Source of the DNA: Gemmataceae bacterium
Lineage (GTDB): Bacteria > Planctomycetota > Planctomycetia > Gemmatales > Gemmataceae
NCBI GenBank assembly: GCA_019747655.1
Contig: JAIEQO010000080.1
Span: 1-32,187, forward strand
DNA: 32,187 bases
Direction: 5' to 3'
In this document: piece by piece, positions 1 through 32,187 of the stretch
How positions within the stretch are numbered: the stretch's first letter is position 1
Layout: each line of letters begins with the position of its first letter
Notes under the pieces: generated by a model
What the model was told of the DNA's origin: nothing
Seen by the model: the letters and a program-made list of their open reading frames with translations, nothing else
Databases searched by the model: none
Translations under genes and position numbers: made by a program

Positions 1-77
1 CAGAAGAAGTTCTGGCCGAAGCTTTACGACTACGCCCAGCCGGCCGAGGGGGAGACCGCACAGCTCATGGCGCAGGT
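1..77. repeat. Terminal direct repeat (assembly overlap of a circular molecule), left copy
   Basis: Bases 1-77 are identical to 32111-32187. The repeat lies inside one continuous reading frame that is open on both sides, so joining the ends restores an uninterrupted gene. A 77-base exact overlap equals a common assembler k-mer, so this is most likely a contig-closure overlap and not a biological repeat. Non-redundant length would be 32,110 bp. Confidence 0.93.
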
Positions 78-321
78 CAAAGTCCACCGCGAGTTCCCGG
101 GCAACCTGGTATCGTTCGACGCCGCCTACGAGCGGGCGGTAGACAACAACTATTGCGACCGACCCGTGAAGGCCGCGGCAGGGGACGACCTAGTTACCCT
201 GATGCTCTCGACGGCAAAGACCGGGGACGACATCAACCACGCGAACCGAGTGATGAACAACCTCAGAGGCCCGTCGCACGACCCCGGTACCCCAGGCGAC
301 GACGAAGGGCCGAAGTTGTAG
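1..321 (+). CDS. Junction-spanning small protein, 3' part (nucleotidyltransferase-like, degenerate)
   Basis: This is the C-terminal 106 residues of a 171-residue protein that starts with GTG at 31916 and crosses the circular junction. An internal ATG at 67 exists, but the frame is open through base 1 and continues at the other end of the window, so it is not the start. The tail has the pattern AAGDDLVTLMLSTAKTGDDI followed by NHANRVMNNL, which resembles the 'edLialKl-a-rDl-Da--L' C-terminal segment of AbiEii-type and related minimal nucleotidyltransferases. The acidic catalytic motif of that family is not evident, so an active enzyme is doubtful. Family placement is inference; no function is assigned. 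Confidence 0.6.
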   Translation, partial: QKKFWPKLYDYAQPAEGETAQLMAQVKVHREFPGNLVSFDAAYERAVDNNYCDRPVKAAAGDDLVTLMLSTAKTGDDINHANRVMNNLRGPSHDPGTPGDDEGPKL

Positions 322-428
322 GCTCGTGTCCCCCACCGGGTATCGGGCGTCACAATCCGGGCGGCCGCGCGACATCGGGTGGCTCGGTGAGATCACAACC
401 CGCAGCCAACCCTGAACGAGACACGCCC

Positions 429-3400
429 ATGTCCAGCAAGTTCAAGGTGCCTCGCGAGTTCCTGCTCGTGCTGCTGGCGCTCGTCGTTCTGGGCGCCACC
501 CTCGTCGCCTTTCGCATGAAGAAGGGTGAGCCGGCGGGCATTACGGAGGAGCCTCGACAACCGGCGGTTGAGCCCGACCGGCCCCAGAACTCAGAACCGA
601 CACCACCCGCCCCGCCGGTACCGGCCGGACAGAATCCGCGTCCGCCGGCTCCGAACTCCGACGGTGCCAAGGGTGCGGCTGACCAGGCTACGGCGGTGAA
701 GCAGGTGATCGACGAGCTCGACCGCGACCTCGAAGGGAACGACGTCAAGCCGGGCGGGACGGTGGCGTGGAACCAAGGGGCGCTCGCGGACCCTCGTGAG
801 GCACTCCGCCGGCGGCTGGCCGAGTCCAACCTGACCCCGGAGCAGCAGAAGGCCGTCGAGGAGAAGGTCCGCAAGACCGTCGAGGACGAGTTCCGCGCGT
901 ACCTCAAGGCCCAGGAGCGGGGCTGGAAGCTCAACGAGCTGCCCGACCGCAACCTGCGGTTTACGGCCGCCATGCTGCCGGACACCCCTGACCCGGACAC
1001 GGACTTCGAGCTCCTGCTCAACTTCTCCGGCGTTCGGTACGTCGACCTGAGCCGAGTGCGGTGGAACGCGGTGTCGGAGGCTGGGTTCCGGCACCTCGCC
1101 GCCGCGAAGAAGGTGCAGGTGCTCAAGATCCCCGGGTACCCGCTCACCCGGCCGGTCGCCCAGGTGGTGGCGTCGCTGAAGCAGCTCGTCGAGCTCGACG
1201 CCCCGAACGCCCGGACCACGGACGACGGGCTCCGCGAGCTGGCCGTCCTCCCCGCGCTGCGGGTGCTGAACCTGGCCGGCACGCGGGTGTTCGGCGAGAA
1301 CCTGGACGGAGTCACCTTTTCCCGTCTGGAGTCGCTGTCGTTGGCGAACACCGGGTTCTCCGGCGGCGGCGTCCGCCCCGACACCTTTCCAGCACTCAAG
1401 CGGCTGAGCCTGACCGGCACGACCTTCACCGGCACCGGGCTCACTGCTCGGGCGTTCCCGGCCCTGGAGGAACTCGACCTCAGCGGTTCGAAGTTTGTCG
1501 GGGACGCGAGGACCGGGGACGCCTTCCCGGCTCTGAAATCACTCAACGTGCGGGAGTCCGCGTTCACCGGCACGGCTCTGGCCCAAGCCACCTTCCCCGC
1601 GTTGACCACGTTCACGGTCGGCAAGGCCCGCATCGAACGCCTGCCCCGGCTGCCGGCCGTCGAGCGGATCGACCTCAACGGCGCCACGATCACTGAGCCC
1701 GGGTGGGCCGACCTCGCTGGAATGACGACCCTTAACTCGCTCGACGTAGACGGGGTGCAGGTGACGGACGAGGCGGCGGCCGCCCTCGCCAAGCTGACCC
1801 GGCTGGAGACCCTCCGGTTCAGCCCGTCCGGGCTGGTGCTCTACCAACACCTACCGGCGTTTGCCAACCACACCCGCCTGGCGCTGCCGGACGCCACCCC
1901 GTTCTTCCCCCGGCGGAAGTTCGACCTCCTCCTCCCGGCCGCACCGGTGAAACATTTGGCGGGCTGGCAACGCTTGACCGCCCTCGACCTCAGCGGCTAC
2001 GCCACGTACGACGCGGACCTCGCCGCGGTCGGCCGGATGACCGGGCTGGAGCGACTCGATCTGACCGGCACCAACGTCACCTGGGCCGGCGTGGCGCAAC
2101 TCGCCTCCCTCCCCAAGCTCCAGTCGCTGACGCTCGCCAAAACCGCGGTCACGGACGAGGCGGTGTTGTACGTGGCTGCGATGGCCGAGACGAAGGCGCT
2201 CCGGACGGTCGACCTCACCGAAACGAAGGTGTCCGAGGCGGCCCGGGCTTGGCTGCTCGACCGCTGCCCGAAGCTCACGGTCGTCCCCGCCCCCGACGAC
2301 AAGGTCCGCGGCGTGGAGCCGAAGCTCGACCGGGCCGCGGTCGGCAGACCACTCGCCGCCTGGCCGGAGGAGGCCGACGGTGCCGTCGCCCTGGCCGTTG
2401 CCGTCCTCCGAGCGGGGAACGACCCGGCGAAAATGGTGCAGACGCTTACGACCCTCGACGGCCAGGGCCGACTCAAGCCGTCCAAAGACCCGGCCGTCGA
2501 CGAGTACGTAAGCTACGTCGTCAAGGCTTGCTTGTTGTGGAACCGCAAGGTGGCCGAGCACGTCCTTTCGAGTGCCGCCGAGAAGGACGAGTATTCCGCC
2601 TTCGTTCGCCAGACCGCCGTGTCGATCGCAATGCGGGAGAAGTTCGGGCACGACCTGGTGTACTCCCAGGGCGTACGACTCCTGAAAGCGGCGGCAACGG
2701 CGGGGCCGCCACTGTCCGCGGACGACGAAGCCATCATCCAGCATGCCACCGCGTTAGCGGCCCTGCTCCCGGCAGACCAGGCCAAGCGGGCGCGGGAATT
2801 CCTGGCCCGCCTCGGGGCGGCCTCGCCCCGCTTTTCGAGTCCCGCCCTCAAGGGCGCCGCGTACGACCTAGTTCACGGGAACCGGAACGGCCTGCCGGCG
2901 TGGCGGTGGTCGGTGACCGACCTCAAGGCCGACGCAAAGACCGGCAGCGTCACCAGGCGGGTGAGCCGACTGCTCCGGCCGGAAAGCACCCTCGAACTCC
3001 CCGCCGACCCGCAACGGAGTTACCCCCGGGTCACGTTCCACCCGAACCTGCGGGAAGTGGCCGTGTGGTCGGCCGCCGTCGGCATCCGTGTTTACGACTT
3101 GGCGACCAAAAAGGTTACTCGGGAGTTCACCGACTCGGGCGTGACGATCGGGGTAGACAACCTGAACTGGTCGCCGGACGGGAATTGGCTCAGCTACACG
3201 CTCCCGGACCGGTTCGTCGTGCGGCGGGTCACGGACGGGGCCCCGGTGATCGACAGAACCGTCGAAGGAACTCCAGCCCACGCCTGGAGTGCGGACGGCG
3301 TGCGGGTCGCGACCGTCTCGACAGCCCCGAAAACGAAGATCCTTAGCGTCGCCGTGTTTGACCCCAAGACGGGCAAGGAGGTCGGTCGGCTCGACGATGC

Positions 3401-3986
3401 GGACGGACGCCTCGCCGGCAGCCGGGTGATCGCACTCGGGTTCGGGGGGGACGGGTCGGTGCGGCTCGAAGGTGCCACCAAGGCCGAAACGCGATACGGG
3501 GCTGTTCTCGACCCGCAGACCGGAAGGGGCAAGTTTACGGACCCGCTCGGCTGTGACGACCTTCTCACGGCGGGTGGGCGGCTGGTGGTCGTTTCGAAAA
3601 CCAAGACGCCGGGCAAGACGGTTTTCACCGATGCGGCGTCTGGCGAGCAGATCGCTGCCATGACCGGGGACGCTCACTCGCTCGCTGGCAGCCGCGACGG
3701 CAACCTCCTGTTCGCGCTCAGCCCGGACGGCTGGTGCCGGGTGACGAACGTGAAGGGGCCAATCGAGCTCGCGCCGGTCTGGGCGGTCGGAGGAGAACTC
3801 GTCCCGCGTGAGTACAAGCCGCGTGCTCTCCGGCACTCCTCCGACGGGTCACGGCTTGGGGTCTCGTTCCTCACGACTGCCGCCGACAACTTGACCCTTC
3901 ACGTCCGGGTCTGGAGCACCGATCTGACGGCCGGATCCGATGTTGAGGAGCCTCTCTCGCTGGAGCATCCGGAGAAGGTCGATTAG
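429..3986 (+). CDS. Membrane-anchored leucine-rich-repeat / beta-propeller-like giant protein
   Basis: The product is 1185 residues from the ATG at 429. The frame is open further upstream, but an earlier start would overlap the preceding gene and would bury the membrane anchor. Residues about 8-28 (EFLLVLLALVVLGATLVAF) form one transmembrane segment or uncleaved signal anchor, followed by a proline-rich linker (about 40-75). Residues about 200-620 carry many leucine-rich repeats of the type L--L-L-GT-(V/F)---G. A helical stretch (about 625-850) follows, then a WD40/propeller-like end with repeated WSPDG and WSADG-type turns. The arrangement suggests an anchored, outward-facing interaction or scaffold protein. 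LRR plus propeller proteins of this size are common in Planctomycetes; the ligand is unknown. The start has no strong Shine-Dalgarno sequence. Confidence 0.85.
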   Translation: MSSKFKVPREFLLVLLALVVLGATLVAFRMKKGEPAGITEEPRQPAVEPDRPQNSEPTPPAPPVPAGQNPRPPAPNSDGAKGAADQATAVKQVIDELDRDLEGNDVKPGGTVAWNQGALADPREALRRRLAESNLTPEQQKAVEEKVRKTVEDEFRAYLKAQERGWKLNELPDRNLRFTAAMLPDTPDPDTDFELLLNFSGVRYVDLSRVRWNAVSEAGFRHLAAAKKVQVLKIPGYPLTRPVAQVVASLKQLVELDAPNARTTDDGLRELAVLPALRVLNLAGTRVFGENLDGVTFSRLESLSLANTGFSGGGVRPDTFPALKRLSLTGTTFTGTGLTARAFPALEELDLSGSKFVGDARTGDAFPALKSLNVRESAFTGTALAQATFPALTTFTVGKARIERLPRLPAVERIDLNGATITEPGWADLAGMTTLNSLDVDGVQVTDEAAAALAKLTRLETLRFSPSGLVLYQHLPAFANHTRLALPDATPFFPRRKFDLLLPAAPVKHLAGWQRLTALDLSGYATYDADLAAVGRMTGLERLDLTGTNVTWAGVAQLASLPKLQSLTLAKTAVTDEAVLYVAAMAETKALRTVDLTETKVSEAARAWLLDRCPKLTVVPAPDDKVRGVEPKLDRAAVGRPLAAWPEEADGAVALAVAVLRAGNDPAKMVQTLTTLDGQGRLKPSKDPAVDEYVSYVVKACLLWNRKVAEHVLSSAAEKDEYSAFVRQTAVSIAMREKFGHDLVYSQGVRLLKAAATAGPPLSADDEAIIQHATALAALLPADQAKRAREFLARLGAASPRFSSPALKGAAYDLVHGNRNGLPAWRWSVTDLKADAKTGSVTRRVSRLLRPESTLELPADPQRSYPRVTFHPNLREVAVWSAAVGIRVYDLATKKVTREFTDSGVTIGVDNLNWSPDGNWLSYTLPDRFVVRRVTDGAPVIDRTVEGTPAHAWSADGVRVATVSTAPKTKILSVAVFDPKTGKEVGRLDDADGRLAGSRVIALGFGGDGSVRLEGATKAETRYGAVLDPQTGRGKFTDPLGCDDLLTAGGRLVVVSKTKTPGKTVFTDAASGEQIAAMTGDAHSLAGSRDGNLLFALSPDGWCRVTNVKGPIELAPVWAVGGELVPREYKPRALRHSSDGSRLGVSFLTTAADNLTLHVRVWSTDLTAGSDVEEPLSLEHPEKVD

Positions 3987-4014
3987 GGAGAGCCTGAGAT
4001 GGTGTAGCCCAGGC

Positions 4015-4236
4015 TCACCCCTTCCAGAGCCGGAGTAGCTCCGCATTACCCTCTTCCGGCGGCGGTTCTAAGGCGTCCGTCATGAACACCTCAACCACTC
4101 GGCGGGCTTCGGCCAGGGCGTCGGCCGCGAACGACACTTCGAGGGACGCCCAGAACGCCCGGCGGTCGTCGTCGGTGACATCCGGGTCGGCGAGAAACGC
4201 CCGGTATGCGGCCCACACCTCGGAAATGTCCGTCAT
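4015..4236 (-). CDS. Small acidic hypothetical protein (73 aa)
   Basis: A compact, helix-rich 73-residue product starting MTDISEVWAAYRAFLADPD, with several acidic residues and an acidic proline cluster (EPPPEEG) near the end. It is transcribed divergently from the SRAP gene, with 52 bases between the two start codons. I do not recognise a family. Amino-acid composition is protein-like (amphipathic helices W-AYRAFL and AEARRVVEVF), which favours a real gene over a shadow. It is convergent with the LRR gene, whose stop lies 28 bases away. Confidence 0.55.
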   Translation of the reverse strand: MTDISEVWAAYRAFLADPDVTDDDRRAFWASLEVSFAADALAEARRVVEVFMTDALEPPPEEGNAELLRLWKG

Positions 4237-4273
4237 CTAATGCTTGGATGCCGAGTAGAGCGACACCGCCGCG

Positions 4274-4288
4274 TGGTACACTGGGGGC
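4274..4288 (+). promoter_or_regulatory. Extended -10 promoter, short or absent 5' leader, SRAP gene
   Basis: TGG-TACACT at 4274-4282 is an extended -10 element (TGn plus TAnnnT) only six bases before the ATG at 4289. The -10 begins exactly 12 bases before the start codon, as it also does before the genes at 14170 and 18144. Transcription would begin at or very near the start codon, giving a leaderless message. No good -35 is visible. The start site is inferred. Confidence 0.5.
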
Positions 4289-4960
4289 ATGTGCGGCCGC
4301 TTCGTCCAGGACGCTCCCGTCGAGGCCATCGTCCATCGGTTCGGGATTCCCGAGCGGGGCGGCGTGCCGGAGCTGCCTGCCCGGTACAACGTCCCCCCGA
4401 CTCGGCCCGCGTATGTCGTCGGGTACAACCCGCAGAAGGCCCGGCGGGGCCTCGCCGTGATGAACTGGGGGCTCGTGCCCCGGTGGTGGCGAAAACCGCT
4501 CAAGGAGGCGACCAAGCCCATCAACGCGACCGCCGAGGGCATCGCCGAGAAACCCACCTTCCGGGAGCCGTTCCGGTCAAGGAGGTGCCTCGTTCCGGTG
4601 TCCGGGTTCTACGAGTGGGAGAAGCGGAGCGGGACCAAGGTCCCGCACCTGTTCCGCCCGGTCGGGGACGACCTCTTCGCCCTGGCGGGCGTCTGGGACT
4701 ACTGGCCCGAGGGCAAGCTCTTCACCTTCGCCGTGGTCACGACCACCCCGAACGCGGTCGTCGAACCCCTCCACGACCGGATGCCGGTCGTCCTCCCGCC
4801 CGAGGCGTGGGAGGCTTGGCTCGACCCGGGCACGCCGCTCGCGGATGTGAAGGCCCTCCTTCGCCCCTTCCCCGCCGACCGGATGACCGAGTACCCCGTC
4901 AGCCGGCTCGTCAACTCGCCGAAGAACGACGGGCCGGAGCTACTTGTTCCGGCCGCTTGA
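4289..4960 (+). CDS. SRAP-domain protein (YedK/HMCES family)
   Basis: The 223-residue product matches the SOS-response-associated peptidase fold over its full length. YedK/HMCES proteins bind abasic sites in single-stranded DNA and form a covalent thiazolidine cross-link through the N-terminal Cys2 after removal of Met1. The expected residues are present: MCGRF start with Cys2, Asn34 in ARYNVPPT, Asn79 in INATAE, Glu109 in GFYEW and His162 in HDRMPVVL. On a mobilisable plasmid it could protect single-stranded transfer DNA; that role is inference from context. There is no strong ribosome-binding site, consistent with the leaderless promoter just upstream. Confidence 0.95.
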   Translation: MCGRFVQDAPVEAIVHRFGIPERGGVPELPARYNVPPTRPAYVVGYNPQKARRGLAVMNWGLVPRWWRKPLKEATKPINATAEGIAEKPTFREPFRSRRCLVPVSGFYEWEKRSGTKVPHLFRPVGDDLFALAGVWDYWPEGKLFTFAVVTTTPNAVVEPLHDRMPVVLPPEAWEAWLDPGTPLADVKALLRPFPADRMTEYPVSRLVNSPKNDGPELLVPAA

Positions 4961-5402
4961 CCGAACCGCATCAATTGCACAATTAGGCAAACTTTAGCGT
5001 TCTCGTCCGGTTCGCCCCGGCCCCGCCGTACCTGGTAGACTCACCGGATTTCGACCCTTCCCGCCCTCTCATTTTTTGCCCCCGGGCAACCCTCCCCCGC
5101 ATTGTTGCGGGAGCGGGACACCGTCCGGCTACATACCCCCGGGGCCGCCTCCGCTGGCAGGCTCCCGGCCCGCCGCCGACGATGCCGCTGTCGAAACGCC
5201 CGGTTCGACCCGGCCGAGCGGCCTCGACCAAACTCGGGTCGGGTAGCGGATACCATCCGGGCCGGGGGGGCGGCCTCCCGGTGCAGGTGTGGGTAGGGAG
5301 TGACCCGGCCGTTCCGGGTACGCTCCGGCGGGTAACCTGCCCGGCTAAATAAGGGCTCCGGGCCGCCGAACGCGGCCCACAACCAATCGGGAGGTAGCAG
5401 CG
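4961..5402. other. Gene-free interval with small hairpins
   Basis: No convincing gene is seen in these 442 bases. There are short palindromes: CCCGCA-ttgt-TGCGGG at 5096-5111, and GGGCCGC-cgaac-GCGGCCC at 5360-5378, which sits about 25 bases before the start of the next gene and would fall in its 5' leader. Open frames on the minus strand here are arginine/proline-rich and look like GC shadows. I see no tRNA. Confidence 0.5.
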
Positions 5403-5576
5403 ATGGAATGGGTAGCCATCACCGGCGTGGTGGTCGGGCCGGTGGCCGTGGTCGGCCTGGTCGTCCTCGGGGTGTTCGCCATCGGCCGGGACCACTGGTT
5501 CACCGGCAAGGCGTCGAAGGACGGCATCGAGGTCACCAGCGGTCCGACGGCCGAGCCTAAGCCGGCCAAAGAGTGA
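5403..5576 (+). CDS. Small single-pass membrane protein (57 aa)
   Basis: ATG at 5403 follows an excellent ribosome-binding site (GGGAGGT, 5389-5395). The 57-residue product begins MEWVAITGVVVGPVAVVGL; residues about 4-27 form one hydrophobic helix. A short charged tail ending in TAEPKPAKE follows. Strong translation signal, clean hydrophobic segment and no competing gene support it. Function unknown; such short membrane proteins are common and poorly annotated in planctomycetes. Confidence 0.72.
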   Translation: MEWVAITGVVVGPVAVVGLVVLGVFAIGRDHWFTGKASKDGIEVTSGPTAEPKPAKE

Positions 5577-5674
5577 CCGCCGGGGCGGGGGTGGGCGGTC
5601 CGGTTATAACGCCGACCGCTCCGCCCGGGCTCGAGCTAGGGATGAATCGGACCTACCGCACGAAACCGCCTTTG

Positions 5675-5704
5675 TGGTACATAAAGGAGGTTATGCACGG
5701 CTAA
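5675..5704 (+). promoter_or_regulatory. Extended -10 followed by strong SD and a three-codon ORF
   Basis: TGG-TACATA at 5675-5683 resembles an extended -10. It runs into AAAGGAGG (5683-5690), a near-perfect anti-SD complement, and then ATG CAC GGC TAA at 5693-5704, a Met-His-Gly-stop minigene. The gap from SD to ATG is only two bases, short for efficient initiation. It lies about 70 bases upstream of the operon that ends in the recombinase, so it may be a leader or attenuating element, or chance. Confidence 0.3.
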
Positions 5705-5771
5705 GACGAGCCTCCGACCGCGGGGCGAGGAAACGGCGGTTGATGCCGGGAGGGCCGTGCGAAGGAGGAGC

Positions 5772-6179
5772 GTGACCAAGACGAAGCCCGACCCCGTGAC
5801 CCGCATCCAGGCCCTCGCCCGCTCGTTCCCCGCCCTGTCGGGAGCACCTGGAGTGATACTGCCCGGCATCGACCCGTGGGACCCCGACCGGCTCGACGCC
5901 TGGGCCGGGGAGATGGTCGCCCACCAAGCCTGGGGCCGGCGGTCCGCCGCCCTGTTCATCCTGTCCGTCTGGGACAACGACCAGACCTGGGCGAGCGGCC
6001 GGTTCGACCCGGTGTGGGCGATGGGCAAGTGGGCCGACGGCGACCGGGCGGCGTTCGCCGCCTGGGCCGCCGCCCCGTGGTGGAGTGACGGCGGGAACGC
6101 CGTCCGCCGGCCGCGGCGGGATTCCCGCGAAGGCCGTGAGCGGTTCGGCCGGGCGGGGAGCGGGACAAAGACGCCATGA
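5772..6179 (+). CDS. Hypothetical protein, first gene of the recombinase operon
   Basis: From GTG 5772 the product is 135 residues; an in-frame GTG at 5757 is an alternative. GAAGGAGGA at 5761-5769 precedes 5772 closely. The middle is tryptophan-rich (WDPDRLDAWAGEMVAHQAWG, then WDNDQTW and AAWAAAPWW). The last 30 residues are arginine-rich and low in complexity. I do not recognise a family. Its stop overlaps the next start by ATGA, so it is probably translated in step with the three genes that follow. Confidence 0.6.
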   Translation: MTKTKPDPVTRIQALARSFPALSGAPGVILPGIDPWDPDRLDAWAGEMVAHQAWGRRSAALFILSVWDNDQTWASGRFDPVWAMGKWADGDRAAFAAWAAAPWWSDGGNAVRRPRRDSREGRERFGRAGSGTKTP

Positions 6180-6406
6180 CGGTCGGGAAAGTCGAGATGT
6201 GGTTCGACACGCGATGGGAGGAGGACGGCCCCGCCCTGCTAGGCCGGTTCCGCCGGCGGGCCCTCGCCCAGGGCTGGACCGTGGAGGAGGTCAACCGCTT
6301 CGTGTACAGGGCCGCGGTGAACGGTTATGACGACCTCGCTCGGGAGCTGGCGTTCTGGGTCATTCCCACCCCGCCCCCGACCGAGTTCGGGAAGGAGGGC
6401 CGATGA
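6176..6406 (+). CDS. Hypothetical protein (76 aa), second gene of the recombinase operon
   Basis: ATG 6176 overlaps the previous stop (ATGA, 6176-6179), and its own stop overlaps the antitoxin start (ATGA, 6403-6406). The sequence starts MTVGKVEMWFDTRWEEDG, is alpha-helical in the middle (LLGRFRRRALAQGW), and has a proline-rich tail. No family recognised. Position between an unknown gene and a Phd-type antitoxin allows a regulatory role, but nothing in the sequence proves one. Confidence 0.6.
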   Translation: MTVGKVEMWFDTRWEEDGPALLGRFRRRALAQGWTVEEVNRFVYRAAVNGYDDLARELAFWVIPTPPPTEFGKEGR

Positions 6407-6699
6407 CCGCCGAGCGGGTGTCGGTCAGCCGGCTCAAGGCCCGGCTCTCCGAGTGGCTCGGGAGGGTCCGGGCCGGGAAGACCGTCATCGTCACCGACCG
6501 AGGGAAGCCGGTCGCCCGGCTCGAACCGGTGAGCTGGGACGACGACCCGGACGGCCACCTCGCCGCCCTGGTCGCCGCCGGCCTCGCCCGCCGGCCGCTG
6601 CACAAGCTCGGGGCAAAATTCTTCGACGGCCCGCGGGTGAAGGACCCGACCGGCCAGGTCCTACGAGCATTACTCGCCGAACGGGAGAGCGGCCGATGA
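6403..6699 (+). CDS. Phd/YefM-type antitoxin-like protein
   Basis: The 98-residue product has the N-terminal Phd/YefM pattern: VSVSRLKARLSEWLGRVRAG then KTVIVTDRGKPVARLEP. This domain dimerises, binds its own operator and normally presents a C-terminal tail to a toxin. No toxin gene follows: the tyrosine recombinase begins inside its stop codon (ATGA, 6696-6699). It may be an orphan antitoxin, a transcriptional regulator of the recombinase operon, or an anti-addiction gene acting on a toxin elsewhere. The tail (about 45-98) is basic and alanine-rich. Confidence 0.8.
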   Translation: MTAERVSVSRLKARLSEWLGRVRAGKTVIVTDRGKPVARLEPVSWDDDPDGHLAALVAAGLARRPLHKLGAKFFDGPRVKDPTGQVLRALLAERESGR

Positions 6700-7682
6700 G
6701 CGGCGAACTGGTCGTGGTGAACAAGCACGATGAGGCGGTCGCCCTCGACCCCCGCTCGGTCCTCCCGCCCGCCATCCGGCAGGCCGGCCCCAAAGCCGAG
6801 GAGAAGTTCTTCGAGTTCTTCGCCGCCCGCATCCGCAACGTCAACACCCGGATGGCCTACCTCCGGGCGGTCAAGAAGTTCTTCGCCTGGCTCGAACCGA
6901 GGGGGCTGTCCCTCCCCCAGATTCGCCCCCTCCACGTCGCCGCCTACGTCGAGCAGCTCACCAAGGGCCGCTCCGCCCCGACCGTGAAGCAGAACCTGGC
7001 CGCCGTCCGGATGCTGTTCGACTACCTGGTCCTCAACCAGGTGGTGGAGATGAACCCGGCTTCCGCTGTCCGCGGGCCGAACTACTCGGCCAAGAAGGGG
7101 AAGACCCCGGTCCTCGATGCGGACGAAGCCCGCCAGCTCCTCGACCGCATCGACACGACGAGCGTGGTGGGTCTGCGGGACCGGGCGGTCATAGGGCTCA
7201 TGGTGTACACCTTCGCCCGGGTCGGGGCGCTGGTCGCCATGAACGTGGAGGACTACTACCCGCAGGGCAAGCGGTGGTGGGTGCGGCTGCACGAGAAGGG
7301 CGGCAAGCTCCACGAGGTCCCGGCCCACCACAAGCTCGAGGAGTTCCTCGACGCCTACCTGGAGGCGGCCAAGCTCTGGGACCAGAAGAAGGCCCCGCTC
7401 TTCCGGACTACCAGGGGGAAGACCAAGACGCTCACCGCCCAGCGGATGACCCGGCGGTGGGTCTATGAGATGGTGAAGCGGCGGCAGCGGGACGCCGGCA
7501 TCGAGACGGCCATCGGCTGCCACACCTTCCGGGCCACCGGCATCACCAACTACCTGACCAACGGCGGGACGCTGGAGAAGGCCCAGCAGCTCGCCAACCA
7601 CGAGTCCGCCCGGACGACCAAGCTCTACGACCGCCGGGACGACAAGCTCTCCCTCGACGAGGTCGAGCGGATTACCATCTAG
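6696..7682 (+). CDS. Tyrosine recombinase / integrase
   Basis: From ATG 6696 the product is 328 residues; the frame is open far upstream, but the ATGA overlap and the domain start fix this start. An N-terminal SAM-like core-binding domain (about 25-110) precedes the catalytic domain. Catalytic residues are visible: Arg175 (FARVGAL), Lys201/Lys204 (HEKGGK), His276 and Arg279 (CHTFRATG), His302 (ANHES) and nucleophile Tyr311 (KLYDRR). It could resolve plasmid multimers or integrate or excise a cassette. No att site could be assigned. It is convergent with the hydrolase cluster, with 13 bases between the stops. Confidence 0.93.
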   Translation: MSGELVVVNKHDEAVALDPRSVLPPAIRQAGPKAEEKFFEFFAARIRNVNTRMAYLRAVKKFFAWLEPRGLSLPQIRPLHVAAYVEQLTKGRSAPTVKQNLAAVRMLFDYLVLNQVVEMNPASAVRGPNYSAKKGKTPVLDADEARQLLDRIDTTSVVGLRDRAVIGLMVYTFARVGALVAMNVEDYYPQGKRWWVRLHEKGGKLHEVPAHHKLEEFLDAYLEAAKLWDQKKAPLFRTTRGKTKTLTAQRMTRRWVYEMVKRRQRDAGIETAIGCHTFRATGITNYLTNGGTLEKAQQLANHESARTTKLYDRRDDKLSLDEVERITI

Positions 7683-7695
7683 CGGCCCTGGCCGA

Positions 7696-8979
7696 TCACT
7701 TCACGATCGCCTTGCGGAGCACTTGCTGGAACCCGGCTGTCACGCCGGGCTGGCTCGACTGCATCTGGACGAACAGAACTGCCGCCACGCCCAGTTCGGG
7801 GTCCGCCCAGCTCTCGGTCCCGTAGGCCCCGCCCCACCCGAACGCCCCCACCCCGCGGCCGCCGCCCTTGGCCTCGTCCTCGACGACCCGGACCCCGAGG
7901 CCGAACCCGTGCCCGGCCGTCAGGGGCGGGAACCACTCGGCGAACAGCTTGCCGACGTGGTTCCGGGCCATCAGCTCCACCGTCCCGGGCTTCAGGACCC
8001 GCTTGCCGTTGAGCGACCCCTTGTTCAGGAGCATGACCTCGAACTGCATGTAGTCGTGGGCCGTGCTGAATAGGCCGCCGGCCCCGGAGTGGTACTTCCA
8101 CGGCCCGTCGCCGAACAGGGGTTTCTCCACCCGGAACCCGTCCTTCCGGCTGCTGTGGATGCTCACCAGCCGACCCTTCTTCGCCTCCGGCACGTTGAAC
8201 GACGTGTCCGTCATGTCGAGCGGCTTGAACAGGTTCTCCCGCAGGAACTCGTCGGCCGGTTTGCCGGACGCGATCTCGACGATCCGCAGGAGCGTGTCGA
8301 AGCCGTCGACCGGGGAGTACCGGAACTTCGTCCCGGGCTGGAAGTCCAGTGCCGCCGCCCCGAGGCGGGGGACGTAGTCGGCGAGCGTGTCGTCCGGCTT
8401 CCGCTCGACCGTGTTCACCAGCGACCCGTCGCCGCCGCTCGACAGCCCGGACGTGTGGGTGAGCAGGTGCTTGATGGTGACGTCCCTCTCCGCAGGGACG
8501 AGCTTCACGCCGCTGGCGTCCTTTGCTCCCTTCTCGGCCACGGCCACCTTCTGCCCCTTGAACGCGGGGATGAACTTGCTGACCGGGTCGTCCAGGGTGA
8601 GCTTGCCGCGGTCCATCTGGATCAGCACGGCAACCGCCACGACCGGCTTGGTGCTCGACATCATCCGGAACAGGTCGTCCTTGCACATCTTCGCCCCCGT
8701 CGGCGCGTCGCGGACTCCCTGGGCCTCGAACCACACCAGCTTGTTGTGCCGGGCGACCGCGGTGACGGCCCCGGCGATGACCTTCTCGTCAATGTTCTTC
8801 TGGATCACCTCCCGCACCTTGGTCAGCCCGTCGCGGGACATTCCCACCGTCTCAGGCTCGTGGAGGCTCCAGTCGAACCGGTCATTGGGGTCGTCGGCGG
8901 ACACCGCCCCCGGCAGGAGCACACCGGCCGGCAGGGCGATCGCCGTCCTCAGGAAGGCCCGGCGTGAGTCCGTTGCCAT
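7696..8979 (-). CDS. Exported serine hydrolase, beta-lactamase / family VIII esterase type
   Basis: From ATG 8979 the product is 427 residues. The N-terminus carries a twin-arginine-like signal (SRRAFLRTAIALPAGVLLPG, about residues 5-24). The SxxK motif is SSTK with nucleophile Ser108 and Lys111. The second motif is Tyr221 in FRYSPVDG, where penicillin-binding class C enzymes have YxN; the YSxxxD form is more like family VIII carboxylesterases. A GWGGAYGT motif near the C-terminus fits the same group. It probably hydrolyses an ester rather than a beta-lactam; the substrate is unknown. It is the last gene of a four-gene minus-strand cluster with two other hydrolases. Confidence 0.9.
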   Translation of the reverse strand: MATDSRRAFLRTAIALPAGVLLPGAVSADDPNDRFDWSLHEPETVGMSRDGLTKVREVIQKNIDEKVIAGAVTAVARHNKLVWFEAQGVRDAPTGAKMCKDDLFRMMSSTKPVVAVAVLIQMDRGKLTLDDPVSKFIPAFKGQKVAVAEKGAKDASGVKLVPAERDVTIKHLLTHTSGLSSGGDGSLVNTVERKPDDTLADYVPRLGAAALDFQPGTKFRYSPVDGFDTLLRIVEIASGKPADEFLRENLFKPLDMTDTSFNVPEAKKGRLVSIHSSRKDGFRVEKPLFGDGPWKYHSGAGGLFSTAHDYMQFEVMLLNKGSLNGKRVLKPGTVELMARNHVGKLFAEWFPPLTAGHGFGLGVRVVEDEAKGGGRGVGAFGWGGAYGTESWADPELGVAAVLFVQMQSSQPGVTAGFQQVLRKAIVK

Positions 8980-9038
8980 CACTTCATTCCTCTCGTGGGT
9001 GAGTCGAGGCCGTCGCCACGCGGCGGGTGGGGTCGGGA

Positions 9039-11432
9039 TCACCGGCCCGGCTTGGTCAGCCCCCGCTGCCCGAGCCAGTCGCCATACCGGTCGATCCAAC
9101 CGTCCACCGGCAGCCCCTTCCGGGCCATGCCGAACCCGTGGCCGCCCTTCTCGTACAGGTGCAACTCGGCCGGGCGGCCGGCGGCCAGCCACGCCCCGTA
9201 CAGCCGGGCGCTGCTGGCCTCGGCGAGCTGGTCGTCGGCGGCGCAGAGGACGAACAGCGGCGGGGCGTCCTTGGGCACCTTGATCTCGCCGAACACGGGG
9301 GCGTAGACGTGGGCGGCGAAGTCCGGGCGGCTGTCGGCGTCGTAGTCCGTCGCCGCGGACCGGGTGACGATGCCGCCGGCCGAGAAGCCCATGATGCCGA
9401 TGCGGTCCGGCTTGATCCCCCACTCCTTCGCCCGTTGGCGGACCACCCTGACCGCCTGCCGGCCGTCGGCGCAGGCCGCCGCCCCGGCCTCCCGCATGTC
9501 CTTCTCGAGCGCCCGGGCGGCGTCGCTGGTGAGGTCCCGGTCCTTGAACTGGAACAGGGTCAGCAGGAAGGAGGTCATCTCCTTGCGGTACGCGTCGTCC
9601 GCCGCCGGGGTCTCCTTCAGCCGGTACTTGAGCACGAACGCCGCCACCCCCCGCTTCTGGAGCCACTCGGCGACCTTCGTGCCCTCGTTCTCCCAGGACA
9701 GGAAGCGGAACCCGCCCCCGGGGCAGACGATCACCGCCGCCCCGGTCGCCGTCGCCGGGTCCGGGAGGTATGGGGTGAGCGTCGGCGTGGTCACGTTCCG
9801 GACCGTCGTCTCGCCCCCGTCCCGGGACTCGACCTCCGTCTGCGTCCAGCCCTCCGATCCCGGGGCCACGCCGGGCCAGATCGGGATCGGCTTCCCCGCG
9901 GCCCCCGGGGCCCAGTTGGCCGGCTTGCCCACCCAGGTGGGTTTGTCGTCGGGTTTGTCGCCGGGCTGGTAGACGGTTCTGAGGGGGTAGGGGAAAATCG
10001 GCCGCTGGGCCGTCTTCCCTCCGGGGACTTTGGTCTTCCACGTGATCTGCTCGGGAGCCCGGCCGTTTTCCACCCACAGGACCAGAGAGTCCAGCAGTCC
10101 AACTGACCCCTCCATCATGTGGTCGATGCCGGGGACCAGGAACAGCCGGGCGAAGGGTTGCACGTGCTCGAGCCCGCCCATCCGCTTCACGACATCCTCG
10201 TAGTACCCGATGGGGCCTTCCGGCGGGACCATCTGGTCCGCCATGCCCTGGACGACGATCAGCTTGCCTTTGCGGTCGCACAGCCCGCTCAAGTCCGGCG
10301 ACGGGGCACCGAACAGGGAAGCGTATTGCTCATCTGACTGTCGAAACAGCAGTTCATATTTTGCCGTCGTGAGCGTCTTCCAGTCCCACTTAGGGTCCTG
10401 GAGGAGGAAATACATGACCCATTCGCTTCCCATGGTCGGCGGCTTCGCCGCGAACTCGGTGAGGTCCGAGCCGCGGGGAAACCCGTGCGACAGAAACTTG
10501 CCGTCGCGCGTGCGGGGCCCGTTCCAGATTCTGCGGACGACGTCCGCGTCGGCCTCGGTGAACGTGCTGCCGCCGACGGCCTTCCCGACGAGGGCCTTCG
10601 GGTCCCAGTCGCAGCGGATCGGGTCGTCGATGATGCCGTCGGCGGCGCCGTCACCGGCGTCGCAGGCTTCGATGGCGGCGGCCGTGGCCGCCTTCAGCTT
10701 GGCCGGGGAGACCGTGTGCTTGGCGTCGAGCATCACGACCTGCGGCCACAGGTGGGTGAGGATCACCCGGCCGTACTCGATCGCTGGGGCCGCGGAAAGG
10801 ACGCCGTCGTAGTCCCCGGGGTACCGCTGGGCCGCCTGGATCGCCTGGCGGCCGCCGTTCGAGAGCCCGCAGAAGTAGGAGTAGCGGGCCGGCTTGCCGT
10901 AGAAGGCCTGGGTCAGGGCCTTGGCGATCACGGTCATGTCGTGGACGGCGAGGTGGGAGAAGTTCCGCAGCGACTGCCAGTCCACGCGGCCGTCGGGCGT
11001 CATGGCGAAGGCCCCGTCGACGCTCGCATCATGACCCCCGTCGGTGGCGACCGTCACGAACCCGCTCGCGGCCGGAATCAGGGTGAAAAACTCCACCCCG
11101 CCGGCGAAGCCCACGCCCCCCTGGCCGAGGAGGCGGCCGTTCCAGTTCTTCATCGGCAGCGCGACCCAGACCTTCACCCGGTCCGTGGCCGGGGGGTGCG
11201 TGACGGTCAGAGTCACCCGGCAGACGGTCTTGTCGGCGGTGATGCTGTCGACCGTCGTGTTGGGCAGGGAGACCTTGCGTAGGTCGTCGGGCGGGCAGGC
11301 CGGCAGGGCGTCCTTATAGATCGGCTCGGGGGCCTTGCCCACCGAGTACGTGACGAACTGCCCGAAGGCGGACGCCGTACAGGCGGCGACCGCGAGACAG
11401 ACCACCGTCGGTACCAACAGCAACCGCGTCAT
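9039..11432 (-). CDS. Fused tannase/feruloyl esterase and second alpha/beta-hydrolase esterase
   Basis: ATG 11432 opens a 797-residue protein with a signal peptide (MTRLLLVPTVVCLAVAACTA, likely cleaved near residue 24). Residues about 30-470 match the tannase/feruloyl esterase family, which cleaves gallate or ferulate esters: Ser191 in CGLSNGGRQA, Asp399 in GMADQ and His438 in GIDHMMEG. The usual cysteines beside the catalytic Ser and His are Leu190 and Met439 here, so the family's CS-D-HC disulfide is absent on both sides. Residues about 510-797 are a second hydrolase with nucleophile Ser684 (MGFSAGG), an oxyanion CPGGGF loop and a late YEKGGHGFG histidine. The two units may attack successive ester bonds in plant polymers; the substrate is inference. 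Confidence 0.88.
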   Translation of the reverse strand: MTRLLLVPTVVCLAVAACTASAFGQFVTYSVGKAPEPIYKDALPACPPDDLRKVSLPNTTVDSITADKTVCRVTLTVTHPPATDRVKVWVALPMKNWNGRLLGQGGVGFAGGVEFFTLIPAASGFVTVATDGGHDASVDGAFAMTPDGRVDWQSLRNFSHLAVHDMTVIAKALTQAFYGKPARYSYFCGLSNGGRQAIQAAQRYPGDYDGVLSAAPAIEYGRVILTHLWPQVVMLDAKHTVSPAKLKAATAAAIEACDAGDGAADGIIDDPIRCDWDPKALVGKAVGGSTFTEADADVVRRIWNGPRTRDGKFLSHGFPRGSDLTEFAAKPPTMGSEWVMYFLLQDPKWDWKTLTTAKYELLFRQSDEQYASLFGAPSPDLSGLCDRKGKLIVVQGMADQMVPPEGPIGYYEDVVKRMGGLEHVQPFARLFLVPGIDHMMEGSVGLLDSLVLWVENGRAPEQITWKTKVPGGKTAQRPIFPYPLRTVYQPGDKPDDKPTWVGKPANWAPGAAGKPIPIWPGVAPGSEGWTQTEVESRDGGETTVRNVTTPTLTPYLPDPATATGAAVIVCPGGGFRFLSWENEGTKVAEWLQKRGVAAFVLKYRLKETPAADDAYRKEMTSFLLTLFQFKDRDLTSDAARALEKDMREAGAAACADGRQAVRVVRQRAKEWGIKPDRIGIMGFSAGGIVTRSAATDYDADSRPDFAAHVYAPVFGEIKVPKDAPPLFVLCAADDQLAEASSARLYGAWLAAGRPAELHLYEKGGHGFGMARKGLPVDGWIDRYGDWLGQRGLTKPGR

Positions 11433-11579
11433 ATCATTCCCCCAACAGAGCCGAGTTCCCGACGCCCGCTCGGCGGCCCGCGCCCGGCGGATTCGCCGGG
11501 GCCGGCGTCCGGTGTCCCCGTTCGCGGCCCGGTATACCTCAGAGACCGGGCCGCCGTGACGCGCCACGGCGGCAACCCG

Positions 11580-12914
11580 TCACTTCTTGGCCGGGGCGTC
11601 CTTGCCCTGAGATGACTGGTCGCCGAAGAGCTTCCCGGCGTTGCCGAAGGTCCTGGGGACCTTATGCTGTTCGACCGTGTGCACCGACATCTCCTGGCGT
11701 TCCGTCACCAGCCTCTGGAGGAACGCCGCGATCTCGTGGCGGTTCTCGATCAGCGGTGAGGCCGCCACCACGTGGTCCCCGTCCGGAAGGTCGACGAACC
11801 ACTTCGGGTAGTCCGGGCCCGGGAACTTGCGGCAGTAGTAGGCCGGACCGTACCCCGAGAACGGCCCCTGCACCTCGTCGTAGGTGACCAGTTGGTCCTT
11901 CGCCCCGTGGAAGAACAGGATCGGGGCCGGCTTGGACTTGAAGGCGAGCGGCGTGTCGGCCTTCAGCCAGAACGCCCCGGCCATCGAGATCACGCCGGCG
12001 TACCGGAAGCCCTTCGGGAGGTGGGCCCGGGCCAGCTCGGTGTCGTTGGCGACGTTGAACTCGGCGACGAGCGAGTTGGTCGCGCCGGCGCTGCCCCCCA
12101 TGATCACGATCCGGTCCTTGTCGACGTTCCACTCGTCCGCGTGCTTCACGACGTAGGACGTGGCGTCGAACAGGTCCTCCACCCCCCACTCGATGGCGCG
12201 GAGGTACATCGCGGTTCCGTTGGCGGGGGTGAACTCCTTCTTGTCCTTGGCCTCCTTGACCCCCGCGCGGTAGTCGATCGGGATCACCGCGTAGCCGAGC
12301 GAGGTGAAGTGGCCGAGGAGCGACGGGCCGGCCGCCCCGGTCCCCCGGCCGTTCTCCCACCCGCCGCCGATGGAGAAAATGATCACCGGTCGCTTGCCGG
12401 GCGCCGTCACCGACGGGTCGACGAACCGGTCCAGTTTGAGCGCCTGGCCCGCCTTGGTGGCGTATGTGAACGTCGCCTTCTCAACCCTACTCGCCGGGCC
12501 GCCGCCGCCCGCCGGCTTGTCCTCGTCCTTCTCCTTGCCCTTCTCCCGCTTGGCGGTCCACGTCCCGGCGAGGTCGCCGTACTTGACCTCCCCCTTCATG
12601 GCGTCCTTGTCGACCGTGCCGGTGTAGACCACCTTGCCCTGGTCGAGGTCGAACCCGAACTCGACCTTGTCCCCCTTGACCGTGCCGGTCACGTCCTGCT
12701 CGCCGAAGGACCCCTTGTACTTGCCCGTGATCTTCTCCCCGTCCTGCTTGAGGGTGAACTCCGGCTCGCCGGTCTGGCCGCCGACCTCGACCTCCACCTT
12801 CCACGTCCCGGTGACGTCGACCTTGTCCGGCTTCTTGTCCTGGGCATTCAGGGCCGCGGACGGGGACACGCACAGTACCGCGAGACAGAACGCGACCGAC
12901 GCGAACTTGGTCAT
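11580..12914 (-). CDS. Secreted alpha/beta hydrolase with N-terminal lipocalin-like domain
   Basis: 444 residues with a signal peptide (MTKFASVAFCLAVLCVSPSA, cleavage likely near Ala24). Residues about 32-122 are beta-rich repeats (GTWKVEVEVGG, VTGTVKGDKVEF, YTGTVDKDAMKG) typical of a small lipocalin-like add-on. A charged Gly/Lys linker leads to an alpha/beta hydrolase (about 145-410): oxyanion loop SIGGGWENG, nucleophile Ser275 in MGGSAGA, probable acid Asp340 (FFHGAKDQ) and His381 (LPDGDHVV). It resembles the BD-FAE / carboxylesterase group. It lies 70 bases after the TetR gene on the same strand, likely in one transcription unit with the two esterases downstream. Confidence 0.87.
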   Translation of the reverse strand: MTKFASVAFCLAVLCVSPSAALNAQDKKPDKVDVTGTWKVEVEVGGQTGEPEFTLKQDGEKITGKYKGSFGEQDVTGTVKGDKVEFGFDLDQGKVVYTGTVDKDAMKGEVKYGDLAGTWTAKREKGKEKDEDKPAGGGGPASRVEKATFTYATKAGQALKLDRFVDPSVTAPGKRPVIIFSIGGGWENGRGTGAAGPSLLGHFTSLGYAVIPIDYRAGVKEAKDKKEFTPANGTAMYLRAIEWGVEDLFDATSYVVKHADEWNVDKDRIVIMGGSAGATNSLVAEFNVANDTELARAHLPKGFRYAGVISMAGAFWLKADTPLAFKSKPAPILFFHGAKDQLVTYDEVQGPFSGYGPAYYCRKFPGPDYPKWFVDLPDGDHVVAASPLIENRHEIAAFLQRLVTERQEMSVHTVEQHKVPRTFGNAGKLFGDQSSQGKDAPAKK

Positions 12915-12984
12915 GACGCTCCTCCTGTTTAATATTTCGGGTGACTATCGTGACCCGTTTCACCACCACGTTGGGTAGAAACCG

Positions 12985-13614
12985 TTAGCCGCCGGGGTTG
13001 GGGTTACCCTCCGCGGACGCTAGCCCGGCGAGCGTCGAGCGGATCATGCCGGCGATCGTGGCCACGGTCGCGGCCACGCCCCGCCCCAGGTCGCGGCGGA
13101 GCAGCTTCCACGTGTACACGTCCGTCGCCACGACCAGGGCGTCGAGTGCCGCCTGCCGGGCCTTCTCCCCGGGCGGCTCCAGGTCGGCGGCGAACGCCCG
13201 CGCGATCCAGTCGCGATGCCGGCGGCGGCCGAGTGTCAGGGGCTCCCGGAGCGCCGCGTGTCGCCCCTCCGCCGCGAGCAGGCGGATGATCGTGTCGCCC
13301 GTCCGCTCGTAGTCGTCGACCAGGTTGCGGGCGAGCCGGTCCGGGTCGCCCGGCGGGGTGGCGCGGCGTTCCCCGGCGCTGCGGACCATCGCGCCGATCG
13401 CCTCGACGAGCAGCCCGGCCTTGCCGCCGAACCGCCGGACGACGGTCTGGACGGTCACGCCGGCGTCGCCGGCGACCTGGTCGAGCGTGATCTCGTCGTA
13501 CCACTGCTCGCCCAGCCGCTTCAGGAACGCCGCGACGATGCGCCGCCCGGTCGCCGCGGCGGCCTCCGCCCGGGCCGTCTGACGGTACGGACGGGTCGGG
13601 GATGCGGTTTTCAT
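12985..13614 (-). CDS. TetR/AcrR-family transcriptional regulator
   Basis: ATG 13614 gives 209 residues and follows GAGGTGAG on the minus strand. The N-terminal helix-turn-helix is clear: RRIVAAFLKRLGEQWYDEIT then LDQVAGDAGVTVQTVVRRFG-GKAGLL, the standard TetR DNA-binding layout. The C-terminal two thirds is a variable helical ligand-binding domain. It heads a co-directional cluster of three hydrolases and probably represses it, with an unknown inducer. A short dyad TGAG-N7-CTCA at 13614-13628 overlaps its start codon and could be part of an autoregulatory operator; this is weak. Confidence 0.9.
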   Translation of the reverse strand: MKTASPTRPYRQTARAEAAAATGRRIVAAFLKRLGEQWYDEITLDQVAGDAGVTVQTVVRRFGGKAGLLVEAIGAMVRSAGERRATPPGDPDRLARNLVDDYERTGDTIIRLLAAEGRHAALREPLTLGRRRHRDWIARAFAADLEPPGEKARQAALDALVVATDVYTWKLLRRDLGRGVAATVATIAGMIRSTLAGLASAEGNPNPGG

Positions 13615-13829
13615 GAGAGTACTACTCACCTCAATGCGGGGAGGTTTCAAGCGTTTCCGTATTCCCGGCGGATTCGTCGTAAACCGGTGGGAGCCCGCCC
13701 GCTCGGGCACGGATGCGGCACGAAGACGCCCGGGAACTGTCCCAGGGCACGGGGTGTGGGCCAATCCGACCGGCCGAAGGAACGCGGGCCCACGGCACAA
13801 GGGGGCGTGGAAGGCTTAGTAGTTCTTTT

Positions 13830-14088
13830 CGGGAACCTACGGTTCCCGGAACCCTCTCTTCAAAGACATCCCTCCCCGGCGCTGGTTGGCTGACTGCTTC
13901 GCCTGCCGGCCGGCCCAGGTCAGCACCGCTCAGGACTCCCTCGGGCTCAAGGTGGCCCGGTAAAACCCCCGGAAGCCGCCCTCCCTGCCTCACGGACCGA
14001 CGATTAACGCCCCCCTTCCGTCGCCCTCGGTCGCCGTCGCGGTGCCAACAGTGAACGTTAAGCACCGCGACGGCGACCGAGGGCGACG
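13830..14088. repeat. Structured repeat A (two hairpins and a conserved box)
   Basis: The element has three parts. Hairpin 1 is CGGGAACC-tac-GGTTCCCG (13830-13848). The box at 13926-13956 runs from CCGCTCAGG to GGCTCAAGGTGGC. A perfect 27-bp inverted repeat has arms 14019-14045 and 14062-14088 with a 16-base loop. The same parts in the same order occur at 17695-17952 (copy B). The interval 13615-14169 around it holds no credible gene. The element lies upstream of the predicted promoter of the 14170 gene, so it is not simply that gene's 5' UTR. It may be a non-coding RNA on either strand, or a folded recombination or insertion site. Confidence 0.8.
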
Positions 14089-14154
14089 GGTGACCGAGGT
14101 TGAAGGGGGAGACCACCACGGGGGCGAACACCCTCGCCCCAGGCCCCCGGTTCG

Positions 14155-14169
14155 TGATACGCTACCGGT
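14155..14169 (+). promoter_or_regulatory. Extended -10 promoter, short or absent leader, module A
   Basis: TGA-TACGCT at 14155-14163 forms an extended -10 with the hexamer beginning exactly 12 bases before the ATG at 14170. Spacing and form equal those before the genes at 4289 and 18144. No Shine-Dalgarno sequence fits in the remaining six bases, so translation would be leaderless. Confidence 0.5.
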
Positions 14170-14469
14170 ATGGCCACCGACCTCACCCTCACCCCGACCC
14201 CCCACACCCTGGACCTGACCGGGCTCCCCGAGCCGTTCGTCCGCCAGGTCGAGCAGCTCGTTCGCCAGGAGCGGGCCAAGCACGGCCCGCCCCCCGGGAC
14301 GAACGGGAGTCCCGCGGCCCCGGGCCGCCACGACGAGCCGGCCGATGCGGACGGCCAATCCAGCGACCCACTCGGGTACGCCACGTTCCCGGTCGAGAAG
14401 ACCGTCCGGGCGACCTTCGCCTACGCCGGCGAGCTGCAACCGATGCCCGTCCCGGACCTGGACGACTGA
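14170..14469 (+). CDS. VapB-like antitoxin paralog A ('DLTGLPEP' protein)
   Basis: 99 residues. The first 37 are 25/37 identical to the antitoxin-like protein at 18144: both start MATDLTL and contain TLDLTGLPEP followed by a helix with QV, VR, R and K conserved. The region after residue 38 is unrelated: a proline/glycine linker and then a short tail (LGYATFPVEKTVRATFAYAG). In the B locus the partner is a PIN-domain toxin; here it is the gene at 14475, five bases downstream. By analogy this is the antitoxin or regulator of a two-gene module whose partner-binding tail has been replaced. Antitoxin function is inference. Confidence 0.72.
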   Translation: MATDLTLTPTPHTLDLTGLPEPFVRQVEQLVRQERAKHGPPPGTNGSPAAPGRHDEPADADGQSSDPLGYATFPVEKTVRATFAYAGELQPMPVPDLDD

Positions 14470-14474
14470 CCGCC

Positions 14475-14999
14475 ATGAAGCCGTTCTTCGTTCGAGTCGA
14501 AGGCGAGGGGCTCGCCCAGGGGGACGTACTCGCCCGCTGCCCGGTCCCCCTGTTCCCGGACAACTTCGGGGACGGGGACGGTCCGGAGGTCGTGCCGTAC
14601 CAACGCGGGGACCTGATCGTCGTGACGCAGAGCTGCGACCTGGAGAACAAGAAGGCCCCGCTCGTCGCCCTCTGCCCGGTCTACGGCCTCGCCCGGCAGG
14701 CCGCCATCGACCCCAAGTTCGCAAACCCCAAGGAACTCGACCGGCTCCGGCGGGGGGACTACGTCGCCCTCCACATGCTCGCCTCGCCGGAGGACCCGGC
14801 CGACAACCGGGGTGCCCTCGTCGTCGACTTCCGCCAGATTTACAGCCTCCCGGTCGGGTTCCTGTCCGCCCACGCCGCCCGCCTCGGGACGCGGTGGCGG
14901 CTCGACTCCCCGTTCCTGGAGCACTTCTCCCAGGCGTTCGCCCGCTTCTTCATGCGGGTCGGGCTGCCGTCGAGCATCCCGGAGTTCAGCAAGAAGTAA
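14475..14999 (+). CDS. Uncharacterised 'TQSCDLE' protein, putative effector of module A
   Basis: 174 residues from ATG 14475, five bases after the previous stop. Features are a GDVLARCPVPLFP segment near the start, a strand-turn motif GDLIVVTQSCDLENKK (residues 45-60) with a central Cys54, a middle VVDFRQIYSLP segment, and a C-terminal LEHFSQAFARFFMRVGLPS helix. I recall similar QSCDL proteins as widespread and uncharacterised; no catalytic site is assigned. Its place, where the B locus encodes a PIN nuclease, makes it a candidate toxin or effector. That is inference from synteny only. Confidence 0.75.
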   Translation: MKPFFVRVEGEGLAQGDVLARCPVPLFPDNFGDGDGPEVVPYQRGDLIVVTQSCDLENKKAPLVALCPVYGLARQAAIDPKFANPKELDRLRRGDYVALHMLASPEDPADNRGALVVDFRQIYSLPVGFLSAHAARLGTRWRLDSPFLEHFSQAFARFFMRVGLPSSIPEFSKK

Positions 15000-15018
15000 C
15001 CCGCCGCGGCCCCGACCG

Positions 15019-15138
15019 ATGCCCCGCCGGCTTCCCATCCGCCCCACCGACCTCACCCCCGCCCTCATCCTGGGGTGGGCCGACGCCTTCCATGCCCGTT
15101 ACGGCCGCTGGCCGAGCCGGGGCGACGGGCACCCTTAG
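15019..15138 (+). pseudogene. Remnant of a planctomycete 'WADAxHxRxGRWP' repeat protein
   Basis: A 39-codon frame contains LTPALILGWADAFHARYGRW then PSRGDG before a stop. In planctomycete genomes this motif normally recurs several times within longer proteins. Here only one unit survives and no start or continuation of a longer gene is visible, so it looks like a decayed or truncated copy. Family recognition is from memory of the motif; the function of the parent family is unknown. Confidence 0.45.
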
Positions 15139-15160
15139 CCTCCCCGACTCCAACTGGTCC

Positions 15161-15179
15161 CGCGAGCAAGGTGCTCGCG
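15161..15179. repeat. Short perfect hairpin
   Basis: CGCGAGCA and TGCTCGCG are perfect 8-bp arms around a 3-base loop (AGG). It lies between the module A remnant and nikR. There is no following T-run, so an intrinsic terminator is not well supported; a REP-like palindrome is equally possible. Confidence 0.5.
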
Positions 15180-15259
15180 TGGCGGGAAGCCTACCCCTCC
15201 CAGGAATGACGGGGATTGTCGGGCACTAGAATGGCCCCGGAAGTCAAGGAGCCCGGCTC

Positions 15260-15724
15260 ATGTCCGAGGTAGTGCGGATTTCGGTCTCGCTCGAAGGCGA
15301 CCTCCTGGAGGCGTTCGACCGGTACGTCGAGAACGGCCGATACGCGACCCGCAGCGAGGCCGTCCGCCAGCTCGTCCGGGAGAAGCTGACGGCCGTGACC
15401 TCGGCTTCCGATAACGCCGAGGTGGCGGCCAGCCTCACCCTCGTCTACGACCACCACCGGCCGCGGCTGACTCAGGCCCTGGTGGACGCCCAGCACGAGG
15501 CCGGTGTCCTGGTCATCTCGGCGATGCACGTCCACCTAACCCACGACCTGTGCATGGAACTCATCGCCCTCCGCGGCCCGGCCCGGGAGGTCGAACGGCT
15601 GGCCGGTGAGTTGGGCGGGATGAAGGGCATCCACCAGGCCCAACTCGTCGTCGTCCACGCCGCCGCCGAGGGACCGGCCCACGGCCACCATCACCCGCAT
15701 CCGCACCCTCATCCCCACGGCTGA
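15260..15724 (+). CDS. nikR: Nickel-responsive regulator NikR with His-rich tail
   Basis: 154 residues from ATG 15260, preceded by AAGGAG (15246-15251). Residues 1-45 form a ribbon-helix-helix DNA-binding domain (VVRISVSLEGDLLEAFDRYV). The C-terminal ACT-like domain keeps the high-affinity nickel ligands His79, His90, His92 and Cys98, with the same 11-2-6 spacing as E. coli His76, His87, His89 and Cys95. An added tail HGHHHPHPHPHPHG (about 141-154) could bind extra metal. NikR represses or activates nickel uptake and nickel-enzyme genes. A NikR-box-like dyad lies over the promoter of the next genes (15774-15800). Confidence 0.95.
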   Translation: MSEVVRISVSLEGDLLEAFDRYVENGRYATRSEAVRQLVREKLTAVTSASDNAEVAASLTLVYDHHRPRLTQALVDAQHEAGVLVISAMHVHLTHDLCMELIALRGPAREVERLAGELGGMKGIHQAQLVVVHAAAEGPAHGHHHPHPHPHPHG

Positions 15725-15763
15725 AGGGCCACACCCGGGCCCGCCTTTCACATCCCTTTTTGG

Positions 15764-15801
15764 TTGCCGCCTGGTAGTACGTTTCTACGATGCGTATTAC
15801 C
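15764..15801 (+). promoter_or_regulatory. Candidate promoter overlapped by NikR operator
   Basis: TTGCCG (15764-15769) and TACGAT (15786-15791) are separated by 16 bases. An imperfect palindrome overlaps this promoter: half-sites GTAGTAC (15774-15780) and GTATTAC (15794-15800), 13 bases apart, extending to GGTAGTACG / CGTATTACC with 8 of 9 complementary positions. Seven-base GTnnTAC-type half-sites with a 13-14 base spacer are like NikR boxes described in deltaproteobacteria. It lies 49 bases after the nikR stop, so NikR binding would block this promoter. Confidence 0.6.
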
Positions 15802-15827
15802 GCCGGCGGAGCCGGGGGGAGGGCCGG

Positions 15828-15938
15828 ATGTACCGCTACCGCCACCCGGCCGACCCCCCGCCCCCGCCCTTCCGGCTCCTGCCGGCCGTCCTGGCGACCC
15901 TCGCCATGCTGGCCGCCGCCCTGCTGGCCAACCGGTAG
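15828..15938 (+). CDS. Small proline-rich membrane peptide (36 aa)
   Basis: ATG 15828 follows GGGGGGAGGG. The product starts MYRYRHPADPPPPPFRLLPA and ends in a hydrophobic helix VLATLAMLAAALLANR. It lies between the putative NikR-controlled promoter and the DUF1559 gene and would be co-transcribed with it. Function unknown. Confidence 0.6.
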   Translation: MYRYRHPADPPPPPFRLLPAVLATLAMLAAALLANR

Positions 15939-15962
15939 CCCCGTCCGCACCGAGGTCGACCC

Positions 15963-16964
15963 ATGACCCCCCGTGTCCCCCGCCGCCGGGCCTTCACGCT
16001 CATCGAGCTGCTCGTCGTCATCGCCATCATCGCCGTGCTCATCGGGCTCCTGCTCCCGGCCGTCCAGAAGGTCCGGGCCGCGGCCGCCCGGATGAAGTGC
16101 CAGAACAACCTGAAGCAAATCGGCTTGGCCCTGCACAACCACGAGAGCGGCCTCGGGTTCTACCCGACCGGGTACTGGCGGAAGACGTGGCCGACCGACC
16201 CGACCAACCCGAAGGGGCACTTCCGGTGGTCGGCCCTGGCCCAACTCACCCCGTACCTCGAACAGACCAACGTCTACAACGCCCTCGACCTGACGTACCC
16301 GCTCTACGGCGGCGGGTCGCTCCAGCCGGAGGTCATCCCGTTCCCGCCCAACCGCCCCGCTGTCGCGGCCATCGTCTCCATCTTCCTCTGCCCGTCCGAC
16401 GAGACCCGCACCGTCATCCTTGGGCAGGGGCCGAGCAACTACGTGGCGTGCAGCGGGGCCAACTTGAGCGGGGACGCCCTGACCGGGGACGGGATGTTCA
16501 AGGGGGTCAACCTCGACGTCGAGAAGAACGCCGGGGTGAAGGTCGCCGCCGTCCGGGACGGGCTGTCGAATACCGTCGCCTTCTCCGAAACGCTGCTCGG
16601 GCCGGGCGGGGAAGCCCCGCCCGGGGCGGCCGACGTGCGGCTCTACTACAAGGACGTGAACGCCCTGTCCGAGGGGAACTGCTCGGCCAGCACCAAGTTC
16701 GTCACCGACCGCGGGGCGCTGTGGGCCGACGGGGCGTACAACTGCACCCTCTACAACAACGTGCTGCCCCCTAACAGCCCCACGATGGACTGCGTCCAGC
16801 ACAGTAACCCCGCCTGGAAGGCGGCCCGGAGCCGGCACGACGGCGGGGTGAACGCCCTCCTCGGGGACGGGTCGGTCCGGTTCGTCCGGGACGCCGTCGC
16901 CGTCCCGACCTGGCAGGCCCTCGGGACCCGGGCCGGGGACGAGGTCATCCCCGGCGACTTCTAA
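15963..16964 (+). CDS. DUF1559 prepilin-like protein
   Basis: 333 residues. The N-terminus has a type IV prepilin/pseudopilin leader: basic RVPRRRA then [20 protein letters not shown], with cleavage expected before Phe. This is followed by [20 protein letters not shown] and a [12 protein letters not shown] motif that define planctomycete DUF1559 proteins. The C-terminus has the usual [16 protein letters not shown] segment. These proteins are highly expanded in Planctomycetes and probably form surface or periplasmic pseudopilin structures. Position 25 bases after the small membrane peptide and 23 bases before the DUF4198-like gene suggests one transcript under the NikR-type operator. Confidence 0.95.
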
Positions 16965-16987
16965 ACCCATCCTTCGCGGAGGTCCCC

Positions 16988-17680
16988 GTGCGATACCTCA
17001 CGGCTGCTCTCGCCACCCTCGCCGTCGTGTCCGCCGCCCCGGCCCACTTCGTGTTCGTGTACGTCGCCGACGGCGGCACCGAGGCCCGGCTCGTGTTCGG
17101 GCACACCGCCGCCCCGGACCCGAACAGCTTCCCGACCCGGGCCGAGAAGACCACCCTGACCGCCCGCGATGGCAGCGGAGCGGAGACGAAGCTCGCGGTC
17201 GAGAAGGGGGACGGGAATTACTTTCGGGCCAAGCTCCCGGGCGGAAAGACGGTCGTCGTGTACGGGACGACCGAGGCCGGGGTGACGCAGCGGGGGGACA
17301 ACCCGCCGCTCCTGTCTTGGTACTACCCGAAGGCCATCCTCGGGGACCCCTTCGCCGACCGGGCGGCGGTCGGTCCTTCCGCCCCGCTCGACATCGTCCC
17401 CGTCCGGGACGGTGGGAAGGTCCGGTTCAAGGTCGTGGCCGCCGGGAAGCCGGCCGTCGGGGTCGAGGTGACGGTGGGGCTCCCGGGCGGGGATGAGGAC
17501 AAGGCCCCGGTCGTGAAGACGGACGCCGACGGCATGACCGAGGGGTTTACCGAGGCCGGGCGGTACTGCGTGGCCGCCCGGAGGTCGGACGACAAGTCGG
17601 GGGAGCTGGGTGGCAAGAAGTACGCCGCCGTCCGGCACACCGCGACCGTCGTGTTCGACTTCGCCCCCTCCAGCAAGTAG
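16988..17680 (+). CDS. Exported DUF4198-like protein (possible nickel-uptake accessory)
   Basis: GTG 16988 follows GGAGGT (16978-16983). The 230-residue product has a signal peptide (MRYLTAALATLAVVSAAPAH), ending just before an HFVFVY segment typical of DUF4198, whose mature proteins often begin with a metal-binding His. Residues about 125-190 look like an Ig-like domain (RFKVVAAGKPAVGVEVTVGL). The C-terminal YAAVRHTATVVFDF is also characteristic. Some DUF4198 members (NikK/CbiK-like) assist nickel or cobalt import; together with nikR upstream this supports a nickel-related role here, which is inference. Confidence 0.8.
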   Translation: MRYLTAALATLAVVSAAPAHFVFVYVADGGTEARLVFGHTAAPDPNSFPTRAEKTTLTARDGSGAETKLAVEKGDGNYFRAKLPGGKTVVVYGTTEAGVTQRGDNPPLLSWYYPKAILGDPFADRAAVGPSAPLDIVPVRDGGKVRFKVVAAGKPAVGVEVTVGLPGGDEDKAPVVKTDADGMTEGFTEAGRYCVAARRSDDKSGELGGKKYAAVRHTATVVFDFAPSSK

Positions 17681-17694
17681 CCAGGAGCAGCATT

Positions 17695-17952
17695 TGGGAA
17701 CCTACGGTTCCCAGGCCCTCCCTTGAAAACCACCGGGGGTTCGCCTGACTGGTGAACCGCTGACCGGTCGGAGCTGGGAAGGTTGAGCCCCGCTCAGGCT
17801 CCCTCCGGCTCAAGGTGGCGGGGGAGAAACCCCGAGCCCCGCGTTGTGTAGGTGGTTGGTCCGGCCGCCGCCCCCCTTCCCGTCACCGCCGGCCGCCGTC
17901 GCGGGGGTGGCACGACGGGTGAGCCCCCGCGACGGCGACCGTCGGTGACGGG
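17695..17952. repeat. Structured repeat B (homolog of repeat A)
   Basis: Hairpin 1 is TGGGAACC-tac-GGTTCCCA (17695-17713), identical to copy A except that the outer C-G pair is T-A, a compensatory change. The box at 17790-17819 matches the box of copy A over about 30 bases with one indel and one substitution. An inverted repeat with 29-bp arms (17879-17907 and 17924-17952, two mismatches) has a 16-base loop, the same length as in A but a different sequence. It starts 14 bases after the DUF4198-like gene and ends 191 bases before the VapB-like start. The interval 17681-18143 contains no gene. Confidence 0.82.
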
Positions 17953-18010
17953 TGACGAGTTAGGGCGGAGGGAGGAGTGTCACGGGGGGCGAGGCCAAGA
18001 CGAAGACCTG

Positions 18011-18051
18011 GCCGGGAGTAGCACGCGGCTGCGCCGCGTGCTACTCCCGGC
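18011..18051. repeat. Large perfect palindrome, 19-bp arms
   Basis: Left arm 18011-18029 and right arm 18033-18051 are perfectly complementary around a TGC loop; the arm begins GCCGGGAGTAGCACGCGGC. It is absent from the corresponding interval of module A and so looks like a later insertion (REP or MITE-like). There is no T-run after it. Confidence 0.8.
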
Positions 18052-18128
18052 ACTCCATCACTCGCTCACTGCACCCGCTGCAACCAGCGAGGAGGGCGGA
18101 GAAGTTGCTGACGGGCCGACCCCGTCTG

Positions 18129-18143
18129 TGGTATCCTGGCGGC
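18129..18143 (+). promoter_or_regulatory. Extended -10 promoter, short or absent leader, vapBC
   Basis: TGG-TATCCT at 18129-18137, hexamer beginning 12 bases before ATG 18144. A TGACGG at 18109-18114 stands 17 bases upstream and could be a weak -35. The spacing equals that before the genes at 4289 and 14170. No ribosome-binding site fits between the -10 and the ATG. Confidence 0.5.
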
Positions 18144-18416
18144 ATGGCAACCGACCTGACCCTTTCCCCGCCCCCCCGCACGCTCGACCTGACCGGGCTC
18201 CCTGAGCCCGTCATCGAGCAGGTGACGCGGATTGTCCGTGAGGCACGGGAGAAGCAAACCGGGGAAGTGACCCCTTCTGCCGAGGGTGCACGCCCGCCGC
18301 TCCGGGGCCGACTCGCCCACCTCGGGCTCAAGACGCCGACCCTCGAAGAGTTCGAGGAAGCTCGGCGGGAGATGTGGGCGAGCTTCCCCCGCGACCTCCC
18401 GGACCAGGCTAAGTGA
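18144..18416 (+). CDS. VapB-like antitoxin (paralog B)
   Basis: 90 residues. The N-terminus MATDLTL plus TLDLTGLPEP and the following helix match the protein at 14170 at 25 of 37 positions. The C-terminal part (PTLEEFEEARREMWASFPRD) is an acidic/amphipathic segment with a Trp, as expected for a VapB tail that wraps a PIN toxin. Its stop overlaps the toxin start (GTGA, 18413-18416), giving translational coupling. The N-terminal half probably dimerises and binds DNA, although it is not a clear AbrB or ribbon-helix-helix domain. Confidence 0.8.
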   Translation: MATDLTLSPPPRTLDLTGLPEPVIEQVTRIVREAREKQTGEVTPSAEGARPPLRGRLAHLGLKTPTLEEFEEARREMWASFPRDLPDQAK

Positions 18417-18820
18417 ACGACGTCGTCGCCGACAGTCATGCCATCGTCTGGTTCCTGGCCGACCCTCCCCGGCTATCGCCGAGGGCCCTGGCCGCCCTCA
18501 CCGCCGCCCAGAACTCCGGCCGGATATGGGTCGCCACCATCACCTTCGTCGAGCTGACCTACCTCGTCGAGAAGGGAAAGCTCGACCCCCAGGTCCTCTC
18601 GGAGCTATGGACGGTCGTTCGTGACCCGTCCGAGCCGGTGGAGGCCCTCCCGCTGACGCTCGATGACGCCGCCGTGCTCGACCAAATCCCCCGCGGCACC
18701 GTGCCCGACATGCCGGACCGCATCATCTCGGCCACGGCCTTCGCTCACAAGCTCCCGCTCGTCTCGGCCGACTCGAAAATCCGCTCGCTCACCGTCCCCG
18801 GGCTCACGGTCGTCTGGTGA
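18413..18820 (+). CDS. vapC: VapC-like PIN-domain ribonuclease toxin
   Basis: 135 residues from GTG 18413. The PIN-domain acidic residues are in place: Asp7 (VVADSHAIVWFL), Glu47 (TFVELTYL), Asp102 (MPDRIISATA) and Asp120 (LVSADSKI). These coordinate Mg2+ for single-strand RNA cleavage, usually of tRNA or rRNA. The antitoxin gene directly upstream overlaps it. The pair would act as a plasmid stabilisation module. It ends before a possible terminator at about 18842. Confidence 0.92.
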   Translation: MNDVVADSHAIVWFLADPPRLSPRALAALTAAQNSGRIWVATITFVELTYLVEKGKLDPQVLSELWTVVRDPSEPVEALPLTLDDAAVLDQIPRGTVPDMPDRIISATAFAHKLPLVSADSKIRSLTVPGLTVVW

Positions 18821-18841
18821 GCCCTTTCCCGGTCCCAAACA

Positions 18842-18872
18842 GTTTTTGGCCGAAAAAGAGGGCCCTATAAGG
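18842..18872. terminator. Possible bidirectional terminator
   Basis: TTTTTGGCCGAAAAA (18843-18857) followed closely by GGGCC-ctataa-GGCCC lies between the convergent vapC gene and the minus-strand gene ending at 18956. T-runs adjoin the short stem on both strands. Stem stability is modest. Confidence 0.3.
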
Positions 18873-18955
18873 CCCGCCAAGGCGAGATGTCGAGGGGGGC
18901 CTAGGGTCAAGGTGGGGGGATTTTCGGCCCCGCAGCACCGACGAAGCCAGAGTGG

Positions 18956-19648
18956 CTACGCCGCCAGCCCCTCGCTGTCCGGCAGCTCGAACGGCTTCAC
19001 GATGGTCCGCTTCGTCCGGAGGACCGACGCCGGCAGCCGCTCCAGACCCGCCGCATGCCGTGCCTTGTTCACCCAGCGGAGGAGGTTGAAGAGCTGGACC
19101 CGCACCGGGGCGTACGGCTCGAACGGGATGGCGTAGAACGCCCGGGCCAGCTCGTCGGCCGGGAGCCGGGTGGCCAGCTCCAGGAAGTGGGCTTTGAGGT
19201 CCAAGTACCGCTCCCGCCCAATCGCCACCCGCACCCGAAGCTTGCCGTCCTCAACGGCCGGTTCGTCCGGGTCGTCGCGGCGAAGGTAGCCGCCGCGGAC
19301 CACCCGGAGCGAGTACCCGCCCACCTTCAACGCCACCTTCCGGACGTCCCGGACGTTCGCGGCCTCGGCCTCGAAGAAGTCATGCCGGCCGTGGGTCGCC
19401 ACGAGCACCCACTCCCGGCCGAACCGGAGGTAGTGGAGGTTCGCCAGCCCCGCCCGCTTCCGCCGCGACCGGGCCGACGGGCTCAGGTCGACCCCGTACT
19501 TGCCCATCATCTTCCGGTCGATGGCGGCCGGGTCCTTGCCGTCGGGGACCCGGCCCCGGACGTAGAAGAAGTACCCGTGCGGGAGGAGGTTCGCGGCCAG
19601 GTGCTGGACGAACCCTTCGAGGGAGGTGGCTTCGAACCGGTACGACAT
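18956..19648 (-). CDS. Conserved planctomycete hypothetical protein ('SYRFEATSLEGFVQ')
   Basis: 230 residues from ATG 19648, preceded by GGTGG. The start MSYRFEATSLEGFVQHLAAN, the middle RRKRAGLANLHYLRFGREW and WVLVATHGRHDFF, and the end FEPYAPVRVQLFNLLRWVNK form a well-ordered alpha/beta protein. I recall closely similar proteins as recurrent in planctomycete genomes, but without an assigned function. The frame is open to 19942, but only low-complexity residues lie upstream of this start. It precedes a 1.45-kb gene-free stretch, with which it may form one mobile or RNA-linked unit. Confidence 0.75.
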   Translation of the reverse strand: MSYRFEATSLEGFVQHLAANLLPHGYFFYVRGRVPDGKDPAAIDRKMMGKYGVDLSPSARSRRKRAGLANLHYLRFGREWVLVATHGRHDFFEAEAANVRDVRKVALKVGGYSLRVVRGGYLRRDDPDEPAVEDGKLRVRVAIGRERYLDLKAHFLELATRLPADELARAFYAIPFEPYAPVRVQLFNLLRWVNKARHAAGLERLPASVLRTKRTIVKPFELPDSEGLAA

Positions 19649-21104
19649 GACCACCGGTCGGGGTGAAGATGGGAGCTGCTTCTGTGCTCTGGTGAGCCCC
19701 CTTAACCAGCGAACCGAACCGAACAACCTCCGACGCTCCCGACCCGTCCGACAGCCGCTCGGCCTTGCCTGCCTAGCTGTCTTCCAAGTCGGGCAAGCCC
19801 ACGTAATGGGCTTGCCGCCGTCCAAAGACCTTCCAGGTTCCCGCCGCTCGTGGGTACACGGGTAGCGGGCCCCATCGATTCGTCGCCGGAAGAAGGACAC
19901 GCTCCCGCGTCTCCTTCGGCCGACCGCTTCACCTCCTGCCACAGAACAGCGACCGGCCCGAGGCTCCCGTCGGGGAGGCCTCGGGCGGACGCCGCCATCT
20001 CGACCTAGTGGAACAGTGCCGGTCTCCCCTTTCGTCGTCGTCTACGTTCGGCACCACCCGGAACGCACGAACGGGCCGCGAGTGCCTTCCCGCGAACACC
20101 GCCCGGGCAGAGGCGAAGGGTCCCCCCTCCGCGTGCCCGGCTCCTACTCAAGGACCACTCCCAGGGAACGGCTTTTGAAGCACCGAGCCGACCAGCTCGG
20201 CACCGGGGACCAACCCGGCCGCCGCACCCCTTCCCGCATTAGTCACGGCCTCCGAAGAACGAGTCACGCGGCTAGCGAGCGTCAAGGCTCGCGGTCTCAC
20301 GCCCTATGTCCGGGGTTCCCCCGCGGCATAGTTTCCAGGCCGCTCGGCCTGATTTCCTGGGGCAGAAGACAGAAGCTCCCCAGTACCCTTGAGCGTGAAC
20401 GGTTCGCCACCTCACCCCCGCCTATCGGGGTGGTGAGGCCTGTTCGGCGTCGTCTCTCGTTCCCCTCACCGGCAAGCCCTTGCCGTGCTCGTGGCACTTC
20501 GGGCCTCTCGTGGTTGAGCTCTTCGCCGCCTTCTCTCGAAGGACGCCGGGAGTGTCTCCCCCCGGGTTCGCCTGTCGCCAGGTCGAACGCTCCCCACGCC
20601 GGCCACGTTGAACGCCCATTGCAGGGTCGAACCCCGTGGGCGGGATTTGAGGGGCCTTCCTTTTTAGGCCACCTCGCACCCGCTTCGGTTCATGACGACC
20701 CGCACCAGAGGTGCGGGCGTGTCTGCGTCGCCCTTCCTCGTCGGCCGCCGTGGTGCGGCCGGGCGGATTGGATAGAAACGCCGGGATTGCTCCTCGGTCG
20801 GCCACTGCCATACGAGGGCAGTGAACCAGAGGCATTACTCCGGCGAGCCTCCATCGAGCACGGACAAGCCACTCTCGCGGCATCCGGCTCTACCGGCCGA
20901 ACACGTGGCAGGTGGTTAGCCTGCACCCCTTAGCCCGATTGGTGGTCGGGTTTACCGGGCGTGTTCGCCACTAGGAAGACGCTGTCAAGCTTCACGCATT
21001 GACGGTTCGAGCGGGCCCTATCCGGGGCTCGCTCTACGGGAGGTTATGGTGCCGGGCGCGGCTAAGGAAGCAAGGCGGCGGTGAAGAGTGACAACGGGCT
21101 GTCA
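19649..21104. other. 1.45-kb gene-free, hairpin-rich region
   Basis: No frame here has credible protein composition; the longest (20016-20933) is rich in Arg, Pro and Ser with no domain. Many local stems are visible: CCCGAGGC with GCCTCGGG near 19957-19985, CCGAGC with GCTCGG near 20183-20200, CTGGGG with CCCCAG near 20357-20383, CGCACC-aga-GGTGCG at 20701-20715, and CACTGCC with GGCAGTG near 20803-20823. This is suggestive of a long structured RNA, a decayed element or an unrecognised intron. I could not identify a group II domain V. Confidence 0.5.
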
Positions 21105-22541
21105 CTACGCCGCGGGCCGCTCCGCGTCCATCGCGTGGGCGAGGAGCTTGTAGCGGCACTGCTCGGCGAACGTCGCGAGCCCCCGCTCGCTCGCCTTCCG
21201 GTAGTGGTCGAGATCCTCGGCCGGGCCGAGCGTCAACGCCCGCTCCTCGAACGCCGCCCGCTCGGCCGCCGACAGCGACTCGAGGAACGCATCGACCCGG
21301 GCCCGTCGCTCGGCGATGAGCGCCCTCTCCGACTGGGCGGCCTCGGTCCGCTTCCGCGCCTCACGGGTCTGCTCGGCTAGCTCTTTTCGCTTCGCCTCGG
21401 CCTGGGCCGCCTTGACGGTCGAAGGGGTGAACCCGTCGGGCAGCGGGTACTCCTTCTCGATGGAGGCGTAGAGGTATCCGCTCGGCTTCTCCGGCTTGTC
21501 CTTCCGGCCCATCAGCCAGTCGAAGGCCTCGATGCGAACGGCGATGGCGTCGGCCGGCCTCTCCGCGACGAGCTTCCGGGCCGAGTCGCGGTGGACGCCC
21601 CGGCCCACCAGCTCGGCGACGAGCAGGGGTTCGGGCGGCGGGGCCGGCTTCGCCTCGACGGCCTTCGGGACCTGGACCGCCTTCCGCACGAACAGCACCC
21701 GCCACCGGCCGCGGCCGGCCTTGGCGTAGCGGTCTGTGCCGGGGAGCGGTTCGAGGAAGCCACGCTCCTCGAGCTCGCGGAGGGCCGGCTCGAGCTTCTG
21801 CTTCACCTTCCACGGCTCGTAGTCGCGGGAGAGCCCGACCTTCTCGAAGGCGAGCTCGCCCAGGTCGAACTCGAGCCGCTCGCTCCGGTAGAAGTGCTTG
21901 TCCAGGAACCGGTAGAGCCGCTTCGCGATCGCCGAGTCAAGGCTCTGGTAGAAGCCCAGGTCGATCTGCTTGATGTAGTTGGCGCGGAAGCTCTTGAACG
22001 CGACCTTGTTCCACTCGAGGAGGACCTTGCCGCCCCTCCTCCCCTGCCCCTTGCCGATGGCGACCGTGTCGAGCACGTGGAACCCGACGTCCATCCAGGC
22101 CTTGTCCTCGTTGTCCCACCAAGCGTTCTCGTAGTGCAGGTAGGCCGCCGCCCAGCGGTGGAGGCACTCCTCGATCCGCTTGTAGGAGCGGCCGTCGACC
22201 GACCAGCCGAGGAGGTTTACCAGCTCGTAGCGGGTCGTCTGGATCGTCGGCTCGGTGAAGTTGTTCTGGGCCTTGGTGAGCGCCAGCAACCCGAGGAGTA
22301 CCTCCTCGTCCTTCACCGTCGGCAGCCCGTAGGGCTCCGGCCCCGAAACCCGCAGCTTCCGGGCAACTGGCCGGCCGGTGTCCTTGTCGCTGATGATGTC
22401 CTGGAACACGAGCTCGGTGACGCCGTCCGGAACCCGGTCGGTGAGCAGCGCCACCGGGAACTCGGCGAAGTTCATCTCGTCGCGGGCCGTCGGCGTCGCC
22501 AGCGAGTCGGGGAACAGCGATGGGGTGGTGGAACGGCCCAT
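21105..22541 (-). CDS. Plasmid replication initiator protein (RepA/RPA-like)
   Basis: ATG 22541 gives 478 residues; a TTG nine bases upstream (22550) is an alternative. The N-terminal half (about 20-270) resembles the replication initiator protein A / winged-helix initiators: MNFAEFPVALLTDRVPDG, a GLPTVKDEEVLLGLLALTKA segment and KRLYRFLDKHFYRS. The C-terminal third is charged and helical (AQAEAKRKELAEQTREARKR), probably a coiled coil. Seven iteron-like repeats lie directly upstream of its start, the usual arrangement for iteron plasmids in which Rep binds the origin and represses itself. Confidence 0.85.
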   Translation of the reverse strand: MGRSTTPSLFPDSLATPTARDEMNFAEFPVALLTDRVPDGVTELVFQDIISDKDTGRPVARKLRVSGPEPYGLPTVKDEEVLLGLLALTKAQNNFTEPTIQTTRYELVNLLGWSVDGRSYKRIEECLHRWAAAYLHYENAWWDNEDKAWMDVGFHVLDTVAIGKGQGRRGGKVLLEWNKVAFKSFRANYIKQIDLGFYQSLDSAIAKRLYRFLDKHFYRSERLEFDLGELAFEKVGLSRDYEPWKVKQKLEPALRELEERGFLEPLPGTDRYAKAGRGRWRVLFVRKAVQVPKAVEAKPAPPPEPLLVAELVGRGVHRDSARKLVAERPADAIAVRIEAFDWLMGRKDKPEKPSGYLYASIEKEYPLPDGFTPSTVKAAQAEAKRKELAEQTREARKRTEAAQSERALIAERRARVDAFLESLSAAERAAFEERALTLGPAEDLDHYRKASERGLATFAEQCRYKLLAHAMDAERPAA

Positions 22542-22566
22542 ATAACCCAACTCTTCACCGCATCAC

Positions 22567-22578
22567 CTGTTACCACAA
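22567..22578 (-). promoter_or_regulatory. Possible rep promoter -10
   Basis: On the minus strand TTGTGGTAACAG contains an extended -10 (TGG-TAACAG) 26 bases before the rep ATG at 22541. The inverted iteron (22651-22672) and a GCGCC-tttag-GGCGC hairpin (22621-22635) lie just upstream, well placed for Rep autoregulation. Weak evidence. Confidence 0.3.
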
Positions 22579-22650
22579 GCCCGATTGTGCTTCGAACGGT
22601 CGTGGCCTTCACCGCGGGCAGCGCCTTTAGGGCGCAGTCAACAGAACCGG

Positions 22651-22977
22651 ACCCACCCCCGCGACACAAGTTCTTCGGGTGGCAACCGGGTGTTGTGTCC
22701 TGGGGGTGGGTCCCGGGCCGGAACTTGTGTCCTGGGGGTGGTCGGTATTGTGATCTGGGGGTGGGCTAGTTGTGTCGCCGGGGTGGCTAGCTTGTGTCGC
22801 CGGGGTGGTTTACCCGGCGCAACCCTTTGTGGTCAAAGGGTTTTCCGACCCACAACCTTTCAACCTAGATCAACCTCTCAACAACTGTCACCAGTCGTCG
22901 AGCCTTACTCTCGGTAGATGCAGGGGATCAGGGCAGGGGTGCAACCGCGTTCTGCGCTTCTGTGTCCCGGGGGTGGG
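22651..22977. repeat. Iteron array, candidate replication origin
   Basis: Six direct copies of TTGTGTCnbGGGGTGG begin at 22693, 22725, 22748, 22770, 22792 and 22960 (the last starts CTGTGTC), and one inverted copy lies at 22651-22672. The copies at 22725, 22748, 22770 and 22792 are spaced 23, 22 and 22 bases, about two helical turns. The copy at 22748 has an A in TTGTGATC. This is the classic layout of an iteron-controlled origin next to rep. Confidence 0.88.
22821..22900. other. AT-richer origin segment (possible unwinding region) with palindrome
   Basis: Between the main iteron cluster and the distal iteron, AACCCTTTG-tggt-CAAAGGGTT (22821-22842) is a perfect 9-bp inverted repeat. It is followed by about 50 bases with repeated TCAACCT/CAACC units and much lower GC than the surrounding DNA. 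This fits a duplex-unwinding segment. No perfect DnaA box is seen. Confidence 0.5.
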
Positions 22978-23323
22978 TTCACCCGCCGGAGCGGATAGAC
23001 GCTCGGCACGAGCGCGGCCGAGCTGGCGTAGGCCGGTGGTGACTGTCCGCACGGAGTAGGGGAAGCAGCCCCAACCCGCCCTCAAGACACAAACTGAACA
23101 CGCAACCACGTGCGCCGAGGGTGGGCTGCGTGGCCGGATGATTGCCCGCGTCGCGACCCGGAGTTCCAGGAGCAACGGCACGGCCCGTATGTGGCCTGGG
23201 TCGGCAAAGGGCAGGGGTCGACCCTGAAGCCCACCTTGAGCCAATCTCGGCGTTCTGAACGCCATCGCACTTTACGGCTTGTCGGATTTGCCGGATGCCC
23301 GGTAGCGTGTGGCTCACTCACCC
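22978..23323. other. Gene-free interval between origin and parA
   Basis: No credible gene or repeat is seen in this stretch. It ends at the first parS-like palindrome. Open frames here are arginine-rich shadows. Confidence 0.45.
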
Positions 23324-23338
23324 GTTTCCCGGGGAAAC
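23324..23338. promoter_or_regulatory. parS-like site 1
   Basis: GTTTCCCGGGGAAAC, a 15-bp palindrome around a central base. Four other copies flank parAB. It lies 91 bases before the parA ATG. Confidence 0.82.
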
Positions 23339-23394
23339 GAACCTTAGCGGTCCGGCCGCTGTCTGCCGATGAGAGTGGCAGCCGTAGGCCGTCC

Positions 23395-23409
23395 GTCTCC
23401 CGGGGAAAC
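23395..23409. promoter_or_regulatory. parS-like site 2, overlapping the parA ribosome-binding site
   Basis: GTCTCCCGGGGAAAC differs at one position from the other copies. Its GGGGA (23402-23406) is the only purine-rich ribosome-binding site for parA at 23415, so ParB bound here would block parA expression. Confidence 0.75.
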
Positions 23410-23414
23410 CGTTC

Positions 23415-24341
23415 ATGGGACGAAAAGCCGTTGTGAAGCCGCCGCCGCCACCGATTCCACCGACCACGGTAGCCGTTGTGAACAGGAAGGGGGGGTGCTC
23501 CAAGACCTCGACCTGCTACCACCTGTCCGGGGCCTTTTCCCAGATGGGCTACCGGGTGCTGCTCGTGGACCTCGACCCGCAAGCGAACCTCACGCAAGGG
23601 TTCTTCGGGCCGGTCGCGACCGAGGAGCTCCCGCCGCAGAAGACCGCGCTCGCCGTGTTCCGGGACGACCTGGAGCCGCTCCCCGAGAAGGTCATCCTCA
23701 GCACGCCCTTCGAGAACATCTCGATCGTGGCCGGGGCCTCGGCCCTCGAGGACTTCAACCGGTCCGAGCCGACCAAGGCGGGGCAGCTACAGACCGCCCT
23801 GCGGATGTTCCTCGCCGAGGCGAGCGGCTCGTTCGACATCACGCTCCTCGACTGCCCGCCAAACCTCCAGCTCTGCACCTGGAACGCCCTCATCGCGGCG
23901 AACTTCGTGCTCGTACCGCTCCAGCCCGAGGACTTCGGGGCCCAGGGCATCACCGCCATTCAGCGGTTCATCGACCTGGCCCTGCAGACCCAGAACAACC
24001 AACTCCGGATGCTCGGCTACCTCGTGACCATGCGTCAGCGGCTGGCGTTGCACGACGTGTACGAGACGCAGCTCCGTACTCTCTACGGGTCGAAGGTGTT
24101 CACCGCTCCGTTCCCGAACAAGAAGGACTTCAAGGAGTCGGTCGCCGCCCGGAAGCCGGTGCACTTGTATAAGCCCCGGGCCGCCGCCGCGAAGGACATT
24201 ACCGCCATCGCCGAGGAGATCATCGCCCGCGTGCCCGCGGCCCTCGCCCAACCGCCCGAGTTCCTCCACATCGAGAACCGCCTCGGGGTCGGGGCCGCCA
24301 CCAACGCCGACACCACGAGCACCATTGCCGAGGTCGCATAA
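23415..24341 (+). CDS. parA: ParA partition ATPase
   Basis: 308 residues. The deviant Walker A motif NRKGGCSKTSTC holds the signature Lys25 and catalytic Lys30. LLVDLDPQANLT (about 49-60) is Walker A' and TLLDCPPN is Walker B. After a proline-rich N-terminus (VKPPPPPIPP) there is no extra helix-turn-helix domain, so it is a short ParA of the type Ib/Soj kind that partitions plasmids by ATP-dependent DNA binding. It overlaps parB by one base (TAATG, 24339-24343), and parS-like site 2 covers its translation start. Confidence 0.96.
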   Translation: MGRKAVVKPPPPPIPPTTVAVVNRKGGCSKTSTCYHLSGAFSQMGYRVLLVDLDPQANLTQGFFGPVATEELPPQKTALAVFRDDLEPLPEKVILSTPFENISIVAGASALEDFNRSEPTKAGQLQTALRMFLAEASGSFDITLLDCPPNLQLCTWNALIAANFVLVPLQPEDFGAQGITAIQRFIDLALQTQNNQLRMLGYLVTMRQRLALHDVYETQLRTLYGSKVFTAPFPNKKDFKESVAARKPVHLYKPRAAAAKDITAIAEEIIARVPAALAQPPEFLHIENRLGVGAATNADTTSTIAEVA

Positions 24342-25291
24342 TGAAGGCTACCGACCGACTCGCGTCTCAGTTCGGCTCGACCATGATGGAGAGCCTCGGG
24401 CACCGCGACCCGAGTGCCAGCGCCCATACTCCCCCGAAGGTCATCGCCATGGCGGACCAGTCCACCGGCCGACGCATGCTCCGGGAAGCGGCCCACATCG
24501 ACCTGGACCGGATCATTCCCGACCCCAACCAGCCGCGGAAGACGTTTACCGAGGAGAACATCAGTTCGTTGGCGGAAAGTCTGAAGACCCGCGGCCAGCT
24601 CCAGCCGATTCGCGTCCGCTGGAGCCAGGACCTCGGGAAGTTCGTCATCATCTCGGGCGAGCGGCGATATCGGGCCGCGACCCGGGCCGAGCTGAAGTCG
24701 CTCGCGTGCGTCGTAGTCGACGGTGAGCTGACTGAGGCCGAGCTTCGCATCGACCAACTCGTCGAGAACCTTCTCCGAGAAGACTTGAAGCCCATCGAGG
24801 CGGCCACGAGCTATAAGGAGCTCATGGGCCTCAACGGGTGGACGGTCCAGCAGCTTGCCGACTCGCTCAAGGTCGGGAAGGGCACCGTGAGCAAGGCGCT
24901 CGCCCTGCTCGACCTGCCGGCAGACATTCAGGGGCAGGTCGAGAGCGGAGCCATCCCGCCCGCCTCCGCCTATGAGCTGGCAAAGCTCCCGACCCCCGAG
25001 GCTCAACGTGAGCTCGCCGCCCGCATCGTGAGCGAGGGGTTGCGGCGAGACGAGGTCGCCGAGGTGGTGAGCGAGGCTAACGGGAAGAAGCCGAAGCGGT
25101 CCGGCGAGCCGGCCGAGCCGAAGGACAAGCCGACCGTCACAAAACGTGAGTTCGAGGTCGGCAACGCCCGCGTCGTCATCACCTGGCACAAGAAGACCGT
25201 CCGCCCGAAGGACATCGTTGCAGCCCTCGAAGCCGCCCTCGCCGAAGCCCGAGGGCCGACTGAGGAGGCTCCAGCCGAAGACGCCGCCTAG
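24341..25291 (+). CDS. parB: ParB partition protein (CTPase clamp)
   Basis: 316 residues. The ParB/Sulfiredoxin-fold CTPase motif GERRYRAA is at 106-113 and the ENLLREDL motif at 142-149. The helix-turn-helix WTVQQLADSLKVGKGTVSKA (about 167-186) reads parS. The C-terminal part (about 270-316) is a dimerisation tail with an alanine/glutamate-rich end. It is co-transcribed with parA. Five GTTTCCCsGGGAAAC palindromes around the operon are the likely binding sites. Confidence 0.96.
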   Translation: MKATDRLASQFGSTMMESLGHRDPSASAHTPPKVIAMADQSTGRRMLREAAHIDLDRIIPDPNQPRKTFTEENISSLAESLKTRGQLQPIRVRWSQDLGKFVIISGERRYRAATRAELKSLACVVVDGELTEAELRIDQLVENLLREDLKPIEAATSYKELMGLNGWTVQQLADSLKVGKGTVSKALALLDLPADIQGQVESGAIPPASAYELAKLPTPEAQRELAARIVSEGLRRDEVAEVVSEANGKKPKRSGEPAEPKDKPTVTKREFEVGNARVVITWHKKTVRPKDIVAALEAALAEARGPTEEAPAEDAA

Positions 25292-25295
25292 TCAT

Positions 25296-25310
25296 GTTTC
25301 CCGGGGAAAC
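25296..25310. promoter_or_regulatory. parS-like site 3
   Basis: GTTTCCCGGGGAAAC, five bases after the parB stop. It is the first of three sites spaced 45 and 44 bases apart. Confidence 0.85.
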
Positions 25311-25340
25311 TCGACCCGGTCATATGACGACCGAGCCTAA

Positions 25341-25355
25341 GTTTCCCCGGGAAAC
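25341..25355. promoter_or_regulatory. parS-like site 4
   Basis: GTTTCCCCGGGAAAC, the same palindrome with the opposite central base. It begins 45 bases after the start of site 3. Confidence 0.85.
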
Positions 25356-25384
25356 ACAGCTTCTCACTCATCGTCTCGTGTGAT

Positions 25385-25399
25385 GTTTCCCCGGGAAAC
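25385..25399. promoter_or_regulatory. parS-like site 5
   Basis: GTTTCCCCGGGAAAC, beginning 44 bases after the start of site 4. The cluster could nucleate ParB spreading across the partition and transfer regions. Confidence 0.85.
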
Positions 25400-25569
25400 T
25401 CCGATCCGAATACAGCACACCCGATGCACCCGAGGTGTGGTAAAGCGGATTCGAAATAGTTGCCAAGTCGTTGATATTGCAAGGGTTGAGCGGTAAAGCA
25501 GTCCGGTCTATCACAGGCCGTCCCGGTTGCCGTAAGTGACCGACGCGGGTGTGTTTTGGGGGTAAAGCC
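25400..25569. other. Candidate oriT region
   Basis: This AT-richer, gene-free interval lies directly upstream of the relaxosome and relaxase genes, the usual place for a MobF oriT. It contains an inverted repeat CACACC (25416-25421) / GGTGTG (25434-25439) and the octamer GGTGTGGT at 25434-25441, which equals part of the F-plasmid TraI nic region. The octamer could instead belong to a TGG-TAA promoter element. No nic site can be fixed from sequence alone. Confidence 0.4.
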
Positions 25570-26124
25570 GTGCCTGAGAGGCAGCCTGTTGGGAAAACCG
25601 GTGAAGCCAAGAAGCTCACCACCTCGTTCCAATGGCTCGACCGAGACACGTGGCCGGCGCTTGAGCGGCTCGCAACGAGTCGCGGCTTCACCAGCGTCGG
25701 TCTATTCGCTCGGCATCTGTGCGAGCAGGCGATCCGGGAGCCGGCGGCGACACCCGTCGCCGGGCCCATGACGGCACCTGCCCCGTCCGAGGGGAATGGC
25801 CAGCTTGCGGCACTCGCCGCGTCGCTCGAAGCGGTTCGCGGCGACGTGGCCAGGCTCGTCGAGGCTCAGCCGGTGGGCGACGTTCGCAAGCTCCGTCGGG
25901 CCGTCCGTGACCTCGGCGAGGTGGTGAAGGATGAGTTCGTTCAGCTCCGCGAGGATGCCGGCAAGCGCATCGAGCTGGCGTCGGGCGAGCTGAACCGGAT
26001 GCGGTACGCGATCGCCCTCGCCGCAGTTGCAGTGCTTACGGAGGTGAAGCCGGATTGGTCCGGCGACACCGTCAACCAGTGGGTTGCTGAGCGATTCTTC
26101 GACGGCTTCCCAGACCGGGGGTAG
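25570..26124 (+). CDS. Putative relaxosome accessory DNA-binding protein
   Basis: GTG 25570 follows GGGGG at 25558-25562 and gives 184 residues; an in-frame GTG at 25549 is less well placed. The N-terminal part (about 15-60: LTTSFQWLDRDTWPALERLA, SRGFTSVGLFARHLCEQAI) looks like a small DNA-binding or ribbon-helix-helix domain. Residues about 85-150 are a predicted coiled coil (LEAVRGDVARLVEAQ, LRRAVRDLGEVVKDEF). It ends four bases before the relaxase start, like TrwA/MobC-type helpers. Family assignment is from position and shape only. Confidence 0.65.
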   Translation: MPERQPVGKTGEAKKLTTSFQWLDRDTWPALERLATSRGFTSVGLFARHLCEQAIREPAATPVAGPMTAPAPSEGNGQLAALAASLEAVRGDVARLVEAQPVGDVRKLRRAVRDLGEVVKDEFVQLREDAGKRIELASGELNRMRYAIALAAVAVLTEVKPDWSGDTVNQWVAERFFDGFPDRG

Positions 26125-26128
26125 CCTT

Positions 26129-28717
26129 GTGCTCTCCGTTCACAAAATCCGTTCGGGCGGCGCGTACCACGCCTACCTGCGGTCCGAGTACTACCTCGGC
26201 CAGGACGCTACGGCCGAGTGGTTCGGCCGGGGTGCGGAAACGCTCCGGCTGTCCGGACCTGTCGACGACCGAGACCTCGTGGCCCTCATGGGCGGGCTGA
26301 CGCGGGACGGCCGCCGGCTCGTCGAGAGCGCCGGCGCGAGGCCCGACCCGGAGACCGGTAAGGGCGGTCATCAGGTGGGGTGGGACCTCACGTTCTCCGC
26401 CCCGAAGCCGTTCGGTGTGCTGTGGAGCGCGGCCGACCCCGAAACCCGCGGCCGGCTCGAGGGGTGTCACGTCGCGGCCGTGAAGGCGGCGCTCGGGTAC
26501 ATCGAGCAGACCGGGGCTCACGTGCGGGTGAAGGAGGCGGGTAAGACCCGCCTGGAGCCGTGTGGCCTGGTGGCCGCCCTGATCCACCACGACCGTAGCC
26601 GAGCGAACGACCCGCAGCCGCACACTCACGCCTACGTGGCCAACGTCGGCGTGACCTCGGGCGGGAAGACCCGCACTGTCGAGAGCGGCGGGTTCTACGC
26701 CCTCAAAATGGCCGCCGGGGCTCTGTACCGGGCGTCGCTCGCCCACGGGCTGCGAACCAGCCTCGGGCTCGAACTCGATCCGCACGGGGTGGCGTTCAGC
26801 GTACGTGGCGTTCCCGAACCGCTCGTCGAGGCGCACTCGAGGCGGCGGGCCGACGTACTCCAGAAGCTCGACGAGTTGCGCGACACCCGGCGGATCCGCC
26901 GGGCGTCGGCGAGGGCGGCCGAGCTCGCGGCGCTGGAGACCCGGCGGGCGAAGGAGGTGGTCCCGGTCGAGGAGAGCCGGCGGGCATGGCGGGCCATCAA
27001 TGACCAACACGGGCTCACCGAGGCCGCCGCCAGGTCGCTCCTCAGCCGCTCACGGGCGGTGAAGCCGCCGGACTTCGGCCGGCTGGTTCGGGACGCCGCC
27101 CGCGACCTGACCCAGAAGCAGAGCTACTTCTCGGAGCCGGACCTTCTCCGCCGCGCGGCCGAACGCTGCCAGGACGGCCGGGCCGATGCCGAGTCGCTCC
27201 GGGCCGCCGTTCGACGGGCGATCGGCGGCCCTGGGTTCGTCCGTCTCGGCACCCACAAGCGGTGGGAGCAGTTCACCACGAAGGAGATGCTCGGCGTCGA
27301 GCGGCGGCTGTTCGGCACCGTCGAACGCCTAGCGGGAGACGGCTCCCACCGGGTCAGGCGGGGCGTCGTCGAGCGGCTCGCGGCGGAGCGGTTCCCGAAT
27401 ACGGGCAAGCTCACGGCCGACGAGCGGGCCCGCAACAACGAGCAGCGGGCCGCGGTCGAGCGGCTGACCGCCGAGGGCGGCGGCATCGCCCTCCTCGCCG
27501 GGATGGCCGGGACCGGCAAAACGACCGTACTCCGCACCTGCAAGGACATCTGGGAGAAGGCCGGGTTCCGCGTGACCGGCATCGCCCTCGCCGGGGTGGC
27601 GGCCGAGAACCTCCGCGAGAAGGCCGGTATCGAGAGCGACACGCTCGCCATGCGGCTCACCCAGCTCGAGCGGGCGTCAGCGGGCAAGGACGCAAAGCGA
27701 CCCTTCAACATGGACGCGAAGACCGTCGTCGTCCTCGACGAGGCGGGGATGGTCGGGACGCGGCAGCTCGAACGGCTCGCCCGGAACGTAGCCGACGCCG
27801 GGGCGAAACTGGTGCTGGTCGGCGACAGCAAGCAGCTCCAGCCGATCGATGCCGGGGGGCCGTTCGCGAGCCTCGCCCGGCGCATCGGGGCTGCTACACT
27901 GGACCACATCACGCGGCAGAAGCAGCAGGCCGACGACCCGGCCCCGACGTGGGCGCGGGAGGCGGTGCGGGCGTTCGCCGCCGGCCGGGCCGAGGACGGG
28001 CTCAGGCTGTTCGCCGACCGCGGCCTCGTCCACGTCGCCCCCACGCGGGGGGCGGCCATGAAGCGGCTCGTCCGGGAGTGGGAGAAGGCCGGGGGGTTGG
28101 AGCGGCCTGGGGACCACGTGATCCTGGCCGGCACGAACCGCGAGGTGGACTCGCTCAACGCCCTGTGTCAGCGCCGGCGGCTCCGGGCCGGGCGGGTGGC
28201 CGTCCCCGATGGGGGCCGCACGCCAAAGCGGGAGCGGCAGGGCGTCACGGTCGAACGGGACGGCCACTCGGAGCGAATCCTCCGGGGTGACCGGGTTCTG
28301 TTCACCGAGAAGGACCGCTCGATCGGCGTCGAGAACGGGCACTTCGGCACCGTGGCTGGGATACGCCGGACGACCGGCGGGCCGGTCGTGAAGGTGAGGC
28401 TCGACGGCGGGGCGGTGGTCCGGGTCGCGACCACCCACTACCACGGCCTACGGCTCGGCTACGCCGCAACCACGCACAAGCTCCAGGGCGCGACGTGTGA
28501 GCGGGCCTACGTCCTGGTCGGTGGGACCATGCAGGACCGCCACCTATCCTACGTCCAGAGCTCGCGGGCCGTCGAACAGACCCGGTTCTACGTGGACCGG
28601 TACGAGGCCGGGGAGGGGCTGGCGGATGTCACCCGGCAGATGGGGCAGGACCGGGAGAAACGGCTCGCGGTCGACCTGCTGGACGGGCCGGGCCGCGAAC
28701 GCGGCCACCAACTGTAG
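26129..28717 (+). CDS. MobF conjugative relaxase-helicase (TrwC/TraI-like)
   Basis: GTG 26129 gives 862 residues; GGGGG seven bases before it and the TrwC-like start LSVHKIRSGGAYHAYL support it over the open frame upstream. The TrwC relaxase domain covers about 1-290: candidate nucleophile tyrosines Tyr13/16 and Tyr21/22, and the metal-binding motif HHDRSRANDPQPHTH with His154, His165 and His167. The helicase part has Walker A GMAGTGKT (458-465), Walker B VVVLDEAGM (about 533) and late motifs GYAATTHKLQGAT and YVQSSRA. It nicks oriT, stays bound to the 5' end and unwinds the transferred strand. It is shorter than R388 TrwC (966) because the C-terminal tail is reduced. Confidence 0.95.
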   Translation: MLSVHKIRSGGAYHAYLRSEYYLGQDATAEWFGRGAETLRLSGPVDDRDLVALMGGLTRDGRRLVESAGARPDPETGKGGHQVGWDLTFSAPKPFGVLWSAADPETRGRLEGCHVAAVKAALGYIEQTGAHVRVKEAGKTRLEPCGLVAALIHHDRSRANDPQPHTHAYVANVGVTSGGKTRTVESGGFYALKMAAGALYRASLAHGLRTSLGLELDPHGVAFSVRGVPEPLVEAHSRRRADVLQKLDELRDTRRIRRASARAAELAALETRRAKEVVPVEESRRAWRAINDQHGLTEAAARSLLSRSRAVKPPDFGRLVRDAARDLTQKQSYFSEPDLLRRAAERCQDGRADAESLRAAVRRAIGGPGFVRLGTHKRWEQFTTKEMLGVERRLFGTVERLAGDGSHRVRRGVVERLAAERFPNTGKLTADERARNNEQRAAVERLTAEGGGIALLAGMAGTGKTTVLRTCKDIWEKAGFRVTGIALAGVAAENLREKAGIESDTLAMRLTQLERASAGKDAKRPFNMDAKTVVVLDEAGMVGTRQLERLARNVADAGAKLVLVGDSKQLQPIDAGGPFASLARRIGAATLDHITRQKQQADDPAPTWAREAVRAFAAGRAEDGLRLFADRGLVHVAPTRGAAMKRLVREWEKAGGLERPGDHVILAGTNREVDSLNALCQRRRLRAGRVAVPDGGRTPKRERQGVTVERDGHSERILRGDRVLFTEKDRSIGVENGHFGTVAGIRRTTGGPVVKVRLDGGAVVRVATTHYHGLRLGYAATTHKLQGATCERAYVLVGGTMQDRHLSYVQSSRAVEQTRFYVDRYEAGEGLADVTRQMGQDREKRLAVDLLDGPGRERGHQL

Positions 28718-28726
28718 GGAGGACCG

Positions 28727-29212
28727 GTGAACCGAAGAACCGCCCTCTTCGTGCTGGTCGTGGCGATCCCCGCGGTCTACTTCGCGGTCGCGCTCGCCGT
28801 CGTCTCGACGACGGAGGTGCTGCGGCCGGAGTCCCGGCTCCCGTTCGCTCTCCTGTACGCCGGCCTCGCCCTGGTCGCCGGGTTCTCGGACTTCTACAAG
28901 CTCCAGTTCGCCCAGGAGACGCCTGGGCCGGCTTGGCTGGACACACGGGGGTTCGTGCGGCGAGCGGTCCGCCAGCACGCGGTGACGGTCCTGTTCATTG
29001 CCCTGGGTGTGGCCGCGTGCGTCCTGCTCGATATCGACCGGCCCTGGCCGGTCATGGTCGGGTTCGTCGCAGGGCCGCTAACCAAGCGGGGTTTAGAAAC
29101 CTTCGTCTATTACACCAGCTTCACGGTCAGCACGGTTTACGAAAAAGTTATGTACCTGGCTGATCTGCTGCTGTACTTCGGCATTGTCCTCGTCCTGCTC
29201 CGGGGGTGGTGA
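28727..29212 (+). CDS. Transfer-region membrane protein 1 (161 aa)
   Basis: GTG 28727 follows GGGAGG (28717-28722). Hydrophobic stretches at about 5-27, 38-56, 83-103 and 143-160 suggest four membrane helices. It is co-directional with the relaxase and lies 10 bases after it. No family recognised. With the next gene it may supply the membrane part missing from the coupling ATPase. Confidence 0.75.
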   Translation: MNRRTALFVLVVAIPAVYFAVALAVVSTTEVLRPESRLPFALLYAGLALVAGFSDFYKLQFAQETPGPAWLDTRGFVRRAVRQHAVTVLFIALGVAACVLLDIDRPWPVMVGFVAGPLTKRGLETFVYYTSFTVSTVYEKVMYLADLLLYFGIVLVLLRGW

Positions 29213-29215
29213 CTG

Positions 29216-29713
29216 GTGGACCCCTCCTCGCCCGGCATGCTGTTCGTCCGGCTGGCGGTCCTGTGGCCGTCCGCCTTCGCCGTCTTCGGCTGGCTGATGG
29301 CTTTCGATCTCGACCTGTTCGCCTCGGCCCCGGACCGCTGGTTCAAGGTCGCCGTCACCGGGCTGACTGTGGCCCTAGTCCCATTCTCGCTAGGGGTCAA
29401 CGACTGGTTCCAGTTCGTGTGGCGGGAGGTAGAGACGGACTACCCCGAGCGGTTCCTGCGTCGGCAGGACACGCTTTACGCCGGGGTGTTCGCGATGGCG
29501 GTCGCCGCCTTCCCGTTCATCTGGCTGATCGGGCCGACCGACTACCAGGTCCTCCCATACTTCGCGGCCGGCGTCGCGTTCTTCACGGTCCGCGCGTACC
29601 TCGCCGTCCCGCGGGCCGAGAGCCCGACCCCGCCGGAGCGGGATGAGAACTACAACGTGGAAGTTCCAGACCACCTCAAGGGCGACCCCAGGAAGCGGAG
29701 GAAGCAGCCGTGA
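29216..29713 (+). CDS. Transfer-region membrane protein 2 (165 aa)
   Basis: GTG 29216 begins three bases after the previous stop. Hydrophobic segments at about 9-30, 42-60, 90-108 and 112-128 suggest four membrane helices, followed by a charged cytoplasmic tail (ERDENYNVEVPDHLKGDPRK). Its stop overlaps the start of the coupling protein (GTGATG, 29710-29715). The tight coupling suggests that all three products assemble together. Confidence 0.75.
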   Translation: MDPSSPGMLFVRLAVLWPSAFAVFGWLMAFDLDLFASAPDRWFKVAVTGLTVALVPFSLGVNDWFQFVWREVETDYPERFLRRQDTLYAGVFAMAVAAFPFIWLIGPTDYQVLPYFAAGVAFFTVRAYLAVPRAESPTPPERDENYNVEVPDHLKGDPRKRRKQP

Positions 29714-31332
29714 TGGGCGTCCTGGGGTGGCTCAAGTCGCTCTTTGTGGCCGACGCCGAGGGGTTGTACTTCGGCGGGCTCCGCGTCTCGGACGAGAAGG
29801 GCGAGGGCGGGTTCATGCTCGTCGGGGTGCCGGGGACGGGCAAGACCGTCGTCATCGACATGGTGCTCCGGCAGGTCCTCCCGCCGATCGCCGACGGGTC
29901 CCGGGACGACCGGGCGCTCATCTACGACCCGAAGCGGGAGTACATCTCGAAGTTGCAGAGGCTCGGCTACTTCGACCCGGTGTCCGCCGGGATGGCGGGC
30001 ACCGCGTTCGACCCCGCCACGGACGCAACAAACGTGGTTATCACCAACCCGCTTGACGAACGGGGGCTGTGTTGGGAGGTGGCCAAGGATTTCGACCGGC
30101 TGCTCGACGCCCGGCAGTTCGCAACGGTTCTTACGGCCGATGCCCGGGAATACGGCTCGGGGGGCGGCACGGACAAAGAGTTTTTCGTCGAGAGCTGCAC
30201 GCAACTCTTTCAGGCAGTCTTCAAGGTGTTGCACCGCCGTAAGCCGTACCGGCCCGGCCTGCCCGGGTCGGGGTGGAGCCTCCGCGACTTCATCCTCGCG
30301 TTTGAGGATTACGACGACCTGGAGATGTTGCTGAACGGTAAGGACGCCGCCGACGACACCAGGAAGCCGTGGAACGACTTCCTCGGCAAGGCGATCATGC
30401 GGGGCGAGACCGGCCCATCGGTGGTGGCCTCGGTCGGCAAGTACCTTGGGCGGATTAGAGACATCGCAGCGGCGTGGGACGCCATCCGGCGGAAGCACCC
30501 GTCCCGGACCTTTTCGTTCCGGGAGTGGGTGAATGGACGCAAAATCCTGATCCTGGGCAGCTCAGAGCGGTACGGCCCGCTGCTCCACATCGCCAACCGC
30601 TTGCTTTTCCACAAGGCGGCTGTCGAGTTGTTTGAACACAGGCGGCAGAACGACGCCGCCCGGAACACATGGGTCGTCCTGGACGAACTCCCGGAGCTCG
30701 GTCACCTGACTGACCTTCACCGGCTGCTCGCGAAAGGCCGTAGCTGGGGCATCCGGGTGTTGTTCGCGTTCCAGAACTACAGTCAGCTCAGGGAGGTGTT
30801 CGGGGACCACCAGGCGGACAGCATCGTCAGCCTCGCCCATACGTTCGCGGTGTTCAACTGCGGCGTCGACACCGCGGAGCGCGAGTCAAAAATGTTCGGC
30901 GAGTACACCGACCAGCAAGGCCGGTCGAGGCCGCGAGTCAGCCCCACTGACATTACCGACCTGCCCGTTGACCCTGTCGAACGAGGCGTCGTCGGCTGGT
31001 ACTACTCGAAGCGGTTGCCCGAGCCCCGGGCCAGGAAGCGGGCCATGCCGTGGTCGGAGGTGAAGAAGACGTTCATTCAGAGAGACGGGCTATGGGATAC
31101 GGTCGAGCGGGAGAACGAGGAGGACTTCGCGCTCAAAATCTGGGAGGATGAGGAGCGGGCCGTCCTCAAGCTCGGCGGCCGGGGCCGGATCGACCAGGTG
31201 CCGACCTACGACGGCCTCCAGCACCTCGTCGACCGCCTGAAAAAGGAAAAGGGCCAGGCGAACCCGGTCCTTCAGCGAGTACAATCGTTGCTCGACCAGG
31301 CCAAGGAGGGTGAGCGTGGCAAAGGGCGATAA
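29710..31332 (+). CDS. Coupling-protein ATPase (VirD4/TrwB/TraD-like), no N-terminal membrane domain
   Basis: 540 residues from GTG 29710, or 539 from ATG 29713; GGAGGAAG lies at 29698-29705. Walker A GVPGTGKT is at 39-46 and Walker B VVLDE at 322-326, followed by LPELGHLTDLHRLLAKGRSW and LFAFQNYSQLREVFG, typical of type IV coupling proteins. The usual two transmembrane helices before Walker A are missing: only about 38 residues precede it. It would pump the relaxase-bound strand towards a secretion channel. No VirB-type channel genes occur on the plasmid. Confidence 0.9.
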   Translation: MMGVLGWLKSLFVADAEGLYFGGLRVSDEKGEGGFMLVGVPGTGKTVVIDMVLRQVLPPIADGSRDDRALIYDPKREYISKLQRLGYFDPVSAGMAGTAFDPATDATNVVITNPLDERGLCWEVAKDFDRLLDARQFATVLTADAREYGSGGGTDKEFFVESCTQLFQAVFKVLHRRKPYRPGLPGSGWSLRDFILAFEDYDDLEMLLNGKDAADDTRKPWNDFLGKAIMRGETGPSVVASVGKYLGRIRDIAAAWDAIRRKHPSRTFSFREWVNGRKILILGSSERYGPLLHIANRLLFHKAAVELFEHRRQNDAARNTWVVLDELPELGHLTDLHRLLAKGRSWGIRVLFAFQNYSQLREVFGDHQADSIVSLAHTFAVFNCGVDTAERESKMFGEYTDQQGRSRPRVSPTDITDLPVDPVERGVVGWYYSKRLPEPRARKRAMPWSEVKKTFIQRDGLWDTVERENEEDFALKIWEDEERAVLKLGGRGRIDQVPTYDGLQHLVDRLKKEKGQANPVLQRVQSLLDQAKEGERGKGR

Positions 31333-31394
31333 GCAACTTTGGTGGCCCGCTAACGAATACCAGCGTAAGGGCTGAACGTTTCGGAAGGAGGTGC

Positions 31395-31862
31395 ATGGCA
31401 GAGCGCGAGTTGAAAGACCGGTACGTTGAGTGGAAAGGGAAGCGGCTCTTCTTCCGGTGCACAGACGACGTCTTCCCCAGGCTGAGCCAGGACCCTGCGT
31501 TCCTCGACGAGCTATGGCTCGACAAAGCCGTCGCGGAACGGCAGCCGAGAGAAGACCGACTGGAGTCGGTGTTCCGGCAGCAAGACTTGTTGTGGCAAGC
31601 CGATTGGGAGCGGAAGAAGCCGTTCCGTAAGCCTCGAGAGATACAGTGGCGGGGGAACACGCTCCGGTTCGAGGCGACCGACGAGGAGTTCGAACAGTGG
31701 AAGAACGACGACTCGTTTCTTCGCGGCATGTGGTTCTATGAGGAGTGGGTCGCGCACGGTAAAACCTCAGCCTGGTCGGAGGAGCAATCGAAATCGTCGC
31801 GAGACAAGTGGTCCAAGGGGTGGTTGGACGAGGCGGCCGACGCTGGTGAGCCGGATGCCTGA
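31395..31862 (+). CDS. Hypothetical protein with an internal 29-residue duplication
   Basis: ATG 31395 follows GGAGGTG. The 155-residue protein contains two gapless repeats of 29 residues, Trp13-Trp41 and Trp85-Trp113, sharing 11 identical positions: the pattern W-G--L-F--TD--F with later D, FL and W. The repeats are 72 residues apart and joined by a charged helix (REDRLESVFRQQDLLWQADW). The tail is Ser/Lys/Trp-rich. No known family. It follows the coupling-protein gene by 62 bases and may be in the transfer operon. Confidence 0.72.
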   Translation: MAERELKDRYVEWKGKRLFFRCTDDVFPRLSQDPAFLDELWLDKAVAERQPREDRLESVFRQQDLLWQADWERKKPFRKPREIQWRGNTLRFEATDEEFEQWKNDDSFLRGMWFYEEWVAHGKTSAWSEEQSKSSRDKWSKGWLDEAADAGEPDA

Positions 31863-31915
31863 CCGCGGCTGGTAAGCGTTACGATCCGTACCCAGTTCGT
31901 AAAAAGGGACGACTC

Positions 31916-32187
31916 GTGGAGCGGAAGTTGTCCAGAGGGGCCATCCACCGGGCTGCGCTGCGAGCCGCAGAGGACACGGGAACGCCGTACCTGGTTGTGG
32001 GCGATGTGGCGGCACACCTTCAAGGGGCCCTCGACCCCGATGCGACCAGGCCGAAACCGCTCGAGCTTTGGTTCAAGCCAGACGCAGATCATGAGTTGGA
32101 GTCCGAGACGCAGAAGAAGTTCTGGCCGAAGCTTTACGACTACGCCCAGCCGGCCGAGGGGGAGACCGCACAGCTCATGGCGCAGGT
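31916..32187 (+). CDS. Junction-spanning small protein, 5' part (nucleotidyltransferase-like, degenerate)
   Basis: GTG 31916 follows AAAAAGGGAC (31901-31910). The frame runs to the window end and continues at base 1 of the closed circle, ending at 321; bases 32111-32187 duplicate 1-77. The N-terminal part GTPYLVVGDVAAHLQGA then RPKPLELWFKPDADHE resembles the beta-strand and 'GG-A--L-G----T-DlDl' region of minimal nucleotidyltransferases, but the GS and DxD catalytic residues are replaced. Total length is 171 residues. It may be a non-catalytic antitoxin- or regulator-like derivative. Confidence 0.6.
   Translation, partial: MERKLSRGAIHRAALRAAEDTGTPYLVVGDVAAHLQGALDPDATRPKPLELWFKPDADHELESETQKKFWPKLYDYAQPAEGETAQLMAQ
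32111..32187. repeat. Terminal direct repeat, right copy
   Basis: Exact copy of bases 1-77; see the left copy. It is probably an assembly overlap marking circularity. Confidence 0.93.

Follow-up and report, generated by a model that had tools for sequence, protein, structure and literature searches.

A stretch of about 1.45 kb with no plausible gene raised the question of what it encodes. The window, the whole stretch of 32,187 nucleotides that was analysed from a Gemmataceae bacterium, carried it at 19649-21104, flanked by the 3' end of repA (22550-21105, minus strand) and by a 230-aa gene (19648-18956, minus strand). The first-pass annotation had described it as hairpin-dense and without a plausible protein, and had suggested that it could form, with the neighbouring recurrent planctomycete gene, a mobile unit with a large structured RNA. 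Mechanical open reading frames of 305 aa (20016-20933, plus strand), 153 aa (20422-20883, minus strand) and 98 aa (19702-19998, minus strand) were present. G+C-rich DNA commonly shows long open frames. Compared with two close relatives, substitutions were even over the codon positions (65/67/73 and 45/44/57), and 4 of 39 and 2 of 16 indels kept the frame as multiples of three. By contrast, the codon-position counts of the neighbouring 230-aa gene were 30/27/80 and 43/29/86. A decayed gene was ruled out by the codon-position counts, which also meant that the homologous DNA of relatives did not code for a protein.

Folding gave a consistent picture. The minus strand of 20970-20018 folded better than 20 of 20 dinucleotide shuffles (z = -4.7); the plus strand reached z = -3.2 and the neighbouring coding sequence z = -1.9. 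RNAalifold on 29 homologues gave -525 kcal/mol, against -111 ± 7 in column-shuffled alignments. In these 29 sequences, 37 helices extended over the whole RNA, almost all with compensatory changes. The codon-position and indel pattern, the shuffle test and the RNAalifold covariation meant that the hairpin-dense, non-coding stretch was real and strongly conserved across homologues, and the large structured RNA proposed beside the gene was borne out. The RNA recurred in planctomycete genomes, and the RNA proper took up about 950 nt of the stretch (20967-20018, minus strand).

Architecture and identity of the RNA

The first lead was a match to Rfam RF00029 on 20892-20767 that was below threshold (32 bits, E = 8e-4); at gathering thresholds, no match to Rfam was found. 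Comparison of homologues showed the domain order D5, D6, the splice sites in reversed order, D1, D2 and D3. A rotated order with reversed internal splice sites marks an RNA as a circularly permuted (CP) group II intron. Taking the explanation as a whole, we consider it very probable that 20967-20018 (minus strand) is a CP group II ribozyme and that acpG, the gene that follows, encodes its protein partner.

All elements were on the minus strand. The 5' domain (20898-20967) consisted of a closing stem (20967-20961/20904-20898) and two inner hairpins, with covarying helices in 29 sequences, and by position it was the counterpart of P1/P2 in CP group II RNAs. It was followed by the strand GCCGGU (20892-20897) and by domain 5 (D5, 20856-20890), the catalytic hairpin, with a GAGC start containing the AGC triad, a GAGA loop and a 2-nt bulge. 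The triad, the capped hairpin and the bulge were all present and covarying (GAGCCGGAUGCCGCGAGAGUGGCUUGUCCGUGCUC); D5 was 98% paired, with double changes in 8 pairs. Domain 6 (D6, 20769-20853) contained a bulged branch-point adenosine, A20773, followed by UCCAAU, and this adenosine was invariant in the alignment of 30 copies. Double changes were found in 22 of 30 pairs of D5 and D6 among the 30 planctomycete copies.

The predicted 33-nt circle (20734-20766) was located between the 3' splice site (U20767 and C20766) and the 5' splice site (A20734 and G20733). This linker ranged from 14 to 48 nt in the 30 copies, with an invariant AU before it and a near-invariant GGGCGAY after it. Its last six nucleotides covaried with one loop of domain 1, which corresponded to the IBS/EBS pairing. 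Each copy reached 3.83 of 6 Watson-Crick pairs with its own EBS, compared with 2.98 with the EBS of other copies (0 of 2000 permutations). In the window, the IBS (20735-20739) paired with the EBS (20369-20365) through 5 bp, one of them G-U, plus a mismatch adjoining the splice site, which counted against the explanation as a CP ribozyme.

Domain 1 (D1, 20233-20733) started with GGGCG and contained the EBS loop. Domain 2 (D2, 20163-20230) was a stem with two hairpins, and the purine-rich J2/3 (GGGAGUGG, 20155-20162) contained a near-invariant GGGAG. Domain 3 (D3, 20025-20154) had an invariant ACGAAAG close to its 3' end, and the strand ACCGGC (20018-20023) followed. D5, D6 with its bulged adenosine, the splice sites (AU, linker, GGGCG) and their order were near-invariant in the 30 planctomycete copies.

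The two short strands formed a helix between the end of D3 (ACCGGC, 20023-20018) and the start of D5 (GCCGGU, 20897-20892). It was paired in 100% of cells in the planctomycetes, with double changes in 4 of 6 pairs. A D3-D5 helix of 6-9 bp, differing in sequence, was also found in the pK2D_1, B. glumae, Azotobacter and pPNAP05 RNAs. No clear counterpart was seen in pMtBL or pTT8, and none was found in some other RNAs. In canonical introns, D4 carries the protein that the intron encodes, the maturase. The position of the helix suggested that it may be the basal stem of D4 cut open, readable as such in canonical order. The permutation point would therefore be located in D4, with acpG where that protein is normally encoded.

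The CP group II RNA class ('T-large') was described by Roth et al. 2021 (PMC8637638), who showed its chemistry in vitro and reported that the processed RNA was not seen in Polaromonas cells, a point against the proposed processing. Class members are further marked by an E-loop at the base of D3 and by three pseudoknots of their own (P1 with the 3' end, D2 with P2, and D3 with D1). The window RNA was similar to the class as described there in domain order, D5 and D6 features, reversed GGGCG and AU splice-site motifs, a length of about 900-950 nt, plasmid residence and a nearby AcpG gene. Its short linker of 33 nt compared with 15-86 nt in the class (PMC8637638). A covariance model built solely from planctomycete copies recovered the published pPNAP05 RNA (46 bits, E = 4e-11) and, weakly, the published pTT8 RNA at the expected place (18.7 bits, E = 0.003). 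The same model recovered further RNAs, in pMtBL and in plasmids of Planococcus, E. coli, Burkholderia, Sulfuriferula, Azotobacter, Calothrix and Leptolyngbya. In contrast to the published RNAs, the hosts included Planctomycetota and Cyanobacteriota, whereas the main text of PMC8637638 names Deinococcus-Thermus, Firmicutes and Proteobacteria. The nearly constant position of acpG immediately downstream on the same strand, and the reading of the D3-D5 helix as a split D4, also differed from the published description. D5, D6, D1, the IBS/EBS pairing and J2/3 were shared with canonical bacterial group II introns. However, the domains were rotated, D5-D6 was not 3'-terminal, the splice sites were internal and not at the outer ends, there was no reverse transcriptase, and the predicted products were a circle and a branched RNA.

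AcpG and its association with the RNA

AcpG is an orphan protein that was noted near CP group II RNAs by Roth et al. (PMC8637638). The 230-aa gene (18956-19648, minus strand) was separated from the ribozyme by a leader (19649-20017, minus strand) with many hairpins and lower conservation. Direct BLAST of the planctomycete protein against Thermus TTHC007 was too weak and failed, so profiles were needed to link the two. Profile-profile comparison joined the gene to the proteobacterial AcpG family (E = 5e-20), which takes in the neighbour gene of the published RNA on pPNAP05, and the proteobacterial profile matched TTHC007 (E = 1.5e-11), with full-length collinear similarity through the proteobacterial members. 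Since TTHC007 is AcpG, the 230-aa gene was assigned as acpG. No match was found for AcpG in Pfam, NCBIfam, PHROG or PDB families, no reverse transcriptase or maturase match was found in acpG, and no resemblance to known recombinases was seen. No relatives were found in viral contigs and phages. A single PADLOC match of one family member to Cas11a looked like chance. AlphaFold prediction from three sequences was poor (pLDDT 48). The position of the gene, its association with the RNA and its conserved basic residues suggested that AcpG most likely binds RNA and acts as a cofactor of the ribozyme, and its position suggested that it would stand in place of the canonical maturase.

The recurrence of the gene, already proposed in the first-pass annotation, was confirmed together with its pairing to the RNA. 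In the source genome (7.3 Mb, 1113 contigs), six copies of the gene were found, preceded by homologous DNA wherever the contig extended far enough, and the gene was present in 33 of 199 relatives searched, the source genome being counted among the 199. An iterated profile search detected the 950-nt element ahead of the gene, in the same orientation, at 43 of 46 loci. The three exceptions were a locus ending close to the gene (L072), a fragmentary gene (L062) and an RNA about 6 kb upstream (L084). Among 398 genomes of the host's class, the RNA, counted at E below 1e-10, was found in 71 (about 18%) and AcpG in 77. Both were present in 66, the RNA only in 5, AcpG only in 11 and neither in 316 (Fisher p about 3e-57). 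Weaker RNA matches (30-43 bits, many to D5/D6 of the model only), which are probably canonical introns, were left out of these counts. One-partner genomes occurred partly owing to contig ends. RNA distances followed AcpG distances (Mantel r = 0.83, 0 of 2000 permutations).

Several individual copies were also observed. Two single-contig genomes (G227:C1:2312254 and G239:C1:1985728) carried AcpG without an RNA detected by the D5/D6 model, the RNA being divergent or lost. Plasmid5 of Calothrix sp. NIES-4101 (L100) had tandem CP RNAs (629-774 and 2780-2916), 2 kb apart, upstream of one acpG. In pMtBL of Pseudoalteromonas TAC125 (L102), an apparently unrecognised CP group II RNA started at about 3115, and orf1 (110-817), so far unassigned, was an AcpG gene. 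This plasmid is the one behind cold-adapted expression vectors. In L070 (G026:C335:4000-11000), a canonical group II intron (about 887-3290) interrupted the permuted ribozyme within its D5 hairpin. The nested intron had its own D5/D6 (RF00029, 51 bits) and a 617-aa reverse transcriptase/maturase/HNH protein (1392-3242, plus strand).

Plasmid setting and proposed role

The RNA was located directly 3' of repA (21105-22550, minus strand), which encodes a 481-aa replication initiator of the RPA/TrfA/Rep3 type (Pfam RPA 3e-15, TrfA 2e-7). RepA-like and/or ParA/ParB genes were found in 16 of 21 neighbourhoods, mostly at most about 7 kb away on the 5' side. In the source genome, both repA genes and three of the four parA genes were on contigs bearing the RNA-acpG unit. 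In E. coli, the RNA occurred in 21 of 5426 genomes, and all 23 places were on plasmids. The window also encoded ParAB. At 6327-7682 and 26084-31332 (plus strand), a tyrosine recombinase beside a Phd-type antitoxin-like frame, a TrwC relaxase and a TrwB-type (TrwB/TraG) coupling protein were found, so the plasmid looks mobilizable or conjugative. A PIN-domain toxin-like gene (18413-18820, plus strand) was preceded by a 103-aa frame (18105-18416), a possible antitoxin with no Pfam match. A NikR-type nickel regulator with a His-rich tail was followed by DUF1559 pilin-like and DUF4198 proteins (15260-17680, plus strand).

The published chemistry of the class suggests how the window copy would process itself. 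A20773 in D6 would attack the 5' splice site between A20734 and G20733, and the freed 3' end of A20734 would attack the 3' splice site between U20767 and C20766. Back-splicing would release the 33-nt circle (20766-20734). The remaining transcript would be a branched RNA, with D5-D6 linked 2'-5' to D1-D3 and the acpG message coming after D3. The weakest step is the role. Since the RNA-AcpG pair lies behind rep/par genes, our guess from this location is that it may serve the upkeep or expression of the carrier plasmid.

It is possible, but less likely, that the RNA, as a self-splicing-derived leader, works mainly by controlling acpG and not as part of plasmid upkeep. Branching or circle release would then alter the translation or stability of the downstream acpG message, and AcpG may feed back. 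In planctomycetes, the two were on the same strand, with the D5 start 1.2-1.4 kb ahead of acpG in ten loci measured. No terminator-like site was found between them, and the co-divergence of RNA and protein was consistent with such regulation. However, the RNA and acpG were divergent in pPNAP05, pTT8, E. coli, Burkholderia and Azotobacter, which meant that a shared transcript was not general.

A replication or copy-number RNA, whose circle or branched form would act on the repA message or the origin, appeared doubtful. The RNA was directly behind repA in the window and in four further loci (L153, L157, L168 and L169), that of pPNAP05 was close to the origin, and E. coli copies were restricted to plasmids. 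Against this, nearly the whole RNA of pTT8 can be deleted with replication unaffected (cited by Roth et al., PMC8637638), and the 842-bp OriR of pMtBL (1918-2759), outside the CP RNA and acpG, replicates alone. Copy-number control by the pMtBL RNA was dropped, as both this OriR and the copy-number mutations were outside the RNA. Outside its own site, the window contained no match of more than 12 nt to the 33-nt circle and no convincing target for it, and no rep/par gene was found in 5 of 21 neighbourhoods by the queries used. It is unlikely that the RNA is essential for replication itself.

The mobile unit of the first-pass annotation, in the sense of RNA and gene moving autonomously, fared worse and is now very improbable. 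Up to six copies occurred per genome, and copies at least 90% identical were found in different genera (L075, L083, L022), which also fits plasmid transfer. In close pairs, homology stopped near the RNA 5' end and just past the acpG stop. However, no transposase or terminal inverted repeats were seen, AcpG was unlike any known recombinase, and the upstream rep/par genes were conserved alongside the unit, which fits a module of plasmid backbones. That the RNA is a functionless canonical group II intron, decaying and rearranged by chance, is scarcely credible: its D5/D6 are similar to those of canonical introns, which seem common in these genomes (from weak matches, many confined to model positions 11-133), but the rotated order with near-invariant catalytic nucleotides is maintained across phyla, with about 70 of 398 genomes carrying it, reverse transcriptase is absent, and compensatory changes occur all along the RNA.

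The ribozyme class and AcpG are already known from Roth et al. (PMC8637638). Compared with its main text and the other papers found, the Planctomycetota and Cyanobacteriota hosts, the near-fixed RNA-acpG unit and the split-D4 reading are new. New, too, are the copies in E. coli, pMtBL and Planococcus, with some of the plasmids possibly included in its Data S1, and the ribozyme whose D5 houses a canonical group II intron goes beyond its main text. For the preferred reading of a CP group II ribozyme with its partner AcpG, the planctomycete set adds phyla, near-obligate AcpG pairing, co-divergence and a steady plasmid-backbone setting, which leaves fewer hypotheses on the role. Only a small number of large natural ribozymes have been described. 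With complete copies present on E. coli plasmids, a direct genetic test is feasible in a laboratory strain.

Follow-up and report, generated by a model that had tools for sequence, protein, structure and literature searches.

The stretch of DNA analyzed here (the window; 32,187 nucleotides) is one entire contig of the 1113-contig source genome. In its last third, a RepA/TrfA-like replication gene lies on the minus strand (21105-22550), and the plus strand encodes ParA, ParB, a MobF relaxase, two small membrane proteins (P0001 and P0002), and a coupling ATPase (P0003). This gene set constitutes a plasmid-like backbone. The relaxase gene P0004 (26084..28717, plus strand) is the first of the cassette and directly precedes the small genes and the ATPase on the same strand. 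Pfam (TrwC, 1.3e-63) and NCBIfam (MobF NF041492, 193.8 bits against a cutoff of 100) identified its product as a TrwC/TraA-like relaxase-helicase. A second, distant MobF-type relaxase (30% identity) is encoded on another contig of the source genome (G000:C1113:8219-9883). The short palindrome TTTCCC(N)GGGAAA occurs at positions 23325, 25297, 25342, and 25386, around the ParA/ParB genes, and was also found near ParA in a locus of the same genus (L045; 10624-15095); these repeats are candidate binding sites for ParB or a replication protein. Downstream of the ATPase, a 155-amino-acid protein (31395-31862) apparently carries two copies of the motif W-K/R-G-x-x-L-x-F ... FL-x-x-x-W and had no match in Pfam.

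P0003 (29713..31332, plus strand) comprises 539 amino acids from the ATG at 29713 or 540 from the GTG at 29710. It was matched by the Pfam models TrwB_AAD_bind (2.4e-39) and TraG-D_C (1.6e-17), and the best PDB match of its profile was TrwB (1.2e-33). The predicted model (pLDDT 75.9, pTM 0.77) was superimposed on TrwB deltaN70 (1e9s_F) with a Z score of 31.6 and an rmsd of 2.7 over 376 aligned residues; residues 13-466 align on TrwB 105-505, so that residue 13 corresponds to TrwB residue 105. The membrane part of TrwB is given as about 70 residues (PMC7431656). Based on the Pfam matches, the PDB profile, and the superposition, P0003 is a coupling motor that starts past the end of the membrane part of TrwB. 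The earlier note had described about 38 residues and no transmembrane (TM) helix ahead of the Walker A motif (GVPGTGKT, 29824..29847, plus strand), and both points were borne out: 38 residues precede it from the GTG and 37 from the ATG, and a home-made Kyte-Doolittle scan (not TMHMM; window of 19, TM threshold of 1.6) detected no segment, the peak of 1.48 lying over the Walker A region. With a TrwB-type nucleotide-binding domain, a motor and all-alpha fold, and a relaxase neighbor, P0003 has the features of a type IV coupling protein (T4CP). It lacks the two or more N-terminal TM helices in the same chain that characterize VirD4-type T4CPs, and with 540 amino acids, no TM segment, and a TrwB-like fold it also differs from the FtsK type, whose members exceed 750 residues, have several TM segments, and lack the all-alpha domain. 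The absence of a TM domain of its own and the small membrane protein genes nearby agree with the class termed "T4CP lacking TMD." Its first residues form a hydrophobic/amphipathic peptide, MGVLGWLKSLFV (29713..29748, plus strand), which is modeled as a helix at residues 3-11 with a pLDDT below 50 over residues 1-15. Similar hydrophobic N termini are present in the ATPases of L118, L120, and L127. The peptide is a possible docking helix, which we propose with low confidence.

The two genes between relaxase and ATPase are tightly packed. P0001 (28727..29212, plus strand; 161 amino acids) was recognized by hydropathy and its coding G+C pattern; it has four segments at or above 1.6, the strongest reaching 2.8, and ends three residues past the last of them, leaving almost no cytosolic tail. 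P0002 (29216..29713, plus strand; 165 amino acids) is proposed to be the N-terminal membrane domain of the coupling protein in detached form, as suggested by hydropathy, position, and a low-confidence AlphaFold model (pLDDT 53.1) with long helices where hydropathy places the segments. It displays the layout TM-TM-loop-TM-TM-basic end, with three segments at or above 1.6 and a weaker fourth at 1.46. The description of both as four-helix membrane proteins in the earlier note is thus firm for P0001 and probable for P0002. Third-position G+C was 0.85 and 0.91, and the codon-position G+C of both small open reading frames (ORFs) matches that of the neighboring genes; therefore, they look like real genes. 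The relaxase gene ends 9 nt ahead of P0001, and P0001 and P0002 are separated by 3 nt (29212 to 29216), so the stop/start overlap that had been reported for both junctions holds only between P0002 and the ATPase (TGATG). Within this GTGATG junction (29710..29715, plus strand), the P0002 stop codon TGA (29711-29713) overlaps the ATPase start, either ATG (29713-29715) or GTG (29710-29712). The overlap probably reflects translational coupling. A Shine-Dalgarno-like GGAGG (29697..29701, plus strand) lies within the end of P0002, 11 nt upstream of the ATG and 8 nt upstream of the GTG at 29710.

Similarity searches with the small proteins were negative. P0001 and P0002 had no Pfam or NCBIfam match above cutoff and no match by tblastn in plasmids, and searches of the phylum and family genomes returned only trivial matches. 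Profiles of either protein scored no better than reversed controls against the membrane partners and fused domains described below. P0001 and P0002 share no sequence similarity that would indicate a tandem duplication. Scans of viral contigs with P0003 and P0004 found nothing.

Relatives of the ATPase were collected in several searches. The same-family search with the ATPase covered 95 genomes, 21 of which gave some match, and eleven regions were fetched. The seven nearest homologs (L035-L041) carry two to four TM segments upstream of Walker A in the same ORF, as do the cyanobacterial plasmid proteins L046 and L047. In L045 (genome G090), the relaxase is followed by one 221-amino-acid membrane protein and then by a TM-less ATPase. 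Another candidate locus, G091:C939, was discarded; its relaxase is broken, and no coupling protein was found beside it. A scan of genome contigs with the ATPase alignment yielded 43 loci, which together with L045, three plasmid loci, and the window made 48 classified loci. A partner was defined as an upstream ORF that encodes at least 70 amino acids and a minimum of two TM segments. At the 1.6 threshold, 14 ATPases lacked a TM segment; one of them (L126) is truncated and was left out of the count and the trees. Partners preceded 9 of the 13 remaining TM-less ATPases (the window, L045, L113, L118, L120, L121, L123, L124, and L127) versus 1 of 34 TM-bearing ones (Fisher test, 4.8e-6), and this single case is a shadow ORF nested in the gene of L046 itself. 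No partner under this rule precedes the TM-less ATPases of L092, L101, L107, and L115; L107 has one weak TM segment, and L115 has no relaxase in view. A membrane partner is thus not universal among TM-less relatives of this ATPase. In the Verrucomicrobiota relatives L099, L100, L109-L112, and L114, one TM segment lies in the roughly 80 to 88 residues ahead of Walker A, and the relaxase found follows the ATPase instead of preceding it.

When 397 genomes across the class were searched with a split-ATPase profile, 30 loci were returned. The 11 best scoring of these (L128-L138) are all split; among them are the window and three loci that had already been collected. Duplicates across collections (L127 and L128, L118 and L129, L123 and L132, and the window and L138) were counted once. 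This search added L130, L131, L133, L134, L135, L136, and L137. The open frame of L131 scores one TM segment, its start being uncertain, and the locus was counted as split with its partner gene preceding. No partner gene was found in the 13 TM-bearing loci of this search or at five distant TM-less loci (L152 and L154-L157); L153, where the upstream ORF falls under the rule but measures 317 amino acids, was not counted. L152, L154, L156, and L157 have 207 to 316 residues ahead of an RSGKT-type Walker A motif and no MobF relaxase in view; they possibly represent another ATPase family. In total, 16 split loci including the window were obtained, the other 15 all in Planctomycetota, with L120 and L121 being near copies. 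Their order is relaxase, small protein with two to four TM segments, and TM-less ATPase. The earlier note had named the absence of small membrane proteins beside related ATPases as evidence against its reading; what we found is an adjacent upstream membrane protein beside the MobF-linked TM-less ATPase in these 16 loci, an outcome that favors the reading. Among the partner/ATPase junctions measured, which cover part of the split loci, ATGA was found in L118, L124, L127, and L135 and TGATG in the window, L120, and L121, while L113 has an abutting in-frame TAA-ATG and L123 a 61-nt gap. The split cassette of L124 sits in the chromosome record of a named isolate.

The distance from the relaxase stop codon to Walker A is nearly the same in both arrangements, with a median of 606 nt in fused loci (n = 17; range, 360 to 1397 nt) and 610.5 nt in split loci (n = 16; range, 544 to 1107 nt). 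The window has the largest value among the split loci, and subtracting P0001 and its spacer (about 498 nt) from the 1107 nt leaves about 609 nt. The partner gene thus occupies the DNA slot of the N-terminal domain of fused relatives. A short linker motif is shared as well. RGR was found downstream of the last TM segment in 13 of 15 distinct partners (L120, a near copy of L121, was left out) versus 1.86 expected from shuffled tails, a comparison whose probability treats related partners as independent and is descriptive only. The motif also lies past the last TM segment in 20 of 34 fused or one-TM proteins, and several others carry a variant such as RGT. The partners of L136 and L137 read VSRGRKLTSAEDAR, which resembles LRGRRLLTYQECRAR in the fused proteins of L037 and L038. 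Judging from the matching distances and from the RGR linker found in most partners, the partner probably represents the former N-terminal domain. Partner and fused N-terminal profiles, when compared, gave no more than a suggestive match (probability, 14%; E value, 4e-4).

P0002 itself has no RGR motif, and for the window, its place, topology, basic end, overlap with the ATPase gene, and analogy to the other loci suggest the assignment as the membrane domain. The proposal that one or both small proteins supply this domain in trans is supported by our results and can be narrowed to P0002, which touches the ATPase, because none of the other 15 split loci has a gene corresponding to P0001 between relaxase and partner. 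P0001 probably serves as an accessory subunit in the membrane and, by analogy, could be comparable to the TraJ of TraG-TraJ pairs.

In a 52-row tree, 12 split rows group with the orphan L115 in a single clade (support, 100/100), and a pair of fused proteins from Armatimonadota branches next to it as sister group (93/84); the rest of the tree consists mostly of fused and one-TM forms. Given the fused sister and the predominance of fused and one-TM forms elsewhere, fission is the simpler reading, and the split arrangement of the main clade likely arose in this way. The window ATPase is a long branch outside this clade, paired with the long row L123 (89/79), and L045 is likewise a long branch outside it. 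Four changes were counted on this tree. On a smaller data set, an AU test did not reject a single origin of all split rows (P = 0.233), so neither one nor several origins are established; the split in the window may be a separate event. The second tree leaves out L048, L120, L108, L090, L116, L103, and L100 as near copies or long outgroup.

Searches for a transfer channel were mostly negative. The source genome had no match to the VirB4 model PF03135 of Pfam, and none of 13 split genomes, two of which are single-contig genomes (G199 and G665), had a VirB4 above the NCBIfam cutoff, 8 of them showing weak subthreshold matches. Among 12 genomes with fused or one-TM relatives, one (G029) contained VirB4 above cutoff, and no VirB10-family match was found in 16 genomes (13 split and 3 fused). 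At L158 (G615:C66), a weak VirB4-model match (1.3e-7) lies inside a 2061-residue open frame; a split cassette is encoded on this contig as well, with its ATPase about 31 kb away. On these results, the split cassettes probably mobilize via the channel of another element or via one too divergent for the models. That relaxase, membrane subunit, and motor form a self-sufficient DNA export unit, with free membrane subunits building the pore in place of a VirB4/VirB10-type channel, is a speculative idea that we regard as very unlikely.

We consider it likely that the cassette encodes a split type IV coupling protein beside a MobF relaxase, with P0002 as its former N-terminal membrane domain. The relaxase would nick and bind the plasmid, and the motor P0003 would capture the relaxase-DNA complex. 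P0002, translated just ahead of the motor and presumably coupled to it through the stop/start overlap, would hold the motor at the inner membrane, probably via its basic end and the short hydrophobic N terminus of the motor. P0003 would then oligomerize there and pump the DNA into a transfer channel.

Other explanations were weighed against this reading. The small proteins could be something else that merely lies beside the motor, such as a VirB3/VirB6-like mating channel subunit or an exclusion or immunity protein. Operon adjacency is common, no similarity of P0002 to other partners was detected, and P0001 stands without a counterpart. However, in the split loci, position and length of the small gene are those of the N-terminal domain that it replaces, 13 of 15 partners keep the RGR linker, and TM-bearing relatives lack such a gene (1/34, the shadow ORF, and 0/13 in the class-wide search). 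A recognizable channel set to join is also missing, as judged from VirB4 in the 13 split genomes and VirB10 in the 16. We therefore regard this explanation as unlikely. That P0001, alone or jointly with P0002, provides the membrane domain and leaves P0002 as a linker-like adaptor appears quite unlikely to us: P0001 has the stronger TM segments and belongs to the same operon, but the slot contains a single membrane gene in every other split locus, taking P0001 out restores the normal spacing, and it offers no cytosolic tail.

Two further explanations were weighed as well. A peripheral motor, attached only through the short hydrophobic helix at its N terminus or through the channel, would fit the short hydrophobic N termini in the window, L118, L120, and L127 and the loci without a partner in view (L115 and L101); moreover, a TcpA mutant without its TM domain is described as still transferring DNA, at reduced frequency (PMC7431656). 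Since most T4CPs tested are reported to need the TM domain (PMC7434980), and a partner gene has been kept beside the motor in 16 loci, we find such a motor highly improbable. Alternatively, the split might not be real, and a sequencing frameshift, programmed frameshifting, or stop read-through might give one fused protein. The frames of P0002 and the ATPase differ in the window and would be joined by a single indel or -1 shift close to the junction, and errors are possible in MAG sequence. Against this stand the differing frame relations across the 16 loci (ATGA, TGATG, in-frame TAA-ATG, and the gap in L123), the isolate record of L124, and the lack of a classic slippery heptamer at the window junction, as read by eye, which together make an artifact or frameshift extremely improbable.

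Split coupling proteins have already been put forward in the literature. A 2020 review distinguishes five subfamilies, among them "T4CP lacking TMD," with TraJ and TraI of pIP501 (PMC7434980), and TraI is called the putative or proposed anchor of TraJ (PMC13037476; PMC12857230). As described there, pIP501 likewise combines a TM-less coupling ATPase with a small adjacent membrane protein as proposed anchor; however, it is a Gram-positive plasmid, and its TraI has two predicted TM segments. The window and its split relatives belong to Planctomycetota, pair with a MobF relaxase, have partners with two to four TM segments, often show start/stop overlap, and have clear fused sister lineages. The likeness is one of architecture only. 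TrwB of R388 and other VirD4-type proteins share the motor fold, the all-alpha domain, and the pairing with a MobF relaxase, but TrwB carries its TM domain in the same chain, while the chain of P0003 has none. In TraG-TraJ pairs, a membrane protein of about 200 residues with up to five TM helices is encoded beside the coupling protein, which, unlike P0003, is reported to have its own TM domain (PMC7434980). MobB of CloDF13 resembles the present case as a coupling protein that accompanies a relaxase on an element lacking a channel of its own, but it is described as keeping its N-terminal TM domain, and a mutant without residues 1-184 was not functional (PMC7431656). Neither a planctomycete MobF coupling protein nor a "split" one appeared among the literature matches listed. 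The new elements are a MobF lineage in Planctomycetota and its fused sisters, along with the matching spacing and the retention of the linker.

For coupling proteins, neither the role of the membrane domain beyond anchoring nor the need for joining it to the motor is settled. The loci described here provide a natural series near MobF relaxases, in which related motors occur in fused, one-TM, and split versions and the relaxase-motor spacing is conserved between the fused and split forms. They also give a likely role to the small genes of the window that had no Pfam or NCBIfam match above cutoff. The split form would offer a separable membrane subunit for mixing, swapping, and purifying and thus a natural test of the purpose of the anchor.
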